Source of the DNA: Amycolatopsis sp. GM8
GTDB taxonomy: Bacteria; Actinomycetota; Actinomycetes; Mycobacteriales; Pseudonocardiaceae
Assembly (NCBI RefSeq): GCF_021653975.1
Contig: NZ_JAJKFK010000002.1
Location: 992,001-1,056,000, forward strand
DNA: 64,000 nt
Direction of reading: 5' to 3'
Numbering within the stretch: position 1 is the first letter of the stretch; each line of letters starts with the position of its first letter. Position numbers and translations under genes: made by a program. The notes beneath the pieces are model-generated. The model did not search any database. It saw only the letters and a program-made list of their open reading frames with translations, and had not been told where the DNA came from. Shown here piece by piece: positions 1 to 64,000 of the stretch.

Positions 1-657
1 GGACGCGTCGATCGCCCGCTCGCGCCAGATCGGGTCGCCCGGGCCGTGCTCGACGAAGTCGTCGAAGATCGGTTCGCCTTCGCGCAGCCGCCGGCGCCAC
101 CGGCGTTGTTCCTCCGCCGAGGAGGTGTTGAGCAGCGGCGGGATCAGCTGCTCCAGCATCATCAGCGTGCCGCGGAAAGCCATCGGATGCAGATCGCCCC
201 GTGCGCCGTCCGGATGCACGAGATCCAGCTCCGGGTCGAGCGGTCCGATCATCGGGATGATGGCCTTGAGCAGCGGCGGGCGGCGGCTCGCCGCACGCAT
301 GGTCAGCAACGCGCCGTACGAGGCGCCCCACATCCCGACCGCGCCATCGCACCAGGACTGCGCGGCGGCCCACTCGATCGCGGCGATCGGATCGTCGCCC
401 TCCGCCGGGTCGAACTCCGGCCGCCGCGCGCCGTCCGACGAACCGGTGCCGCGCAGATCCACCAGCACGCCCGCATATCCGTGTTCGGCGAACCAGTGCA
501 GCTTCGCGCCGAACGCGCTCATGTCCTTGCGGTAGGGGTACACACTTACCAGTGCGGGTACCGGCGCGGCGTCGACCGGCAGGTACACGTCGGCGGACAG
601 CGTGACCTCCGGATCCCGCGTGGGAATGCGCACGTCGCGCCGGATTTCCACTCGCAT
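1..657 (-). CDS. CocE/NonD-family serine hydrolase, 5' part only
   Basis: N-terminal 219 residues of an alpha/beta hydrolase; the window edge cuts off the rest. The start is the ATG at 657-655. The nucleophile elbow GASYG lies near residues 111-115 (Ser about 113) after a WCDG segment, and the LVDLRGTGSSDG stretch near 65-76 is typical of the CocE/NonD (X-Pro dipeptidyl-peptidase S15-like) family, whose members are usually 550-650 residues. Such enzymes hydrolyse esters or acyl-peptide bonds. It starts 2 bases after the stop of the CoA transferase gene, so it is probably the last visible gene of the ABC-importer/CoA-transferase operon. Substrate unknown; it could free an acid or peptide imported by the upstream transporter. 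Confidence 0.85.
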   Translation of the reverse strand, partial: MRVEIRRDVRIPTRDPEVTLSADVYLPVDAAPVPALVSVYPYRKDMSAFGAKLHWFAEHGYAGVLVDLRGTGSSDGARRPEFDPAEGDDPIAAIEWAAAQSWCDGAVGMWGASYGALLTMRAASRRPPLLKAIIPMIGPLDPELDLVHPDGARGDLHPMAFRGTLMMLEQLIPPLLNTSSAEEQRRWRRRLREGEPIFDDFVEHGPGDPIWRERAIDAS

Positions 658-659
658 GC

Positions 660-1859
660 CTACTCCTCTCCGAACGCTCCGGCCGCGCTCAGCCGGCGGA
701 CGGTGGCATCGTCGTAACCGAGCAACTCGCGCAGGACCGCGGCGGTGTCCTCGCCCCGGAACGGCGCACGCCGGTGCTGCCGCGGGATTTCCCCCGCGCG
801 CACGGGCGAGTTGACCTGCCGCACCGAGCCGAACCGCGGGTGCTCGGTCGAGACGATCAGATCCCGCGCCAGCGTGTGCTCGTCGCGCAACGCCTGTGCC
901 ACGTCGTTGACCGGCGCGCACGGGACGGCGGCCGCACGGAGCGCGTCGAGCCACTCGGCCACCGTGCGCTTCGACAGCTCGTGTTCCAGGATGTCCTGCA
1001 ACTCCGCGCGATGCGTATTGCGATCGGCGAAGGTGACGAACCGGGGATCGGTGGCGAGGTCGGGGCGGTCGAGCACGGCGGTGAGCCGCCGCCAGAACTT
1101 CTCCTTCGCGCACCCCATGACCAGCCAGCCGTCCGCCGCCCTGAACACCTGGAACGGGACGAGCGACGGGTGCGCCGAGCGCCGGGTCCGGGTGGGCTGG
1201 TAGGCCGCGGTCAGATGCCAGGTCGCGGGGTAGGTGAGCAGGCTGATCGCCGTGTCGTAAAGGCTGACGTCGCAGTCCATCCCGACGCCGTCGCGGCGGG
1301 CCGCGTGCACCCCGGCCAGCAGGGAGATCGCCGCCACGAACCCGCCGCAATAGTCCACAAGGGACAGTCCGGTCTTCTCCGGTGGGCCGTCCGGGTCGCC
1401 GGTGAGCGTCATCCAGCCCGCGAGGCCCTGCAGCACGTAGTCGTATCCGGGGTCCGCGGCGCGCGGGCCGGTCATGCCGAACCCGGAAAGCGAACAGCAC
1501 ACGATCTTCGGGTTGACCCCCTTGAGGTCCTCGTAGCGGATACCGAGCTTGGCCGGGACGTCCCCGCGCAGGTTCGAGTACACCGCGTCCGCGTGCCGGA
1601 CGAGATCCTCCAGCACGACCCGGCCTTCGGGATGGCGCACGTCGAGGCTGATACTTCGCTTGTCACGGTTGAAGGACTCGAAGAACAGCGAGTCCTCACC
1701 CTCGGCGAACGGCGGCACGTAACGGCCGACGTCGCCCCCGTCGGCGGGATCCTCGATCTTGATCACCTCCGCGCCTAGGTCGGCGAGCTGGAGCGAACCG
1801 AACGGGCCTGCCCCGTACTGCTCCAGCGCCAGGACACGGACATCCTCCAGTGGCCTCAT
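660..1859 (-). CDS. Family III (CaiB/BaiF-type) CoA transferase
   Basis: 399 residues, the usual length for family III CoA transferases, which move CoA between carboxylic acids through an aspartyl-CoA thioester. The N-terminal Rossmann-like strand LGAEVIKIEDP (about 29-38) and the SGFGMTGP segment (about 125-132) are diagnostic, and the predicted catalytic Asp is in PGYD near residue 140. The ATG at 1859-1857 overlaps the stop of the MaoC gene as TGATG, implying translational coupling; a GTG one codon upstream is possible. With the adjacent MaoC hydratase and the CitE-like lyase at 11111 it could activate a dicarboxylate such as itaconate, mesaconate or citramalate. The substrate is inferred from context only. 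Confidence 0.88.
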   Translation of the reverse strand: MRPLEDVRVLALEQYGAGPFGSLQLADLGAEVIKIEDPADGGDVGRYVPPFAEGEDSLFFESFNRDKRSISLDVRHPEGRVVLEDLVRHADAVYSNLRGDVPAKLGIRYEDLKGVNPKIVCCSLSGFGMTGPRAADPGYDYVLQGLAGWMTLTGDPDGPPEKTGLSLVDYCGGFVAAISLLAGVHAARRDGVGMDCDVSLYDTAISLLTYPATWHLTAAYQPTRTRRSAHPSLVPFQVFRAADGWLVMGCAKEKFWRRLTAVLDRPDLATDPRFVTFADRNTHRAELQDILEHELSKRTVAEWLDALRAAAVPCAPVNDVAQALRDEHTLARDLIVSTEHPRFGSVRQVNSPVRAGEIPRQHRRAPFRGEDTAAVLRELLGYDDATVRRLSAAGAFGEE

Positions 1860-2386
1860 CACGGGCGCTCCGATTCGGAAACGGTGAACGGTTGCTTGGC
1901 GTCGGGAAACGCCGAGGTGCCATACCCACGGCGATGCACGTAGAAGGTGCGGACGAACGAGAGCACCTCATCGCCGTGCTGGTTGAGGGTGCGGGTCTTG
2001 ACCGTGACGATGCCCGCGCGCGGCCGGCTGCCCGACTCGCGCTTGCCGAGCACGATCGACTCCGACCACAGCGTGTCGCCCGCGTAGACGGGATGGGTCA
2101 GCTTCAGCTTGTCCAGGCCCAGGTTCGCGAACGCGTTCTGGGTCGTGTCGGTGACGCTCTGCCCGATCGCGATCGCGATGGTCAGCGTCGAGACCACCAG
2201 CGGTTTCCCGAACTCCGACGCGGCACCGGCTTCCGCGTTGAAGTGGGCTTCATTGGTGTTCATGGTGAGCAGCGTGAACCAGGTGTTGTCGGTTTCGGTG
2301 ACTGTGCGCCCCAGCGGATGGCGATAGACGTCGTCGATCTCGAAGTCCTCGAAGAACCGGCCCTGCCAACCGGATTTCACTGTCAT
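1859..2386 (-). CDS. MaoC-family enoyl-CoA hydratase
   Basis: 175-residue hot-dog-fold protein. The N-terminal FFEDFEIDDVYRHPLGRTVT segment and the later HPVYAGDTL (about 96-104) are hallmarks of MaoC-like dehydratases that hydrate short branched or dicarboxylic enoyl-CoAs, including the mesaconyl-CoA and itaconyl-CoA hydratase relatives. NEAHFNAE (about 44-51) is probably part of the active-site region. It lies between the ABC importer genes and the CoA transferase and overlaps the latter by TGATG, so the two are coupled. It has the length of single hot-dog actinobacterial homologues. The acyl-CoA substrate is not determined by sequence. Confidence 0.85.
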   Translation of the reverse strand: MTVKSGWQGRFFEDFEIDDVYRHPLGRTVTETDNTWFTLLTMNTNEAHFNAEAGAASEFGKPLVVSTLTIAIAIGQSVTDTTQNAFANLGLDKLKLTHPVYAGDTLWSESIVLGKRESGSRPRAGIVTVKTRTLNQHGDEVLSFVRTFYVHRRGYGTSAFPDAKQPFTVSESERP

Positions 2387-2396
2387 CGGGTTCCCT

Positions 2397-3203
2397 TCAG
2401 GACGGCAGCAACTCGTGTCGGCGGCCGCGGCGGGCCGCCTGCTCGTGGGGATCGGGCACCGGTACCGCGGCCAGGAGGGTCTGCGTGTATTCGTGTTCGG
2501 GCTGCTCCGTCACCTGCCGCGTCGCCCCCTGCTCGACGACGCGACCCCGGCGCAGCACGGCCACCCGGTGCGAAACGTGCCGCACGACGTCGATGTCGTG
2601 GGAGATGAACAGGTAACTCAGGCCCAGCTGCTCCTGCAGGTCGAGCAGCAGGTTCAGGATCTGCGCCTGCACGGACAGGTCGAGCGCGCTCGTCGGCTCG
2701 TCGCAGATCACCAGCTCCGGCTCCAGCACCAGGGCCCGGGCGATCGCGATGCGCTGCCGCTGCCCGCCGGAGAACTCGGCCGGGTAGCGGTGCATCGCGT
2801 CCGCGGCCAGGCCGACGCGTGCCAGGGCGGCGGTTACCCGTTCGGTGGCCTCACGTTTGTCGAGCCGGTGCCGTACGCGCAGCGGCGAGGAGATCGTGTA
2901 GCCGATGGTGCGCGAGGGATTCAGCGAGCCGTACGGATCTTGGAAGACGATCTGCAGGTGCCCGCCCAACGCGCGCCGGCGCTTCGGCGGTGCATGCGTG
3001 ATTTCCTCGCCCTGGAACCGGATCCTCCCCTCGGCGACCGGCACCAGTCCGAGGATCGCATTGCCCAATGTGGACTTCCCCGAACCCGACTCGCCGACGA
3101 GGCCCAGGGTTTCACCGCGGTCGAGGTGCAGGCTCACGCCGTCAACCGCGATGAGCTGGTCGAACCGGACCCGGAGATCCTCGACTTCAAGCAACGGCCG
3201 CAT
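2397..3203 (-). CDS. Oligopeptide-type ABC transporter ATP-binding protein (DppF/OppF-like)
   Basis: 268-residue ATPase subunit of a peptide/nickel-type importer. Walker A GESGSGKST is at about 37-45, followed by the ABC signature FSGGQRQRIAIA, Walker B VICDEPTSALD and the switch histidine in FISHD. I chose the ATG at 3203-3201 because the residues begin LLEVEDLRVRF there; a longer upstream reading is out-of-frame shadow of the preceding gene. It overlaps the upstream fused permease-ATPase gene by 17 bases. It is one of two different nucleotide-binding domains of the importer, the other being fused to the DppC-like permease. Confidence 0.92.
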   Translation of the reverse strand: MRPLLEVEDLRVRFDQLIAVDGVSLHLDRGETLGLVGESGSGKSTLGNAILGLVPVAEGRIRFQGEEITHAPPKRRRALGGHLQIVFQDPYGSLNPSRTIGYTISSPLRVRHRLDKREATERVTAALARVGLAADAMHRYPAEFSGGQRQRIAIARALVLEPELVICDEPTSALDLSVQAQILNLLLDLQEQLGLSYLFISHDIDVVRHVSHRVAVLRRGRVVEQGATRQVTEQPEHEYTQTLLAAVPVPDPHEQAARRGRRHELLPS

Positions 3204-5052
3204 TCTCGCCTCCCTTGACCTGCGTGTGATGGATACAGCGGGTCTCGTGCCCGGTAGCCGGTTCGAACAACGGGATCGCCGCTGCCGCACAGGCTTCGGT
3301 GGCCATCGGGCAGCGCGGCGCGAAATGGCAGCCGGCCGGCCAGGTACGCGGATCCGGGACGGTGCCCGGGATCGCGGGCAGCCGCCGGCCGGGGCGTGCC
3401 CGGCGCGGCGCGCAGCCGAGCAGCCCGGCCGTGTACGGATGCAGCGGCCCGTCGAACAACTCGTCGACGGACGCCGATTCCACCACATGGCCGGCGTACA
3501 TCACGTACGCGCGTTGACAGAGGTCGGCGACGACGCCCCAGTCGTGGCTGATCAACAGCACCGCCATCCCGGTTTCCGCCCGCAGTTTCCGGAGCAGCTC
3601 GAGGATCTCGGCCTGCACGGTGACGTCGAGGGCGGTCGTGGGCTCGTCTGCGATGAGCAGCTTCGGCCTGCCCGCCAGCGCCATCGCGATGAGGACACGC
3701 TGCGCCATCCCGCCGGACAGCTCGTGCGGATACCTGCGGACGGTGCGTTCGGGGTCCGGCAGGTTGACGTCGCCCAGCAGCTCGATCGTCCGCGCCCGGA
3801 CCTGTTTCCGGTTGCCGCCCTCGTGCCGCCGCACCAACTCGTCGACCTGGCGCCCCACGGTGCACACGGGGTCCAAACAGGACAGTGGCTCCTGTGAGAT
3901 CAACGCGATGCCGGAGCCACGCAACCCGCGCAGTTCAGAGCGCCTTCGTCCGGCCAGATTCCGCCCTTCGAAGTGGATGGCGCCACGCGTGACCTGTCCG
4001 CCCTCCGGGAGCAGACCGAGGAGCGCACGGCCCGTGATGCTCTTGCCACAGCCCGATTCGCCGACCAGGCCGACCACTTCGCCCGGCTCGATGCGCAGGT
4101 CGAGTCCCTCGACGACGACGGTGTCCACTTCGGACCGTGGCAGGGTCACCGTCAGGTCGTGCACCGACAGCAATGCGCCAGGTTCCGGTTTTGCCTCCGA
4201 CGAGGCCACCGCGACGACTTTCCGCCGGCGTGGCGGTGCCTGGCGCGCGCCGGCGTCCCGGAGGGCGTCACCGATCAGCCCGAACGATAGGATCGACAGG
4301 CCGATCACCACTCCGGCCGGCACCAGCAGCCACGGCTGCTGGTCGATCACCGTCGACGCGTCCGCCACCATGCCACCCCAGGTGGGCGTGGGCGGCTGGG
4401 TGCCGAGCCCGAGGTAGCCGAGGCTGGTCTCGGTCAGCAGCGCGGCGCCCGCGAAGATCGACGCCTGCACGATGATCGGGCCGGCGATCCGGGGCAGGAT
4501 GTGCTGCAGCGCAATGGATCGGTTCGGCAGGCCGCTCACCCGGGCGGCCGTGATGAACAGCTCCTGGCGGACCGCGAGCGTCGAGCCGCGGACGACTCTG
4601 GTCAGCAGCGGCGAGCCGAGGACGCCGAGCGCGATCATCGCGGCGGTCTCGTTGCTGCCGACCACCGCGAGCACGACGAGCAGCGTCACGATCACCGGCA
4701 CCGCGAGCACCACGTCGACCAGCCACATGATCACCCGGTCCACCCAGCCGCCGAGGAAACCGGCCAGCAGCCCGGAAAGCACGCCGAGCACCAGTACGGT
4801 CAGCACGGCTTCGGCGACCCCGGACAGTGACACGCGGCCGCCGTACATGAGGCGGCTGAGCACATCCCGGCCGAGATTGTCGGTGCCGAGGGGGTGCAGC
4901 GCGCTGGGCCCGGACAGCACGTGGTCGAGGTCGCCGTCGGTCGCGTCGTAGGGCGCGAGCAGCGGCGCGAAGATCACCGCCACCAGCACGATGCCCAGGT
5001 ACGCGACGGCGGCCACGCTCAGCGGACGGCGGAAGGCGCGCAGTGGCCTCAT
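3187..5052 (-). CDS. Fused ABC permease (DppC-like) and ATPase (DppD-like)
   Basis: 621 residues combining two subunits that are usually separate. Residues 1-285 are a DppC-type permease: an N-terminal membrane segment, HPLGTDNLGRDVLSRL near 53-68 and the EAA-like coupling loop, with about six membrane segments. Residues about 290-621 form an ABC ATPase with Walker A GESGCGKS, signature LSGGMAQR, Walker B LIADEPTTALD and the C-terminal oligopeptide-specific motif FAPRCP. The gene overlaps the DppB gene upstream by ATGA and the DppF gene downstream by 17 bases. Such permease-ATPase fusions recur in actinobacterial peptide importers, so this is a true fusion, not a missed stop. Confidence 0.9.
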   Translation of the reverse strand: MRPLRAFRRPLSVAAVAYLGIVLVAVIFAPLLAPYDATDGDLDHVLSGPSALHPLGTDNLGRDVLSRLMYGGRVSLSGVAEAVLTVLVLGVLSGLLAGFLGGWVDRVIMWLVDVVLAVPVIVTLLVVLAVVGSNETAAMIALGVLGSPLLTRVVRGSTLAVRQELFITAARVSGLPNRSIALQHILPRIAGPIIVQASIFAGAALLTETSLGYLGLGTQPPTPTWGGMVADASTVIDQQPWLLVPAGVVIGLSILSFGLIGDALRDAGARQAPPRRRKVVAVASSEAKPEPGALLSVHDLTVTLPRSEVDTVVVEGLDLRIEPGEVVGLVGESGCGKSITGRALLGLLPEGGQVTRGAIHFEGRNLAGRRRSELRGLRGSGIALISQEPLSCLDPVCTVGRQVDELVRRHEGGNRKQVRARTIELLGDVNLPDPERTVRRYPHELSGGMAQRVLIAMALAGRPKLLIADEPTTALDVTVQAEILELLRKLRAETGMAVLLISHDWGVVADLCQRAYVMYAGHVVESASVDELFDGPLHPYTAGLLGCAPRRARPGRRLPAIPGTVPDPRTWPAGCHFAPRCPMATEACAAAAIPLFEPATGHETRCIHHTQVKGGENAAVA

Positions 5053-5990
5053 CGCGCCCGCACCTTCGGGTTGAGCCAGCCGTACGCCAGGTCGACGGCG
5101 AAGTTGACCACCACCACGATCAGCGTGAAGGTCAGCGCGACACCTTGGATCATCGGCAGGTCGTGCTGGGTGGTCGACTGCACGGCGAGCCCGCCCAGCC
5201 CCGCCATCGCGAACACGGCCTCGACGAGCACCGTGCCGCCGAGCAGGCTCACCAGCATCAGCCCGACCACCGTCACCACCGGGATCGCGGCGTTGCGCAG
5301 CGCGTGCCGGAAGATGATCGAACTTTCGGACGCCCCGTTGGCGCGCAGGGTGTGCACGAAGTCGCGGGACAGGACGTCGAGCATCCCGTCCCTGGTCTGT
5401 TTGGCGAGATGCGCGATGCCGTGCACCGCCAGCGCGGCGATCGGCAGCACGAGGCTCTGCGCCCAGCCGGCCGGCGAGTGGAGGAACGGCACGTAGCCGG
5501 TGGCCGGAAAGACCCGCAGCGTCACCGCGAACAACAGGACGAGCACGAGCGCGAGCCAGAAGCTCGGCAACGCGAACCCGACCATCGACAGCACGTCGAC
5601 GGCCCGGCCGAGCACCCCGCCCCGTACCGCGCTGAGCACGCCCAGCGCCACACCGATCAGCGTGGCCACCACGGTGGTACCGAGCACCAGCGCCAGCGTC
5701 ACGCCCAGCCGGTTCGCGATCTCGGTGCCGACGCCGAGCCCGCTGATCGGGGACGTGCCCAGGTCACCGCGGATCGCGTGGCTCAACCAGTCCCAGTACC
5801 GCGTCAGCACCGGCTGGTCGAGGTGCAACTGCTGCCGCAGCTGCGCGTACCCCTCGGGGGTGTAGTTGGTGCCGAGGATGGTGCGGGCCGTGTCGCCCGG
5901 CGTCAGCGACTGCAGCAGGAACGTCAGCAGCGACACGGCGAACACGAGCGAAACGGAGATCGCGAGCCGGCGCAGGACCAACCGGCTCAT
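5049..5990 (-). CDS. Dipeptide-type ABC transporter permease (DppB-like)
   Basis: 313-residue inner-membrane permease. It begins with a membrane segment (LAISVSLVFAVSLLTFLL), then the DppB-type loop LTPGDTAR and a GLGVGTEIANRLGVTL stretch before the transport domain; about six membrane segments in total. I chose the ATG at 5990-5988, which overlaps the stop of the binding-protein gene as ATGA, over an upstream ATG at 6005. It pairs with the fused DppC-DppD protein and the DppF ATPase to form a complete importer. Confidence 0.9.
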   Translation of the reverse strand: MSRLVLRRLAISVSLVFAVSLLTFLLQSLTPGDTARTILGTNYTPEGYAQLRQQLHLDQPVLTRYWDWLSHAIRGDLGTSPISGLGVGTEIANRLGVTLALVLGTTVVATLIGVALGVLSAVRGGVLGRAVDVLSMVGFALPSFWLALVLVLLFAVTLRVFPATGYVPFLHSPAGWAQSLVLPIAALAVHGIAHLAKQTRDGMLDVLSRDFVHTLRANGASESSIIFRHALRNAAIPVVTVVGLMLVSLLGGTVLVEAVFAMAGLGGLAVQSTTQHDLPMIQGVALTFTLIVVVVNFAVDLAYGWLNPKVRAR

Positions 5991-7546
5991 GAGGCCGGCC
6001 GCCACTCGACCGGGTCCGCGATCGGCTCACCGCGGGTCGACTCCACCCCGGCGACGTTCGTCCGCGAGAAGAAGAACACCGGGGTGAACACGACCGGCAC
6101 GAACCAGCCCTGCTCGTTGAGCCAGCTGACGATCTGCTGGTCCAGCTGGGCACGCGTCGCGTCGTCGGCACCGGCCGCCCGGTCGTACAGCCCGGTCAGC
6201 GCCGGGTCGCTGCTCTTCAACGGGTTGAACTGGGCCGCCGAGGGCAGGTACAGCGTCTGTCCCATGAGATACACCGGCATGGTGCCGAAGCCGATCCCGA
6301 AGGCGGCGAACTTCCCGCCCGCCACGTCCTTGTAGAAGCTGGTCGCGTCCGGGTGGTTGGTCAGCTCGACGCGGACACCCACCTCCTTGAGCTCGTCAGC
6401 CATCGCCTGTGTGGTGAGACCGATGTTGGCCGAGGAGGTCGTGACCACGGGGAGGGTGAAGCCGTTGGGGTACCCCGCCTCCGCGAGCAACTGCTTCGCC
6501 TTTGCGGGATCGTAGGTATAGAACGGTTTTTCGTTGTACCCATCCTGACCGGGCAGCACGATCTGCTCCGTCGGTGTGCCATACGCACCGAACAGCGCGT
6601 TCGCGATCTTCTGCCGGTCGATCGCGTAGTTCAGTGCCTGGCGCACCCGGACATCGCCCAGCGCCGGGACGACCGTGCCCGCGCGGTCGGCCAGCGCCAG
6701 CCCGACGAACACCTGGGGCGCGGACGCGATCTGCAGGCTGGCGGACTTCGCCGCCTCGGCCGTCGAATACACGCCCTGGATGACGTCGACCTGGCCGGTC
6801 TTCAACGCGGCGAGCGAGGTGTTCGGATTGGGAATGACCCGGATCAGCACCTTCGCGTAATGCACCGATTCCTTGTTCCAGTAATGCGGATTCGGGACAT
6901 ACGCGTAATGGTCGTTCGCGACGGTGCCGGCGGGGTCGAGCTGGTACGGCCCCGCCCCCGCGGTGGCGTTCGCGAGCTGCGCCGGGTTGGCCAGCGCTGT
7001 GCTGCTGATGATGTTGCCGGCGCCGTAGTCCTGGGTGAAGACGACCGGCAGCTGCGGGTTCGGCTTGGCCAGGGTGAGCCGCACGGTGAGCGGCCCGGTG
7101 GCGTCGATGGCGGACACGGTGGACAGCGGGGAGGAGCCGGTGTGTGCCTTGCGGTAGTACTCGATGCTCGCCTTGACGCCGTCCGCCGTGAGCGGCGAAC
7201 CGTCGCTGAACCGCACGTTCGGCCGGAGCTTCAGGTCGAACACGGTGTTGCCGCTGCCGACGTAGCCCCACGACTCCGCGAGCCTGGGCTGCAGCGTGCC
7301 CGACGGATCGCGGTAGATCAGCGGGTCGTAGGCGAGGTTGGCGTACCACTGCCAGTCCTGGCTGATCTTCGCCGGATCCAGGCTGTTCGGTGGCCCGCCT
7401 TTGGCGATCGTCAGGGTCCCGCTCGTGCTGCCGGCGTCGCTGCCACCGCTCGTGCCGCAGGCCGAGACGAGCAGGGCCAGCACGGCGAGGACAGCTCCGA
7501 AGCGTTTACGTCGCGAATTTCCGAAAAGGATGTGTTGATCGTTCAT
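5987..7546 (-). CDS. Extracellular solute-binding lipoprotein, family 5
   Basis: 519-residue substrate-binding lipoprotein of the peptide/nickel type. The N-terminus has a basic start, a hydrophobic segment and lipobox LVSAC (lipidated Cys about 30), then a Gly/Ser linker. The family-5 SBP fold is shown by the SLDPAKISQDWQWYANLAYDPL start and the later VRQALNYAIDRQKIANALF segment. The ATG at 7546-7544 was chosen because the signal peptide begins soon after. First gene of the importer operon; the 15-bp palindrome at 7667-7681 lies about 120 bases upstream, suggesting GntR control. Ligand unknown: peptide, ester or organic acid conjugate. Confidence 0.9.
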   Translation of the reverse strand: MNDQHILFGNSRRKRFGAVLAVLALLVSACGTSGGSDAGSTSGTLTIAKGGPPNSLDPAKISQDWQWYANLAYDPLIYRDPSGTLQPRLAESWGYVGSGNTVFDLKLRPNVRFSDGSPLTADGVKASIEYYRKAHTGSSPLSTVSAIDATGPLTVRLTLAKPNPQLPVVFTQDYGAGNIISSTALANPAQLANATAGAGPYQLDPAGTVANDHYAYVPNPHYWNKESVHYAKVLIRVIPNPNTSLAALKTGQVDVIQGVYSTAEAAKSASLQIASAPQVFVGLALADRAGTVVPALGDVRVRQALNYAIDRQKIANALFGAYGTPTEQIVLPGQDGYNEKPFYTYDPAKAKQLLAEAGYPNGFTLPVVTTSSANIGLTTQAMADELKEVGVRVELTNHPDATSFYKDVAGGKFAAFGIGFGTMPVYLMGQTLYLPSAAQFNPLKSSDPALTGLYDRAAGADDATRAQLDQQIVSWLNEQGWFVPVVFTPVFFFSRTNVAGVESTRGEPIADPVEWRPAS

Positions 7547-7666
7547 CGCCAGTCGACCTCGTTGTCGGCGCAATTCAGGCAGGAATAGGCCACGCGCGGA
7601 AGATTCATGGGAATTCGAGTCCTCGGTCGCGATGGCTCTGTGTTATGTCGTGGTGGAGGTCAGGTT

Positions 7667-7681
7667 AAACCTCCAAGGTTT
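7667..7681. promoter_or_regulatory. Candidate GntR operator upstream of the importer operon
   Basis: Perfect inverted repeat AAACCT-CCA-AGGTTT (6-bp arms, 3-bp spacer). It matches 13 of 15 positions of a second site at 8497-8511 upstream of gntR. Its last base touches the gntR stop codon, and it lies about 120 bases upstream of the solute-binding protein start. FadR-type GntR proteins bind short palindromes of this kind, so this is probably the regulator's site. No footprint evidence. Confidence 0.55.
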
Positions 7682-8424
7682 CAGGGGTCAAGCCTGCCGT
7701 TCGCGGCGGCGGAACGCTCGCGGTCGATGCGCTCGTAGGTGGCGCGCAGGTAGCGCAGGTGCGCGCGGGTGGCCTCGCGGGCGCCCGCCTGGTCGCCGGA
7801 CTCGAGGTAACCGAGGATCTCGCGGTGCTCCTCGTCGACCCGCACCCAGAATTCCGGCGGCGCCTGCTCGCGCAGGAACCGCTCCTTGAGCACCCGGAAC
7901 ACCGGTTCGGCAAGCACCTCGATCAGCGGGTTGTGCGTCGCTTGCAGCACCCGGGTGTGGAAGTCCCGGTTGTGCGTGAACACGGTGTGCGGATCCACCG
8001 TGGCCGGATCGAACAACGCGTCCCGGATGCAGGCCAGCTCTTCCTCGGTGCGGTGCCGGGCCGCCAGTTCGGCGGCCGGCACCTCCAGCATCTCCCGGAT
8101 CTCGACCAGCGCGGACACGCTCAGGTGCGTGCTGTCGGCGAGCAAGGCGAGGCCGGCCTGCAGGGATTCGCTGATCTGCGCGGGGCTCGGGGCGCTGACG
8201 AACGTGCCCCCGCTGACCCCGCGCTTGACGGTCAGCAGGCCCTGGCTCGCCAGCGCCCGCAGCGCCTCGCGGGCCGTGTTGCGGCTGACCTGGTAGGCGC
8301 TCGAGAGTTCCGGCTCGGTCGGCAGCCGGTCTCCGGGGCGGAGCTCGCCGGAGAGGATCTGCTTGCGGATGCGCGACGCGAGCCGGTCGTACGCCGTGGT
8401 CGGGGTGTCGCCGTTGCCAGCCAT
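7681..8424 (-). CDS. GntR-family (FadR subfamily) transcription regulator
   Basis: 247 residues. The N-terminal winged helix-turn-helix (about 10-75) contains RIRKQILSGELRPGDRLP and SRNTAREALRALASQGL, and the C-terminal all-helical FCD ligand domain (about 95-235) has the typical NRDFHTRVLQATHNP motif. FCD domains bind small organic acids, often with a metal. The ATG at 8424 lies 9 bases after the MFS gene stop, so gntR is probably the last gene of the CitE-acyltransferase-MFS operon while also sitting next to the importer operon. Matching palindromes on both sides predict autoregulation and control of the importer. The effector may be a CoA-thioester precursor acid. Confidence 0.9.
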   Translation of the reverse strand: MAGNGDTPTTAYDRLASRIRKQILSGELRPGDRLPTEPELSSAYQVSRNTAREALRALASQGLLTVKRGVSGGTFVSAPSPAQISESLQAGLALLADSTHLSVSALVEIREMLEVPAAELAARHRTEEELACIRDALFDPATVDPHTVFTHNRDFHTRVLQATHNPLIEVLAEPVFRVLKERFLREQAPPEFWVRVDEEHREILGYLESGDQAGAREATRAHLRYLRATYERIDRERSAAANGRLDP

Positions 8425-8433
8425 GAGAGCACG

Positions 8434-9995
<1,562 letters not shown>

Positions 9996-9999
<4 letters not shown>

Positions 10000-11114
10000 G
10001 GCGCCCCCAGATGTGCGGTGATCCGTTTCTGCAGCTGCGCGGCCTCGTCATCGGGGTAGCGGTCCGCGGGGTAGCGGCTCAGGATCGTGAGCCTGCCGTC
10101 GTAGGTATAGACGGGATAGCTCGGATAGAACCCGACCTTCGCCGGGGAGAGCGTCCGGAAGTCGACGATCTCGAGGCCCGATGGCCGGGCGAAGGCGGGC
10201 AGCACGCCGTAGTTGCTGACCAGCACTGCCTGCTCGGCCTTCCGCGGCGGGCCGAGCGGCAGCTCATGGTTCGCGATCGCCCTGTCCAGTACCGTTTTGA
10301 TGGTGCGACCGATGGTCACCGGGTTCGCGCCGGAGTCCACAATGGTCGGTGCTTCGTGGATGAGCGACAGGTTTGTCGTCTCCGTCGGCCCGACCGGCGG
10401 GGTGAGCCGGTGGCGGACGTTCACCGGTGACCAGTACATCAGCTCCGACGCCGTGCTCTGGTCGCCGTGTGCGGCCATGATCGCGCCGGAGACCAGTGCG
10501 TGCACGGAGATTCCCGCTTCCTTGGCGATGCGCACGACCTGTTGTGTTTCTTCGCGGCTGAACCAGAGCCGCAGTTCGAGGAGATCGTGCCTGGGCTCCG
10601 GTGGCGTGGCCGTGCCCGGTACGTCAGGTGTGTCGATGCCGTGGATCCGTTGCCGGAGCAGGCGTTCCGGCGAGCGAGGGAGTGCCGTGCCGGGCTCGAC
10701 GCTCGTGATCCCATCACGGTAATAGCGCCACAGCTCGTGGAACAACGCCATCCGGCAACCGCCGTCGGCGATCGCGTGATCGAGCCGGAAAGCGACGAAA
10801 CCGCCGCCCTCGTCTCGGACCACGATCAGCTGGGCGAGGGTTTTCCGGCAGTCCCAACGCCGTCGGACCTCGCGCAACAGCGTTTCTTCGTGTCCATTGT
10901 GGACTTCGAATGGGGGTCGATGAACCGGCGGGACGTGCAGCAGGTAGCCGGTGTCGTCCGTGTCGACGAGCCCGCGCACCATCGGATGGCGGCGGCACAG
11001 CAGATCGAACGACCGGCCGAGGGCTTGTTCGTCGAGCGTGCCGCGGTATTCGACGACGTAGGAGGGAGCGTTGTTCAGGCTCCGGATCTCCATGTCGTCC
11101 AGGTAGCGCTTCAC
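9996..11114 (-). CDS. PapA5-like acyltransferase (condensation-domain superfamily)
   Basis: 372 residues. The active-site motif HAIADGG (His about 113, Asp about 117) is the HxxxD motif shared by NRPS condensation domains, chloramphenicol acetyltransferase and PapA5-type acyltransferases, which transfer an acyl group from CoA or a carrier protein to an alcohol or amine. The single-domain length and the central KEAGISVHALVSGAI segment fit the PapA/phthiocerol dimycocerosyl transferase type. The GTG at 11114-11112 overlaps the CitE-like gene stop (GTGA), and the MFS gene follows with another GTGA. It is thus co-translated with a lyase and an exporter; acceptor and donor are unknown. Confidence 0.78.
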
Positions 11115-11929
11115 CGGACACCCGCGAGCACGCGCCGTGCCCGGTCGACGATCGGCTTGCCCACGACCTTGCCGTCGTGCGCGGTGACCGATCCATTGCC
11201 CGATGCCGCAAGGATTTCCCGCGCCCAGCGCACCTCCTCGGGAGTCGGTGAGAAGGCCGCGTTGACGCCCGGCACCTGACGCGGGTGCAGGCACAGCTTG
11301 CCGCCGAAGCCGAAGTTCACCGCGTGCTCGGCGTCGGCGGCCAGCAGGTCGAGATCGGTCAGCGCGATCGTGACACCGTCGATCGGCGCCGGGATCCCGT
11401 TCGAAGCCGAGGCCAGCACGATCTGGGACCGGGCGTAGGCGAGCGCCACCCGGTCGGCCAGGTCGATCCCGATTTCCCTGGCCAGATCAGCGTTTCCGAA
11501 CACCGCGCGCACGACACCCGGCGCCGCGCACACCTGCCCGGCGTTGAGGATGCCGGCCGAGGTCTCCAGCAGAGGCAGGACGGCCGAGCCCGGCGGCAAC
11601 TCGTCGAGCAGGCCGGTGACTTCACCGGGACTGGTGGCCTTGGGCAGCATGACCGCGCACCGGTGTTCGCGCAGCATCGCCAGATCTTCGTCGTACCAAG
11701 GGGTTCCGTAGCCGTTCAGTCTGATCACGCCGGTGCCCCCGGAGGCCAGCCACCGGCCGATGTTCTCGCGTGCGGCCGTTTTCGAATCGGGGGCTACGGC
11801 GTCCTCGATGTCGAGCACGATCCCGTCGGCGCCGCTGCGGGCGGCCTTGGCGAACCGGTCGGGCCGGTGCCCCGGGACGAACAGGAGTGAGCGGGCATGG
11901 GCAAGTGAAGTCCAGAATTCGGTTGTCAC
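11111..11929 (-). CDS. CitE-like HpcH/HpaI-family acyl-CoA lyase
   Basis: 272 residues of the CitE TIM-barrel group (citrate, malyl-CoA and citramalyl-CoA lyases). Visible features: SLLFVPGHRPDRFAKA (14-29), VLDIEDAV (38-45), the metal-binding Glu in PLLETSAG (about 122) and Asp in GNADL (about 148), and the CoA-binding GGKLCLHPRQV. The GTG at 11929-11927 has GGAG upstream; a longer reading adds an arginine-rich stretch unlike the family. First gene of an operon with the acyltransferase, MFS and gntR genes. With the nearby CoA transferase and MaoC hydratase it completes the enzyme types of itaconate degradation (itaconate to itaconyl-CoA to citramalyl-CoA to acetyl-CoA plus pyruvate). That assignment is inferred. 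Confidence 0.82.
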   Translation of the reverse strand: MTTEFWTSLAHARSLLFVPGHRPDRFAKAARSGADGIVLDIEDAVAPDSKTAARENIGRWLASGGTGVIRLNGYGTPWYDEDLAMLREHRCAVMLPKATSPGEVTGLLDELPPGSAVLPLLETSAGILNAGQVCAAPGVVRAVFGNADLAREIGIDLADRVALAYARSQIVLASASNGIPAPIDGVTIALTDLDLLAADAEHAVNFGFGGKLCLHPRQVPGVNAAFSPTPEEVRWAREILAASGNGSVTAHDGKVVGKPIVDRARRVLAGVR

Positions 11930-12120
11930 GTGGTCTCCTACAGCCGTCGTCTTGTGCCGTTCCAGGCGGCGACTCCTACGCGACCGAGGACGTGCTTCCT
12001 CCGCCACCGCGAGGAATCGCGGTCGACGGTGACCTCCACCCGAGGCCCGAGGCTATTGAGTTACCGCGACACGGAACCATCCGCGACGCGCACGTTTTCA
12101 TCCGATCCGCGCACGACGGC

Positions 12121-13266
12121 CTAGCCGCCGGAGTGCATGTCTTCCGCTTCCGGGACGAGGTTGTCGTCCGGGTCGTCGAGCCAGCCGTGCGGCAGGGTGA
12201 CCTTGCCCGGCGAGCCCTGGCGGCCGCGGGGGCCCAGCGCGTCGGCCGGGAACGGGGCGGTGTGGTCGAGGTGGGTGATCAGCTCGTCGAGTTCGTCCAG
12301 CGACGACACCATCGCGAACCGGCGGCGCAGCTCGGAGCCGACGGGGAAGCCCATGAAGTACCACGCCATGTGTTTGCGCAGGTCACGCATGGCCTTGCCG
12401 GGCCCGTCGTGCTGGACGAGGAGTTCGGCGTGCCGGCGCAGCACGCGGGCGACCTCCCCGAGCGACGGCCCGGCGGGGAGCTCGCGACCGGCGAACGCGG
12501 CCTCCAGTTCGCCGAACAGCCAAGGCCGGCCGAGGCAGCCGCGACCGACGACCACGCCGTCGCAGCCCGTCTCGGCCATCATGCGCAGGGCGTCGCCGGC
12601 GGTGAAGATGTCGCCGTTGCCCAGCACGGGAATGGTCCGCACGGCGTCCTTCAGGCGCGCGATCGCGCTCCAGTCCGCCTGGCCCGAGTAGCGCTGCGCC
12701 GCGGTGCGGGCGTGCAGGGAAACCGCCGCCGCGCCCTCGGCCTCGGCGATCCGGCCGGCGTCGAGGTACGTGTGGTGCTCGTCGTCGATGCCGACGCGGA
12801 ACTTGACCGTGAACGGCACGCTGCCCGCCGCCCTGACCGACGCGGCGACGATGTCCCCGAACAGCTTGCGCTTGAACGGAAGCGCGGCACCGCCGCCCTT
12901 GCGCGTGACCTTCGCGACCGGGCAGCCGAAGTTCGAGTCGATGTGGTCGGCGAGCCCCTCGCCGACGATGATCCGCACGGCCTCGGCCATCGTCTTCGGG
13001 TCCACCCCGTACAGCTGCATCGACCTGGGCTTTTCGTGCTCACCGAAGGTCATCATGTGCATCGTGCCGGGGTGCCGCTCGACGACCGCGCGGGCGGTGA
13101 TCATCTCGCAGACGTAGATGCCGGCGCCGTACTCCTGGCACAGCCGCCGGAACGCGACGTTCGTGATCCCGGCCATGGGCGCGAGCACGACCGGCGGATC
13201 GACCTCGTACGGGCCGATCCTCAGGGCGGGCTTGGTCAGGGTCGCGGTCACGCTGTCCATTGTCAC
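12121..13266 (-). CDS. dusB: tRNA-dihydrouridine synthase B
   Basis: 381-residue FMN enzyme that reduces uridine to dihydrouridine in tRNA D-loops, using NADPH. The barrel starts with PVVLAPMAGITNVAFRRLC (25-43), the catalytic Cys is in SNFGCPVAKV (about 115), and the QLYGVDP and GNGDIF segments carry FMN contacts. The ATG at 13266 is followed by a second in-frame ATG two codons later; either may be used. Housekeeping gene; 45 bases separate it from the upstream FAH-family gene and 191 bases from the CitE-like gene downstream, a gap in which I see no gene. Confidence 0.95.
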   Translation of the reverse strand: MTMDSVTATLTKPALRIGPYEVDPPVVLAPMAGITNVAFRRLCQEYGAGIYVCEMITARAVVERHPGTMHMMTFGEHEKPRSMQLYGVDPKTMAEAVRIIVGEGLADHIDSNFGCPVAKVTRKGGGAALPFKRKLFGDIVAASVRAAGSVPFTVKFRVGIDDEHHTYLDAGRIAEAEGAAAVSLHARTAAQRYSGQADWSAIARLKDAVRTIPVLGNGDIFTAGDALRMMAETGCDGVVVGRGCLGRPWLFGELEAAFAGRELPAGPSLGEVARVLRRHAELLVQHDGPGKAMRDLRKHMAWYFMGFPVGSELRRRFAMVSSLDELDELITHLDHTAPFPADALGPRGRQGSPGKVTLPHGWLDDPDDNLVPEAEDMHSGG

Positions 13267-13311
13267 CCGTGACGATCGTTACAGGTCATCGGGTTGGCTT
13301 CCGCGCGTCCG

Positions 13312-14148
13312 TCACCGCAGGTGCTGCCGTTGCAGTCCGAGCTGGTCGATCTCCAGTTCCATGACGTCCCCGGCCTTGAGGAACGGGTAGTTACCGGACA
13401 GTGCGACGCCCTGGGGAGTGCCCGTGTTGACCACGTCGCCCGGATCGAGCACGAGGTACTGCGACAGGTCGAACACCAGCTGCGCGACCGAGAAGAGCAT
13501 GTCCACGGTGTTCGAGTCCTGCCGTGGCTCGCCGTTGACCCACGAGCGCAGGCCCAGTTTCTGCGGGTCGGGCAGCTCCGCCGCCGGCAGCAGCCACGGG
13601 CCCAGCGGGTTGAACGTCTCGGCCGACTTGCCCTTCGACCACTGCCCGCCGGACTGCTCGATCTGCAGCGCCCGCTCGGACACGTCGTTGCCGATCGTGT
13701 ACCCGGCGACGCACGCCAGCGCATCCTCCGGCGACGACAGGTATCGCGCCTGCTTGCCGATCACGACCGCCAGTTCGACCTCCCAGTCGACCTTCGTCGC
13801 ACCCGGCGGGATGAGCACGTCGTCGTTCGGGCCGACGACGGTGTTCGGGTGCTTGAAGAAGATGATCGGCCGCTCGGGCGGCGTCGAGCCGGACTCGGCG
13901 GCGTGTGCCGCGTAGTTCTGGCCGATGCAGATCACCGCACCCGGTTTCGCCACCGGTGCGCCGATTCGCAGCCCATCGGGATCCACAGTGGACAGTGAGT
14001 CGAGGGCGCCGGCGATCCGGTCGAGACCACCGTCGGCGAGGAAGTCGCCGGTGATGTCGGCCGTCAGCCCGCTCAGGTCGAACACCGCACCGTCGCGGCG
14101 CACCACCGGCCGCTCGCTGCCGAACTCGCCCAGCCGCATCAGTTCCAC
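13312..14148 (-). CDS. Fumarylacetoacetate hydrolase-family protein
   Basis: 278 residues. The C-terminal FAH domain (about 75-278) has the metal-binding acidic residues in KVDWEVELAVVIGKQARY and GYTIGNDVSERALQ, and the late segment NTGTPQGV. The family includes acylpyruvate hydrolases, 2-hydroxyhepta-2,4-diene-1,7-dioate isomerases and oxaloacetate decarboxylases, all Mg2+-dependent. The GTG at 14148-14146 was preferred to the ATG at 14139 because an AGGAGG-like site sits 6 bases before it, versus 15 before the ATG. Role likely in aromatic or 2-keto acid catabolism; precise substrate unknown. Confidence 0.88.
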   Translation of the reverse strand: MELMRLGEFGSERPVVRRDGAVFDLSGLTADITGDFLADGGLDRIAGALDSLSTVDPDGLRIGAPVAKPGAVICIGQNYAAHAAESGSTPPERPIIFFKHPNTVVGPNDDVLIPPGATKVDWEVELAVVIGKQARYLSSPEDALACVAGYTIGNDVSERALQIEQSGGQWSKGKSAETFNPLGPWLLPAAELPDPQKLGLRSWVNGEPRQDSNTVDMLFSVAQLVFDLSQYLVLDPGDVVNTGTPQGVALSGNYPFLKAGDVMELEIDQLGLQRQHLR

Positions 14149-14255
14149 GTGGAGCCTCCTTGTCGTCGGCCCCACGCTAGCAGGCGTGAAAGTGGTGGCG
14201 AAGTGTCCAATGTGGTCAGTCGCCCGCACGGTCTCCGCCGCGTACTCTGACTCGG

Positions 14256-14705
14256 ATGGCCGAGGAGAGCGAAAACCAGCGTCTCGCCCGCAACGTCAAC
14301 GAGCTGCTCAGCGAACTGCGGGTGGCACAGGCCGGCGTGCAGATCCTGTTCGGTTTCCTGCTGTCGGTCGTGTTCACCTCGCTGTTCCGCGAGGCCAGTG
14401 GCTTCGAGAAGGGCATGCACCTGACCGCCGTCGTGCTCGCCGCGCTGGCGACCGCGCTGCTCACCGCACCCGCGGCGTGGCACCGGATCCTGTTCCGCGA
14501 GGGCCGCCGCGAGGAGATCCTCCGCGTGGGCAACCGGACGGTGCTGGCCGGCCTGGTCTGCCTCGCCGCCGCTGTCTCCGACGTCGTCGCGCTGATCGCG
14601 AAAGTCGTCTACGGCCCGGTCGCGATGGGCGTGGTCGGCGGGCTGGTGGCGGTCGCGTTCGCCGTGCTGTGGTTCGTGCTGCCGCGGTGGCTCAAACGGC
14701 GGTAG
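14256..14705 (+). CDS. DUF6328 family membrane protein
   Basis: 149 residues with a hydrophilic N-terminus (NQRLARNVNELLSELRVAQ) followed by about four membrane segments (near 32-50, 58-76, 95-118 and 122-142) and a basic tail LPRWLKRR. The pattern matches the actinobacterial DUF6328 family, of unknown function. A TACTCT hexamer 8 bases before the ATG looks like a -10 element for a leaderless transcript, and I see no clear Shine-Dalgarno site. Divergent from the FAH-family gene. Confidence 0.8.
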   Translation: MAEESENQRLARNVNELLSELRVAQAGVQILFGFLLSVVFTSLFREASGFEKGMHLTAVVLAALATALLTAPAAWHRILFREGRREEILRVGNRTVLAGLVCLAAAVSDVVALIAKVVYGPVAMGVVGGLVAVAFAVLWFVLPRWLKRR

Positions 14706-14811
14706 ACCGGCCTGCTGAGCAGTAGCGCGGCCTGGCGCGTCCGCGGCGCCGTGCGGCCGTGACCGCTTCCTAGGGTGGCCCGCCTCCGACCGAGAGAGGA
14801 GGTGTGAGGCT

Positions 14812-14937
14812 GTGCGCGAACGCAAGCCCGGAGTGATCCGGGTTGCGATAGCCCTGGAGATCAGGGGGACCGCAACCCGGATCGTGGTGAACTCCGCGCT
14901 GGTACTGGCGATGTGGTTGTCGGTGTACCTGCGTTGA
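14812..14937 (+). CDS. Small ORF (41 aa) of unknown function
   Basis: GTG start with a GAGGAGG-type ribosome site a few bases upstream; ends in TGA 5 bases before a strong hairpin terminator. The basic N-terminus (RERKP) is followed by a hydrophobic C-terminal half (IVVNSALVLAMWLSVYL) that could form one membrane helix, like small membrane peptides. The coding strand contains a long perfect inverted repeat (14835-14883), so the region may instead be a structured RNA or a leader. I do not recognise a family. Confidence 0.4.
   Translation: MRERKPGVIRVAIALEIRGTATRIVVNSALVLAMWLSVYLR
14835..14883 (+). repeat. 49-nt nested inverted repeat (strong RNA hairpin)
   Basis: Outer arms GATCCGGGTTGCG (14835-14847) and CGCAACCCGGATC (14871-14883) are perfectly complementary over 13 bp. 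Inside them CCCTG (14852-14856) pairs with CAGGG (14862-14866) around a 5-nt loop. It lies within the small ORF at 14812, so it would form in its mRNA. Confidence 0.6.
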
Positions 14938-14942
14938 GTACC

Positions 14943-14970
14943 GCCGGACCGTCCGTGTGGGCGGTCCGGC
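14943..14970. terminator. Hairpin terminator after the small ORF
   Basis: GCCGGACCG (14943-14951) and CGGTCCGGC (14962-14970) form a perfect 9-bp GC-rich stem with a 10-nt loop, starting 5 bases after the stop at 14937. There is no U-tract, which is common for actinobacterial terminators. Confidence 0.6.
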
Positions 14971-15105
14971 TCAGCTCATCACAGCTCCATAGCACTCTAG
15001 ACCGAGGGAAGCGCCCTGCCGCGGTGGTCTGATCCCCGAACTGGCCCAGGTGAAACGGCCGTACGGATACACTTCAACTCCACCCATCACCTTCCGGAGG
15101 TCTCG

Positions 15106-17040
15106 TTGCCTCGGCTCGCCGCCTTTCTCGCCTGGTCCACCCAGACCGAGCACCCGGACGCTGTGCAGAAAGCGCTTTCGGTCATGAAGACCAAGCTCGG
15201 TGAGCACGGTTTCGACTACTACGACTGGAACGAGAACCAGTCCGTCACCAAGGACATCGGCTCGAAGGTCAGCGACGAGCTGCTGAAGTCCGATCTGGTC
15301 ATCCTCGAAGGCAGCAAGCAGCGGCCGAACCTGGCCTACGAGGTCGGTTTCGCGCACGCGCTGCACCTGCCGGTGGTCGTGATCAAACAGTCCGAGTCCG
15401 AGCGGCTGCCGGAGAACTTCGGCGAGCCCGAGTACCTGTCGTACCCCTCGGCGGTCGAGGACGGGGCCGGGTTCGAGATGTTCGAGAGCCGCTTCACCGA
15501 CTGGCTCCGCAAACTCGCGCGGACGACGCTCTCGCCGGGACAGCGGTCCGCGCGGCAGGGCCGCAACGTGCTGAACGAGCAGATCAACAAGTTCATCGAC
15601 GGCTATCCCGAGGAACACGCGAGCCTGCACCTGCTCGGCGGCTGGGCCGGCGCGCTGGCGCACGAGCTCGATTCGGGTGGCGCGTCCCAACTGGTCGTCG
15701 ACGCCGACTACTACCTGCCGAGTTTTTCGAGCCTGCGCGAGTGGAACGGCGGCGACATCCGCGCGATCGCCGACCTGACCGACGAGACCGAGCAGTTCTG
15801 GACTCCGGACCACCCGGAGGAGATGACCGCGAACGTCAGCGAACGCGTCTTCCTCATCGACTGGTCATGGTTCTTCGAGAACGAGGACAAGCTCGCCCGG
15901 CAGATCGACCTGTGGAAACGGCACCAGGCCCGCCACCGGGAAGGGCCGTACGACATTTACATTGCCGCCAAAGAGGAACTGCGGGTCGGTGAGGTGCATC
16001 CGCTGGGGCCTGCGGCGGTCGGGCACCACCTGCTGCTGCTCGACCCGGACCTGATCGGCGGCTACCGGCCCAACCCGGGCCGCGTCGACGGGCGGCAGTT
16101 GGTCATCGAACGCAACTCGCTGCGGTTCGCCAGCGCGAGCCAGTTCTACGACTCGATCAAGGCGCGCGCGGTGCGCTTCGAACCGACGATGAAGGCCGCC
16201 GATCTGCGCCGCGCGTGGGTGGCGCGCAACGGGGTCGGGCACTGGGACGAGGACTGGACGAGCGAGACCGAGTTCCGCTCGCCTGACTATTTCGATCAGT
16301 ACGAGCGGCACATCCGGTGCTGGATTCCGCGGTACGCGCAGCTGATCCGGGACAGCGCGGCGACCGTGTTCCGCGAGATCCTGCGGATCTATGCGGACAA
16401 GATGCGCTCGGTGGACGTGCTGGAGATCGGTTACGGCACCGGACGGTTGACAAGTGAAATCGTGCCGTGGATTCGCAATATCAACCGGCCTTTCTACGAT
16501 TTGGAGCACCACGGACCGGTGCGGCAATATCGTGGCGTCGACCGCGCCGAACAGATGACCAAATACGCGCGCGACTTGTTGCAGCCGGAATCGCAGACAG
16601 GGCTGGACATGCGACTCGCGCGTGGCACGGCGTGGGACGATGTCGACGGCCGCTATGACGTCGTATTCGGCTCGCTGGTGATGCATTTCCTGATCGGCCC
16701 CGAGCCGACGGACGAGGCCCTCGACGAATTCTTCCTCAATTGTGCCGAGCACACGACCGAAGACGGCACGCTCGTGTTCGCGGATGTGTTCGGTGTCAAC
16801 GGTGATCGCCGCGGCGCCTCGGCGATGGAAAAGTGGCGCGAGTGGATGATCCGCTACGGCCTCGCCGAGGAAGAGGTCGACGGATACATGCGCGGCAACG
16901 CCGACATGACCACCGCCGCCCCGGTTTCGCAGCTGCGCAAAGCCGCGGAAGCGCACGGCTTCAAAGCGCGGGTCAAAGTCGTTGGGGCACCGACATTGCC
17001 GTTCCGCATCGTGGTCTTCCAGAAGGAACGACCGGCGTAG
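15106..17040 (+). CDS. NDT/TIR-like nucleotide-hydrolase domain fused to SAM methyltransferase
   Basis: 644 residues; TTG start with a GGAGG site 6 bases upstream. Residues 1-140 look like the nucleoside 2-deoxyribosyltransferase/TIR-like alpha-beta domain: an SDLVILEG strand (62-69) then PNLAYEVGFAHAL (74-86) with a probable catalytic Glu at about 79, the pattern of NAD- or nucleotide-cleaving effectors. Residues about 170-350 are an unfamiliar middle region (LVVDADYYLP, ERVFLIDWSWFF), possibly a degenerate PLD-like module. Residues about 390-640 are a class I methyltransferase with motif I VLEIGYGTGRLT (438-449) and FGSLVMHFL. A hairpin terminator follows at 17048. It is upstream of a STAND NTPase and a RyR protein, so a conflict/defence role is plausible. 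Function untested. Confidence 0.72.
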   Translation: MPRLAAFLAWSTQTEHPDAVQKALSVMKTKLGEHGFDYYDWNENQSVTKDIGSKVSDELLKSDLVILEGSKQRPNLAYEVGFAHALHLPVVVIKQSESERLPENFGEPEYLSYPSAVEDGAGFEMFESRFTDWLRKLARTTLSPGQRSARQGRNVLNEQINKFIDGYPEEHASLHLLGGWAGALAHELDSGGASQLVVDADYYLPSFSSLREWNGGDIRAIADLTDETEQFWTPDHPEEMTANVSERVFLIDWSWFFENEDKLARQIDLWKRHQARHREGPYDIYIAAKEELRVGEVHPLGPAAVGHHLLLLDPDLIGGYRPNPGRVDGRQLVIERNSLRFASASQFYDSIKARAVRFEPTMKAADLRRAWVARNGVGHWDEDWTSETEFRSPDYFDQYERHIRCWIPRYAQLIRDSAATVFREILRIYADKMRSVDVLEIGYGTGRLTSEIVPWIRNINRPFYDLEHHGPVRQYRGVDRAEQMTKYARDLLQPESQTGLDMRLARGTAWDDVDGRYDVVFGSLVMHFLIGPEPTDEALDEFFLNCAEHTTEDGTLVFADVFGVNGDRRGASAMEKWREWMIRYGLAEEEVDGYMRGNADMTTAAPVSQLRKAAEAHGFKARVKVVGAPTLPFRIVVFQKERPA

Positions 17041-17047
17041 GGCCCGT

Positions 17048-17080
17048 GTGGACGGCCGCCGCGCTGAGGGCGGCGTCCAC
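17048..17080. terminator. Hairpin terminator after the NDT/TIR-like methyltransferase gene
   Basis: GTGGAC-G-GCCGCC (17048-17060) pairs with GGCGGC-GTCCAC (17069-17080): 12 bp with one bulged G and an 8-nt loop, 7 bases after the stop codon. It suggests that the downstream STAND gene has its own promoter in the 17081-17226 gap. Confidence 0.6.
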
Positions 17081-17226
17081 CCGTGTGCCGCGGTATGCCG
17101 TTGCGGAGCGCACTCTGAGGTGGTTTCATCTACGGAAACCGAGAGTTCGTCCCTCGGATTAGGTCGATCGAGTCAACGGCCGGACACGCCGCGTAACGTG
17201 CCGCCCGTGGCCATTCGGGAGATGCT

Positions 17227-19299
17227 GTGCCAGACAAGTGGTTCCGACGCATGATGAAGCGTCTGTTCAAGACGACTGCGGGCGACCCGGACATCAACTA
17301 CGACTGGCCGCTCGAGATCCCCGTACACAAAGGATTCGCGGTCGGCATGAGGCCATGGCTGAGGCGGCTTCGCCCGGTGTTCGAGCCGGCGTTCCGGACC
17401 CGCATGTTCCTCGTCGCCGGTGGTTCCGGGCTTGGGAAGACGACGCTGCTCATCAGTCTGGCCAAAGAGGCCCTGAGGTGGGGTTTTCCGGCGCTGGTGA
17501 TCTATGTGGACTTGAACGGAACCTCTGGTGACGGGCAGATCGAAGGTATCCAACTGGCGATACTCCGCAAGCTCGGGGTGTCGGAGGCCGTGATCGATGC
17601 TGCCGGTTCCGATGGGCTCGCGCGGCTCTACCAAGTGGAGACCACCGCACGGCATTTCCTGCTTCTTCTCGACAACGTGAAGTCCCGGGACCAGGCGCGG
17701 GAGCTGTGTCCGGGGCCGGGCAACACCGTGGTCCTCACCAGCCGAACCGCCGCGCCGGCACTGGCGGCGCTGTGCGAGGACACGATCAACCTCACGGGGC
17801 TGGGCTACGAGGACGCGAAGAATCTGCTCGTGGGGCTCGCTGGCGCTGAACGGATCGACGCCGATCTGGACGCTGTCAAGACTCTCGTGGCCCAGTGCGA
17901 GGGACTTCCGCTGGCGCTGCTGCTCGTCGGCACCCTGCTGGTGAGCGACGAGGCGATGACGGTCCGGCAAGTGGTCGACGGCTTGGAAGCGCGGGAAAGC
18001 CGGAAGGCGAACGGTCGCAGCAAGCAGATCGAATCGGTGCTCGACCTGTGTTACGCGCGCCTGGAGGCAGTCGAGCCCAATGCCGCGCGGCTGTTCCGCT
18101 GTCTGGGCGCCAGTGTTGGGCGGGCGCATCTTCCACCGCTGCCACGAGCGGCCCTGGCAGCTCTCGCCAGGCTGTTTCCCGGGACCTCCGACGCTGCCGT
18201 CGACATCTTGCTGCACTGGCAACTGGCGAAGGCCGATCGCCGCGGCCGCATCTACCTCCACGGCACGGTTCGCCAGTACGCGGCACGCAAGCTCGGCCGC
18301 TCCGAAGATGCCTTGAAGAGGCTGATCCGCTGGTACACAGGCTCGGCCTATGCGGGCGGGAACGCGCTCGCTGACGGCTGGGCGGGTGACCTCATCCCGG
18401 ATACCACGGGCATCGTGCCCCACGAGTTCAGCTCCGAACGCCCGGACCTCGTCCTGGCCTGGTTCGAACAGGAACGGTCCACGATGGTCGCCGTGCTGCG
18501 CGACTTCGGGCACGTCACACCGAATTCCTGGCAGCTGCCCGTGTTCTGCCTGCCCGCGCTGTTCATCCGGAGGCCGCTCGACGACTGCCGGGAACTTGCC
18601 CAGCGCGCCGTGCGGCTCGCCCAGAACAATGACTTCGGCCGTGGGCGATGCTTGCATCTGTACGCCTGGGTCGAAAACGAAACCACAGCTGGTGCCCCGG
18701 CGACCCGCTGTCTGGACGAGCTGGTCGATCTCCACGACCGGATCGCCGATGAGCGCGGGCGTGCGTGGACGATGTACGTGTGTGGCCAGCGCTTCGCCGT
18801 GCAGCGTGAGTTCGCACAAGCAGACAGGTGTTTCCGGGAGGCGCTCCGGCATTTCAGGGCGACGGGCTTCCGCTTCGGCATAGCGATCGTGCAGTCGACG
18901 AGAGCGGTCGTTCTCGATGGCCTGGGCCGGGACGACGACGCTCGGTCGGCCGCACAGGAGGGGCTGACCATCGCCTGTGAGCTGGGGAACATCCCGTTGC
19001 GCGCGTTCGCCCGCGACCAGGTGGGGTTCTTGTATCAGCAGCACGGCGAGTTCGGCGAAGCAATCAGGATCTACGGTCAGGTCCTGCACGATCGTCATCG
19101 CTCAGGCGAACGATGGGGTATCGCGGACACGCTCTTGCGGCAAGGGCAGGCATTCGCGGGCATGGGCGACCGCGAGCGGGCCAGGGAGGCGCTGACCACA
19201 TCGCTGGCGATCTTCCAGGAGCTCCGGGATCACCGCCAAGTTCTCGTGGTGCAGCTGGCGCTGGCGAGTCTTGACATCGAGTACCGTGCCGGCAACTGA
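17227..19299 (+). CDS. STAND NTPase (NB-ARC-like) with C-terminal TPR-like repeats
   Basis: 690 residues. GTG start with GGGAG 5 bases upstream. The NTPase core has Walker A AGGSGLGKTT (64-73), Walker B HFLLLLDN (143-150), the sensor strand TVVLTSRTAA and the GLPLAL motif of NB-ARC proteins. A winged-helix-like linker (about 300-390) leads to helical repeats (about 440-680) such as QADRCFREALRHFRATG and EAIRIYGQVLHDRHRSGE that read as TPR units. No DNA-binding BTAD domain precedes the NTPase, unlike the SARP at 46290, so it is probably a signal-sensing switch, not a pathway activator. It lies between the NDT/TIR-methyltransferase and RyR genes, a context known for STAND proteins in conflict systems. 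Confidence 0.8.
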   Translation: MPDKWFRRMMKRLFKTTAGDPDINYDWPLEIPVHKGFAVGMRPWLRRLRPVFEPAFRTRMFLVAGGSGLGKTTLLISLAKEALRWGFPALVIYVDLNGTSGDGQIEGIQLAILRKLGVSEAVIDAAGSDGLARLYQVETTARHFLLLLDNVKSRDQARELCPGPGNTVVLTSRTAAPALAALCEDTINLTGLGYEDAKNLLVGLAGAERIDADLDAVKTLVAQCEGLPLALLLVGTLLVSDEAMTVRQVVDGLEARESRKANGRSKQIESVLDLCYARLEAVEPNAARLFRCLGASVGRAHLPPLPRAALAALARLFPGTSDAAVDILLHWQLAKADRRGRIYLHGTVRQYAARKLGRSEDALKRLIRWYTGSAYAGGNALADGWAGDLIPDTTGIVPHEFSSERPDLVLAWFEQERSTMVAVLRDFGHVTPNSWQLPVFCLPALFIRRPLDDCRELAQRAVRLAQNNDFGRGRCLHLYAWVENETTAGAPATRCLDELVDLHDRIADERGRAWTMYVCGQRFAVQREFAQADRCFREALRHFRATGFRFGIAIVQSTRAVVLDGLGRDDDARSAAQEGLTIACELGNIPLRAFARDQVGFLYQQHGEFGEAIRIYGQVLHDRHRSGERWGIADTLLRQGQAFAGMGDRERAREALTTSLAIFQELRDHRQVLVVQLALASLDIEYRAGN

Positions 19300-19309
19300 C
19301 GCCGGAGCA

Positions 19310-19330
19310 TCGACGGGCCGAGCCCGTTGA
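19310..19330. terminator. Possible hairpin terminator after the STAND gene
   Basis: TCGACGGGC (19310-19318) pairs with GCCCGTTGA (19322-19330) around a 3-nt loop; 9 bp including one G-T pair, 11 bases after the stop. Moderate stability; may only attenuate read-through into the RyR gene. Confidence 0.4.
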
Positions 19331-19381
19331 TCCACACTGGACCTCCCCGACCGACTCACGGAGGCCATCGTTTTCGCACTG

Positions 19382-20950
19382 ATGTCGCGGCCCGCTGTGC
19401 TGATCCGGATGTTCTTCGCCGGGCTCGTGGTGGTGTCGCTGGTCCTCGGCTACCTCGGGCTCGCCGAGTACCTGGCCGCCAGCACGCAGTTCGCGCACCG
19501 GCCGATCGATCTCATCTACTACGACCTGCAGCTCTTCGTGATCAACTCGGCTCCGGTCTCGAACGGCGGGCCGTATCCGTGGCCGCTGGAGGTCAGCCGG
19601 TTCCTGACGCCGGCCGTGACCATCTACGCCGCGATAGAAGCCGGGCGACTCCTGTTCGCGGCCGAGCTCGCGCGGCTGCGGGCCCGCCGCCGGGCTCGGC
19701 ACATCATCGTGTGCGGCGACTCCGACGCGGCCCGCACGCTCGCCGCCCACCTGCAGGCCGGCCACAAGGTCGTGCGCATCGACAGCGCCCGCAGTCCGGA
19801 CGTGCTCATCGCCGCCGGGCTGGCCCGCGCCGACCGGCTCTACGCCCTCGCCGACGAGACGCCCGCCAACATCGCCACCGTCCTCGCCGCCAGCCAGGTC
19901 GAGCGCCGGGCCCACGCCTCGCTCCAGGTGCACGCGCATGTCGCCGACCCGGAACTCGGCGACGTGCTGCGCGACCGCGGCTGGCGCGACGAGCTCGAGG
20001 TCGACTTCTTCTCCCTCGACGGCGTCGCCGCGAAACAGGTGCTCGCCGCCTTCCAACCCGACGGGGAACGGCTCGTCGTGATCGGGCTCAGCGCGTTCGG
20101 CCGCGCACTACTACTGGAGCTCGCGCGCCGGGCGGGCGAGCGCACCGTGGAGGTGATCGTCGCGGATCCGGACGGTGCGGCCGCGGTCACAGAACTGCAG
20201 GCGCGGCACCCGTTCTTCGCCACCGCCTGCCAGGTCACCGTGGTGCCTGTCTACATTCCGGAACCAGGTGTGCACCTGGTGTTCGTCTGCCACGATGACG
20301 AAGAGCGCGCCCTCCGGGACGGGCTCACGGCCGCCGCGACCGTCGACGCCACTCGCGGTACCGTGATCGTGCGCATGGCTCAGCTCGCCGGGGTCGGTGA
20401 GATGATTGTGCAACATGGCCACGAGGACCGGCTGCGATTCGTAGGAGTACTGGACATGGCGAGCGTGTATCTCTCGGAGCGGATCACCGATTCGCTGGCA
20501 CGCGCATTGCACCGCCGCTACCTCCGCGACCAGCTGGCGCTCGGCCAGGACGCCCAACGCAACCCGTCGCTCGTCGACTGGGACGAACTTCCGGACACCC
20601 TGCGCGACGCCAACCGCGCCTCCGCCGACGACATCGAGCGCAAGCTCACCATGGTCGGCTGCCGGATGGTGCCGAGCCTCGAGGCGGTGTCGTTCGCGTT
20701 CGAGCCCGAAGAGGTCGAGCGGCTCGCGATCGCCGAGCACGAGCGCTGGATGACCGAGCGCAAGGCCGACGGCTGGCGGCTCGGCGACCGGCGGGACAAC
20801 GAGCGCAAGGTGCATCCCGACCTGCGGCCGTGGGACGACCTGGGTGAGGTGGAACGCCAGAAGGACCGCAACGTCGTGCTCGCGCTGCCGGATATCCTCG
20901 CCGACGCGGGGTTCCGGATCGAGCGCGTCCGGGGTCAGCGCAACCGGTAG
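19382..20950 (+). CDS. Membrane-anchored TrkA-N (RCK-like) protein with C-terminal RyR domain
   Basis: 522 residues. N-terminal membrane segment (about 10-31) and a second hydrophobic stretch (about 74-93) are separated by a YPWPLEVSRFL loop. Two Rossmann-like units follow: HIIVCGDSDAARTLA (107-121), with a degenerate glycine motif, and RLVVIGLSAFGRALL (about 229), as in TrkA-N/RCK nucleotide-binding modules. The C-terminus (about 440-515; EHERWMTERKADGW, DLRPWDDL, KDRNVV) matches the ryanodine-receptor RyR repeat. Bacterial RyR domains occur in predicted nucleotide-signal conflict systems; here the domain might bind an NAD- or nucleotide-derived signal and gate a membrane response. No good Shine-Dalgarno site precedes the ATG, so an ATG at 19409 is an alternative. 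The 3' end overlaps the convergent DUF3040 gene by 16 bases. Confidence 0.75.
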   Translation: MSRPAVLIRMFFAGLVVVSLVLGYLGLAEYLAASTQFAHRPIDLIYYDLQLFVINSAPVSNGGPYPWPLEVSRFLTPAVTIYAAIEAGRLLFAAELARLRARRRARHIIVCGDSDAARTLAAHLQAGHKVVRIDSARSPDVLIAAGLARADRLYALADETPANIATVLAASQVERRAHASLQVHAHVADPELGDVLRDRGWRDELEVDFFSLDGVAAKQVLAAFQPDGERLVVIGLSAFGRALLLELARRAGERTVEVIVADPDGAAAVTELQARHPFFATACQVTVVPVYIPEPGVHLVFVCHDDEERALRDGLTAAATVDATRGTVIVRMAQLAGVGEMIVQHGHEDRLRFVGVLDMASVYLSERITDSLARALHRRYLRDQLALGQDAQRNPSLVDWDELPDTLRDANRASADDIERKLTMVGCRMVPSLEAVSFAFEPEEVERLAIAEHERWMTERKADGWRLGDRRDNERKVHPDLRPWDDLGEVERQKDRNVVLALPDILADAGFRIERVRGQRNR

Positions 20951-21219
20951 AGCCAGGTCCGCCACAGGATCGCGGTCGGCACCACGCACGTCAGCACGGT
21001 GCCGAAAACGATCAGGAACCCGTTGTGGGATTGGCCACCGGCAACCATGATGAACAGCCCGGCGACGACCGAGCAGACGGCACCGATCACCGCCAACACC
21101 ACACTCGGAATCCGCATCGGCCGCAGCTCGGACAACCGCTGGGCCAGGCGCGGGTTCTCCTCGGCCAGCTGCTGTTCGATCTCAGTCAGCCGTCGCTGCT
21201 CTTCACCGTGAAGTGCCAT
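20935..21219 (-). CDS. DUF3040 family small membrane protein
   Basis: 94 residues: a charged N-terminal half with RRLTEIEQQLAEENPRLAQRL (about 9-29), typical of DUF3040, then two membrane helices (about 37-58 and 67-86) and a basic tail. Family of unknown function, widespread in actinomycetes. It converges on the RyR gene and overlaps it by 16 bases. Confidence 0.82.
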   Translation of the reverse strand: MALHGEEQRRLTEIEQQLAEENPRLAQRLSELRPMRIPSVVLAVIGAVCSVVAGLFIMVAGGQSHNGFLIVFGTVLTCVVPTAILWRTWLYRLR

Positions 21220-21437
21220 GCCGCACCGCCTTCACCCATCATTATGATCCCGACCGGGGGGACTTGTCATCGCGGCGATGGGTGTGAACTTTTTTCGACT
21301 GCCAGAACGTTGCTCACCGTGAGTAGGTAACATAACCTGCCGTTAACACTCTCGTGGGCTTTGGGGCAGGGGGGACCGCGCTTCCATCCACGAGGACGCA
21401 CCGCGCGTGCCGAGCGCGCGGGGAGGGAGGCCTGACC

Positions 21438-21563
21438 ATGAGCGTGCGCCAGAAGGAGCAGGAGTCCACGCCGATCTTCGCCGAGCTGACGGCGGACTTC
21501 GACCTCGACCAACTCCTCGGGGAGCCGGTGGAACCGGACAACGGGGCAGAGCAGAACGACTGA
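21438..21563 (+). CDS. Small acidic protein (41 aa), unknown
   Basis: ATG with a GGGAGGGAGG site 8 bases upstream, so translation is likely. The product is very acidic (FAELTADFDLDQLLGEPVEP core) with no Cys, signal peptide or membrane helix. The FDLD element resembles FxLD lanthipeptide leaders, but there is no Ser/Thr/Cys-rich core and no modifying enzyme nearby. The upstream 220-base gap (21220-21437) holds a likely promoter and no other gene I can see. Confidence 0.5.
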   Translation: MSVRQKEQESTPIFAELTADFDLDQLLGEPVEPDNGAEQND

Positions 21564-21609
21564 CGCATAGTCGGCGCCGCCGCGCCGGTGATCATGACAA
21601 GCTGGGCCC

Positions 21610-22353
21610 ATGACCGATGCGATGCGGGCCGAGACCATCACGATCGCCGGCGACGGTGGTACCGAGATCGAGGCCTATCTGGCCAAACCGCTGGACGAAC
21701 AGCCGCGCGGCGGGGTGGTGGTGATCCACCACATGCCCGGCTACGACGCGGCCACCAAAGAGATCGTGCGCAAGTTCGCGGTGAACGGGTACAACGCGCT
21801 GTGCCCGAACCTGTACTCACGGGAGGCGCCCGGCGCCGACCCCGATGACGCCGCCGCGGCCGCGCGGGCGCTGGGCGGCGTGCCCGACGATCGCCTCGTC
21901 GGCGACGTCGACGGCGCCGCGACCTACCTCAAGGGACTGGACAACGCGAACGGGAAGATCGGTGTCATCGGGTACTGCTCCGGTGGCCGCCAGACCTTCC
22001 TCGCCGCGTGCAGCCTGCAGATCGACGCGGCCGTGGACTGCTACGGCGCGTTCGTCGTCAACGACCCGCCGGCGCAGATGCCGCCGACCATGAAGCCCAT
22101 TCTCGGCCTGGCGCCGCGGCTTTCCTGCCCGCTGCTGGGCCTGTTCGGGGCGGACGACCAGTACCCCACCCCGGACGAGACAGCGAAGCTCGCGGACGAG
22201 CTGAACCGGCTCGGCAAGGACCACGAGTTCCACACCTATGACGGCGCGGGCCACGCGTTCTTCTCCGTGGACCGGCCGAGCTACCGTCCCGAAGCCGCCA
22301 AGCAGGGCTGGCAGCGGGTGTTCGAGTTCTTCGGCAAGAACCTTGCGCGATAA
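21610..22353 (+). CDS. Dienelactone hydrolase-family protein
   Basis: 247-residue alpha/beta hydrolase of the DLH type, with a Cys nucleophile in GYCSGGR (about residues 121-127), the acid in LFGADDQYPTPDE and the catalytic His in GAGHAFF. DLHs open dienelactones in chlorocatechol breakdown, but many actinobacterial members act on other esters. The DUF6295 gene starts 8 bases downstream, a pairing I recall in related genomes; the two are probably co-transcribed. Confidence 0.9.
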   Translation: MTDAMRAETITIAGDGGTEIEAYLAKPLDEQPRGGVVVIHHMPGYDAATKEIVRKFAVNGYNALCPNLYSREAPGADPDDAAAAARALGGVPDDRLVGDVDGAATYLKGLDNANGKIGVIGYCSGGRQTFLAACSLQIDAAVDCYGAFVVNDPPAQMPPTMKPILGLAPRLSCPLLGLFGADDQYPTPDETAKLADELNRLGKDHEFHTYDGAGHAFFSVDRPSYRPEAAKQGWQRVFEFFGKNLAR

Positions 22354-22361
22354 GGAAAAGT

Positions 22362-22637
22362 ATGTGCACTTACAACACTGAGAAGATCGAGGTCACCGGC
22401 AGCGGCAAGGCGGCCAAGGGCTGGTTCTCGCTGTCCCACGCGGCCGTCTACGTCGACCACCCCGTGCACGCGCCGTTCGCGCACACGGTCAACATCGACT
22501 TCATCAACCCGGGCGAGGGTCCGTCCGCGCGGGTTCCGGTGGAGCTCACCGAGGAGGCGGCGCGCGAACTCGCCGCCGCCATCCACCGCGCGCTCGACGC
22601 GGCGCCCGCCGGTTTGGCTTCGGTCAACCAGCCCTGA
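22362..22637 (+). CDS. DUF6295 family protein
   Basis: 91 residues, begins MCTYNTE and contains KGWFSLSHAAVYVDHP and NIDFINPGEGPSARVPVEL, matching the DUF6295 family as I remember it. Conserved His and Asp residues (SHAAVYVDHPVHAPF) could bind a metal. It follows the dienelactone hydrolase gene by 8 bases and is followed by a bidirectional terminator hairpin. Function unknown. Confidence 0.78.
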   Translation: MCTYNTEKIEVTGSGKAAKGWFSLSHAAVYVDHPVHAPFAHTVNIDFINPGEGPSARVPVELTEEAARELAAAIHRALDAAPAGLASVNQP

Positions 22638-22651
22638 ACCTCCGCCGGCCG

Positions 22652-22676
22652 CCGTGCGTCCACTGTGGACGTACGG
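22652..22676. terminator. Bidirectional hairpin terminator
   Basis: CCGTGCGTCCAC (22652-22663) and GTGGACGTACGG (22665-22676) pair over 11 of 12 positions around a single central base. It lies exactly between the convergent DUF6295 and PASTA genes and ends at the PASTA stop codon. Confidence 0.6.
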
Positions 22677-22949
22677 TCAGGCCGGCAGCAGCGCGGATTC
22701 CGTGGGCGTCGGCGGGGTGAGGTCGGCGCTCGAACCACGGCCGAGTTGGGTCCACAGCACGACTTCACTGCCCTGCACGGCGCCGGCCGTCGCGATCGGC
22801 GCCTGCGCGACCACGACGCCGGACGCGGGTTCGGGCTCACCCTCCGGCCCGCGCGGCACCAGCCCGGCGCGGCGCACGATGTCGCACGCGTCCTCGGCGC
22901 CCAACCCCACCACATCGGGCACCTCGGTCACCGGACGACGTCCGCGCAT
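22677..22949 (-). CDS. Single PASTA-domain protein
   Basis: 90 residues with one PASTA domain: VPDVVGLGAEDACDIVRRAG (about 10-29), GVVVAQAPIATAGAVQGSEV and VVLWTQLG. PASTA repeats usually bind peptidoglycan fragments as the extracellular part of Ser/Thr kinases or penicillin-binding proteins. Here there is no signal peptide, membrane segment or kinase, so it is probably cytoplasmic. Such stand-alone PASTA proteins occur in actinomycetes without a known role. Confidence 0.8.
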   Translation of the reverse strand: MRGRRPVTEVPDVVGLGAEDACDIVRRAGLVPRGPEGEPEPASGVVVAQAPIATAGAVQGSEVVLWTQLGRGSSADLTPPTPTESALLPA

Positions 22950-22991
22950 GCACCGATTTTAGTGTCTTATACGAAACCTGGGGGCCCGTCG

Positions 22992-23007
22992 TACGCAGAT
23001 CTGCGTA
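22992..23007. promoter_or_regulatory. 16-bp perfect palindrome upstream of the ABC/two-component operon
   Basis: TACGCAGATCTGCGTA is fully self-complementary. It sits between the divergent PASTA gene (start 22949) and the membrane protein gene (start 23067). Likely an operator for a dimeric regulator, perhaps the response regulator encoded at 26368 in the same operon; that link is a guess. Confidence 0.5.
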
Positions 23008-23066
23008 TGGACAGATCATCGCCCGGGCGGACGCCTTGCCCGCCGCCTTCGCCGACCATTCTGGTC

Positions 23067-23591
23067 ATGACCGCAACCGTGACCAGAACCGGACGAGCCC
23101 GCCGGCTCGGCAAGTCCGCCCGCAGGGCGTGGCTCGTCACGCACATCGTCTCGTCGGGCGCCTGGATCGGGCTCGACGTCGTACTGGCCGTGCTGATCTT
23201 CACCGCGATGTTCACCAGCGACACCGCCGTCGCGGCCATCAGTTATCAGGCGCTGCAACTGTTCACCGTGTGGCCGCTGCTCATCATCGGCCTGGTGTGC
23301 CTGGCCAGCGGGATCGTGCTCGGTGTCGGTAGCAAGTACGGCCTCCTCCGGTACTGGTGGGTCGCCGTGAAACTCGGCCTGAACATCGTGCTGACCGTGC
23401 TCGGCGTGGTCGCCCTGCGGCCAGGTGTCGACGACGCGGCCGTCTACGGCCGTGCCCTCGCCGCGGGTCTCACGCCCGCACCGGTGCCGGACCTGATCTT
23501 CCCCCCGATCGTCTCACCTGTCTGCCTGCTGATCGCCGTGCTCCTGTCGGTCTACAAGCCCTGGGGCCGTACCGCGAAAGGACGAGCATGA
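23067..23591 (+). CDS. DUF2269-like four-helix membrane protein
   Basis: 174 residues with about four membrane helices (near 25-50, 65-88, 98-120 and 148-168) joined by short loops; KYGLLRYWWVAVKLGLNIVL is typical of small DUF2269-like proteins. I chose the ATG at 23067; an in-frame ATG at 23007 would place the 22992-23007 palindrome at the start codon and is less likely. Its stop overlaps the ABC ATPase start (ATGA), so it heads a five-gene operon with an exporter and a two-component system. Possibly an accessory membrane sensor. Confidence 0.72.
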   Translation: MTATVTRTGRARRLGKSARRAWLVTHIVSSGAWIGLDVVLAVLIFTAMFTSDTAVAAISYQALQLFTVWPLLIIGLVCLASGIVLGVGSKYGLLRYWWVAVKLGLNIVLTVLGVVALRPGVDDAAVYGRALAAGLTPAPVPDLIFPPIVSPVCLLIAVLLSVYKPWGRTAKGRA

Positions 23592-24481
23592 ACGCCATCG
23601 AAACCACCGGACTGACCAAACGCTACGGCCAGATCGTCGCCGTGGACGATCTCGACCTGACCGTGCCCACCGGCGAGATCTACGGATTCCTCGGCCCGAA
23701 CGGCGCCGGCAAGACCACCACCCTGCGCATGCTGCTCGGCCTGACCCGGCCGTCCGCGGGCAGCCTGCACGTGTTCGGCCGCACGCCCGGCCCCGGCTAT
23801 CTGGACCAGGTCGGCGCGCTGATCGAGGGCCCGGCCTTTTACCCGTACTTGTCCGGACGCGAGAACCTGCGCGTGTTCGCCGGGCACGCCCGGGTGCCCG
23901 GCGCCCGGGTGGACGCGGTGTTGCGGACGGTCGATCTGACCGACCGGGCGAAGGATTCGTACCGCACGTACTCGCTCGGCATGAAACAGCGGCTCGGCCT
24001 TGCCGCCGCGCTGCTCAAGGACCCGCGGTTGCTCGTGCTCGACGAACCGACCAACGGCCTCGACCCGGCCGGCATCGCCGATATGCGTGTACTGCTGCGG
24101 AAACTCGCCGCGGACGGGGTGACGGTGCTGCTGTCGAGTCACCTGCTCGCCGAGGTTTCCCAGATCTGCGACCGGATCGGCGTGCTGTCCCACGGAAAGC
24201 TCGTCACGCAGGCAACCATCGAAGAGCTCCGCGCGGGCGGCACGCTGCACGTCACGGCCGAGCCTGCCGAGCGCGCGGAAGCGGAACTGATCGCGCTCGT
24301 CGGCCGGGAATCCCTACACGCCAACGGTTCGGGCTTCGACCTGAACGTCGAACCCGCCGCGGCGAGCCGGATCAACACCGCACTCGTGACAGCCGGCGTC
24401 GAGGTTTCCGAACTCCGCTGGCGTGAACCCGATCTCGAACAGAACTTCCTCGAACTGACAGGAGACGATCATGTCCGGTGA
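23588..24481 (+). CDS. ABC exporter ATP-binding protein
   Basis: 297 residues. Walker A GPNGAGKTTT (about 38-47), signature SLGMKQRLGLAAALL, Walker B LLVLDEPTNGLDPAG and the SSH switch place it in the ABC-2/DrrA-like export group. It lacks the C-terminal domain seen in importer ATPases. The ATG overlaps the previous gene's stop; the ABC permease gene begins inside its last codons (11-base overlap). Together with the permease it probably forms an exporter for peptides or lipids; with the downstream histidine kinase/response regulator pair it resembles antibiotic-sensing Bce/Lia-style modules, by context only. Confidence 0.92.
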   Translation: MNAIETTGLTKRYGQIVAVDDLDLTVPTGEIYGFLGPNGAGKTTTLRMLLGLTRPSAGSLHVFGRTPGPGYLDQVGALIEGPAFYPYLSGRENLRVFAGHARVPGARVDAVLRTVDLTDRAKDSYRTYSLGMKQRLGLAAALLKDPRLLVLDEPTNGLDPAGIADMRVLLRKLAADGVTVLLSSHLLAEVSQICDRIGVLSHGKLVTQATIEELRAGGTLHVTAEPAERAEAELIALVGRESLHANGSGFDLNVEPAAASRINTALVTAGVEVSELRWREPDLEQNFLELTGDDHVR

Positions 24482-25271
24482 CCTGAAAGCGGAACTGAGC
24501 AAGCAGGTCCATCGTCCGGCGAGCTGGCTGCTGCTGGTCGTCGCGGTCGCACTGAGCCTGACCTTCGGCTACCTGGTTCCTTACGCCGCACCGGATCCCG
24601 GGCGCGGTCAGGACGCGCTGCTGCCCGGCGCGTTCGTCGGCAGCGCCATCGGTGGACTGCCGATCTTCATCGGCGGGCTGACCCTGATCTTCGGGGTGCT
24701 GGTGGCCGGCAGCGAGTACGGCTGGGACACCTGGAAAACCGTGCTGGCCCAAGGATCTTCCCGATTCTCGGTGTACGGCGCGAAGATCGTCACCGTCGCG
24801 GTGGGCACGCTGCTGCTCATGCTGACCCTGTTCGCCGCGGCCGCCGGGGCGAGTGCGCTGGTGGCCGTGCTGCGCGACCAGCCGATGCAGTGGCCGTCCA
24901 TTGTGGACATCGTGCGCGGGATCGGCGCCGGCTGGCTGATCGCGATGATGTGGGGCACCTTCGGGGTCGCGCTGGCCGTGGTGTTCCGGTCGGTGGCGCT
25001 GCCGATCGGGCTGGGCCTGGTGTGGCTGCTCGCCGTGCAGAACCTGCTCGCGTCGGTGGCGGCGCCGGTGCTGCCCTGGGTGGCCGAAGCGCAGAAGGGA
25101 CTGCCGGGGCCGAACGCGGGCTCGCTGGTCGCCGGGCTGGGCGCACGGACGGGTACGCCGGGGGTCGAGCAACTCGTCGGCGCCGGTCAGGCATCGCTGG
25201 TCGTGGCCGTCTATCTGTTGGCGTTCGCGGCGGTGGGTGGTTGGCTGTTGCACCGGAGGGACCTCGGGTGA
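24471..25271 (+). CDS. ABC-2-type exporter permease
   Basis: 266-residue integral membrane protein with about six hydrophobic segments; the first (SWLLLVVAVALSLTFGYLVP) follows a short cytoplasmic start, and SEYGWDTWKTVL after helix 2 is typical of ABC-2 permeases that partner DrrA-like ATPases. It starts within the ATPase gene and its stop overlaps the start of the kinase gene (TGATG). Substrate unknown. Confidence 0.88.
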   Translation: MSGDLKAELSKQVHRPASWLLLVVAVALSLTFGYLVPYAAPDPGRGQDALLPGAFVGSAIGGLPIFIGGLTLIFGVLVAGSEYGWDTWKTVLAQGSSRFSVYGAKIVTVAVGTLLLMLTLFAAAAGASALVAVLRDQPMQWPSIVDIVRGIGAGWLIAMMWGTFGVALAVVFRSVALPIGLGLVWLLAVQNLLASVAAPVLPWVAEAQKGLPGPNAGSLVAGLGARTGTPGVEQLVGAGQASLVVAVYLLAFAAVGGWLLHRRDLG

Positions 25272-26371
25272 TGCGACTACGTCTGGCCGACACCGCGCTC
25301 GCTGTGGCGATCGCGGTGCTGGCCGTGGTCGCGGTCGCCTTCAGTCACGTGTTCAGCGGCGTGAGCCGGCCGGCCGACGGCCTCGGGTTCGGGCTGGCCG
25401 CTGTGGCCGGGCTGGCGCTGGCGTTCCGGCGCCGGGATCCACTGGTCACGCTGGCCATGGTGACGGCCTCCTGTACGACGTATCTCCTGCTCGGCTACGC
25501 GTACGGGCCGGTCCTGTTCGCCTTCGCCATCGCCGTGTACACGGTCGCGCGGTACGAGCCGCTGGCGCGCTCCGCACCCGCGGGCGCGGTGGCGATGGTC
25601 GTGCTCCTGACCCATCTGTTCACCAACCGCGCGGCGTTTTCCGGGGCGCTGGGCCTGCTGCCGGGTTCGGCCTGGGCGGTCGTGCCGTTCGCGCTGGGGT
25701 TCATCGTGCGGGTGCAGCGCGAGGCGGTCGCGCGCGAGCGCGCCGAGGAGGTCCGCAAGCACGCGTACGACGAGCGGCTGCGGGTGGCGCAGGAGGTGCA
25801 CGACGTGGTCGGGCACGGGCTCGCGGCGATCAAGATGCAGGCCGAGATCGCGTTGCACCTGCTGGCGGAGAAGCCGGAACAGGCCGAGACCGCGCTGGTC
25901 GCGATCAGCCGGACCAGCACCGAGGCGCTCGCCGAGGTCCGCTCGACACTGGCGGTGGTGCGGCAGGAGGACGACTCGCGCGCGCCCGCGCCGAGCCTCA
26001 CCCGGCTCGACGAGCTGCGCCGCCGGATGACCGAGTCCGGTATGCGGGTCGAGTTGACGACCACCGGTTCGCCGCGGGAGCTACCTGTCGCCGCGGATCT
26101 CGCGGGATACCGGGTGGTGCAGGAGTCGCTGACGAACGTGCTCCGCCATGGCACCGGAAACACCGCCACGGTAAGGGTTTCCTGGGAGGACGACGGGGTG
26201 GAGATCGCGATCGGCAACCCGGCCGAAGAGGTCCAGACCAATGGCGGCGGACTCGGGATCTCCGGCATGCGCCGGCGCGTGACGTCGCTGGGCGGTACGT
26301 TCAGCGCCGGCCCGACCGGTGACGGCCGGTTCGAGGTCCGTGCCCGCATCCCGCTGGAGGCCCGTTCGTGA
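25271..26371 (+). CDS. NarL-type sensor histidine kinase (HisKA_3)
   Basis: 366 residues. The N-terminal 145 residues carry about five membrane helices and no large extracellular domain (intramembrane-sensing type). The HisKA_3 dimerisation helix has the phospho-acceptor His in QEVHDVVGHGL (about 177), and the C-terminal HATPase has the N box in QESLTNVLRHG and G box GGGLGISGMRRR. The start was set at the ATG overlapping the permease stop; a GTG one codon earlier is possible. Paired with the NarL-type regulator that follows by a GTGA overlap. It probably senses envelope stress handled by the ABC exporter. Confidence 0.92.
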   Translation: MRLRLADTALAVAIAVLAVVAVAFSHVFSGVSRPADGLGFGLAAVAGLALAFRRRDPLVTLAMVTASCTTYLLLGYAYGPVLFAFAIAVYTVARYEPLARSAPAGAVAMVVLLTHLFTNRAAFSGALGLLPGSAWAVVPFALGFIVRVQREAVARERAEEVRKHAYDERLRVAQEVHDVVGHGLAAIKMQAEIALHLLAEKPEQAETALVAISRTSTEALAEVRSTLAVVRQEDDSRAPAPSLTRLDELRRRMTESGMRVELTTTGSPRELPVAADLAGYRVVQESLTNVLRHGTGNTATVRVSWEDDGVEIAIGNPAEEVQTNGGGLGISGMRRRVTSLGGTFSAGPTGDGRFEVRARIPLEARS

Positions 26372-27021
26372 CCACGGTTCTCGTCGCCGACGACCAGGAG
26401 CTGATCCGGTTCGGCCTGCGGACGCTGATCGAGAGCTCCGCCGGGTTCGAGTTCGCCGGGGAGGCGGCCGACGGGCTCGCCGCGTTGGCCGCGGTCCGCG
26501 AAACCCGGCCGGACGTCGTGCTGATGGACGTCCGGATGCCGGGGATCGACGGTCTGGAGGCGACGCGCCGGATCACCGCGGACGCCGGGCTGGCGGGGAC
26601 GAAGATCATCGTGCTGACGACGTTCGAGCTGGACGAGTACGTGTTCGACGCGCTGCGCTACGGCGCGAGCGGTTTCCTGTTGAAGGACACCAAACCGAGC
26701 GAGCTGCTGACCGCGATCCGGCTGGTCGCCGACGGCGGGGCGCTGCTGTCCCCGTCCGTGACGCGACGGGTGATCTCCCGGTTCGCGACTGAGCCCGCGC
26801 GGAAGCTGAAGCCGCATCCGCGCCTGGACAGCCTGACCGAGCGTGAACGGGAGATCGTCGGACTGGTCGGCGAAGGCCTCAGCAACGACGAGATCGCCGA
26901 GCGGCTGTTCGTCAGCCCCGCCACGGCGCGCACCCACGTCGGCCGCGCGATGGTCAAGCTCGGCGCCCGGGACAGGGCGCAGCTCGTCGTGTTCGCCTAC
27001 CAATCCGGACTGACGAATTGA
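26368..27021 (+). CDS. NarL/LuxR-family response regulator
   Basis: 217 residues; GTG start overlapping the kinase stop. Receiver domain with phospho-acceptor Asp about 54 (VLMDVRMPG), acidic pair DDQ at 8-9 and Lys in FLLKDTKP. The C-terminal LuxR helix-turn-helix (about 152-215) includes LTEREREIVGLVGEGLSNDEIA and VSPATARTHVGRAM. Cognate of the kinase encoded at 25271; probably controls the exporter operon, possibly at the palindrome at 22992-23007. Confidence 0.94.
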   Translation: MTTVLVADDQELIRFGLRTLIESSAGFEFAGEAADGLAALAAVRETRPDVVLMDVRMPGIDGLEATRRITADAGLAGTKIIVLTTFELDEYVFDALRYGASGFLLKDTKPSELLTAIRLVADGGALLSPSVTRRVISRFATEPARKLKPHPRLDSLTEREREIVGLVGEGLSNDEIAERLFVSPATARTHVGRAMVKLGARDRAQLVVFAYQSGLTN

Positions 27022-27055
27022 TGTCATAACCGCCGGGCTCGATCGTCGCCTGGTT

Positions 27056-27823
27056 GTGGCAGAGATCAGTCGAGTACGTGACGCGGCTTTGGACGGCAAG
27101 GACAACTACGCCGACGACCGCGCGCTGCTCGCCGAGCTCGAGGCCGCGGTACCGAGCTTCCGCGAGCTGGTGCGGGCGCAGCATCGCTGGCACGGCCGGG
27201 CCGTGCGGTATCTGGCCGGCCAAGGGTTCGGCCAATTCCTCCACTGCGGTGTCGGCCTCCCCGTCGCGGTGGACAACACCCACGAAATCGTCCAGCGCCA
27301 CAACCTCGACGGCCGGGTCGTCTACACCGAGGCCGACCGGGCCATCGTCGCGCACGGCCGGGCGCTGCTGGAGGACGACGAAACCTTCGTGGTGCAGGCC
27401 GACTACACCTGTCCCGACGAGTTCCTGCCCGCGGTGGCCGGTTTGCTGGACTTCAGCCTGCCCATCGCGGTGCTGCACATCGACACGCTGCATCACATCG
27501 ACGACGACGCGCAGCCCGTGAAGATCATGACCAGCTATCTCGACGCGCTCGCGCCGGGATCCGCGGTCGCGCTGAGCCACTGGTGGGATCCCGATGACGA
27601 GCGCCACGAGCAGGCCCGCGCGCTGGAAGCGACGTGGCAGGCCCGCTGCCCGCACACCGGGAGGTTCCGCCGGCGCGCCGAGATCGAGGCCCTGCTCACC
27701 GGTCTCGAGCTGCTCGAACCCGGTCTCGCCGAACTCGACCAGTGGTGGCCGGACGGGCCCGCGCTCACTCCGCCCGCACTTGCCCAACGCCTCGGACTCG
27801 CCGCAATAGGCCTGAAACCGTGA
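27056..27823 (+). CDS. SAM-dependent methyltransferase, PF04672 (DUF574) family
   Basis: 255 residues. The N-terminus SRVRDAALDGKDNYADDRAL is the signature opening of this actinobacterial family, which then shows a truncated Rossmann fold (DNTHEIVQRHNLDGRVVYTE, IAVLHIDTLHHIDDD, GSAVALSHW). The canonical glycine-rich motif I is altered here, which is unusual. GTG start at 27056 without a strong Shine-Dalgarno site. The 3' end overlaps the convergent DUF6010 gene by 59 bases. Substrate unknown. Confidence 0.82.
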   Translation: MAEISRVRDAALDGKDNYADDRALLAELEAAVPSFRELVRAQHRWHGRAVRYLAGQGFGQFLHCGVGLPVAVDNTHEIVQRHNLDGRVVYTEADRAIVAHGRALLEDDETFVVQADYTCPDEFLPAVAGLLDFSLPIAVLHIDTLHHIDDDAQPVKIMTSYLDALAPGSAVALSHWWDPDDERHEQARALEATWQARCPHTGRFRRRAEIEALLTGLELLEPGLAELDQWWPDGPALTPPALAQRLGLAAIGLKP

Positions 27824-28184
27824 GCGGGCGACCACCGCTGAAGCACCAGATCGCGATCACCGGGTCACAGATCGCGCAGCCCAGCGACGACCCGTGCGCG
27901 AACGGGAGAATCGGCTCACCGCGCAGATAGTGGACGACGTCCCAGGTTGTGTGCAGGAGCCAGGCGATACCGATGAACGTCCAGGATTCCAGGCCACGGA
28001 ACGCGCAGTAGGTGACAAGGGCGGTGAAGACGATTTCCCACGGGCCGAGTCCGCCGCCGCTGAGATAGGCCGCGCCGGCCCCGGCGACCATGATCGCGTT
28101 GAACCTGCGCCGGTGCGGTTCGCGGATGAAGGAATTGAGAAATACATAAAGAACGCCGATGAGAATGGGCGCGACAATGGTCAT
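27765..28184 (-). CDS. DUF6010 family membrane protein
   Basis: 139 residues with about four membrane helices; EPHRRRFNAIMVAGAGAAYL, GLGPWEIVFTALVTYCAF and SSLGCAICDPVIAIWC match the DUF6010 family as I recall it. The ATG at 28184 is preceded by GGTTACCGTCC, whose TACCGT fits a -10 element placed for a leaderless mRNA. It is divergent from an AraC-type regulator that has the same upstream sequence. The 3' end overlaps the methyltransferase gene by 59 bases. Confidence 0.82.
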   Translation of the reverse strand: MTIVAPILIGVLYVFLNSFIREPHRRRFNAIMVAGAGAAYLSGGGLGPWEIVFTALVTYCAFRGLESWTFIGIAWLLHTTWDVVHYLRGEPILPFAHGSSLGCAICDPVIAIWCFSGGRPLTVSGLLRRVRGVGQVRAE

Positions 28185-28188
28185 GAGC

Positions 28189-28276
28189 GGACGGTAACCA
28201 CGCGCACCCGGCGCCGGAACGGGCTGGATCGCCAGATACCACCGGATTCTCGCCGCGCCCCTGGCGGTTACCGTCC
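28189..28276. promoter_or_regulatory. Mirror-image promoters: 11-bp inverted repeat at two divergent starts
   Basis: GGACGGTAACC (28189-28199) and GGTTACCGTCC (28266-28276) are perfect inverted repeats. Each lies exactly 4 bases before a start codon (DUF6010 and the AraC regulator). Each arm contains TACCGT with its last T 7 bases before the start, the expected place for a -10 element of a leaderless transcript, and neither gene has a Shine-Dalgarno site. The arms may also bind the AraC regulator. Confidence 0.55.
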
Positions 28277-28280
28277 AGGC

Positions 28281-29225
28281 ATGCACACAGTGGCTGTCCT
28301 GGCGCTGGACAAGGTCATCCCGTTCGACCTGGCCACGCCGATCGAGGTGTTCACCCGCACCGTGCTGCCGGACGGACGGCCGGCTTACGACATCCGGATC
28401 TCCGGCGTCACCCCGGCCGTCGACGCCGGTGCGTTCACCCTGCACGCGCCCTGGGGCCTGGACGCGCTGGCCGAGGCGGACACGATCATCCTGCCCGGCT
28501 GTGCCGATCTCACCGCGCCGGTGCCGGACGAGGTTCTCGACGCGCTGCGCAAGGCCGCGGCGGACGGCACCAGGATCGCCTCGATCTGTTCCGGCGCGTT
28601 CATTCTGGCCGCGACCGGTCTGCTCGACGGGCTCCGCGCGACCACCCACTGGCGCGCCGCCGCGCTGCTTGCCCGGCGCCATCCCGAAATCGACGTCGAC
28701 GCGGATGTGCTTTATGTGGACAGTGGCCAGTTCCTCACCTCGGCCGGTGCGGCGGCCGGACTGGACCTGTGCCTGCACCTGATCCGCCGCGACCACGGTT
28801 CCGCGGTGGCCGCCGACGCCGCACGGTTGTCGGTGATGCCGTTGGAGCGCGAAGGCGGACAGGCCCAGTTCATCGTGCCCGACCAGCCGCCGACGCCACA
28901 GGGTTCCGTGCTGGAACCGGTACTGCGCTGGCTCGGGGACAACGCGGCCCGGGACCTGACACTGGACCAGATCGCGGCACACGCCGGGATGAGCGCCCGC
29001 AGCCTGAATCGCCGTTTCCGCGAACAGATCGGCACGACCCCGTTGCAGTGGCTGCTTCGCGCGCGTATCCGGCGGGCGCAACATCTGCTCGAAGCGACCG
29101 ACCACGCCGTCGACCGCATCGCCGGCGAGGTCGGATTCGGCTCAGCGACAGCGTTTCGGGACCGGTTCAAGCGCGTCGTCGGTACGACGCCGAAGTCCTA
29201 TCGCGCCGCGTTCCGTGCCGGCTAG
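28281..29225 (+). CDS. GlxA-family AraC transcription regulator (DJ-1/PfpI domain)
   Basis: 314 residues. The N-terminal DJ-1/PfpI-like domain (about 1-190) has the nucleophile-elbow-like ASICSGAFILAATG (Cys about 99), and the C-terminal AraC domain (about 205-310) carries two helix-turn-helix units, ending FGSATAFRDRFKRVVGTTPKSYR. GlxA-type proteins act as activators, some sensing amine or metabolic cues. The start at 28281 follows a TACCGT -10-like element and looks leaderless. It is divergent from DUF6010, a frequent layout for a regulator and its target. Confidence 0.9.
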   Translation: MHTVAVLALDKVIPFDLATPIEVFTRTVLPDGRPAYDIRISGVTPAVDAGAFTLHAPWGLDALAEADTIILPGCADLTAPVPDEVLDALRKAAADGTRIASICSGAFILAATGLLDGLRATTHWRAAALLARRHPEIDVDADVLYVDSGQFLTSAGAAAGLDLCLHLIRRDHGSAVAADAARLSVMPLEREGGQAQFIVPDQPPTPQGSVLEPVLRWLGDNAARDLTLDQIAAHAGMSARSLNRRFREQIGTTPLQWLLRARIRRAQHLLEATDHAVDRIAGEVGFGSATAFRDRFKRVVGTTPKSYRAAFRAG

Positions 29226-29236
29226 CTCGGGCCATG

Positions 29237-30526
29237 TCAATCCGCCATGACCATCGCATCGTCCTCGGCGGGGCGGCGGGTCGGGCTCTGCCAGCGCCCG
29301 GTGGACCGCGCACGCCACGCCAGCCAGATCGCGAACAGGCCGATCGCCGCGTCGAGAATCCTTAGTGGCAAATAGAAAGGCATCGCCAGCAGATACCGCC
29401 ACCGTCGCTCGACGATCGCGATCGCCAGTGTCAGCACGACATCGGGCAGCAGCACGCCCAGCCCGATCGTGCCGAGCGACACGTAGTCCGCCACCGCGTG
29501 GTACGCCTCGCCGAAACCGGGTGCGACGCCCAGCGCCGGGAACACCGCCGGTAGCGCGAGCAGCAGCACGACCATCGGCAACAGCACCATGAGGATGCTC
29601 GCGAAGACGAGTTCCGCGATATAGCCGAGCAGCATCGCGGTGAACAGGTCGGGCCGTGGCCGGAACCGGCGCGCCGTCTGCCAGAAACCGAGCGCCCACC
29701 GCCGGGTCTGCCGCACGTAGTCCCGCCAGTTGTCCGGATCCTGGGTGACCGCCCGCGCGGCGAGCGAGAAACCCACCTTGCCGAGCCGCCGCCGGTACAC
29801 CTCGAACGTCATGTTGAAGTCCTCGATCACCAGCCCTGGCGGGTTGATGTCGAGATGTGGTAACACTTCCCCGCGGTACAGGCTCGCGAACCCCGGCACG
29901 ATGTACGTCGCGTTGGTGCGCCACCAGGTCTGCCCGAACTTCAGCAATCGTTGCAGCAGCGCGTAAATCCGGGAGCGATGTGCGGTCAGCAGGAGCGCGG
30001 CCAGGCCGCGCCGCGACGAGCGCCAGTCGGTCACCGCGCAGCCGGCCACCGCGACGACCTCCGGGTCGTCGAATTCCGGCAGTGCCGCGTCGAAGTAGCC
30101 GGGGTCGAGCCGGGTGTCCGCGTCGAGCAGCAGCACCGCGTGGAAGCGCTGGAGAGCGAAATGCCGGATGCCTTCCAGTAGCGCGCCCGCCTTCCCCACG
30201 TTCACCGGCGTCTGTGTGACGTGCACCCCGGCCTGTTGGGCGAGCTCCACCGTGCGGTCGGTGGAACCGTCCGACACTACGTAAACCTGGTCCGCCGGCA
30301 CGAGTTCGGTGATCGCGGCGAGCGAATCCGCGATCACCACTTCCTCGTTATGGGCCGCCATCAGCACCGCCACCTCGGGCAGGCTGACCTCGCGCGACCT
30401 CTCGCCGTAGTTCAGCACGCGGGGTGGCCCCAGCCGCTGCTCGACCGCCCGCGCGATGCCCGCCATTCCCCAGATCGTGAAGTTGATCCCGAGGATGAAG
30501 ATCGCCAGTACCACGACCGGAATCAT
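29237..30526 (-). CDS. Processive family-2 glycosyltransferase (polysaccharide synthase)
   Basis: 429 residues. One N-terminal membrane helix, then a cytoplasmic GT-A domain with LMAAHNEEVVI (about 53-63), the nucleotide-sugar DAD motif in LLLDADTRLD, the catalytic acid in VIEDFNMTFE and the processivity motif QTRRW; about three to four C-terminal membrane helices. This is the layout of hyaluronan, chitin and poly-GlcNAc synthases. The ATG at 30526 overlaps the GH18 gene stop (ATGA). Last gene of a five-gene operon with a UDP-sugar dehydrogenase and an epimerase; it probably makes and extrudes a cell-surface polymer whose sugar is not evident. Confidence 0.88.
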   Translation of the reverse strand: MIPVVVLAIFILGINFTIWGMAGIARAVEQRLGPPRVLNYGERSREVSLPEVAVLMAAHNEEVVIADSLAAITELVPADQVYVVSDGSTDRTVELAQQAGVHVTQTPVNVGKAGALLEGIRHFALQRFHAVLLLDADTRLDPGYFDAALPEFDDPEVVAVAGCAVTDWRSSRRGLAALLLTAHRSRIYALLQRLLKFGQTWWRTNATYIVPGFASLYRGEVLPHLDINPPGLVIEDFNMTFEVYRRRLGKVGFSLAARAVTQDPDNWRDYVRQTRRWALGFWQTARRFRPRPDLFTAMLLGYIAELVFASILMVLLPMVVLLLALPAVFPALGVAPGFGEAYHAVADYVSLGTIGLGVLLPDVVLTLAIAIVERRWRYLLAMPFYLPLRILDAAIGLFAIWLAWRARSTGRWQSPTRRPAEDDAMVMAD

Positions 30527-31623
30527 GATCCCGCCTCCCGTGCGCGCCCGACCTGATACCAGTGCTGGGCGAGCTTGGTCCAGATCAGGTCGTCCTCCGG
30601 GCCGAACATCCAGAGGAACACCCCGCCGATCCGGTATTCGCGCGCCAGGTCGAGCTTCGTCGAGGCGCTGTAAGCGTTTTCGAACCACAGCTCGTGCCGC
30701 TGGCCGTCGCCGTCGACGTACCCGAGATGCGGCGACTCGCTGACCCCGTCCCAGTCGACCGGTGCGCCGAACACCCGCGACCGGCCGTAGACCTGCAACC
30801 AGCTCACCGGCGTGCCGGCGTGCCCCACCCAGTCGTAGCCGTACATCGGGATCCCGAGCACCAGCTTGGCCCGCGGGATCTGCGTGACGGCGTAGTCGAG
30901 CACCGAGCGCACCCATGAGATCGGCGAGATCGGCCCGGGCGCCGAGGTCTGCCAGTGGTAGTCGTAGGCCATCAGCCGCACCTGGTCGGCGGCGCGGCCG
31001 ATCGCGGCGTAGTCCTGTGCCCGGTTGCGTTCGTCGTAGCCGGCGTCGGTGGGCTTGGCGAAGACGTCCACCGAGAGCCGTTTTCCGTGTGCGTGCAAGG
31101 CATTCCCGAGTAGCTGGAGGAAATCGCTGAAGACTTTTCGGTCCGAATTGGACAGTTCTTCGTAGTCGATGTCGATCCCCGCGTAGTTCTCGCGCTGCAC
31201 GAGCGCGACGATGTCGTCGACATGCCGCCGCATCGCCGCCGGATCGTGCAGGATCGCCTTCACCACGTCCGGCCGCCACTGACCCGCCGACACGTTCGCG
31301 ATCGTCGGCGTGACCTCGACGCCGGCGTCGCGCAACCGGGCCAGCTGGGCCGCGCCGTCGGTCGTGGCCTGGCCTTGCTGCAGTGCGACGGTGGGGTGCG
31401 CGCCGCCCTGCTCGTCGAGCCCGTACAGCCACGGCGATGCTTCGTTCACGACGTCCGGGTGCGCGAGCACGGAGTTCGTGCCGCCCACGATGTTCCAGTA
31501 CGGCATCGACGCGATCGTGGCGATCGGGGAGGCCGCCCCGGCGCCGGAGTCCGGCAGGATCGTCACGAGCAGCAGCTCGCAGGCGATCAGCAGCGCCACC
31601 GGACCCCGGCGCACCCCGGTCAT
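30523..31623 (-). CDS. Secreted GH18-type glycoside hydrolase
   Basis: 366 residues with an N-terminal signal segment (hydrophobic about 8-30, then GAGAASP). The GH18 catalytic motif is GIDIDYEEL with the acid Glu at about 155, and RLMAYDYHW and LVLGIPMYGYDW are standard strand-6 to strand-8 features of the chitinase fold; Trp in GVFLWMFG closes the barrel. Length fits single-domain members (spore-peptidoglycan or chitinase-like). It sits between the epimerase and synthase genes with ATGA overlaps on both sides, so it may trim or release the polymer made by the GT2. Confidence 0.88.
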   Translation of the reverse strand: MTGVRRGPVALLIACELLLVTILPDSGAGAASPIATIASMPYWNIVGGTNSVLAHPDVVNEASPWLYGLDEQGGAHPTVALQQGQATTDGAAQLARLRDAGVEVTPTIANVSAGQWRPDVVKAILHDPAAMRRHVDDIVALVQRENYAGIDIDYEELSNSDRKVFSDFLQLLGNALHAHGKRLSVDVFAKPTDAGYDERNRAQDYAAIGRAADQVRLMAYDYHWQTSAPGPISPISWVRSVLDYAVTQIPRAKLVLGIPMYGYDWVGHAGTPVSWLQVYGRSRVFGAPVDWDGVSESPHLGYVDGDGQRHELWFENAYSASTKLDLAREYRIGGVFLWMFGPEDDLIWTKLAQHWYQVGRAREAGS

Positions 31624-32591
31624 CTCGGCACCGCGGCCGTCCGGTCCGCCAGCACGCCGTCCAGGATGTCGTCGAGCCCCCTGGCAGGCTGGAAACCTAT
31701 GGCCTGCTTGGCTTTCGTGCAGTCCGGCACGCGCCGTTCCATGTCCTCGTATCCCGGTCCGTACGCCTGCTCGTACGGCACCCGCACGATGCCGGCCGGT
31801 GAACCGGTGCGGACCAGGACCCGGTGTGCGAGCTCCTCGATGGTGACCGGCTCCGGGTTGCCGAGGTTGAACACGGTGCCGTGCGCGCGCTCGTCTTCGA
31901 GCAGCGCGACCAGCGCCGGCACGACGTCGAGCACATGGCAGAAGCACCGCGACTGCTGCCCGGTTCCGAAGACCGTCAACGGTTTCCCGGCCAGCGCCTG
32001 GTCGACGAACCTCGGCACCACCATGCCGTAGCGCCCGGTCTGCCGCGGCCCGACGGTGTTGAACAGCCGCACGATCACCGTCCGCAGCCCCTTTTCGACC
32101 GCGTAGAGGTGCGCGAACGTCTCGTCCAGCGCCTTCGCCTCCGCGTAGGACCACCGGTTCTTCAGCGGCGAACCGATGATCCGGTCGTCTTCCTCGCGCA
32201 GCCCCATCGCGGTGTTCTTGCCGTAGATCTCGCTGGTCGAGGCGAGCAGCATCCGCGCGCCCGCCCGGCTCGCGGCGGCCAGCACCGTCTCGGTGCCGGT
32301 CAGGTTCGTGCGCAGGCTTTCCAGTGTCCGGTCGAGAATGGTGAACACGCCGACCGCGGCCGCGAGGTGGTACACCGCGTCCGCACCCGCCAGGCACGTT
32401 TCGACGATCGTCGCGTCGCACACCGAGCCGGGCACCACCGTCAGCCGCGGATTTGCCGACAGTGCTCGAAGATTGCGCGCGGTGCCGGTGCTGAAGTCGT
32501 CCAGCACGATGACCTCGTGGCCGAGGCTCAGCAGATACTCGGTCAGGTGCGAGCCGATGAAACCGGCGCCCCCCGTGACGACAACCCGCAT
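31620..32591 (-). CDS. NAD-dependent nucleotide-sugar epimerase/dehydratase (extended SDR)
   Basis: 323 residues. NAD motif TGGAGFIGSH (6-15), the catalytic Ser/Thr region LASTSEIYG and YxxxK in SYAEAK. The LDRTLESLRTNLTGTETVL and LFNTVGPRQTGRYGMVVPRF stretches resemble UDP-glucuronate decarboxylase and UDP-glucose 4-epimerase types. It follows the UDP-sugar dehydrogenase gene by 11 bases and overlaps the GH18 gene by ATGA. It likely modifies a UDP-sugar for the synthase at 29237; product not determined. Confidence 0.88.
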   Translation of the reverse strand: MRVVVTGGAGFIGSHLTEYLLSLGHEVIVLDDFSTGTARNLRALSANPRLTVVPGSVCDATIVETCLAGADAVYHLAAAVGVFTILDRTLESLRTNLTGTETVLAAASRAGARMLLASTSEIYGKNTAMGLREEDDRIIGSPLKNRWSYAEAKALDETFAHLYAVEKGLRTVIVRLFNTVGPRQTGRYGMVVPRFVDQALAGKPLTVFGTGQQSRCFCHVLDVVPALVALLEDERAHGTVFNLGNPEPVTIEELAHRVLVRTGSPAGIVRVPYEQAYGPGYEDMERRVPDCTKAKQAIGFQPARGLDDILDGVLADRTAAVPR

Positions 32592-32602
32592 GCGGTTCCC
32601 CT

Positions 32603-33877
32603 TCAGACGAGCGCGCGCTCGGGCGCGTCAGTGAACGTGTAGGTGGCGTCGAGCACGATCGGGCAGTGCCCGACCCAGCTGTAGTCGTGCCCGGGATGGG
32701 TCGTGTGCACGAGCGCGAGATCCCAGTCGGTGCCGTGTGGTTCGGTCACGCTTTCCAGCACCCGCCCGCCGTCCAGCGCGAGCCGGTCGACCATCGGGTC
32801 GTAGTAGTCCACCTTCGCGCCGCGGGCGAGCAGGTCGGCGATGATCTCCAGCGCCGAGGACTCCCGCAGGTCGGCCACGCCGGGCTTGTAGCTGGCGCCC
32901 ACGACGACGACGCGTGCGCCCGCGACGCCCCGGCCGGCGTGGGAAAGCGTTTCCAGCGTGCGGGCGACCACGCGCTGCGGACGGTCGGAGATCAGGGTCA
33001 TGGCCTGCGTGACGAGCGGCGCGGTGACGCGGACCGCCTTGAGCTGCCACAGCAGGTAGTGCGGATCGCACGGGATGCAGTGCCCGCCGACGCCGGGTCC
33101 GGGATAGAACGCCAGGAAACCATAGGGTTTGGTCGCCGCGGCCCTGGTGATCTCGATCGGGTCGAGCTCCAGCGTGCCGCAGATCTCGGCGAACTCGTTG
33201 GCCAGCGCGATGTTCACCGCGCGGAAGGAATTTTCGTACAGCTTGGTGAGTTCGGCGGCTTCGGCGGAGCTGACCTCGTGCAGCATCGGCGTGAGCAGGC
33301 CCAGCACGGCTCGTGCCGCGGTGGCGCACTGCGGCGTCGGGCCGCCGACGACGCGCGGGGTCTCCTGCTGGGTGTGGTCGGGGCGGCCCGGGTCGATCCG
33401 CTCCGGGCTGAACGCGACGAAGATGTCCGAGCCGACCTCGAATCCGCGGTCCGCCAACGGTTCCACGAGCAGTTGCCGCGTCGTGCCGACGAAGCTGGTC
33501 GAGGTGAGGATGAGCGTCTGCCCGGGTCGCGCGTGCTCGACGACGGCGCGGCACGCGGCACGCAACGGGCTCAGTTCGGGGCTGAGGTGGTCGTCCAGCG
33601 GGGTGGGTACGCAGACGATGACGGCGTCCGCTTCGGCGAGCCTGGTTTCGTCTTCGGTCAACTGGAAGCCGGGGTCGTGCCGGGCGCGGGCGAGGCGTTC
33701 GCGGTCCGCGTCGACGAGGTCGGGTTCACCGGAGGTGATGGTGCGCAAGCGTTCGGTGCTCACGTCGAGGCCGATCGTTCTGGCGCCCGCCTCGTGCAGG
33801 GCCAGTGCCGTGGGCAAGCCCACGTAGCCCATGCCGACGACGGCGACGGAACGTGGTCTCGAGGATGCGATGGTCAA
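32603..33877 (-). CDS. UDP-sugar 6-dehydrogenase (UDP-ManNAc/UDP-Glc dehydrogenase family)
   Basis: 424 residues. The N-terminal NAD motif VAVVGMGYVGLPTALAL (12-28), SPERIDPG, the central dimerisation helix, the catalytic Cys in GVGGHCIPCDPHYL and a C-terminal UDP-binding ASYKPGVADLRES make it a nucleotide-sugar dehydrogenase of the WecC/UDP-GlcNAc type, which oxidises the 6-OH to a uronate with two NAD+. It starts 6 bases after the LuxR gene and is followed by the epimerase, supporting a uronic-acid-containing polymer. Confidence 0.9.
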   Translation of the reverse strand: MTIASSRPRSVAVVGMGYVGLPTALALHEAGARTIGLDVSTERLRTITSGEPDLVDADRERLARARHDPGFQLTEDETRLAEADAVIVCVPTPLDDHLSPELSPLRAACRAVVEHARPGQTLILTSTSFVGTTRQLLVEPLADRGFEVGSDIFVAFSPERIDPGRPDHTQQETPRVVGGPTPQCATAARAVLGLLTPMLHEVSSAEAAELTKLYENSFRAVNIALANEFAEICGTLELDPIEITRAAATKPYGFLAFYPGPGVGGHCIPCDPHYLLWQLKAVRVTAPLVTQAMTLISDRPQRVVARTLETLSHAGRGVAGARVVVVGASYKPGVADLRESSALEIIADLLARGAKVDYYDPMVDRLALDGGRVLESVTEPHGTDWDLALVHTTHPGHDYSWVGHCPIVLDATYTFTDAPERALV

Positions 33878-33883
33878 GGCGGC

Positions 33884-34582
33884 TCACTCCTTTCTGGATG
33901 AGTTGTCCGGTCCGAGCCCGGCGGCACGCGCGAGCTTGACCAGTTCTAGTCCACTGTGGACATTCAATTTCCGGAAGATGTTCCTCATGTGGGTGCGGAC
34001 GGTGTGCCGGGACAGGTTGAGCCGGCGGGCGATCTCCGGGCCGCGGGCACCGTCGACCATGGCCCGGAGTACGTCGTTCTCGCGGTGGCTGAGGACGTCG
34101 AGCGGGCGCGGCCGCGCGCGTCTGTCGCCGGGCAGCCGCACGAACACCTGCGCGAGCAGTGCCGGTGGATACCAGGCGTGCCCGGCACGCGCCACGTGCA
34201 CCAGCTCGACCAGCCGCTCGGTGGAGCTCTCCTTCGGGATCCACACGTGAATACCGGCCCGGACGGCCTGGGCGGCGAGCGCCGGGTCGCGGCTGCCGGT
34301 GAGCGCGGCGAACCGCGCCCGCGGGGCGGCCCGGCGCCAGTCTTCGATGTCCGTGGGCAGCCGCGCGCCGAGCTGCTCGACGTCCACGCTCACGACATCC
34401 GGCTGCGCGCCGGTCAGTGCCAGGGACAGCTGGGGATCGCGCGGTGTCCGATGCCCGGCGACACGCACCCCCGAGGTGGACTTCAGGCCCATCAGCAGAA
34501 CGTCGGCGAACAGTTGCTGTTCGTCGACGAGAAAGAGCCGTGTGGCGTCCACATTGACCAGCAAAGCGTGCAACGGGAGCAT
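33884..34582 (-). CDS. LuxR-family regulator with atypical receiver domain
   Basis: 232 residues. C-terminal LuxR helix-turn-helix (about 160-225): LSHRENDVLRAMVDGARGPEIA and LSRHTVRTHMRNIFRKL. The N-terminal half resembles a receiver (LFLVDEQQLFADVLLMGL), but the phospho-acceptor region reads DVVSVDVEQLG and the usual acidic pair and Lys environment are partly changed, so phosphorylation is doubtful. First gene of the polysaccharide operon and divergent (169-base gap) from the polysaccharide deacetylase gene; it probably controls both. No partner kinase lies next to it, the nearest being at 37116. Confidence 0.82.
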   Translation of the reverse strand: MLPLHALLVNVDATRLFLVDEQQLFADVLLMGLKSTSGVRVAGHRTPRDPQLSLALTGAQPDVVSVDVEQLGARLPTDIEDWRRAAPRARFAALTGSRDPALAAQAVRAGIHVWIPKESSTERLVELVHVARAGHAWYPPALLAQVFVRLPGDRRARPRPLDVLSHRENDVLRAMVDGARGPEIARRLNLSRHTVRTHMRNIFRKLNVHSGLELVKLARAAGLGPDNSSRKE

Positions 34583-34750
34583 TGTCGTCGTCCAGCTGCG
34601 CGAGCCGCCACTCCCGCAAATGACGGAGGAACAAAGTCCCGCGGCCGCCGAGACCGGCCGGAAATCATTGTGGGGTGGGCAAAATGCGGTAGGGGGGCTA
34701 GGCCGTTGGTGGGAGTCGCCGCACGCCGTCCGGCCCTAACGTGAGATGGC

Positions 34751-36226
34751 ATGAAAAGGAACAGACAACCGAACGCCCGGCGAAGACGGGTGTACGTGAT
34801 TGCGGCCGCCGCCGCGCTGCTGGTCGGCGGCCTCACCGTGCCGGTGGTGAGCACCCCGGCGCAGGCCGCGACGACGACCGCGGTGAGCCTGACCTTCGAC
34901 GACGGCAACGCCGATCAGATGCAGGCGAAGCCGATCCTCGACAAGTACGCGATGAAGGGCACGTTCTACATCATCACCGGTTCGATCGGCGCGCCGAACT
35001 ATCTCACCCGTGCCGACCTGCAGACGCTGTCCGCGGGTGGCAACGAGATCGCCGGCCACACGGTCAACCACCCCGATCTGACGACGGTGCCGGCGGACGA
35101 GGCGAAACGGCAGATCTGCAACGGCCGCGCGGCACTCGCGAGCTGGGGCTACCAGGCCACCAGCTTCGCCTACCCGTACGCGGCGTTGAACGCGTCGGTC
35201 GAAAGCATCGCGCAGCAGTGTGGCTACAACAGCGCCCGCGGCCTGGGCGATCTGCGCTCCGCACACGGCTGCAACGGCTGTCCGTACGCCGAGACCGTCC
35301 CGCCGGCGGATCCGTACGCGCTGAAGGCGCTGGACGAACACGACAACACGTGGACGCTGGCGCAGATGCAGAGCGCGGTCACGAATGCCGAGCGCACCGG
35401 CGGCTGGGTGCCGTTCACGTTCCACCACGTCTGTGCCGGCACCGGCTGTGACGCGCTGTCGATCACGCCGACGATGCTCGACCAGTTCCTGTCCTGGCTC
35501 GCGGCGCGGACGTCCCGTGGCACCACGGTCAAGACGGTGAACCAGGTGGTCGGCGGCACGGTGAAACCGATCGTCACCGCGCCGGCGTCGACCAACACCG
35601 GGCTGGTCAACACTTCGCTGGAGACCTCGACCAGCGGCACCGGTTTCCCCGACTGCTATATGCCCGGCGGATACGGCAACAACACGGCCACCTGGGCGCG
35701 GACGACCGCCGCGCACACCGGCACGGCAGCCGAGCAACTCACCGTCACCAACTACCAGGACGGGGACGCGAAACTGCTGCCGACGTTCGATCTCGGCGCG
35801 TGTACCCCGACCGGCACCGCGGGCCAGACATACACGGTGTCGGTCTGGTACAAGTCCACGGCGATAACCCAGTTCGCGCTGTACTACCGCACGACGGACG
35901 GCTTCTGGACGTACTGGACGTCCGGGCCGTGGCTGGCCGCCGCGCCGAACTGGACGCAGGGCACGTTCACCACGCCCCCGCTCCCGGCCGGTGGCGTGGG
36001 GTTCAGTTTCGGGCTGTCCCTGATCGCCAACGGCACGCTGACGACGGATGACTACGGCTTGGCCAGCGGTTCGGGCACCCCCGCGGTGCGCGCCGCCGCG
36101 ACCGCGGCCGGATCGCCGTCGCCGCTGCGCGGAGCCATCGTCAGCCACCAGTGGGGCAAGAACGCCAAACCGCTGGTGCCTTCGGTGCGGGGCGTGGTCA
36201 TCCCCGCCGCGGCGCCTGGTGACTGA
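34751..36226 (+). CDS. Secreted polysaccharide deacetylase (NodB/CE4) with C-terminal beta-sandwich-like region
   Basis: 491 residues. Signal peptide with basic start (KRNRQPNARRRR) and cleavage near AQA-ATT (about 37-40). The NodB domain (about 45-240) has the TFDDG metal/catalytic motif (about 47-51) and HTVNHPDL with the metal His residues. A second region (about 280-440; YGNNTATWARTTAAHTG, TVSVWYKS, FWTYWTSGPW) looks like a jelly-roll carbohydrate-binding domain. Such enzymes remove N-acetyl groups from GlcNAc polymers or peptidoglycan. Divergent from the LuxR-headed synthase operon, suggesting it works on the same surface polymer. The next gene overlaps its stop. Confidence 0.9.
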   Translation: MKRNRQPNARRRRVYVIAAAAALLVGGLTVPVVSTPAQAATTTAVSLTFDDGNADQMQAKPILDKYAMKGTFYIITGSIGAPNYLTRADLQTLSAGGNEIAGHTVNHPDLTTVPADEAKRQICNGRAALASWGYQATSFAYPYAALNASVESIAQQCGYNSARGLGDLRSAHGCNGCPYAETVPPADPYALKALDEHDNTWTLAQMQSAVTNAERTGGWVPFTFHHVCAGTGCDALSITPTMLDQFLSWLAARTSRGTTVKTVNQVVGGTVKPIVTAPASTNTGLVNTSLETSTSGTGFPDCYMPGGYGNNTATWARTTAAHTGTAAEQLTVTNYQDGDAKLLPTFDLGACTPTGTAGQTYTVSVWYKSTAITQFALYYRTTDGFWTYWTSGPWLAAAPNWTQGTFTTPPLPAGGVGFSFGLSLIANGTLTTDDYGLASGSGTPAVRAAATAAGSPSPLRGAIVSHQWGKNAKPLVPSVRGVVIPAAAPGD

Positions 36227-36962
36227 CCGGATCGCCTGGCCACTGGCGATGTTGCTGTTGCTGGTGGTCGCCTGCTCCGGGCCCGCTCCCCAACCGGGCC
36301 CGGAGCCCGATCCGTGGCACACCCGGATCGTCGCGACGACGTTCTGGGTGGGCGAGATCTTCGACCCGACCGCCGCCGACGGCAGCCAGGTGACCTCGGC
36401 CTACGACGACGACTGGCTCGAGCACTACGGCGGCTGCGACGGCGTGCTGCTGAACGGTTCCTGCGAGACCGAACCACGCACGGCCGCGAATGATTATTTC
36501 CCGACCCGCTTCGCACCCCGCGAAAATCCGTTCTATCTGGATCTGCCATTCGACGACGTCAATGACGATCGTGCGTTCGCCATGCGTGGCCAGGTGGTGC
36601 CATGGGCGGTGCAGCCCGAATTCGCGAGCAGTGCTACTGACCGGTCAGTCAGTTTCCTCAAGAATCACTGGGTCCGGATCCGCAGCGGTGATCGTATTTG
36701 CTACGGGCAGGTCGAAGATGCCGGGCCGGGCGAATACGCGGACGCGCGGTACGTCTTCTCGACCACTGACGAACGCCCCGCGAACACTCGCTACAACGGC
36801 GCCGGCATGGACGTTTCCCCCGCGCTCAACGGGTGTCTCGGCTTCCGCGACCTCAACGGTGAGAACGATCGCGTGGACTGGCAGTTCGTGGACAGCAAAG
36901 ACGTGCCGCCCGGACCATGGCAAAAGATCATCACCACGAGTGGTGTGAACGCACACGGTTGA
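36219..36962 (+). CDS. Secreted lipoprotein of unknown function
   Basis: 247 residues; GTG start overlapping the deacetylase stop by 8 bases. N-terminal hydrophobic helix with lipobox LVVAC (Cys about 17) then a Pro-rich linker. The remainder is globular, with four later Cys residues (GGCDG, GSCET, RICYG, NGCLG) likely in disulfides and NGAGMDVSPALNGCLG resembling the double-psi-beta-barrel segment of expansin-like or RlpA-like proteins; that likeness is weak. Probably acts at the cell surface with the deacetylase. Confidence 0.65.
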   Translation: MTDRIAWPLAMLLLLVVACSGPAPQPGPEPDPWHTRIVATTFWVGEIFDPTAADGSQVTSAYDDDWLEHYGGCDGVLLNGSCETEPRTAANDYFPTRFAPRENPFYLDLPFDDVNDDRAFAMRGQVVPWAVQPEFASSATDRSVSFLKNHWVRIRSGDRICYGQVEDAGPGEYADARYVFSTTDERPANTRYNGAGMDVSPALNGCLGFRDLNGENDRVDWQFVDSKDVPPGPWQKIITTSGVNAHG

Positions 36963-37115
36963 AATCGGAAAAACAACAGCTACCCGAAGACCATGGAAAC
37001 ACCTCGTGTCCCCTCACATTCCGTGTAACAACCGCGTTTCCTGACCGACGTAACCGACGGCAGGGTTTTGTCCGGAGTGGGGGTTACCCGCGCGTATGGT
37101 GCGAGGTGAGAATGG

Positions 37116-37739
37116 GTGGATGCGGCCCGCGACATACTACACGATATCGGTCATGAGATAGCGACTCTCGGGTATCTGGCCGAGGCGATCCTCACGGAGG
37201 CCTCGTTACCGCCGCTCGCCCGGCGCCGCGCGGAGCTGATCGCGCAGCAGACCGAGCGCCTGCTGGCACTGGTCGACACCACGTTCTCCGGTGAACGCCC
37301 GGCCGGATCCGTTGCGGTGGAACCACTTCTGGCGCAACTGGTGGCGCAGGCCGATCTGGCGGGGCCGACTCATGTCACGCTCACCCGCAACGGTGCGCTC
37401 GAACTCGAAGTGGACCGGACCGCGCTCTGGCGCATCCTGATCAACCTGCTGAACAACGCCGTGCACGCGGCGGGACCCTCGGGCCGGGTGGACGTCGCGA
37501 TCACCCGGCGGTCGCCGCCGACGATCGAAATCGCCGATGACGGGCCCGGCTTCGGTGAGGCACTGGGGCAGCAGTCCGGGCAAGGGCTGGCCGCGGTCGC
37601 GCGGCTCAGTCGTGCCTGCGGCGCCCGCACCCGGACGGCGCCGCGCCGCCCGCGCGGGACACGGGTGGAAATCATTTTTTCCGAACAGCATGTTGATGGC
37701 AGCGGAGGGGCAGGCCATGACCACCATCGTCTGCGGTGA
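37116..37739 (+). CDS. Soluble histidine-kinase-like ATPase
   Basis: 207 residues with no membrane segment or sensor domain. The H box is HDIGHEIATLGYLAEA (His about 9 or 13), and the HATPase domain has N box LINLLNNAVHAAG, the D box EIADDGPGFGE and G box QGLAAVARL. The GTG start is chosen because the H box begins within 10 residues. It lacks the input domains expected of a complete kinase, so it may receive signals from a partner or act as a phosphatase. The last 23 bases overlap the response regulator gene, its likely partner. Confidence 0.82.
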   Translation: MDAARDILHDIGHEIATLGYLAEAILTEASLPPLARRRAELIAQQTERLLALVDTTFSGERPAGSVAVEPLLAQLVAQADLAGPTHVTLTRNGALELEVDRTALWRILINLLNNAVHAAGPSGRVDVAITRRSPPTIEIADDGPGFGEALGQQSGQGLAAVARLSRACGARTRTAPRRPRGTRVEIIFSEQHVDGSGGAGHDHHRLR

Positions 37740-38379
37740 CGATCACGCCGTATTCCTGGAGGCACTCGTGCCCGTGCTGGAACGGCACGGAATGCGCGTG
37801 GTGGGCACCGGATTGAGCCTCAAGGAGGTGGTGCGGACCGTCGAACGCACCGCGCCGGACGTCTGCCTGCTCGACCGGAACTTCGCCGACGGCGAACACG
37901 ACGACGGTGTCGAGTCGGTGCTCGCGGTCAGCCCGGGCACCAAGGTGATCATGCTGACCGCCGACCCGAGCCACGACGCCGTGCTGCGGGCGCTGCGCGC
38001 GGGCGCGGCCGGCTACCTGCACAAGACGAAAAGCCTGGAGCACCTGCTCGGCACGATCAACCGGGTGGTGCACGGCGAGGTGCTCGTCGGGCTGCCCGCG
38101 CAGCAGCGTGCGCGGGTGGCCGGCGGGCCGCCGGACATCGAGTTGCGGGCGCGCCAGCTGACCGTCCGGGAGCGGCAGTGCCTGGCCCTGCTCGTCGACG
38201 GGCATTCCACGGTGGCGATGGCCGAGCGGCTCGGGGTTTCGGTCGCGACCGTCCGGACACACGTGCGGGCGTTGCTGACCAAGCTCGGCGCGCATTCGCG
38301 GCTGGAGGCCGCCTCGCTCGCGGTCCGCCACGGCCTCGTCGAGCCCGCCGACGCGAGCCTGGCCGCCGAGGCACTGTGA
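37717..38379 (+). CDS. NarL/LuxR-family response regulator
   Basis: 220 residues. Receiver: DDH acidic pair near 7-9, phospho-acceptor region CLLDRNFADGE (Asp about 51) and Lys in YLHKTKS; LuxR helix-turn-helix (about 145-208) with LTVRERQCLALLVDGHSTVAMA and VSVATVRTHVRALLTKL. Start at the ATG with GGAGGGG 6 bases upstream; upstream in-frame ATGs at 37690 and 37696 lack such a site. Translationally coupled to the soluble kinase. It may serve the adjacent polysaccharide cluster. Confidence 0.92.
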   Translation: MTTIVCGDDHAVFLEALVPVLERHGMRVVGTGLSLKEVVRTVERTAPDVCLLDRNFADGEHDDGVESVLAVSPGTKVIMLTADPSHDAVLRALRAGAAGYLHKTKSLEHLLGTINRVVHGEVLVGLPAQQRARVAGGPPDIELRARQLTVRERQCLALLVDGHSTVAMAERLGVSVATVRTHVRALLTKLGAHSRLEAASLAVRHGLVEPADASLAAEAL

Positions 38380-38411
38380 GCGCCTGGGAAATCCGGTCGT
38401 ACTGTGCCGTT

Positions 38412-38507
38412 CGTTACTAATCCGACGGCAGCCACGGCGGAAACGGGTTTCTACGAGCAGGTCGGCTGCGGAACCGTGTCCGCCTACTTTTGGTCGGATT
38501 AGTAACG
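38412..38507. repeat. 96-bp inverted-repeat element with 15-bp perfect ends
   Basis: CGTTACTAATCCGAC (38412-38426) and GTCGGATTAGTAACG (38493-38507) are perfect inverted repeats, less GC-rich than their surroundings. Within them GGCGGAAACGG pairs with CCGTGTCCGCC (10 of 11) and GCAGCC with GGCTGC, so the whole element can fold into a long hairpin. It lies in the 144-base gap upstream of the AraC gene. Could be a MITE-like insertion or a two-site operator; no clear target-site duplication is visible. Confidence 0.6.
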
Positions 38508-38523
38508 TGGCACCATCGCGCAG

Positions 38524-38967
<444 letters not shown>

Positions 38968-38977
38968 CGTGACCGGC

Positions 38978-39388
38978 ATGGACATCACCATTCACTCGAG
39001 CCTTCTCCCGCAGAACGACCGGGACGAGGCGCTGAGGTTCTATCGCGACATTCTCGGCTTCGAGGTCCGGGGCGACGTCGGGTACAAGGGGATGCACTGG
39101 ATCACGGTCGGCCCACCCGGTCAGCCCGGCACGTCGATCGTGCTCTGCCCGATGGAGGCCACGCCCGGCCTCACCGACGACGAGCGCCGAACCGTCGCCG
39201 AGATGATGGCCAAGGGCACGTACGCCAGCATCAACCTCGCCACCAAGAACGTGGACAGTACGTTCGAGCGGCTGCAGGCCGCCGGCGCCGAGGTCGTGCA
39301 GGAACCGACCGACCAGCCGTACGGGGTTCGCGACTGTGCTTTCCGCGATCCCGCGGGCACCCTCCTTCGTATCCAGGAGCAACGCTGA
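38978..39388 (+). CDS. VOC-family (glyoxalase/bleomycin-resistance-like) protein
   Basis: 136 residues, one VOC fold of two beta-alpha-beta-beta-beta repeats: ITIHSSLLPQNDRDEALRFY (about 3-22) with ILGFEVRGDV, and a second half ending FRDPAGTLLRIQE. The family covers glyoxalases, dioxygenases and proteins that bind antibiotics; the His and Glu metal residues cannot be assigned with certainty. The ATG at 38978 is 7 bases after TAGCGT, a possible leaderless -10. The UvrA-like gene begins 2 bases after its stop, so the two are co-transcribed. Confidence 0.88.
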   Translation: MDITIHSSLLPQNDRDEALRFYRDILGFEVRGDVGYKGMHWITVGPPGQPGTSIVLCPMEATPGLTDDERRTVAEMMAKGTYASINLATKNVDSTFERLQAAGAEVVQEPTDQPYGVRDCAFRDPAGTLLRIQEQR

Positions 39389-39390
39389 AC

Positions 39391-41811
<2,421 letters not shown>

Positions 41812-41850
41812 CTGAAAGCGGCACGGTTCCGTGCCTACAGTCGCCTCACT

Positions 41851-43028
41851 GTGGCGTCCGGCTCCCGGATCGGCCTCGAACGGGTGTTGATCACCGGGGC
41901 GGCGCTCGCGGACGGGCACTCGGCGGACGGCTCGCCGAGGTGTGGACCGGAGGCAAGCGCCCCGAAGCGGACCGGGTCGCGGGCGCCGTGGAGATCGACG
42001 GTTCGGGTGCGACGATCGTGCCCGGGATGGTCGATTCGCACGCCCACCTGTCGATGCCCGGCGGAGCCCAATGGGTGTCGCACGGTTTTGCGCCGCTGGA
42101 CACGCTGCTCGCCGTCGGGGAGGAGAACGGCGAGCTCATGGTGCGGGCCGGGATTCGCTGGGCCCGCGATGTCGGCGCGCCGCGCCGCCCGATCCCGGAG
42201 GACGGCGGCGCCGAGCGCGCCGCCAGCCTGGTGCTGCGGGACCGGTGGCGCGGGCGGCTCGACCGGCCATACGTCCGGGCCGCGGGCACCTGGCTCACTC
42301 GCTCCGGCGTACTCCCCGAGGGCCTGGCGGTCGAAGTCGAGCACGGCGCCGATCTTTTGGCCGCGGTGCGGCGCCAGCTCGACGATGGTGCGGACCTGGT
42401 CAAGCTCTACCTCGACGGGCCGGACGCGGACACCGCTCCGTTCACGGCGGCGGAAGTGTCCGCGGCCGTGGAGGTGGCCCACCAGCGAGGCGCAAAGGTG
42501 GCAGCGCACGCCACAGCGTTGCCCGGCTGCAGGGTCGCGGCGGAGGCCGGCATTGACAGTGTCGAGCACGGTGAGATGCTCGACGACGACACCGTGGCGT
42601 TGATGGTGTCCCACGGTGTCACGCTCGTTTCGACACTGGGCGTGGAGAAGTCCTGGCTGACGTTCACCAAGACCTCCGCCACCGGCCTCTTCGTCGAAGA
42701 TCAGGCGGTGACGTACGAAGAGCGGTTGGAGATCGCGGCGGAAAGCCTGCGCCTGGCGGACCGCGCGGGGGTCCGCATCGCCGCCGGTTCGGACTTCGGC
42801 GGTGGTTCGCTGCGGGCCAACCAGCTGGCCTGGACGGTGGAGGCGATGATCGAAGCCGGGCTGGAGCCAGCGACGGCGCTCGCCGCCGCGACATGGCGGG
42901 GCGGCGAGCTACTCGGTCTCGAACACGCCGGCCGCCTCGTCCCCGGTGCGCCCGCACACTTCAGCCTCGTGCACGGCGACCCCCTCTCCGATCCGACGGC
43001 CCTGTGGCGGGTTTGGCTCACGCGGTAG
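41851..43028 (+). pseudogene. Amidohydrolase-family gene with an N-terminal frameshift
   Basis: The bulk (41940-43028, 362 codons) encodes a metal-dependent amidohydrolase: metal motif DSHAHL, carboxylated-Lys region VKLYLDG, AAHATALPG, SVEHGEML and GSDFGGG, ending in the VPGAPAHF segment. Its natural N-terminal strand, ERVLITGAALADG, is read in another frame from the GTG at 41851. The two frames would join if one base were restored between about 41900 and 41937. The first plausible start in the main frame (GTG 41940) has no ribosome site and would delete the N-terminal beta-sandwich strand. Either a real frameshift or a sequencing error; the rest of the coding region is intact. Confidence 0.65.
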
Positions 43029-43061
43029 CCCGCCGGCGAACCCCGCTTTTCCTTTCCAGTG

Positions 43062-43877
43062 TCAATTCCCTGCTGAAACCAGATCGCTGAGAGTCGCGAG
43101 CTTGTCGGCCGACGGTGTGTCGGGTTCCGCGTGCAGGAGCAGGACCTCCAGACCGCGCTCGCCGATCACCGCGAACTTTTCCACCAGCAGTTCCAGATCG
43201 CCCACGCGTGAATGGTGGAGCACGACGTTGCGGCCGCGGGCCGTGTGCACGTCGTGGCGAGCCCACAGTTGCCGGAATCGCTCGCTCTCAAGGGAAAGCT
43301 CGTCGATCAGCGCGTGCAGGCGCTCGTCGTCGGTGTCGGTGCCGATCTGTGCCCGCAGGTGGGCGACGGCGTGCGCGGTGTCGCTCGTCCAGTCGGGGTC
43401 GACGCTGCGCCGCACGTGATCGGTGAACAGGTTCCGCAGCCGGTTGGTGCCCGGAGCCATGTTCGGCCACACCGCCTGGGCCAGCGGGTTCGCGGCCAGC
43501 ACATCGCCGTAGCTGTTGAAGACCATCGCGGGCACGTTGACCGTCCGGAGCAGCAGGTCGAGCCCCGCGGGGAGTCGGTCCGCCCGGCTGCCGGGGCGCC
43601 GCGGCCGTGGTCCGGCGAGTGCCAGCAGATGCTCGGTGCCCTCCGCGTCGAGCTGCAGCACCCGGGCGATCGCGTCGATCACCTGCGCGGACGGGTTGCG
43701 GTCGCGACCCTGTTCGAGGCGCAGGTAGTACTCGGTGCTGATCCCGGCCAGCAACGCGACCTCTTCGCGGCGCAGCCCGGGAACCCGGCGCGGTCCGTTT
43801 CCCGGCGGTAGCCCCACTTCCGCCGGTGTGACGAGCTCACGCCGTGCGCGCAGGAACTCACCCAATGCGTTGCCCAC
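43062..43877 (-). CDS. XRE-family regulator with MmyB-type ligand-binding domain
   Basis: 271 residues. Helix-turn-helix (about 8-70) with RREEVALLAGISTEYYLRLEQGR, then the MmyB-like PAS-related domain (about 105-255; VNVPAMVFNSYGDVLAANPLA and LSLESERFRQLWARHDV). These regulators commonly control a divergent oxidoreductase gene, and here an SDR gene is divergent across a 99-base gap holding two ACCAGG repeats. In related proteins the domain binds a fatty acid or similar hydrophobic ligand; that is knowledge of the family, not shown here. Confidence 0.9.
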   Translation of the reverse strand: MGNALGEFLRARRELVTPAEVGLPPGNGPRRVPGLRREEVALLAGISTEYYLRLEQGRDRNPSAQVIDAIARVLQLDAEGTEHLLALAGPRPRRPGSRADRLPAGLDLLLRTVNVPAMVFNSYGDVLAANPLAQAVWPNMAPGTNRLRNLFTDHVRRSVDPDWTSDTAHAVAHLRAQIGTDTDDERLHALIDELSLESERFRQLWARHDVHTARGRNVVLHHSRVGDLELLVEKFAVIGERGLEVLLLHAEPDTPSADKLATLSDLVSAGN

Positions 43878-43920
43878 CCTGCCAGCGTAATCGCCGCGCG
43901 GGCGGCGGGTGCCCCTCGTA

Positions 43921-43940
43921 CTACCAGGAACACCAGGGGC
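43921..43940. promoter_or_regulatory. Candidate operator between MmyB regulator and SDR genes
   Basis: CTACCAGGAACACCAGGGGC contains two direct ACCAGG repeats 9 bases apart (43923, 43932), flanked by GCCCCT to the left and AGGGGC at its right end. It lies midway between the divergent starts, the usual operator place for this regulator/SDR pair. Confidence 0.35.
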
Positions 43941-43976
43941 TGCCGCTGTGGGTGAACGGAGCCGATGATCGTCGGT

Positions 43977-44807
43977 ATGACGACACGCACGTGGTTCATC
44001 ACCGGCGTCAACAGCGGTTTCGGCCGGGAGTTCGCCGAGCGGCTACTCGAACGCGGCGACCGGGTCGCCGGCACGGTCCGCCGAGAGGGGTCGGTCGACG
44101 ACCTCCAGGCCAAGTACGGCGACCGCTTCTGGCTCGGCCACCTCGACGTCACCGACCTGCCGCGGATTCGCGAAGTCGTCGATGCCGCCTTCGCCGAGCT
44201 GGGCCGCATCGACGTCGTGGTGATCAACGCCGGCTACGGCTTGTTCGGCGCGGCCGAGGAGGTCACCGACGAGCAGGTCACGCACCAGATCACCACCAAC
44301 CTGCTCGGCGCGATCCAGACGGCCCGGGCGGCGCTGCCGCACCTGCGCGCCCAGGGCGGCGGCCGGCTGATCCAGCTCTCCTCGGTTGCCGGCCTGTCCG
44401 CCCACCCGGGCGCCTCGCTCTATCACGCGAGCAAGTGGGGTGTCGAAGGATTCATGGAGGCCCTCGCCGGTGAGGTCGCCCCCTTCGGTATCGGGGTCAC
44501 ACTGGTCGAGCCGGGCGGCGCTCGCACCGCGTTCGGCCAGGCCCTGCAGATCGGCGAGCCGCTGGCCGCGTACGAAGGCACCCCGGCGGGCTTCGTGCAC
44601 ACCTTCCAGGAGAAGCGCCCGGAGGGGGTCGGCGACGCGGCGAAGATCGCGACCCGCGTGATCGAGAGCGTGGACCAGCAGCCCGCCCCGCTGCGCCTGG
44701 TCCTGGGCAGCGACTGCTACCAGGTTGTCACCGGTGCCCTGCGCGCCCGCCTCGCGCAGGTGGAGCCCCAGCAAGCCACAGCAGCGGAGACGGACGCCGG
44801 CCAGTAG
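43977..44807 (+). CDS. Short-chain dehydrogenase/reductase
   Basis: 276 residues, classical SDR. Cofactor motif TGVNSGFG (about 9-16), NAG in VVINAGYG, catalytic Ser in LSSVAG and YxxxK in YHASKWG. The ATG at 43977 gives the standard start TRTWFITG; an upstream ATG at 43965 with GGAG close by is possible. Divergent from the MmyB-type regulator, its probable controller, and convergent with the berberine-bridge oxidase gene (6-base gap). Substrate unknown; NADP preference is not evident. Confidence 0.9.
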   Translation: MTTRTWFITGVNSGFGREFAERLLERGDRVAGTVRREGSVDDLQAKYGDRFWLGHLDVTDLPRIREVVDAAFAELGRIDVVVINAGYGLFGAAEEVTDEQVTHQITTNLLGAIQTARAALPHLRAQGGGRLIQLSSVAGLSAHPGASLYHASKWGVEGFMEALAGEVAPFGIGVTLVEPGGARTAFGQALQIGEPLAAYEGTPAGFVHTFQEKRPEGVGDAAKIATRVIESVDQQPAPLRLVLGSDCYQVVTGALRARLAQVEPQQATAAETDAGQ

Positions 44808-44813
44808 CACCGC

Positions 44814-46175
44814 TCAGTGCACGGGGATGTTGTGGTTGAGGTGGAACATGTTGCCGGGGTCGTATCGGCGTTTGATGTCGGTGAGGCGCTTGTAGTTGCC
44901 ACCCCAGATGTCGTGTGGTGTGGGTCCGTCGTCGGCCGGGAGGTTGTTGACGTATCGGCGGTCGGCCAGATAGGGAGTGCACAGCTCGAAGGTTTCCTTG
45001 GCCCAGGAGATGTTCGCTTCGGTCTCGGCGGGGTCTAGCCATTGGGAGACGATGAGCAGGCTGTAGCCGGGCGAGCGGTGGGCGAACGCGGTGGCATCGG
45101 GCGGGACCCGGGTCACCGCACCGAGATAGGGCACCAGGGCCAGGCCGCTCATGGGTGACGGACACCGCTTGATCGCTTCGGCCAGGACCTCGGCGACGGC
45201 GTCGGTCAGCTCGCTGAGGAACGCGGACTTCCAGTAGTTGAACGCCCCGCGCGGGTAGCCCGCGTCGCTGCCGCTGATGGCAGCCGAATACGGCATGGTT
45301 TCGATGAGGTCGACGATGGGTGGCCCGAACCGGCGAAGCGGTTCCAGGTCGCGCGCGGCGGCGTCGCGGTCGTGTCCGCAATGGCAGGCGACGAGAATGA
45401 CCAGCTTGTCCGACGGATTGTCGGGGGACGCGGCGAGCGTGAACCCGGCGGTCACGTCGTCGGGCGCGGACGCGGTGTACTCGCGGTAGAACGCGAGGGC
45501 GTCGCGGACGCGTTCGACCGGGTGCGCGACCATCCCGAAGTCGACCTCGGGTATCGGGTGCAGCTGGTATTCGAACGACGTGACGACGCCGAAATTGCCG
45601 CCTCCGCCGCGCAGCGCCCAGAACAGGTCCGGGTTCTCCGTAGCGCTGGCGGTGACGATTTCGCCGGCAGCCGTCACGACCTCGGCGGACAACAGGTTGT
45701 CGATGGTCAGGCCGAGCTTGCCCATCAGCCACCCTTCACCACCGCCGAGGGTCAGGCCGGCGATGCCGGTGCTCGACACGTTCCCGCCGGTGGTCGCGAG
45801 GCCGTACACGGCGGCGGCCCGGTTGAATTCCTTCCAGGTCACTCCCGCCTGCGCCCACAGGGTGCGGGCGGCCGGGTCGACCCGGATTCCGCGCATCAGC
45901 GCGAGGTCGATCATGAGGCCGCCGTCGGTCACGGCTGAGCCCGCGACATTGTGACCGCCACCCCGGATGGAGGTCTCACTCGCCTGCGTGCGCCCGAGTT
46001 CGACGGCGTCCACGACGTCGGGGACGGTACGGCAGCGTGCGATGAGGGCGGGCCGCTTGTCGATGAGGCCGTTGTGCACCCGGCGGGCCGCCTGGTACCC
46101 GGCGTCCGCGGGGTGGAGCAGGTCCCCGGTGAACGCCGCGCGAACCGATTCGGGAACCACGATCGTACTGGACAT
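44814..46175 (-). CDS. FAD-linked oxidoreductase (berberine-bridge-enzyme type)
   Basis: 453 residues. PCMH-type FAD domain (about 40-210) with the flavin-attachment region SIRGGGHNVAGSAV (His about 72) and GNVSSTGIAGLTLGGGEGWL, and a C-terminal BBE segment ending YKRLTDIKRRYDPGNMFHLN. The Cys that gives the second flavin bond in bicovalent members is not evident at the usual GGG(H) loop, so attachment is likely by His alone. Such oxidases work in natural-product and sugar oxidation. The start is the ATG at 46175. It is divergent from a SARP regulator with three heptamer repeats between, so it may be the regulator's target. Confidence 0.9.
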   Translation of the reverse strand: MSSTIVVPESVRAAFTGDLLHPADAGYQAARRVHNGLIDKRPALIARCRTVPDVVDAVELGRTQASETSIRGGGHNVAGSAVTDGGLMIDLALMRGIRVDPAARTLWAQAGVTWKEFNRAAAVYGLATTGGNVSSTGIAGLTLGGGEGWLMGKLGLTIDNLLSAEVVTAAGEIVTASATENPDLFWALRGGGGNFGVVTSFEYQLHPIPEVDFGMVAHPVERVRDALAFYREYTASAPDDVTAGFTLAASPDNPSDKLVILVACHCGHDRDAAARDLEPLRRFGPPIVDLIETMPYSAAISGSDAGYPRGAFNYWKSAFLSELTDAVAEVLAEAIKRCPSPMSGLALVPYLGAVTRVPPDATAFAHRSPGYSLLIVSQWLDPAETEANISWAKETFELCTPYLADRRYVNNLPADDGPTPHDIWGGNYKRLTDIKRRYDPGNMFHLNHNIPVH

Positions 46176-46230
46176 TTCCGCATCCTCAGTGTGTGATTCG
46201 AGCTGGTCAGCCCACTGTGCGCGAGGCGGC

Positions 46231-46259
46231 TGTCGCGATCGTGTCACCGGCATGTCAGG
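46231..46259. promoter_or_regulatory. Three heptamer direct repeats at 11-bp spacing (SARP-type operator)
   Basis: TGTCGCG (46231), TGTCACC (46242) and TGTCAGG (46253) begin exactly 11 bp apart. SARP/BTAD regulators bind heptameric direct repeats with this one-turn spacing near -35. The array lies between the divergent oxidase (start 46175) and SARP (start 46290) genes. Confidence 0.5.
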
Positions 46260-46289
46260 TCCGGGCGGGCGCGCGGAGGAGGAGCAACG

Positions 46290-49187
46290 GTGGTCGTGCA
46301 CCGGTACGGGATCCTCGGTCCGACCGAGGTGCTGGTCGGTGACCGTGCGATCCCGCTCGCGGGAGCCGGGCAGCGGCTTCTGCTCTCGGCGTTGCTGTTG
46401 TCGCCGAACCAGGCCGTGCCCGCGGATCGGCTGGCCGAGATCGTCTGGGGCGACGCGCAACCGGTGAACCCGGCCGCGGCGCTGCGCAACCAGGTCTCGC
46501 GTCTCCGCCGCTCACTGGGATCCGCCGGTCCGGATCTGGCGACCGTGGATCGCGGCTATCTCATCCGGCTCGAACGTGACCGGCTCGACGCTGCCCGGTT
46601 CGAAGACCTGTTCGCGCAGACCGAGGCCGAGCGAGGGCAGCGTGCGCTGGCTCTGGTCGACGAAGCTCTCGGCCTGTGGCGCGGGCCCGCGCTCGACACG
46701 ATCCGGGACCGGCTGTGGGCGGCGCCGGACGCGGCACGCCTGGACGAGTTGCGCGTGGCGGCCGAACAGCGGCGGGCGGAGCTTTTGCTGTCGCTGGGCA
46801 AGGCCGACGAAGCCATCGCGGCACTGCGCGCCATCGTTTCCGCTCACCCTGAGCGCGAAGGGGCGCGCGGGCAGCTCATGCGAGCGCTGTACGAGGGCGG
46901 GCGGCCCACCGAGGCGCTGACGACGTACCGCGTGTGGCAGCGCCGGCTGGCGGACGAACTCGGCCTGGACCCGTCGCCCGAGCTGCGCCGGATCGAATAC
47001 GAGATCCTGCGACACGGCTTGTCACCGGCTGTCCCGGCGCCGGCGACCGCGGCACTGCCGCTGCCGGCGACGAGCTTTGTCGGGCGGGAAAACGACTGTG
47101 CGGCGTTGGCTGCTTTGCTGCGTACCGCGCGGCTGGTGACGCTGCACGGCCCCGGTGGCGTGGGCAAGACACGACTGGCCGCCGAGGTCGCCTCCCGGTA
47201 CCCGCACGACGGGGTCCGATTCTGTGATCTCGCGTCGGCCCGAGGTCGCGCCGACGTGCTCCGCAGCCTCACGGCGGCGGTCGGTCTCGGCGAGCGCGCG
47301 TTCCACCGTCTCGACGACCAGCTGTGTGCACACCTCGCGGACCAGCGGCTGCTGTTTGTGATCGACAACTGCGACCAGGTCGTGGCCGAGATCGCCGACG
47401 TGGCCGAACTCCTGCTCCGCCGAACCCGCGAGGTCGTCGTCCTGGCCACCAGCCGCCGCAGGCTGGGCGTGACCGGGGAACATCTGTGGCCGGTGACGCC
47501 GCTGGCCACGAGCGGGCCGGACGCCGCCGCGGTTCGGCTCTTCGTCGACCGCGCTCGTGCGGTGGTCCCGCACTTCGGGCCGAGCGCTCAGGAGTCCGAA
47601 GCGATTTCCGCGCTGTGCGCCCGTCTCGACGGCTTGCCGCTGGCCATCGAGCTCGCCGCGGCGCGGTTGCTGGGGACGACGGTTGCGGAGCTGTCGCAGA
47701 ACATCGGTCGTGGCTTCCGGATCATCGCCGCCGACGGTCCCACGGAATCTCGCCACCGTTCCCTGCGTGCTCTGATCGGCTGGTCCTACGGTGGACTGTC
47801 CATTGTGGAGCGGCGCGTGTTCGACTGCGCTTCGGTTTTCGAAGGCCCGTTCGACGTCTCCGCCGCCCACGCGGTCTGCGGCGGCGACGCGGCACCCGAG
47901 GACGTGCTGGAAGCGTTGCTGCGGCTGGCCGATCACTCGATGGTGCGTGTCGACCGCGGCGAAAGCCGCGCGGTGTACTCGATGCTGGAGACGCTGCGCG
48001 CGCACGGCAGGCAACGCCTGGAACAGGGCGGCACGCTCGACGCGGTCCGTGACCGGCATGCTGTCTGGGCAGGTGAACTCGTCGCACGGGCGGCGGACGA
48101 GTTGGGTGGCCCGGCCGAGCCGACCTGGGCGGGAGTACTGGACCGGCATTTCGCCGACCTGCGCGCGGCGCACCATCGGCTCGTCGGCCGCGACACGGGC
48201 CGGCAGCTCGCGCTCGTCGCCGAGCTGCACTGGTACGCGTTGTGGCGGGGTCGGTCCGAAGTGTTCCGCTGGGCCGAAACCGGTGCCGCCGCGGCCGCGG
48301 GAACGCATGCGCGTTACCTGCCGGACGCGCTCGCGTCCGCGGCGGTCGGCGCCGTGTTCCGCGGCGATCTCGCCGCGGCCCGGGCCGCGGCCCGCACGGC
48401 GACCGAGGCGGCACGCGCGCAGCCCGCCGTTCATGCCTGGCGCCTGCCGGAGGCGGCGGGCGAGATCGCCATCCACGGTGGCAGCCCCGAACAAGCCGCA
48501 CACGACTACCGCGCCGCGTACGTGCTGTCGATGGAGGCGGGCGCGTTCCTCGACGCGACCTGGAACGCCGCGAGCGTCGGCGCGGCACTGGCCTACAGCG
48601 GGAACACCGCAGAGGCGACCCGAGCCGCACGGCAAGCGGACACAGCCGCTGCGGCTTCCGGTGCGCCATCGGCACTCGCGATCGCTTCGTGGGTCGCCGG
48701 CGAAATCGCCGCGGACACGGATCCGGACGAGGCTCGCAGCCGGCTGCAACTCGCCGCCGAACACGCCGAGACAGCCGGGAACCGTCTCGTCGGCGGACTG
48801 ATCGAAGTCAGCCTGGCCACCCTGTACGGCCGCAACGAGAACCCTGCCGCCGCGTTGCGGCACTACCAGCGGGTGATCGGGATGTGGCAGCGAGCCGAGT
48901 CGTGGACACCGCAATGGGTCACCATGCGGACCCTGGTCGATCTGCTCATGCGCGTCGGTGCCTGGCACGACGCGGCAATCCTGCACGCGGCCGTGCGGTC
49001 GGCAGACGCCGCCACCCCGGCCTATGGAGCCGACGACCGCCTACTCCGCCAGGCGGCGGCCCGGCTCCGCCAGCACTTGCGCCACACCGAACTGAACCAA
49101 TGCACCCGTACCGGCGCCCGCATGACGGCCAGCGATACGACGCGCTTCGCGCTGGAAGCCATCCACCACGCCCGGGCAAGGATCTGA
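46290..49187 (+). CDS. AfsR/SARP-family regulator (BTAD plus NB-ARC plus TPR-like)
   Basis: 965 residues. GTG start with GGAGGAGG 7 bases upstream. An OmpR-type winged helix (about 5-95; YGILGPTEVLVG and NQVSRLRRSLG) is followed by the BTAD domain (about 100-245; DRLDAARFEDLF, GRPTEALTTYRVWQRRLADE), the NB-ARC ATPase with Walker A GPGGVGKTR (about 288-296), LLFVIDNCDQ and GLPLAIELAA, and a long helical C-terminus without strong TPR consensus. Large SARPs of this type switch on secondary metabolism or local enzymes. It is divergent from the FAD oxidase; no biosynthetic cluster is visible beside it. An att scar lies 58 bases after its stop. Confidence 0.93.
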   Translation: MVVHRYGILGPTEVLVGDRAIPLAGAGQRLLLSALLLSPNQAVPADRLAEIVWGDAQPVNPAAALRNQVSRLRRSLGSAGPDLATVDRGYLIRLERDRLDAARFEDLFAQTEAERGQRALALVDEALGLWRGPALDTIRDRLWAAPDAARLDELRVAAEQRRAELLLSLGKADEAIAALRAIVSAHPEREGARGQLMRALYEGGRPTEALTTYRVWQRRLADELGLDPSPELRRIEYEILRHGLSPAVPAPATAALPLPATSFVGRENDCAALAALLRTARLVTLHGPGGVGKTRLAAEVASRYPHDGVRFCDLASARGRADVLRSLTAAVGLGERAFHRLDDQLCAHLADQRLLFVIDNCDQVVAEIADVAELLLRRTREVVVLATSRRRLGVTGEHLWPVTPLATSGPDAAAVRLFVDRARAVVPHFGPSAQESEAISALCARLDGLPLAIELAAARLLGTTVAELSQNIGRGFRIIAADGPTESRHRSLRALIGWSYGGLSIVERRVFDCASVFEGPFDVSAAHAVCGGDAAPEDVLEALLRLADHSMVRVDRGESRAVYSMLETLRAHGRQRLEQGGTLDAVRDRHAVWAGELVARAADELGGPAEPTWAGVLDRHFADLRAAHHRLVGRDTGRQLALVAELHWYALWRGRSEVFRWAETGAAAAAGTHARYLPDALASAAVGAVFRGDLAAARAAARTATEAARAQPAVHAWRLPEAAGEIAIHGGSPEQAAHDYRAAYVLSMEAGAFLDATWNAASVGAALAYSGNTAEATRAARQADTAAAASGAPSALAIASWVAGEIAADTDPDEARSRLQLAAEHAETAGNRLVGGLIEVSLATLYGRNENPAAALRHYQRVIGMWQRAESWTPQWVTMRTLVDLLMRVGAWHDAAILHAAVRSADAATPAYGADDRLLRQAAARLRQHLRHTELNQCTRTGARMTASDTTRFALEAIHHARARI

Positions 49188-49244
49188 TCGCCGAGACCGA
49201 TCTGGTCGATGTCAGTCAGGTGGATCCATCGGCGCGTGGATTTG

Positions 49245-49275
49245 GTGGGGCGCCTGGGGCTCGAACCCAGAACCT
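49245..49275. repeat. Distal att site: 31-bp copy of the tRNA-Lys 3' end
   Basis: Perfect 31-bp direct repeat of 50834-50864. The sequence is the 3' acceptor strand and T arm of the tRNA-Lys gene, here without the rest of the tRNA. This is the displaced half left when an element inserted in the tRNA 3' end. Confidence 0.8.
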
Positions 49276-49438
49276 GCCGGGTACAAGATCAACTTCGTCG
49301 GTTGACACCGGAGAGTTCCGGTCATTGCCCGTGACCGCGCCAGCTTACTGTTGCAAACACCGGTCGTTCGGGCCCCTCCTGCTTTCTCGCCGTTTAGCGG
49401 CGTAAAACGGCACGCTGCTTGGTGGCCAGCCCGGTATT

Positions 49439-49672
49439 GTGACTTCGGTGTTGAGACTGGTCGCCGACGACCCAGCCCTGACGCTGAGCGACCGCCAGGT
49501 GCAGAGGCTCACGTTCTGGGTGCTGGAGTTCCTTCCTGCGAGCCGGTGCGAGATCAGGTCAGGGCCGGGAGCGGAAATCCTCGTCGCGGAGCGAGAGCCA
49601 AACGAGCTGACGTCGGCCCTGCGAGCCAAGTTCGAAGAGATCGCCGGGTGCTGCTGGCTCGACGCCACTTGA
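49439..49672 (+). CDS. Hypothetical small protein in the integrated remnant
   Basis: 77 residues from the GTG at 49439, without signal peptide or membrane helix; contains LSDRQVQRLTFWVLEFLPAS and ends CCWLDAT. No family recognised and the ribosome site is weak. It may be a surviving cargo gene or a chance ORF. Confidence 0.4.
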   Translation: MTSVLRLVADDPALTLSDRQVQRLTFWVLEFLPASRCEIRSGPGAEILVAEREPNELTSALRAKFEEIAGCCWLDAT

Positions 49673-49847
49673 TCACTCCTTGGTCCGTTCTCAGCTTGGG
49701 AACCATACCCGGCGCGTGGAAAGTGCCTCTGACCTGCGGGCGCGCCGTGAGGAGATCACCGGAGGTGGCTCCTCCCCTGATTTCCGAAGCGGTGTCGGGG
49801 TTCGGGTCGGAGCCCCGGCCGCCGGAGGCAGCATCGGACTGGGCACC

Positions 49848-50153
49848 TCATTCAATCTCGATAGTCAGGCCGTGTTGGAGAGCGGATGCGCGAAGGTCAT
49901 CGAGAATCGATTCGCGCTCACTGTCGGTCACTTCTGAGCCGTCGTTCCAATGCGTGATCGAAGATCTGTCGAGGACGTAGTCAACGAGTTCTCCGTGGAA
50001 GCCTTCGCCGTGGACTCGCACCGTCCGACCGTCGATGTCCAGCTCGATGTACCCGCGGGTGGACCCAACAATCACAAGAATCTGCCTTCGGTTGGTCAGT
50101 TTCCCCGGTCTGGATGCTTCACCTGGGTTGCTCGCGTCGGAGCTGGTGAGCAA
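49848..50153 (-). CDS. Small protein resembling Imm74-type immunity proteins
   Basis: 101 residues. The pattern GYIELDIDGRTVRVHGEG (about 34-51), then SSITHWNDG and a terminal amphipathic part ending LTIEIE recalls Imm74 immunity proteins, by memory of the pattern only. It overlaps the preceding DUF6966-like gene by 35 bases on the same strand. No toxin gene is seen in the remnant, so it may be an orphan immunity gene. A later start is possible. Confidence 0.5.
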   Translation of the reverse strand: MLTSSDASNPGEASRPGKLTNRRQILVIVGSTRGYIELDIDGRTVRVHGEGFHGELVDYVLDRSSITHWNDGSEVTDSERESILDDLRASALQHGLTIEIE

Positions 50154-50454
50154 CGCGGTAGATCTGTGTTCTCAGGGTGTCCAGGCGTTCGTTAACCTGC
50201 CGGGCCTCATCAGGGCTGATCGTATGTCCGTTCCGAGGGTGGATCACGAGGTCGTTGAAGCTGCCCATGCCGCCATACGCTTGGAGGATGCGCCTGAGGC
50301 CGTAGGCATCGCGGTTAGACAGGTCCCGGCGCGCGGCTCGGAACCATCGCGACCAGTGTTGCTCGTCGGCGTCGTCCAACAGGACGAGAAGCGAGTCGAG
50401 GTCCGCATTGAGGCCGCCGATCGAGTCCGATGCCACCGGCTGAGCATGGCACAA
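50119..50454 (-). CDS. DUF6966-like small protein
   Basis: 111 residues with LNADLDSLLVLLDDADEQHWSRWF (about 15-38), AYGGMGSFNDLVIHPRNGH and NERLDTLRTQIYRVAHQL, a helical pattern I associate with DUF6966, common next to immunity-type genes. No membrane or secretion signals. It precedes the Imm74-like gene with a 35-base overlap. Function unknown. Confidence 0.5.
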   Translation of the reverse strand: MCHAQPVASDSIGGLNADLDSLLVLLDDADEQHWSRWFRAARRDLSNRDAYGLRRILQAYGGMGSFNDLVIHPRNGHTISPDEARQVNERLDTLRTQIYRVAHQLRREQPR

Positions 50455-50542
50455 GTGCGCGCCACGATGGACCTGCTGGAGTCCGGTGGTAGCTCAACCG
50501 CCGGGGCCGCCGGCCGAAGCGGAGCGGCAGGCCGGACGGCCC

Positions 50543-50564
50543 AGCGGCGCGCTTGCGCGCCGCT
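50543..50564. terminator. 10-bp perfect hairpin inside the remnant
   Basis: AGCGGCGCGC and GCGCGCCGCT are perfectly complementary around TT. It lies between the DUF6966-like gene (minus strand) and the recombinase fragment (plus strand), so it may be a terminator or a recombination scar. Confidence 0.35.
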
Positions 50565-50565
50565 C

Positions 50566-50778
50566 TTGTGGGTCACCTCGCACACGTTCCGCAAGACGAC
50601 GGCCACGGCTCTGGACGACGCGGACGTGCCCACCCGGCCCATCGCGGACCAGGTCGGGCATGCCAGGGTGTCCATGACGCAGGACGTGTATCTGGGCCGG
50701 AAGTAGGTCAACTCGGTGACGGCGGCCGCTCTGGAAGGGCTATTGGATGACCAGTCCGAGGACCAAAAGCGGGGATAA
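50566..50778 (+). pseudogene. Tyrosine recombinase (integrase) C-terminal fragment
   Basis: The reading frame gives SHTFRKTTATALDDAD (HxxR box), IADQVGHARVSMTQ and the catalytic Tyr in QDVYLGRK, the end of a phage-type integrase. A TAG at 50704-50706 follows at once, but the same frame continues VNSVTAAALEGLLDDQ to TAA at 50776-50778, the usual integrase tail, so the TAG is a premature stop. The N-terminal and core domains with the first catalytic Arg are gone. Located beside the tRNA-Lys att site, as intact integrases are. Confidence 0.75.
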
Positions 50779-50833
50779 GCTGGGGAGATGATCTTGCCTC
50801 GGATGTCCACCGAGCCTCTGACCAGGGCTGAGA

Positions 50834-50864
50834 GTGGGGCGCCTGGGGCTCGAACCCAGAACCT
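50834..50864. repeat. Proximal att site inside the tRNA-Lys gene
   Basis: 31-bp copy identical to 49245-49275, covering the tRNA-Lys 3' acceptor strand and T arm plus one flanking base. Core of the integrase crossover region. Confidence 0.8.
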
Positions 50865-50907
50865 ACGGATTAAAAGTCCGCAGCTCTACCAATTGAGCTA
50901 ACGCCCC
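50835..50907 (-). tRNA. tRNA-Lys (anticodon TTT)
   Basis: 73 nt on the minus strand. Acceptor arms GGGGCGT and GCGCCCC with discriminator A, D arm GCTC...GAGC, anticodon loop CTTTTAA (anticodon TTT), and T arm with GGTTCGAGCC. CCA is not encoded. Its 3' end carries the att core of the integrated remnant, which restored the tRNA sequence. Confidence 0.93.
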
Positions 50908-51058
50908 TCATGGAGCAGTCTAGCGGCTAGGCCCCTGCCGCCTGCGCGGCCGGGTCCACGACGGGGCGCGGGCGCGCAGCCAGCAGAAGCGAGCGTCCTA
51001 TGTGGACGGGATCGGGCCTACGGCGGCCGACGCGCGACGAGGCACGGAGGAGAGAGCG

Positions 51059-51889
51059 ATGTTCCTGATCACCGGCGCGACCGGCAACGTCGGTACCGAA
51101 GTGGTCAGCGCGCTCGCCGACGCCGGGGAGCGGGTGCGGGCGCTGGTTCACCGGCCCGATGCGCCGTTGCCGGACGGGGTCGAGCCTGTCGTCGGTGACC
51201 TCAGCGAGCCGGACAGTCTCACCGACGCTTTCCAAGGCGTGCAAGGGATCTTCCTGATGTCCGGCTACTCGGACAGCATCCTGGCCAGGGCACGCGAAGC
51301 GGGTGTGCGGCGCGTCGTGCTGTTGTCCGGTGGATCGGCCGAACTCGAGGACCTCGACAACGCCATCTCCCGCTACATGACGCTGACCGAGCGCGCGGTG
51401 CGGGCCTCCGGCCTCTCCTGGACCTTCCTCCGCCCGCGGGCCTTCATGTCCAACGCCTTGGCCTGGCGCCCGCAGCTCCAGGCCGGCGACACGGTCCGCG
51501 CGCAGTTTCCGAAGGTGCGGGCCGCGCGCGTCGATCCGCGCGATATCGGCGAAGTCGCCGCGCGGGCGTTGACCGACGAACGGCACGACGGCCGGATCTA
51601 CAACCTGACCGGCCCGGAATCACTCCTGCCCGCCGAGTTGGTCGCCGTCCTCGCCGAAGTGCTCGGCCGGAACCTGCGCTGCGTGGAGCTGTCCAACGAC
51701 GAGACCCGCGCCGAGCTACAACAGGGCACACCACCCGAATACATCGACGCCTTCTTCAACTTCTACGTCGACGGGACGCTCGACGAGGCGACCATTCACC
51801 CGGACGTGTCCGACGTGACCGGCCGCCCCGCCCGCACCTTCCGGCAATGGGCCGAGACGCACGCCGCGCGTTTCCGCTCAGCCGGCTAG
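51059..51889 (+). CDS. NmrA-like NAD(P)-binding protein (atypical SDR)
   Basis: 276 residues. N-terminal cofactor motif TGATGNVGTEV (5-15), no YxxxK catalytic pair, and FLRPRAFMSN and VDPRDIGEVAARAL as in NmrA/HSCARG-like quinone reductases or redox sensors. ATG at 51059 with AGGAG upstream. Its 3' end overlaps the convergent amidase gene by 12 bases. First gene after the tRNA-Lys locus. Confidence 0.88.
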   Translation: MFLITGATGNVGTEVVSALADAGERVRALVHRPDAPLPDGVEPVVGDLSEPDSLTDAFQGVQGIFLMSGYSDSILARAREAGVRRVVLLSGGSAELEDLDNAISRYMTLTERAVRASGLSWTFLRPRAFMSNALAWRPQLQAGDTVRAQFPKVRAARVDPRDIGEVAARALTDERHDGRIYNLTGPESLLPAELVAVLAEVLGRNLRCVELSNDETRAELQQGTPPEYIDAFFNFYVDGTLDEATIHPDVSDVTGRPARTFRQWAETHAARFRSAG

Positions 51890-53293
51890 CGGGCGGCGCA
51901 ACCCGAACCGGGTCGCCTGCTCGAAAGCGTGGCCGACCTGCAGCAACGCGAACTCGCCGCGATGCCGGCCGACCAGTTGCAGGCCCACCGGCAGGCCATC
52001 GGGGGTGAACCCGGCGGGCACCGACAGCGCGGGCGAATCGGTCACGCTGATGCAGTAACACGACCGCATCCAGTCCAGGTAGTCGCGCTGTGGCACCCCA
52101 TCGACCTCGGCCGGGTACTCCAGATCGATGTCGAACGGCGGCACCTGCGCAACCGGCAGCGCCAGCACGTCGTACCGCCCGAAGAACCGCCGCATCTCGT
52201 GGAACAGCTCGGTCCGCAGCGTTTCGGCACGCGCGACATCCGTGCCGCGCAGCCGCCGGCCCTGCTCGATGTTGTCCACCAGGCTCGGTTTGAGCAGGTC
52301 ACGCGACTGGTCCAGCACGTCACCCAGCGACAGGTCGAAATGCCAGGCCCGCAGCGTCCGGAACACCTCGTCCGCGCCGCTGAGGTCCGGGCTCGCCTCC
52401 TCGACCACGCAGCCGAGATCCTCGAACACCGTCAGCTGGGACTCCAGCGTCGACCGGACCACCGGTTCGACGGGGAAACTGCCGCCAAGGTCGGGAGTCC
52501 ACGCCACCCGCAGGCCGGTGAGATCGCGCTCGAGCGGTGCCGTGAAAGCGCTTCCCGGCTCGTTGATCGAGATCGGCGAGCGGTCGTCCGGCCCGGCGAT
52601 CACCGACATCATCAGCGCGACATCCGCGACGGTGCGCGCCAGCGGCCCGGGCACGGACATCGTCGACCACGGCGCCGGGGCAGGAAAGCTGGGCACCCGG
52701 CCGGGCGTCGGGCGCAGGCCCACGACGTTGTTGAACGACGCCGGGTTGCGCAGCGAACCGCCCAGGTCCGAGCCGTCGGCCAGCGGCTGCAGCCCGCAGG
52801 CGAGCGCGGCGGCCGCACCCCCGCTGCTGCCACCGGCGCTGCGGTCGTGCGCGTACGGGTTGCGGGTGGCGCCAAACAGCGGGTTGAAGGTGTGCGACCC
52901 GGCCGCGAACTCCGGCACGTTCGTCTTGCCCAGCGTGATGACGCCCGCCGCGCGCAGCCGCTCGACGATCAGCGCGTCGGCCTCGGGCACGTTGTCCCGC
53001 AGCACGGGCGAGCCGTGGGTGGTGCGGATGCCCGCGGTGTCGTGAGTGTCCTTGTGCGCCATGGGAATTCCGTGCAGCGGCCCGATCGGTTCACCTGCGG
53101 CCAGCCGGCGGTCGGCCGCCTCGGCCTGCTCGAGCGCGTACTCCGGAAGCAGGGTCACGATCGCGTTGACGACCGGGTTCACCCGGTCGATCCGGTCCAG
53201 ATACGCGGCCACCACCTCGCGCGCGGACAGTTCCCGCTGGCGCAGCGCCCGGGCGAGCCCGGTCGCGGTCAGCCAGCAGATGTCATCCGTCAT
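51878..53293 (-). CDS. Amidase-signature-family hydrolase
   Basis: 471 residues. The Ser-cisSer-Lys triad is visible: Lys in IPMAHKDTHD (about 78), cis-Ser in GGSSGGAAAA (about 150) and nucleophile Ser in DLGGSLRNPA (about 174). The family covers GatA, acylamidases and indoleacetamide hydrolases; the lack of GatB/GatC neighbours argues against a tRNA role. The ATG at 53293 overlaps the stop of the small membrane gene (ATGA), forming an operon with the two membrane proteins upstream. Confidence 0.92.
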   Translation of the reverse strand: MTDDICWLTATGLARALRQRELSAREVVAAYLDRIDRVNPVVNAIVTLLPEYALEQAEAADRRLAAGEPIGPLHGIPMAHKDTHDTAGIRTTHGSPVLRDNVPEADALIVERLRAAGVITLGKTNVPEFAAGSHTFNPLFGATRNPYAHDRSAGGSSGGAAAALACGLQPLADGSDLGGSLRNPASFNNVVGLRPTPGRVPSFPAPAPWSTMSVPGPLARTVADVALMMSVIAGPDDRSPISINEPGSAFTAPLERDLTGLRVAWTPDLGGSFPVEPVVRSTLESQLTVFEDLGCVVEEASPDLSGADEVFRTLRAWHFDLSLGDVLDQSRDLLKPSLVDNIEQGRRLRGTDVARAETLRTELFHEMRRFFGRYDVLALPVAQVPPFDIDLEYPAEVDGVPQRDYLDWMRSCYCISVTDSPALSVPAGFTPDGLPVGLQLVGRHRGEFALLQVGHAFEQATRFGLRRPLAG

Positions 53294-53694
53294 TGCGAGA
53301 CGCGGGCTGTGCGCCGCAGCCACAGCAGGCCGATCACCGGCAGCACCAACGGAATGAACAGGTACCCCTCGCCGTAGCCCGACCACACGGTCGCGTCCGG
53401 GAAGGCCTCGCTGTCGAAGACGCTCAGGGTGCCGACGGTCAGCACGCCGAGCAGCTCGACCGACAGGCACACCAGCGCGACCCGCCACGACGTCGTGCCC
53501 CGGCGCGCCAGCGCCACCGTCGCGATGATGTAGATCACCGCGGCCACGGCGGACAGCACGTACGCGAGCGGCGCTTCGTGGAACTTCGTCGCGATCTGCA
53601 CGGCCGCCCGCGACGTGGCCGCCAGCGCGAAGATCGCGTACACGGCGACCAGGATCCGGCCGGGACCCGTCGCGGTGTTCCTCGATTCAGGCAC
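53290..53694 (-). CDS. Four-helix membrane protein, conserved hypothetical
   Basis: 134 residues with four predicted membrane helices (about 14-32, 43-62, 72-92 and 110-126). A conserved-looking DSEAFPDATVWSGYGEGYLFIP loop precedes the last helix. I recognise it only as an actinobacterial integral-membrane family. It overlaps the amidase gene by ATGA and the next membrane gene by 8 bases, so the three are co-transcribed. Confidence 0.75.
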   Translation of the reverse strand: MPESRNTATGPGRILVAVYAIFALAATSRAAVQIATKFHEAPLAYVLSAVAAVIYIIATVALARRGTTSWRVALVCLSVELLGVLTVGTLSVFDSEAFPDATVWSGYGEGYLFIPLVLPVIGLLWLRRTARVSQ

Positions 53695-54052
53695 GCGCGC
53701 CTCCCCAGATCTCGTTCAGCCGCAGCACCATGACCGGGATCGCGAGGCACAGCACGCCCAGGATCACCGTGCTCGACCGGCTGCGTTCGGCGAGCGCCCA
53801 CGCGGCGCCGGCCGGGATGATGATCAGTGCGCCGATCAGGTACGCGAGGTAGGTCACGAGGTTGCCCGGGTGGCCGCCGCCGATCAGCAGCACGACCCCG
53901 ATCACCAGCTGCACGACCACCAGCACCTCGACGACCGCCAGCGCGATCAGCAGCGCACGCTGCGGTTCCCGGTTCCGTGCGGCGAGCAGGAAGCTCCACG
54001 CCGCGACGACCAGCGAGGCCACCGCCACGGTCACCGCGTAACCCGGAATCAC
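53687..54052 (-). CDS. Small membrane protein, conserved hypothetical
   Basis: 121 residues with four hydrophobic segments (about 5-24, 33-55, 64-86 and 95-110) and a NLVTYLAYLIGALIIIPAG stretch. First gene of the membrane-membrane-amidase operon; divergent from the TPP enzyme gene. No known domain. Confidence 0.75.
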   Translation of the reverse strand: MIPGYAVTVAVASLVVAAWSFLLAARNREPQRALLIALAVVEVLVVVQLVIGVVLLIGGGHPGNLVTYLAYLIGALIIIPAGAAWALAERSRSSTVILGVLCLAIPVMVLRLNEIWGGARA

Positions 54053-54215
54053 GAACCGAGAGTAGTCCGGAGGGTCACGCAGCTTGCCCTCGACCGGGCC
54101 ACTCAGAGGCTCTACTCAGAGGTGACCGGGGTCCACTGTCGATACCGCCCCTTCACTTGACCGGGCTAGTAAAGGTTGCTTACCTTGATCCATCACGAAT
54201 CAGCACGTATGGACC

Positions 54216-55841
54216 GTGGCGCGGATGGCGGTCCGGGTCTTGAGCGACGCGGGGGTACACCGCGCGTACACCGTGGCTGGTGACTCATTCCTCGAACTCA
54301 TCGACATCCTCCAGTTCGAAGGCCCGCTCACCCTCGTCACCGCCCGGCACGAGGCCGGCGCCGCGTTCATGGCCGAGGCCGAGGGCAAGCTCCGCGACAA
54401 GCCCGCGGTACTGCTCGGCATGCGCGGCCCCGGCGTGCTGAACCTGCTGGTCGGCGTGCAGACGGCGTTCCAGGACGAGACCCCGCTGGTCGTGCTGCTG
54501 GCCGACCGGCCGTCGGTGAACCTCACCGGTGACGCTGCCGACGGTCTCGACCTGTTCGGGCTGTTCCGCCCGTACGCGAAGTGGATCGCGCGGGCCGAGG
54601 TCGCCGCGGAGGTGCCCACCCTGCTCGCCGAGGCGCTCGGCGAGGTCCAGCGTGGCCGCCGTGGCCCAGCCGTGCTCACGGTGCCGGACGACTTCTGGGT
54701 CGCGCCGTTCGACGCGGCCGTGCCCCAACCCGCATCGCGGCCGGAGCGCACCGGGGCGCTGCTGAGGTCCGCGGACGAGGTGGCGGGCCTGCTGGCCGAC
54801 GCGCGCTACCCGGTCGTGATCGCGGGCAGCGGCGTCCGACCCGCCCGCGACGAGCTGATCACGGTCGCCGAGCAGCTCGGGCTTTCGGTGTACAACGCGT
54901 TCCGCCGCCAGGACGCCTTCCCGGAGAACCACGCCCGCTACGCCGGTCACCTCGGCGTCGGGATCCCCGCCCGGCAGCTCGACGCCCTCGACCGGGCGGA
55001 CCTGGTGCTCGCGGTCGGCACACGGCTCGACGAGGTCACCACCCAGAACTACCGCTACCCGTCGCCGAGCCAGACGCTCGTCGTGATCGGCACCGGGCTG
55101 ATCCCGAGCCGCCGCCGCGGCCTGACCTTCCGCATCGAGACCGAGATCGCGCCGTTCCTGCGGGAACTGAGCACCGTCGCGGCCCCGCGCACCCGGCGCA
55201 GCTCGGCCGCCAACGCGGCCACCCACACGTTCATGACCCCGCCCGACACCCGCGAGAGTGTCCTGGTCCACCCGGCCGAGGTGGTGCGCGCGGTGCGCAA
55301 GGTGGTGCCCGAGGACACCATCGTCACCAGCGATTCCAGCAACTTCGCGAGCTTCGTGCACCGCTACTGGTGCTTCACCGAGCCGCACACCCAGCTCGGG
55401 CCGGCCGACCGGGGGCTCGGCTACGCGGTCCCGGCGGCGGTCGCGGCGAAGCTCGCGGCGCCGCAGCGCACCGTGATCGCGATGGTCGGCGACGGCAGCC
55501 TGATGACCACCGGGCAGGAGCTGGAGACCGCGGTCCGCTACCGCGCGCCGATCATCGTGATCGTCAGCCAGAACGGGCTGAACGGGGACGTCGCGATGCA
55601 CCAGGCGCGCACGCACGGACGGTTGTCCGGGGTGGCGATGGGCACGCTGGACTTCGCGTCGTGGGCGCGGTCGTTCGGCGCGGTCGGCTACACCGTCGAG
55701 TCACCCGAGCAGCTGGAACCGACGGTCGGCCGCGCGCTGCGGCACCAGCGGCCGAGCGTGATCGACGTGCGCACTGACCCCGACGTGATCGACCCCGATG
55801 TGCGGCTCAGCGCGCTGTTCCGGTCGGACCACTCGTCCTGA
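54216..55841 (+). CDS. Thiamine-pyrophosphate enzyme (acetolactate synthase-like)
   Basis: 541 residues, the usual three domains of the POX/ALS family: N-terminal PYR domain with the conserved Glu in TARHEAGAAFMAEA, central domain (about 180-310) and C-terminal PP domain with MVGDGSLMTTGQELE continuing to an NGLNG segment (GDG...N motif). FAD-binding features of true acetolactate synthases are not clear, so it may be a decarboxylase or benzaldehyde-lyase-like relative. The GTG start gives the usual MAVRVLSDAGV opening. Stand-alone gene; no ilvN neighbour. Confidence 0.87.
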   Translation: MARMAVRVLSDAGVHRAYTVAGDSFLELIDILQFEGPLTLVTARHEAGAAFMAEAEGKLRDKPAVLLGMRGPGVLNLLVGVQTAFQDETPLVVLLADRPSVNLTGDAADGLDLFGLFRPYAKWIARAEVAAEVPTLLAEALGEVQRGRRGPAVLTVPDDFWVAPFDAAVPQPASRPERTGALLRSADEVAGLLADARYPVVIAGSGVRPARDELITVAEQLGLSVYNAFRRQDAFPENHARYAGHLGVGIPARQLDALDRADLVLAVGTRLDEVTTQNYRYPSPSQTLVVIGTGLIPSRRRGLTFRIETEIAPFLRELSTVAAPRTRRSSAANAATHTFMTPPDTRESVLVHPAEVVRAVRKVVPEDTIVTSDSSNFASFVHRYWCFTEPHTQLGPADRGLGYAVPAAVAAKLAAPQRTVIAMVGDGSLMTTGQELETAVRYRAPIIVIVSQNGLNGDVAMHQARTHGRLSGVAMGTLDFASWARSFGAVGYTVESPEQLEPTVGRALRHQRPSVIDVRTDPDVIDPDVRLSALFRSDHSS

Positions 55842-55959
55842 GCTGTCCTTGTGGGATCGGTGTGTGGCCGATTCACCGAATGCTCGCCTTTTCCCGCCGC
55901 CTCGCGTAGGGTCAGCGATTCCTTGCTATTTCCCCAAAATCCGAAATTGGTACTCCTCG

Positions 55960-56898
55960 ATGGTGACAGAAACCCCTGTCCGTAAACCAAAACCGATCAT
56001 CTCCGGTACGCGTTCGCTGTCCGAACATGTGCTGGTGAAGGTGTTCGTGCTGCTGCCGCTGGTCGCGCTCGCGGCGGCGGTGCCGTTCGCCTGGGGCTGG
56101 GGGTTGAGCTGGCTGGACATCGGGCTCGGCGTGCTGTTCTTCGCCGTGTCCGGGCTCGGTGTGACCGCCGGGTACCACCGGCACTTCACGCACGGCTCGT
56201 TCAAGGCGAACCGCCCGCTCCGGATCGCGCTGGCGATCGCCGGGAACCTGTCGGCGCAGGGACCGGCCACCACCTGGGTCGCCGACCACCGGCGGCACCA
56301 CGCGTTCTCCGACCGGGTCGGCGACCCGCACTCGCCGTGGCTGTTCGGCACCGGCGCGCGGGCGCTGGCCAAGGGGTTCTGGCACGCGCACATGGGCTGG
56401 CTGTTCGAGCGCGAGGTGACCAACGCCGAGCGGTTCGCCCCGGACCTGCTCGCCGACCCGGACATCCGCGCCGTCGACCGGCTGTTCCCGGTCTGGGTCG
56501 CCACCAGCCTGCTGCTGCCGGGTGTCTTGGGTGGACTGATCACCTGGTCGGTCTGGGGTGGCGTGACGGCGTTCTTCTGGGCCGGGTTCGTCCGGGTCGC
56601 GGTGCTGCACCACGTGACGTGGTCGGTCAACTCCATCTGCCACATGATCGGCGACCGGCCGTTCGCCAGCCGGGACAAGGCGGCGAACTTCTGGCCGCTC
56701 GCCGTCTTCTCGTTCGGCGAATCCTGGCACAACCTGCATCACGCCGACCCGACCTGCGCGCGGCACGGGGTCCAGCGCGGTCAGATCGACATCACCGCGC
56801 GGCTGATCTGGATCTTCGAAAAGCTCGGCTGGGCGTGGCAAGTGCGCTGGCCCACACCGCAGCGGTTGAACCGGCTGGCGTCGGAGACCGATCTGTGA
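55960..56898 (+). CDS. Membrane fatty-acyl desaturase (delta-9 type)
   Basis: 312 residues. Di-iron histidine boxes are HRHFTH (about 73-78), HRRHHAFSD and HNLHHADP, with four membrane helices between them: the acyl-CoA/acyl-lipid delta-9 desaturase layout. It introduces a double bond in acyl chains using O2 and an electron donor. Next gene is a cold shock protein, and both may respond to cold, since desaturation raises membrane fluidity. Start at the ATG at 55960 (GTG next). Confidence 0.93.
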   Translation: MVTETPVRKPKPIISGTRSLSEHVLVKVFVLLPLVALAAAVPFAWGWGLSWLDIGLGVLFFAVSGLGVTAGYHRHFTHGSFKANRPLRIALAIAGNLSAQGPATTWVADHRRHHAFSDRVGDPHSPWLFGTGARALAKGFWHAHMGWLFEREVTNAERFAPDLLADPDIRAVDRLFPVWVATSLLLPGVLGGLITWSVWGGVTAFFWAGFVRVAVLHHVTWSVNSICHMIGDRPFASRDKAANFWPLAVFSFGESWHNLHHADPTCARHGVQRGQIDITARLIWIFEKLGWAWQVRWPTPQRLNRLASETDL

Positions 56899-57007
56899 TT
56901 GACTGAACACGGTCTCAGGCTTTTGTGTTCGATTTTGCTCACGCTTGCGGTGACCCGGGGCATCGCAGCGGTGCTCTGTTTCTTTGCAGTATATGGAGAT
57001 TGTTTTT

Positions 57008-57214
57008 ATGGCGGTTCAGGGCACTGTGAAGTGGTTCAACTCCGAGAAGGGGTTCGGCTTCATCACTCCCGACAACGGTGGCGGCGACGTCTTCGTGCAC
57101 TATTCGGAGATCCAGGGTAACGGCTTCCGTAGCCTGGAAGAGAACGCTCGGGTGGAGTTCGAGATCGGCCAGGGCCAGAAGGGCCCGCAGGCGACCTCGG
57201 TCAACGTCATCTGA
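57008..57214 (+). CDS. Cold shock protein, CspA family
   Basis: 68 residues, one OB-fold RNA-binding domain. RNP-1 KGFGFIT and RNP-2 VFVHYS motifs are intact, after the invariant GTVKWFN start. The GGAGA site 9 bases before the ATG at 57008 decides the start over an in-frame ATG at 56984. The leader is long (about 110 bases after the desaturase) and may carry a cold-box structure. A strong terminator follows at 57236. Confidence 0.95.
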
Positions 57215-57235
57215 CATAAGAGGCTTCGTGGATGG

Positions 57236-57261
57236 AGCGCCCCTGCTCGCGCAGGGGCGCT
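57236..57261 (+). terminator. Strong hairpin terminator after the cold shock gene
   Basis: AGCGCCCCTGC (57236-57246) and GCAGGGGCGCT (57251-57261) form a perfect 11-bp stem with a TCGC loop, 21 bases after the stop; short T-rich segment follows. Confidence 0.75.
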
Positions 57262-57285
57262 TCGCCGTTTCCACTTCGCGTAGCT

Positions 57286-57335
57286 TTTGGGGGTCGGACC
57301 CCCAAACCCCCGCCAGGGAGGGCTTCGCCCCCCTG
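57286..57335. repeat. Paired hairpins, repeat-like intergenic element
   Basis: TTTGGGGGTC-G-GACCCCCAAA (57286-57306) is a perfect 10-bp hairpin, followed at 57313-57335 by CCAGGGAGGGC-TTC-GCCCCCCTGG. Similar G/C-rich double hairpins recur between genes in Pseudonocardiaceae as I remember. It lies in the 264-base gap before glnX, which holds no gene that I see. Confidence 0.5.
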
Positions 57336-57478
57336 GACCCCCCCTCCGGTGGTTGCGTTGGGTGGGCGTGTGGATGTTCGTGTCGGGTCGCTGTGGTAAT
57401 ACTGCGGACTCGATGGCGGGGGGTGTGGGCACTCGGATACCTTCATGCGGGTACGTGACGCGGAGGGTGGAAATTTTC

Positions 57479-58870
57479 ATGACGAGTACCGCCGTGCGGC
57501 CGGGGGCGCCGAGCGGACCCGTGCCGGAAGCACCCGCGCCCGAACCAGCCGGAGAACCGGGGCGCAGCGGCCTCGCCGGCCTGCTCGAACTGCCCGTCAC
57601 AGCGTGGCGCAGCGTGACCCGGTCGGTCCGCCGCAGCCCGGGTCGGCTCACCGCGATGGGCGTCGGGCTCGTCGTGCTGGTCGTGGTTTTCGGGGTGGTC
57701 GGGACCTTCGCGGTCCAAAGCAAGAGCGACACGATCACCGACCTGGCCGACCACCGCGAGCCACTGACCGCCGCGTCGCAGGAGATCTACCGTTCACTGT
57801 CCGACGCGGACGCCGCCTCGGCCAACGCGTTCCTCGTGATCGGCGCCGAACCGCCCGAACTGCGCGCCCGGTACGACCTCGACATCGCACGCGCGGGTGC
57901 CGCGCTCGCGAAGGCCGCGTCGGACTCCGAAGGCTACGCCGACGCCGCGGCGAAGGTCGACGTCCTCAGTCAGAACCTTCCCGTCTACACCGGCATCATC
58001 GAGCGGGCCCGCGCGAACAACCTGCAGGGCTTCCCGGTCGGCGCGTCCTATCTGCGCGAGGCCTCGAATCTCATGCGGACGGTCATCCTGCCCGCGGCCG
58101 CCGACCTCTACAACATCGACACTGGCCGGTTGAGCGCCGAGCAGGACGACGCCAGCGGTTTTCCGTGGTTCAGCGCGGTTCTGCTCGTGGCCGTGATCGC
58201 CGCGCTCGTCGTGACACAGGTCTACCTGACCCGCCGGACGAACCGGTTGCTGAACGTCGGGCTCGTCGTCGCGACCGGCGCGATGGCGGTCGTGCTGCTG
58301 TGGGGCGCGGTCGCCCTGATCATCCAGAGCACACTCGTCAGCGCCGGCCGCGACGACGGCAGCCACCCGGTCGACATCCTCGTGCGAGCGCGCAGCGCCG
58401 CGGTCCAGGCCCGCGCCGACGAGCTGATCACGCTCGTCGCCCGCGGCGACGGCGTCACTTACGAGGACGACTACAAGAAGCTCGGCCCGCTGCTGACCGG
58501 ATACCTCGCGCAGGCGCATGAACTGATGACCGGCAAGGCCGCCGAGCAGATCGCGATCGCGCAGAACACCAGCAACACCTGGCTGCAGGTCCACAAGGAC
58601 ATCCGCGCGAAGGACGACAGCGGCAACTACGGCGACGCGGTCCGCGAAGCGGTCGACCCGACGGCACCCGACGGCGCGGCCGCCTCGTTCGCGAAAGTGG
58701 ACCAGGCGCTCGTGACCGCGATCGACATCGGCCGCCAGAACTTCCTCGACAGCACCAGCGGTGCCGGCGACGCGCTGACCCTGCTGGCCCCGGGCGTCGC
58801 CGTGCTGTCGGTGATCGCCGCGGGTGGCGCGACCATCGGCATCCGCGACCGCCTGCGGGAGTACCGGTGA
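57479..58870 (+). CDS. glnX: Membrane protein GlnX of the PknG signalling operon
   Basis: 463 residues. A Pro-rich cytoplasmic start is followed by a membrane helix (about 62-82), an extracytoplasmic helical domain, helices near 222-245 and 260-285, a second extracytoplasmic part and a final helix (about 433-453). With glnH and pknG downstream this is the known three-gene set in which GlnH binds Asp/Glu outside, GlnX passes the signal through the membrane and PknG phosphorylates GarA/OdhI to adjust 2-oxoglutarate metabolism. ATG at 57479 with GGAGGG upstream. A 26-bp repeat of its 3' end follows, see 58847. Confidence 0.88.
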   Translation: MTSTAVRPGAPSGPVPEAPAPEPAGEPGRSGLAGLLELPVTAWRSVTRSVRRSPGRLTAMGVGLVVLVVVFGVVGTFAVQSKSDTITDLADHREPLTAASQEIYRSLSDADAASANAFLVIGAEPPELRARYDLDIARAGAALAKAASDSEGYADAAAKVDVLSQNLPVYTGIIERARANNLQGFPVGASYLREASNLMRTVILPAAADLYNIDTGRLSAEQDDASGFPWFSAVLLVAVIAALVVTQVYLTRRTNRLLNVGLVVATGAMAVVLLWGAVALIIQSTLVSAGRDDGSHPVDILVRARSAAVQARADELITLVARGDGVTYEDDYKKLGPLLTGYLAQAHELMTGKAAEQIAIAQNTSNTWLQVHKDIRAKDDSGNYGDAVREAVDPTAPDGAAASFAKVDQALVTAIDIGRQNFLDSTSGAGDALTLLAPGVAVLSVIAAGGATIGIRDRLREYR

Positions 58871-58924
58871 TCGGAAAGCGTTTCGACGTGGCATTCGTGA
58901 CCGCCTGAGGGAGTACCGGTGATC
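58847..58924. repeat. Tandem duplication across the glnX-glnH junction
   Basis: A 26-bp segment (58847-58872: end of glnX, ribosome site and GTG) is repeated at 58899-58924 with one mismatch. The first copy's GTG opens a 13-codon mini-ORF (58867-58908); the second carries the real glnH start. The 52-base period shows a small duplication. Confidence 0.75.
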
Positions 58925-59878
58925 AGACATCGCAGAATCGCCGCCGCGCTGGTGGCGGTGGCGTTGCTCGTCGCAGGCTGCGGCAGCGCTGGCACCCCGG
59001 TCGATCCGGCGCCGGTGGGGGCCGTGCGCCCGCCGGAGCCGGCGAACGTCAGCGGCGCCGACAAGATCAACGCCGGCGCGGCCTCGGCGAACTGCGATAC
59101 GCGCAGCCTTTCGCCGAGCTCGGCGATCACCTCCGGGTCCACCATGGCCGCGATCCGCCAGCGCGGCCGGCTGATCGCGGGTGTGGACCAGACCACCTAC
59201 CTGTTCGGTTTCCTCAACCCCGCCAACGGCCAGCTCGAAGGCTTCGACATCGAGATCGTCAAGCAGATCGCCGACGCGATCTTCGGCACCTGGGTCGGCC
59301 ATGTGCAGTGGACGACGATTCCGTCGTCCGAGCGGGAAAACGTGCTGCGCTCGCACGCGGTGGACATCGTGGTCCGCACCTACAGCATCACCTGCGCACG
59401 GCTGAACGACGTCGACTTCTCCTCGACCTACTACGTCGCCGGCCAGCGGCTGCTCGTCCCGAGCAACTCCCCCGCCACCAGCCTGGCCGACCTCGGCGGC
59501 AAAAAGGTCTGTGCCGCAAAGAGTTCCACCTCGATGGCCGCGATCCAGCAGGCGCCGTCGAAGCCGGTCCCGGTATCGGTCAGCAACTGGTCGGACTGCC
59601 TGGTGCTGCTGCAGCAGGGGCAGGTCGAGGCGATCTCCACCGATGACGTGATCCTCGCCGGCATGGCCAAACAGGACCCGAACGTCCAGGTCGTCGGCGC
59701 CCGGTTCACGCAGGAGAACTACGGTGTCGGCATCCCGAAGGGCCAGGACGACATGGTCCGGTTCGTCAACTCCGTGCTCGAGAACGTCCGCGGCAGCGGC
59801 GTCTGGCAGCAGAACTACAACGCGTGGGTCGCACCGGTGCTCGGGCCCGCCGGCCCGCCGTCCGTCTCGTACCAGTGA
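58919..59878 (+). CDS. glnH: Glutamate/aspartate-binding lipoprotein GlnH
   Basis: 319 residues. Signal peptide with lipobox LVAGC (Cys about 21), then a type-III periplasmic binding fold (family 3 SBP): QLEGFDIEIVKQIADAIFG (ligand-pocket region), VDIVVRTYSITCARL and VEAISTDDVILAG. It binds Asp or Glu and passes the signal to GlnX and PknG. GTG start in the second copy of the duplicated 26-bp segment. pknG begins 2 bases after its stop. Confidence 0.92.
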   Translation: MIRHRRIAAALVAVALLVAGCGSAGTPVDPAPVGAVRPPEPANVSGADKINAGAASANCDTRSLSPSSAITSGSTMAAIRQRGRLIAGVDQTTYLFGFLNPANGQLEGFDIEIVKQIADAIFGTWVGHVQWTTIPSSERENVLRSHAVDIVVRTYSITCARLNDVDFSSTYYVAGQRLLVPSNSPATSLADLGGKKVCAAKSSTSMAAIQQAPSKPVPVSVSNWSDCLVLLQQGQVEAISTDDVILAGMAKQDPNVQVVGARFTQENYGVGIPKGQDDMVRFVNSVLENVRGSGVWQQNYNAWVAPVLGPAGPPSVSYQ

Positions 59879-59880
59879 GG

Positions 59881-62265
59881 ATGTCGATGTCCGACAACGA
59901 GCCCATCTCCGGCCGGCTCGACCAGTCAGCGGTCGAGGCGACGCGCTACATCCGCCCGGCGCAGCCACCGATGCCCCCGCAGGCGGAACCGACCAGCGTG
60001 CTCGCCACCCCGCCGCCGACCACGAGCATCGCGCCGCCGCAGCCGCCGCCCGAGTCCAGCGGGCCGGGCGTGCTGCCGGACCCGGGCACGGAAAGCGTCC
60101 TGCCGGAGACGTCCAGCGGCCGGCACACCGGTTCCGGCAGCGGCCCCGGCACGGGTCCCGGCACCGGGTCCGGCGCGTTCCCCGGCACCTCGCGGCGCAC
60201 CGGCCGGCGGACCTCGCGGCGCGGGCGGCTGGGGCTGGGGCTGGTCGAAGTGCCGCCGGTGCCCTACCGCGACCCGGCATCCGCGGTACTCGCGAATCCG
60301 ATGGTGTCGGAGGAAAAACGCTACTGCGGCAACTGTTCCGCGAAGGTCGGCCGCGGTGACGCCGGGCCCGAGGGCGTCTGCGGGAAGTGCTGCACGCGGT
60401 ACTCGTTCCTGCCCAAGCTGCACCCCGGTGATCTGGTCGGCGGGCAGTACGAGGTGCTCGGCGCGATCGCCTACGGTGGGCTCGGCTGGATCTACCTCGC
60501 TCAGGACCACAACGTCAACGACCGCTGGGTTGTCCTCAAAGGACTGATCGACACCGGCGACGCGACCGCGATGGCCGCGGCGGTCAACGAAACCCGGTTC
60601 CTCGCCGAGGTCGAGCACCCGAACATCGTCAAGATCTACAACTTCGTCCAGCATCCGGACGCGCGCACCGGGCACTCGGTCGGCTACATCGTGATGGAGT
60701 ACGTGGGCGGCCAGTCGCTGCGGCAGCTGGCGCTCGCGAACTACCGCAGGGCGGGCCGCCCGGATCCGCTGCCGATCGGCCAGGTCATCGCCTACGGGCT
60801 GGAGATCCTGCCCGCGCTGGGGTATCTGCACAGCCAGAACCTGCTGTACTGCGATCTCAAGCCGGACAACGTGATCCAGACCCACGAGCAGCTCAAGCTG
60901 ATCGACCTCGGCGCGGTGCGGCGGCTCGACGACTACTCGAGCCCGCTGTTCTTCACCACCGGCTACAGCGCGCCGGAGCTGGCCACGCAGGGCGCCTCGG
61001 TCGCGTCCGACCTGTACACGGTGGGCCGCACGCTGGCCGTGCTGAGCTTCGAGTTCAACGGCTACACCACGCGGTTCAAGGACTCGCTGCCGAGCGCGGA
61101 CGAGGTCCCGCTGTTCAAGCTTTTCGGTTCGTACCACCGGTTCCTCAAGCGCGCGACGCACCGCGACCCGGACCGCCGGTTCATCACCGCCGAGGACATG
61201 GCCGATCAGCTCGCCGGCGTGCTGCGCGAGATCATGGCCATGGGCACCGGAAAAGCGCGGCCCGGAGTGTCCACTGTGTTCGGTCCGGAGACCAACACGT
61301 TCGGGATGGACATCGTGGTGCCCGAACCGGGACAGCCGATGCCGCTGCCCAAGGGCGACGAGGTCGTCGGGGGACTGCCGATCCCGCAGGTCGACACGAG
61401 CGACGCCGCGGCCGGTCTGCTGGCCACGACCACGGCGCTGGACCCGAAGGGCGCGATCGACGCGCTGATCGCCGCCCCGCGCCAGTCGATCGAGGTGCGG
61501 CTGCGCATCGTCCGCGCGCGGATCGAGCTGGGTGAGCTGGCGGAGGCGGGCCGGCAGCTGCAGGCCGCGCAGTACCTCGCGATCCGCGCCGGGTACCCGC
61601 ACGACTGGCGGATCGACTGGCACCGCGGGCTGATCGAGCTGGCCGGTGGGCGCCAGCGCGTCGCACAGGTGGCTTTCGAAGCCGTGTATGACGATCTGCC
61701 CGGCGAGATCGCGCCGAAGCTCGCGCTCGCGGTGAGCGCCGAAGGCGTCGGTGACTACTTCGCGGCGTCGCGGCTCTATGAGCTCGTGTGGCGCAGCGAC
61801 CGCAGCTACGTGAGCGCCGCTTTCGGCCTGGCGCGGGTGTATCTCGCGCAGGGCGCCCGTGCGGGCGCGGTCGAGGTGCTCGAATCGGTGCCGTCCTCGT
61901 CGACGCACTACGCCGCCGCGCAGATCGCGGCGATCAAGATCAAGACGCGGGCGACGGGCAACGGTTCGGTCAGCGAAGGGGATCTCGTCGACGCGGGCAC
62001 GCGGCTGGAGCGGCTGAGTCTCGACGCGGAGAGCCGGACGAAGCTGTCCGCCGAGGTGCTCGAAGCCGCGTTCCAGTGGGTGCGCGCCGCCCCGCCCGGC
62101 CACCGGACGCCGACGAAGGTGCTGGGCTGCGCACTGTCCGAACGGGACGTCCGATTCGGACTGGAACGCTGCTACCGCTCGCTTGCCAGGCTGGCGCACA
62201 CCTCGGCGGACCGCATCGACCTGGTCGACCGCGCGAACGAGATCCGGCCGCGGACGCTCACTTAG
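59881..62265 (+). CDS. pknG: Serine/threonine-protein kinase PknG
   Basis: 794 residues. A long Pro/Thr/Ser-rich N-terminus (about 1-130, phospho-acceptor region), a rubredoxin-like metal site with CGNC and CGKC pairs (about 143-165), the kinase domain (about 185-450; AYGGLGWIYLA glycine loop, WVVLKG lysine, catalytic loop CDLKPDN, LIDLGAV in place of DFG) and a TPR-like C-terminus (about 510-794). PknG phosphorylates the FHA protein GarA/OdhI, controlling 2-oxoglutarate flux. Last gene of glnX-glnH-pknG; its 3' end overlaps the convergent thioesterase gene by 4 bases. The second Cys pair (CGKC) is followed by Cys, where Gly is usual. Confidence 0.96.
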   Translation: MSMSDNEPISGRLDQSAVEATRYIRPAQPPMPPQAEPTSVLATPPPTTSIAPPQPPPESSGPGVLPDPGTESVLPETSSGRHTGSGSGPGTGPGTGSGAFPGTSRRTGRRTSRRGRLGLGLVEVPPVPYRDPASAVLANPMVSEEKRYCGNCSAKVGRGDAGPEGVCGKCCTRYSFLPKLHPGDLVGGQYEVLGAIAYGGLGWIYLAQDHNVNDRWVVLKGLIDTGDATAMAAAVNETRFLAEVEHPNIVKIYNFVQHPDARTGHSVGYIVMEYVGGQSLRQLALANYRRAGRPDPLPIGQVIAYGLEILPALGYLHSQNLLYCDLKPDNVIQTHEQLKLIDLGAVRRLDDYSSPLFFTTGYSAPELATQGASVASDLYTVGRTLAVLSFEFNGYTTRFKDSLPSADEVPLFKLFGSYHRFLKRATHRDPDRRFITAEDMADQLAGVLREIMAMGTGKARPGVSTVFGPETNTFGMDIVVPEPGQPMPLPKGDEVVGGLPIPQVDTSDAAAGLLATTTALDPKGAIDALIAAPRQSIEVRLRIVRARIELGELAEAGRQLQAAQYLAIRAGYPHDWRIDWHRGLIELAGGRQRVAQVAFEAVYDDLPGEIAPKLALAVSAEGVGDYFAASRLYELVWRSDRSYVSAAFGLARVYLAQGARAGAVEVLESVPSSSTHYAAAQIAAIKIKTRATGNGSVSEGDLVDAGTRLERLSLDAESRTKLSAEVLEAAFQWVRAAPPGHRTPTKVLGCALSERDVRFGLERCYRSLARLAHTSADRIDLVDRANEIRPRTLT

Positions 62266-62819
62266 GGGTTGATCTGGTCCGCCTGCGTGAACTTCTGCAG
62301 CGCGTCCGGCGCGCCGTGCGTGGTGAAATGCTCGAAGGTGACCTCGACGAACAGCGCGCGGGCCCGTAGCGCGACCGGCCCGTCCTCGGCGTCGAGCCGC
62401 CCTTCCGCGCTGGCGTAGAGCTTGCGGCCGGCGATCCCGTCGAGTTTGGCCGTGATGAACAACGTCGAGCCGACCGGCACCGGGCGCAGGAAGTCGGTTT
62501 CGAGTTTGCCGGTCACCGCGGGCCGGCGCAGCAGCTGGCCAACGGCTGCGCCCAGCGCCTCGTCGAACGCGCAGGCCAGCAGCCCGCCGTGGGCGAGTCC
62601 CGGCGCCCCCTGGTGGGCTTCGGTCACCGTGAACTGGCTGTGCACCCGCGCCTGTTCGCCCATCGTGGCCCGCATGTGCAGGCCGCCGTCCAGGGTGCCG
62701 CAGCCGAAGCACTGGTCGTAGTGGGTCGGGAACTTCGTGCCCGGCGGTGGGGCGTCGGGATGGGGGACCGGCAATTCCGTCTCCACCGGCGGCCATGGCG
62801 CCGGCTTGCGCTCACTCAT
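62262..62819 (-). CDS. PaaI-family acyl-CoA thioesterase
   Basis: 185-residue hot-dog protein. FGCGTLDGGLHMRA (about 38-51) and APGLAHGGLLACAFDEALG (about 72-90) are typical of PaaI-like thioesterases, with the His-Gly-Gly loop and the acidic residue of the following helix in the active site. It hydrolyses acyl-CoA thioesters; chain specificity unknown. Convergent with pknG. Divergent from the MHS transporter gene across a 143-base, relatively AT-rich gap. Confidence 0.9.
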   Translation of the reverse strand: MSERKPAPWPPVETELPVPHPDAPPPGTKFPTHYDQCFGCGTLDGGLHMRATMGEQARVHSQFTVTEAHQGAPGLAHGGLLACAFDEALGAAVGQLLRRPAVTGKLETDFLRPVPVGSTLFITAKLDGIAGRKLYASAEGRLDAEDGPVALRARALFVEVTFEHFTTHGAPDALQKFTQADQINP

Positions 62820-62962
62820 TGGCTCAAGTTACCAATCCACCCCCGATCTCGAAGAGACAAGAAACACGAGAAGCGGGAAAATAACCATCCATGGCGAAGA
62901 AGCCACTAGGGTCGCAACTTTGACCGCTGGGTACGGAACTGTGGATGAGGAGGTCGGGGCGT

Positions 62963-64000
62963 ATGACAGAAGCAGCGGCTCAGAACACGGAAGTCGACCA
63001 GAGAACGGTCAAACGGGCGGTTATCGCGTCGGCAATGGGTAACGCCACCGAATGGTTCGACTACGGTGTGTTCACCTCGGGTGCGATCGCCACCGCTATC
63101 GGCACCGTCTTTTTCCCTGGTGAGGGGAATGCGGTCCTGAAATCGCTCGCACTCGTCGCGATCGGTTTCGTGGTTCGGCCGTTCGGCGGAGCGTTCTTCG
63201 GCCCGTTGGGCGACAAGCTCGGCCGCCAGAAGGTCTTGGCGATCACGATCCTGCTGATGTCCGGCTGTACGTTCCTGGTCGGCGTCCTGCCGACGTACGC
63301 GGGCAGCTACAGCATCGGGATCGGCGCGCCGATCCTGGTCCTGCTGCTGAGGCTGATCCAGGGCTTCTCGACCGGTGGTGAGTACGGCGGGGCGGCGACG
63401 TTCATCGCCGAGTACGCGCCGACCCGCCGGCGCGGGTTCTGGGGCAGCTTCCTCGAGTTCGGCACGCTGTCCGGATACGTGCTGGGCAACCTCGTCGTGC
63501 TCGCGGTGACGCTGTCGTTCACCGCCCAGCAGGTCGAGAGCTGGGCCTGGCGTCTCCCGTTCTTCGTCGCGCTGCCGCTCGGCCTGGTCGGGTTGTACCT
63601 GCGGTCGAAGCTCGAGGACACACCGGAGTTCAAGCGGCTGGAGAAGGCCGGCGAGAAGGCGGAGAAGGCGCCGCTACGCGAGACGCTGACGCAGAACTGG
63701 CAGATGATCCTGAACCTCATCGGGATCGTGCTGCTGCTCAACATCGCGGACTACATGCTGCTCACCACGATGCCGACGTACTTCACGGATACGTTGAAGA
63801 TCAACGACAACACGTCGACACTGATCATCATCTGTGTCGAGATCGTGCAGATGGCGCTGATCGCGCCGCTCGGCGCGCTGTCGGACCGGATCGGCCGGAA
63901 ACCGTTGCTGCTCACCGCGGCCATCGGATACATCGTGCTGAGCTACCCGAGTATCAAGCTGATGCAGAGCGGGAACACGGCGCTGCTGGTCGTCGGGTTC
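62963..64000 (+). CDS. MFS transporter, metabolite:H+ symporter (MHS/ProP-like) family, 3' end missing
   Basis: 346 codons before the window ends. Helix 1 follows GNATEWFDYGVF, a hallmark of MHS proteins, with GDKLGRQK between helices 2 and 3 (about 71-78), RLIQGFSTGGEYGGAA, and LSDRIGRKP between helices 8 and 9. Members import osmolytes or organic acids (proline/betaine, shikimate, 2-oxoglutarate) with protons. ATG at 62963 with GGAGG 11 bases upstream. Confidence 0.93.
   Translation, partial: MTEAAAQNTEVDQRTVKRAVIASAMGNATEWFDYGVFTSGAIATAIGTVFFPGEGNAVLKSLALVAIGFVVRPFGGAFFGPLGDKLGRQKVLAITILLMSGCTFLVGVLPTYAGSYSIGIGAPILVLLLRLIQGFSTGGEYGGAATFIAEYAPTRRRGFWGSFLEFGTLSGYVLGNLVVLAVTLSFTAQQVESWAWRLPFFVALPLGLVGLYLRSKLEDTPEFKRLEKAGEKAEKAPLRETLTQNWQMILNLIGIVLLLNIADYMLLTTMPTYFTDTLKINDNTSTLIIICVEIVQMALIAPLGALSDRIGRKPLLLTAAIGYIVLSYPSIKLMQSGNTALLVVGF

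Follow-up and report, generated by a model that had tools for sequence, protein, structure and literature searches.

A two-gene cassette of Amycolatopsis encoding an NDT/TIR-like enzyme and a membrane RCK–RyR protein as a possible Thoeris-like nucleotide-signalling module

Introduction

Thoeris comprises the TIR protein ThsB and the effector ThsA, which an ADP-ribose signal made by the TIR protein switches on to protect against phage. Among its types, the one with a TM-macro ThsA (PMC11204291) is the nearest to the locus reported here. On the phage side, RyR-domain proteins target the cyclic ADP-ribose signals made by TIR enzymes, through either binding or cleavage (PMC13232231). In one of these, RyDEP, the residues H75, W78, H100 and D117 hold cyclic-ADP-ribose signals, with H75 and D117 forming the catalytic pair; six of the eight tested homologues bound signals, cleavage being seen for RyDEP alone, and the same study asks if the corresponding part of the ryanodine receptors of animals encounters signals of this kind (PMC13232231). 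DUF4062 TIR-like NADases (Swarozyc) act in bacterial immunity (PMC13174449).

Here, we analyzed three genes, termed A, B and C, within a 64-kb stretch of Amycolatopsis DNA (the window). At a rough probability of 0.45, we propose that A and C form a two-gene, Thoeris-like module for nucleotide signalling that lies as a cassette between core genes and is not itself a member of Thoeris.

Results

The three co-oriented genes described by an earlier sequence-only reading were recovered as open reading frames on the forward strand at 15106..20950. Gene A (15106..17040, +; 644 aa, TTG start) encodes an NDT/TIR-like domain, a middle region and a class I methyltransferase, gene B (17227..19299, +; 690 aa, GTG start) a STAND NTPase (NB-ARC) with TPRs that is an optional, fast-diverging neighbour, and gene C (19382..20950, +; 522 aa, ATG start) an N-terminal membrane segment, a TrkA-N/RCK region and a C-terminal RyR domain. 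The left border gene (14256..14705, +), provisionally labelled D6328, encodes a small conserved protein, adjoins A in 7/7 carriers of the genus and gave no Pfam match when searched with a longer reading of the gene; on the right, a DUF3040 gene (20935..21219, −) is convergent with C. The hairpins reported between the genes were borne out for the B–C spacer, which folded better than its shuffles (z = −2.43), but not for the A–B spacer (z = −0.16), and a scan of 14700–21500 for T-tailed terminators yielded a single site, located within gene B, against a shuffle mean of 2.9. The surrounding genes of the window look ordinary, which counts against reading A and C as a signalling module.

Comparing genomes with gene calls from our own script rather than a published caller, we found A and C together in the same 7 of 19 Amycolatopsis genomes and neither in the remaining 12, a co-occurrence that within one genus partly reflects shared descent. 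In 10 of the 12 genomes lacking the pair, the border genes lie directly against each other, their stop codons at most 16 bp apart, and one genome (G064), in which neither A nor C was found, has other cargo at the same site. Two genomes of a neighbouring genus (G914 and G886) carry A followed directly by C, separated by 28 bp in one case and joined by an ATGA overlap in the other, among different neighbours and with neither a STAND nor a peptidase gene. Altogether, A and C are adjacent or separated by one gene in 8/9 genomes having both, the exception being G026, with C about 51 kb away from A. Thus A and C are the constant unit and the STAND gene is an optional neighbour, adjoining A in only 4/9 of these genomes. 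A conserved triad did not hold up, and we reject A–B–C as a single fixed three-gene operon on account of this count. Rare co-occurrence of all three homologues, named at the outset as an outcome that would speak against the triad, was what we observed for the three genes together, but not for the A–C pair.

The assignment of A as an NDT/TIR-like domain joined to a methyltransferase was supported, the former by a sub-threshold match. The amino-terminal domain (residues 1–140; 15106..15525, +) reached 21.5 bits against Pfam NDT when searched by itself and 17.9 bits within full-length A, both under the cut-off of 28.8, and 8/9 related amino termini matched the same family with E-values up to 0.05. 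Its profile match to DNPH1/Rcl was weak (best PDB E-value 0.14), with the glutamate of the YE.G.A motif aligning between them. This putative catalytic residue, Glu79 in PNLAYEVGFAHAL (codon 15340..15342, +), is invariant in 8/8 aligned A rows, a 60% paralogue included, and has a counterpart in the NDT-TPR-S protein of locus L075. No TIR match exceeded the Pfam cut-off for A, and its middle region gave no Pfam match. The carboxy-terminal class I methyltransferase (16417..16779, +; motif VLEIGYGTG) matched Methyltransf_11 with 22.1 bits (cut-off 21.2). The AlphaFold2 model of A was unusable (pLDDT 45).

For C, the earlier description as a membrane TrkA-N/RyR protein was confirmed by Pfam matches to TrkA_N (38.4 bits) and RyR (PF02026; 62.8 bits, cut-off 27.4) as well as by PDB hits to ryanodine receptor chains (best E-value 1.2e-22). 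The protein has one clear hydrophobic stretch at residues 1–34 and a second, weaker candidate. C contains no K+ selectivity-filter motif of the form T[VIL]G[YFL]G, and an RCK-gated K+ channel was rejected for want of such a TVGYG-type filter. Within the RyR domain (20714..20926, +), residues H453, W456, H478 and D495 correspond to H75, W78, H100 and D117 of RyDEP with identical spacing (+3, +25, +42). These four residues are invariant in 7/7 close rows, are largely retained across 68 family rows (H 67, W 67, H 57, D 55) and also align in an animal RyR repeat.

We further inspected the surroundings of distant C homologues, using 48 distant loci with a full-length C; among 68 loci, 12 did not count as full-length, including L243, where our gene caller found no C. 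Genes of the TIR, NDT, DUF4062 or TPR-S type, names that Pfam bears out, made up 9/190 genes within two genes of C and 3/442 farther away (Fisher p = 0.0016, in a test that counts related loci as independent, draws its 48 loci from the highest-ranked ones and uses profiles trained on some of the neighbours themselves). Five TIR genes near these homologues exceed the Pfam ThsB_TIR cut-off (two each at L114 and L240, one at L115), and L211 has a DUF4062 protein two genes from its C homologue, in which N replaces D at the last pocket position. Most of the distant loci (41/48) have no TIR, NDT, DUF4062 or TPR-S gene within two genes, a number that falls to 33/48 when SLOG-like genes are counted, and many C homologues outside the genus lie in conserved neighbourhoods from which a TIR/NDT gene is absent. 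The SLOG-like gene, of about 160 aa, stands beside many C homologues; because among eight members one matched PF02481 under the cut-off and one YAcAr at an E-value of 0.0048, with DprA ninth of nine weak PDB matches, we consider this evidence weak, use the qualified name and tally the gene separately.

B matched NB-ARC (54.6 bits) and TPRs in Pfam, and searches of Pfam and NCBIfam gave no DNA-binding domain match, in agreement with its initial description as a STAND ATPase with TPR-like repeats lacking such a domain. In NCBIfam it matched AfsR and HaaT best, over the NTPase-TPR part only and far under the cut-offs; an AfsR-like regulator was rejected for want of a SARP DNA-binding domain. The slot next to A is free of a STAND gene in 5/9 A–C genomes, holding an unrelated antisense M20 peptidase gene in three and nothing in two, and B is co-oriented with A and C on either side of it in G000, G154 and G157. 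Compared with the window copy, the slot STANDs show 37–47% identity, against 89–95% for A, and an off-slot STAND of the same genomes has 71% identity with G157 and 54% with G026. The slot STANDs cluster together, one off-slot copy from G153 among them, and in G157 the sequence AASGMGAS replaces the Walker A motif.

Searches of phage, plasmid and viral collections returned no A, and C gave RyR-region matches only, in one plasmid and two phage records, and none in viral contigs; a phage, plasmid or viral origin was rejected on these grounds. PADLOC returned partial or weak matches only at the locus, including ThsB against A at an E-value of 0.039. MADS defence was likewise dismissed, since instead of full-length mad2 and mad8 proteins we obtained partial matches to the methyltransferase stretch of A (positions 292–421 of 492) and the P-loop stretch of B.

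Discussion

The sequence-only reading had proposed a scheme in which the STAND protein senses invasion, the enzyme cleaves a nucleotide and the RyR protein answers the product. The half leading from A as enzyme to C as receptor is retained, by inference from the sequences: A and C occur in the same genomes and close together, the RyR pocket is intact, and some C homologues have TIR/NDT-type neighbours. The STAND protein as integral sensor is not retained, given its presence beside A in a minority of genomes, its replacement by a peptidase gene or by nothing, and one altered Walker A motif. In the two-gene module that we favour, an infection-type trigger would lead the NDT/TIR-like domain of A, through Glu79, to cleave NAD+ or a different nucleotide at its N-glycosidic bond, yielding an ADP-ribose-type product that the fused methyltransferase may modify. 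The RyR pocket of C would bind this product, and C, via its RCK region and amino-terminal membrane segment, may alter membrane permeability or ion flux so that growth stops. The STAND protein, where present, would be an optional accessory. Several results weigh against this module: the NDT match of A falls short of the cut-off and no TIR domain was matched, most distant C loci have no TIR/NDT-type neighbour, C is remote from A in G026, PADLOC matches are partial or weak, and searches of the phage, plasmid and viral collections gave no A.

Foremost among the alternatives, A and C could be unrelated hotspot inserts with housekeeping roles, C being a nucleotide- or ion-regulated membrane protein and A an enzyme of nucleotide metabolism. 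The other cargo at the same site in G064, the conserved neighbourhoods of many C homologues outside the genus that have no TIR/NDT gene and the ordinary look of the window neighbours all fit this reading, yet G064 has neither A nor C, G914 and G886 keep the two together among other neighbours, once with overlapping genes, and TIR/NDT-type genes are commoner than expected near C homologues, so that we regard it as rather unlikely. A true three-component system, with the STAND protein sensing infection and activating A, its divergence reflecting diversifying selection and the STAND-free genomes having lost the gene, appears distinctly unlikely to us: the co-oriented arrangement in three genomes, the clustering of the slot STANDs (joined by the G153 copy) and their divergence in excess of that of the off-slot STAND would suit a diversifying sensor, but relaxed constraint yields equal divergence, the slot is without a STAND gene in five of the nine A–C genomes and the G157 protein has an altered Walker A motif.

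Least probable of all, and in our view very improbable, is that C acts as a sink, its RyR domain degrading or sequestering the product of A as do phage RyDEP and its homologues. C does have counterparts of the RyDEP catalytic pair (H453 and D495), and tested homologues mostly bound signals, with cleavage by RyDEP only (PMC13232231); however, a sink would need neither a membrane segment nor an RCK region, and since these residues also align in a RyR repeat of animal origin, they point to binding more than to catalysis.

A further-reaching view, possible if somewhat doubtful, is that of a bacterial counterpart of cADPR–ryanodine receptor signalling, where the ADP-ribose-type messenger of a TIR/NDT-type enzyme would bind a membrane RCK protein through its RyR domain. 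On that view, RCK–RyR proteins would add a new class of effector to the TIR-superfamily immunity of actinobacteria, served by exchangeable enzymes (NDT-methyltransferase, NDT-TPR-S, TIR-WD40, ThsB-like TIR, DUF4062), to which Amycolatopsis would add an optional, fast-diverging STAND accessory. A membrane protein of bacteria whose RyR pocket is intact and which has ties to TIR/NDT-type enzymes would be a candidate bacterial receptor, and the idea of RyR domains as ancient sensors of ADP-ribose-type signals would become testable with two genes.

Among described systems, Thoeris with a TM-macro ThsA (PMC11204291) likewise pairs in two genes an enzyme of the TIR/NDT superfamily with an effector that combines a nucleotide-binding domain with a membrane segment. 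A differs from ThsB in showing no TIR match above the cut-off and in having a methyltransferase, and C, with RCK and RyR, departs from the SIR2-SLOG and TM-macro types of ThsA. B resembles AfsR and HaaT in its NB-ARC and TPR parts over about 550–600 aligned residues, but lacks the SARP DNA-binding domain and scores far under their NCBIfam cut-offs. With NDT/DNPH1 glycosidases, A has in common the sub-threshold Pfam match and the YE.G.A motif, while differing by its fusion to a methyltransferase and a best PDB profile match of only E = 0.14. A is no DUF4062 protein, but resembles the Swarozyc NADases (PMC13174449) in being a distant TIR/NDT-like enzyme with a conserved glutamate. Finally, RyDEP (PMC13232231; PDB 35TM) shares with C the RyR domain and four equally spaced ligand residues, whereas RyDEP is a small soluble anti-defence enzyme of phage and C, from bacteria, is a membrane protein that also has an RCK region.

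Architecture and distribution of the three genes

The sequence-only reading had proposed three co-oriented open reading frames, and these were borne out on the forward strand at 15106–17040 (gene A), 17227–19299 (gene B) and 19382–20950 (gene C). Pfam analysis yielded a carboxy-terminal methyltransferase and a sub-threshold NDT domain for A, NB-ARC and TPR domains for B, and TrkA-N and RyR domains for C, the RyR domain also matching ryanodine receptor chains. The nearest NCBIfam families to B were AfsR and HaaT, across the NTPase-TPR part only, and PADLOC matches at the locus were partial or weak only. For A, the NDT match was under the cut-off, yet it was present in 8 of 9 related amino-termini, and its putative catalytic residue E79 aligned by profile, weakly (E-value 0.14 or weaker), with the YE.G.A motif of DNPH1/Rcl. 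The AlphaFold2 model of A, with a mean pLDDT of 45 and a pTM of 0.30, is too poor for any inference.

Seven of the 19 genus genomes contain full-length A, as do 2 of the 150 genomes searched from the family's 390; among 394 class genomes, only the window's own has it. It also occurs at six named Amycolatopsis loci and in genome G886. The C profile was matched, in whole or in part, by 52 of the 394 class genomes. Within Amycolatopsis, the genus indicated by the named loci that carry close relatives of A, the same 7 of 19 genomes contain both A and C, the other 12 having neither. The STAND gene lies between A and C in the window's genome, G154 and G157. In G150, G152 and G158 this place is taken by an M20 peptidase gene on the opposite strand; in G026, A is followed by STAND, with C about 51 kb away in opposite orientation. 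In G914 and G886, belonging to another genus of the same family, C directly follows A, with a spacing of 28 bp in the former and an ATGA overlap in the latter. Beside A, the nine A–C genomes hold a STAND gene (4/9), the peptidase gene (3/9) or nothing (2/9). G154 also contains a second A copy in tandem (L030:13911–15812), 60% identical, with Glu79 kept and methyltransferase motif I changed.

Identity to the window copy was 37–47% for the STAND proteins in the slot beside A, 89–95% for A and 82–88% for C. For off-slot STAND proteins, identity was 71% between the window's genome and G157 and 54% between the window's genome and G026; the off-slot copy of G154 (48%) may be a paralogue. The slot copies group together, joined by one off-slot copy from G153. 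The Walker A lysine is lost in the G157 protein (L028:10483–12249), which displays AASGMGAS at the motif position; in this closest relative the long open frame is retained despite the altered Walker A. The STAND divergence may reflect either a fast-evolving sensor or relaxed constraint.

Insertion site of the cassette

A dihydrouridine synthase gene near the locus is present in all 19 genus genomes, and its neighbourhood was therefore used to read the 12 non-carriers. In 10 of these 12, the left border gene (14256–14705 in the window, forward strand) converges with the DUF3040 gene (20935–21219, reverse strand), the stop codons lying −16 to +16 bp apart, and six carriers have 4.7–7.8 kb, with the A–C cassette, between the two. 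The left border gene was not recovered in the non-carrier G155, and the non-carrier G064 has about 5 kb of unrelated genes between the border genes; this cargo (L124:14124–19113) consists of three genes that by eye appear glycosyltransferase-, glycosidase- and transporter-like. The gap between the two convergent core genes (14706–20934) is an insertion site.

In a phylogeny built from three core proteins, the carrier genomes do not form one clade (AU p = 0.005), and well-supported branches, 3 of 16 inner branches in this small tree, force at least two changes of carrier state. From the border-gene neighbourhoods and this small tree, we read the A–C cassette as gained or lost whole more than once; common ancestry nevertheless remains part of the reason why A and C occur together. 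Elsewhere in the window, adjoining genes for a family 2 glycosyltransferase, a GH18 protein, a UDP-glucose dehydrogenase type protein and a polysaccharide deacetylase (29237–36226) perhaps constitute a surface polysaccharide cluster.

The RyR pocket of C

According to PMC13232231, the phage RyR-domain protein RyDEP holds its ligand by H75, W78, H100 and D117. RyDEP chain 35TM matches residues 450–504 of C, and by spacing its four pocket residues pair with H453, W456, H478 and D495; an alignment of C to an RyR1 chimera pairs the same four. These are unchanged in 7 of 7 close C rows, and across 68 C-family rows the first histidine is kept in 67, the tryptophan in 67, the second histidine in 57 and the aspartate in 55. 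Each of the six distant C rows that have a TIR, NDT or TPR-S gene nearby (L114, L115, L239, L240, L075, L214) retains all four; the DUF4062-linked C of L211 has asparagine at the last place. At L215, L216, L217, L218 and L220, proteins of 579–604 residues match the C profile only in its carboxy-terminal portion, where the RyR domain lies, and have neither the second histidine nor the aspartate of the pocket.

Neighbours of distant C homologues

Genomic contexts were fetched for 20 C loci from class genomes, 40 further loci and two family-level loci; these were the highest-ranking hits of each search, some of them partial, and hence not a random sample. The final set of 68 included six genus carriers. 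Full-length C was present in 56 of the 68, 48 of them outside the A–C genomes. Across these 48 loci, TIR, NDT, DUF4062 or TPR-S genes accounted for 9 of 190 genes within two genes of C versus 3 of 442 at greater distance (Fisher p = 0.0016, an optimistic value as related loci are not independent), and for 20 of 190 versus 4 of 442 with SLOG-like genes included. Counted per locus, such a neighbour occurs in 7 of 48, or 15 of 48 including SLOG-like genes, so that most distant C loci have none; clustering C at 60% identity gave 7 and 10 of 19 clusters, respectively.

TIR genes flank C on both sides at L115, one of them overlapping C, and at L240, and a single TIR gene adjoins C at L239 and L114. 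An NDT-TPR-S gene lies just downstream of C at L075, a TPR-S gene two genes away at L214, and a SLOG-like gene and a DUF4062 protein are near C at L211. The TIR, TPR-S and DUF4062 domains of these example genes were named by Pfam; for the L075 gene, recognition of its NDT part came only from an A-based profile (E-value 0.0015) and a shared motif. The TIR profile was trained on the neighbours, and leaving out one locus at a time still recovered each locus's TIR genes. A gene of about 150–180 residues, weakly supported as SLOG-like, adjoins C at L225, L226, L227, L228, L230, L237, L238, L240, L244 and L211.

Comparison with known systems

RyR-type domains have reportedly been linked to nucleotide conflict systems by the Aravind group. 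Among the literature listings surveyed, no bacterial pair of a TIR/NDT protein with an RCK-RyR protein was found, and RyR is absent from the text of the eLife 2020 conflict-systems paper. In a comparison with Thoeris, A of the window did not test as a TIR protein nor C as ThsA, and the A–C pair is therefore no member of that system. Based on the pairing of A and C, the pocket and the neighbours, we favour a two-gene enzyme–receptor module, for which we infer substrate, ligand, effect and methyltransferase role, and which would be Thoeris-like in its working.
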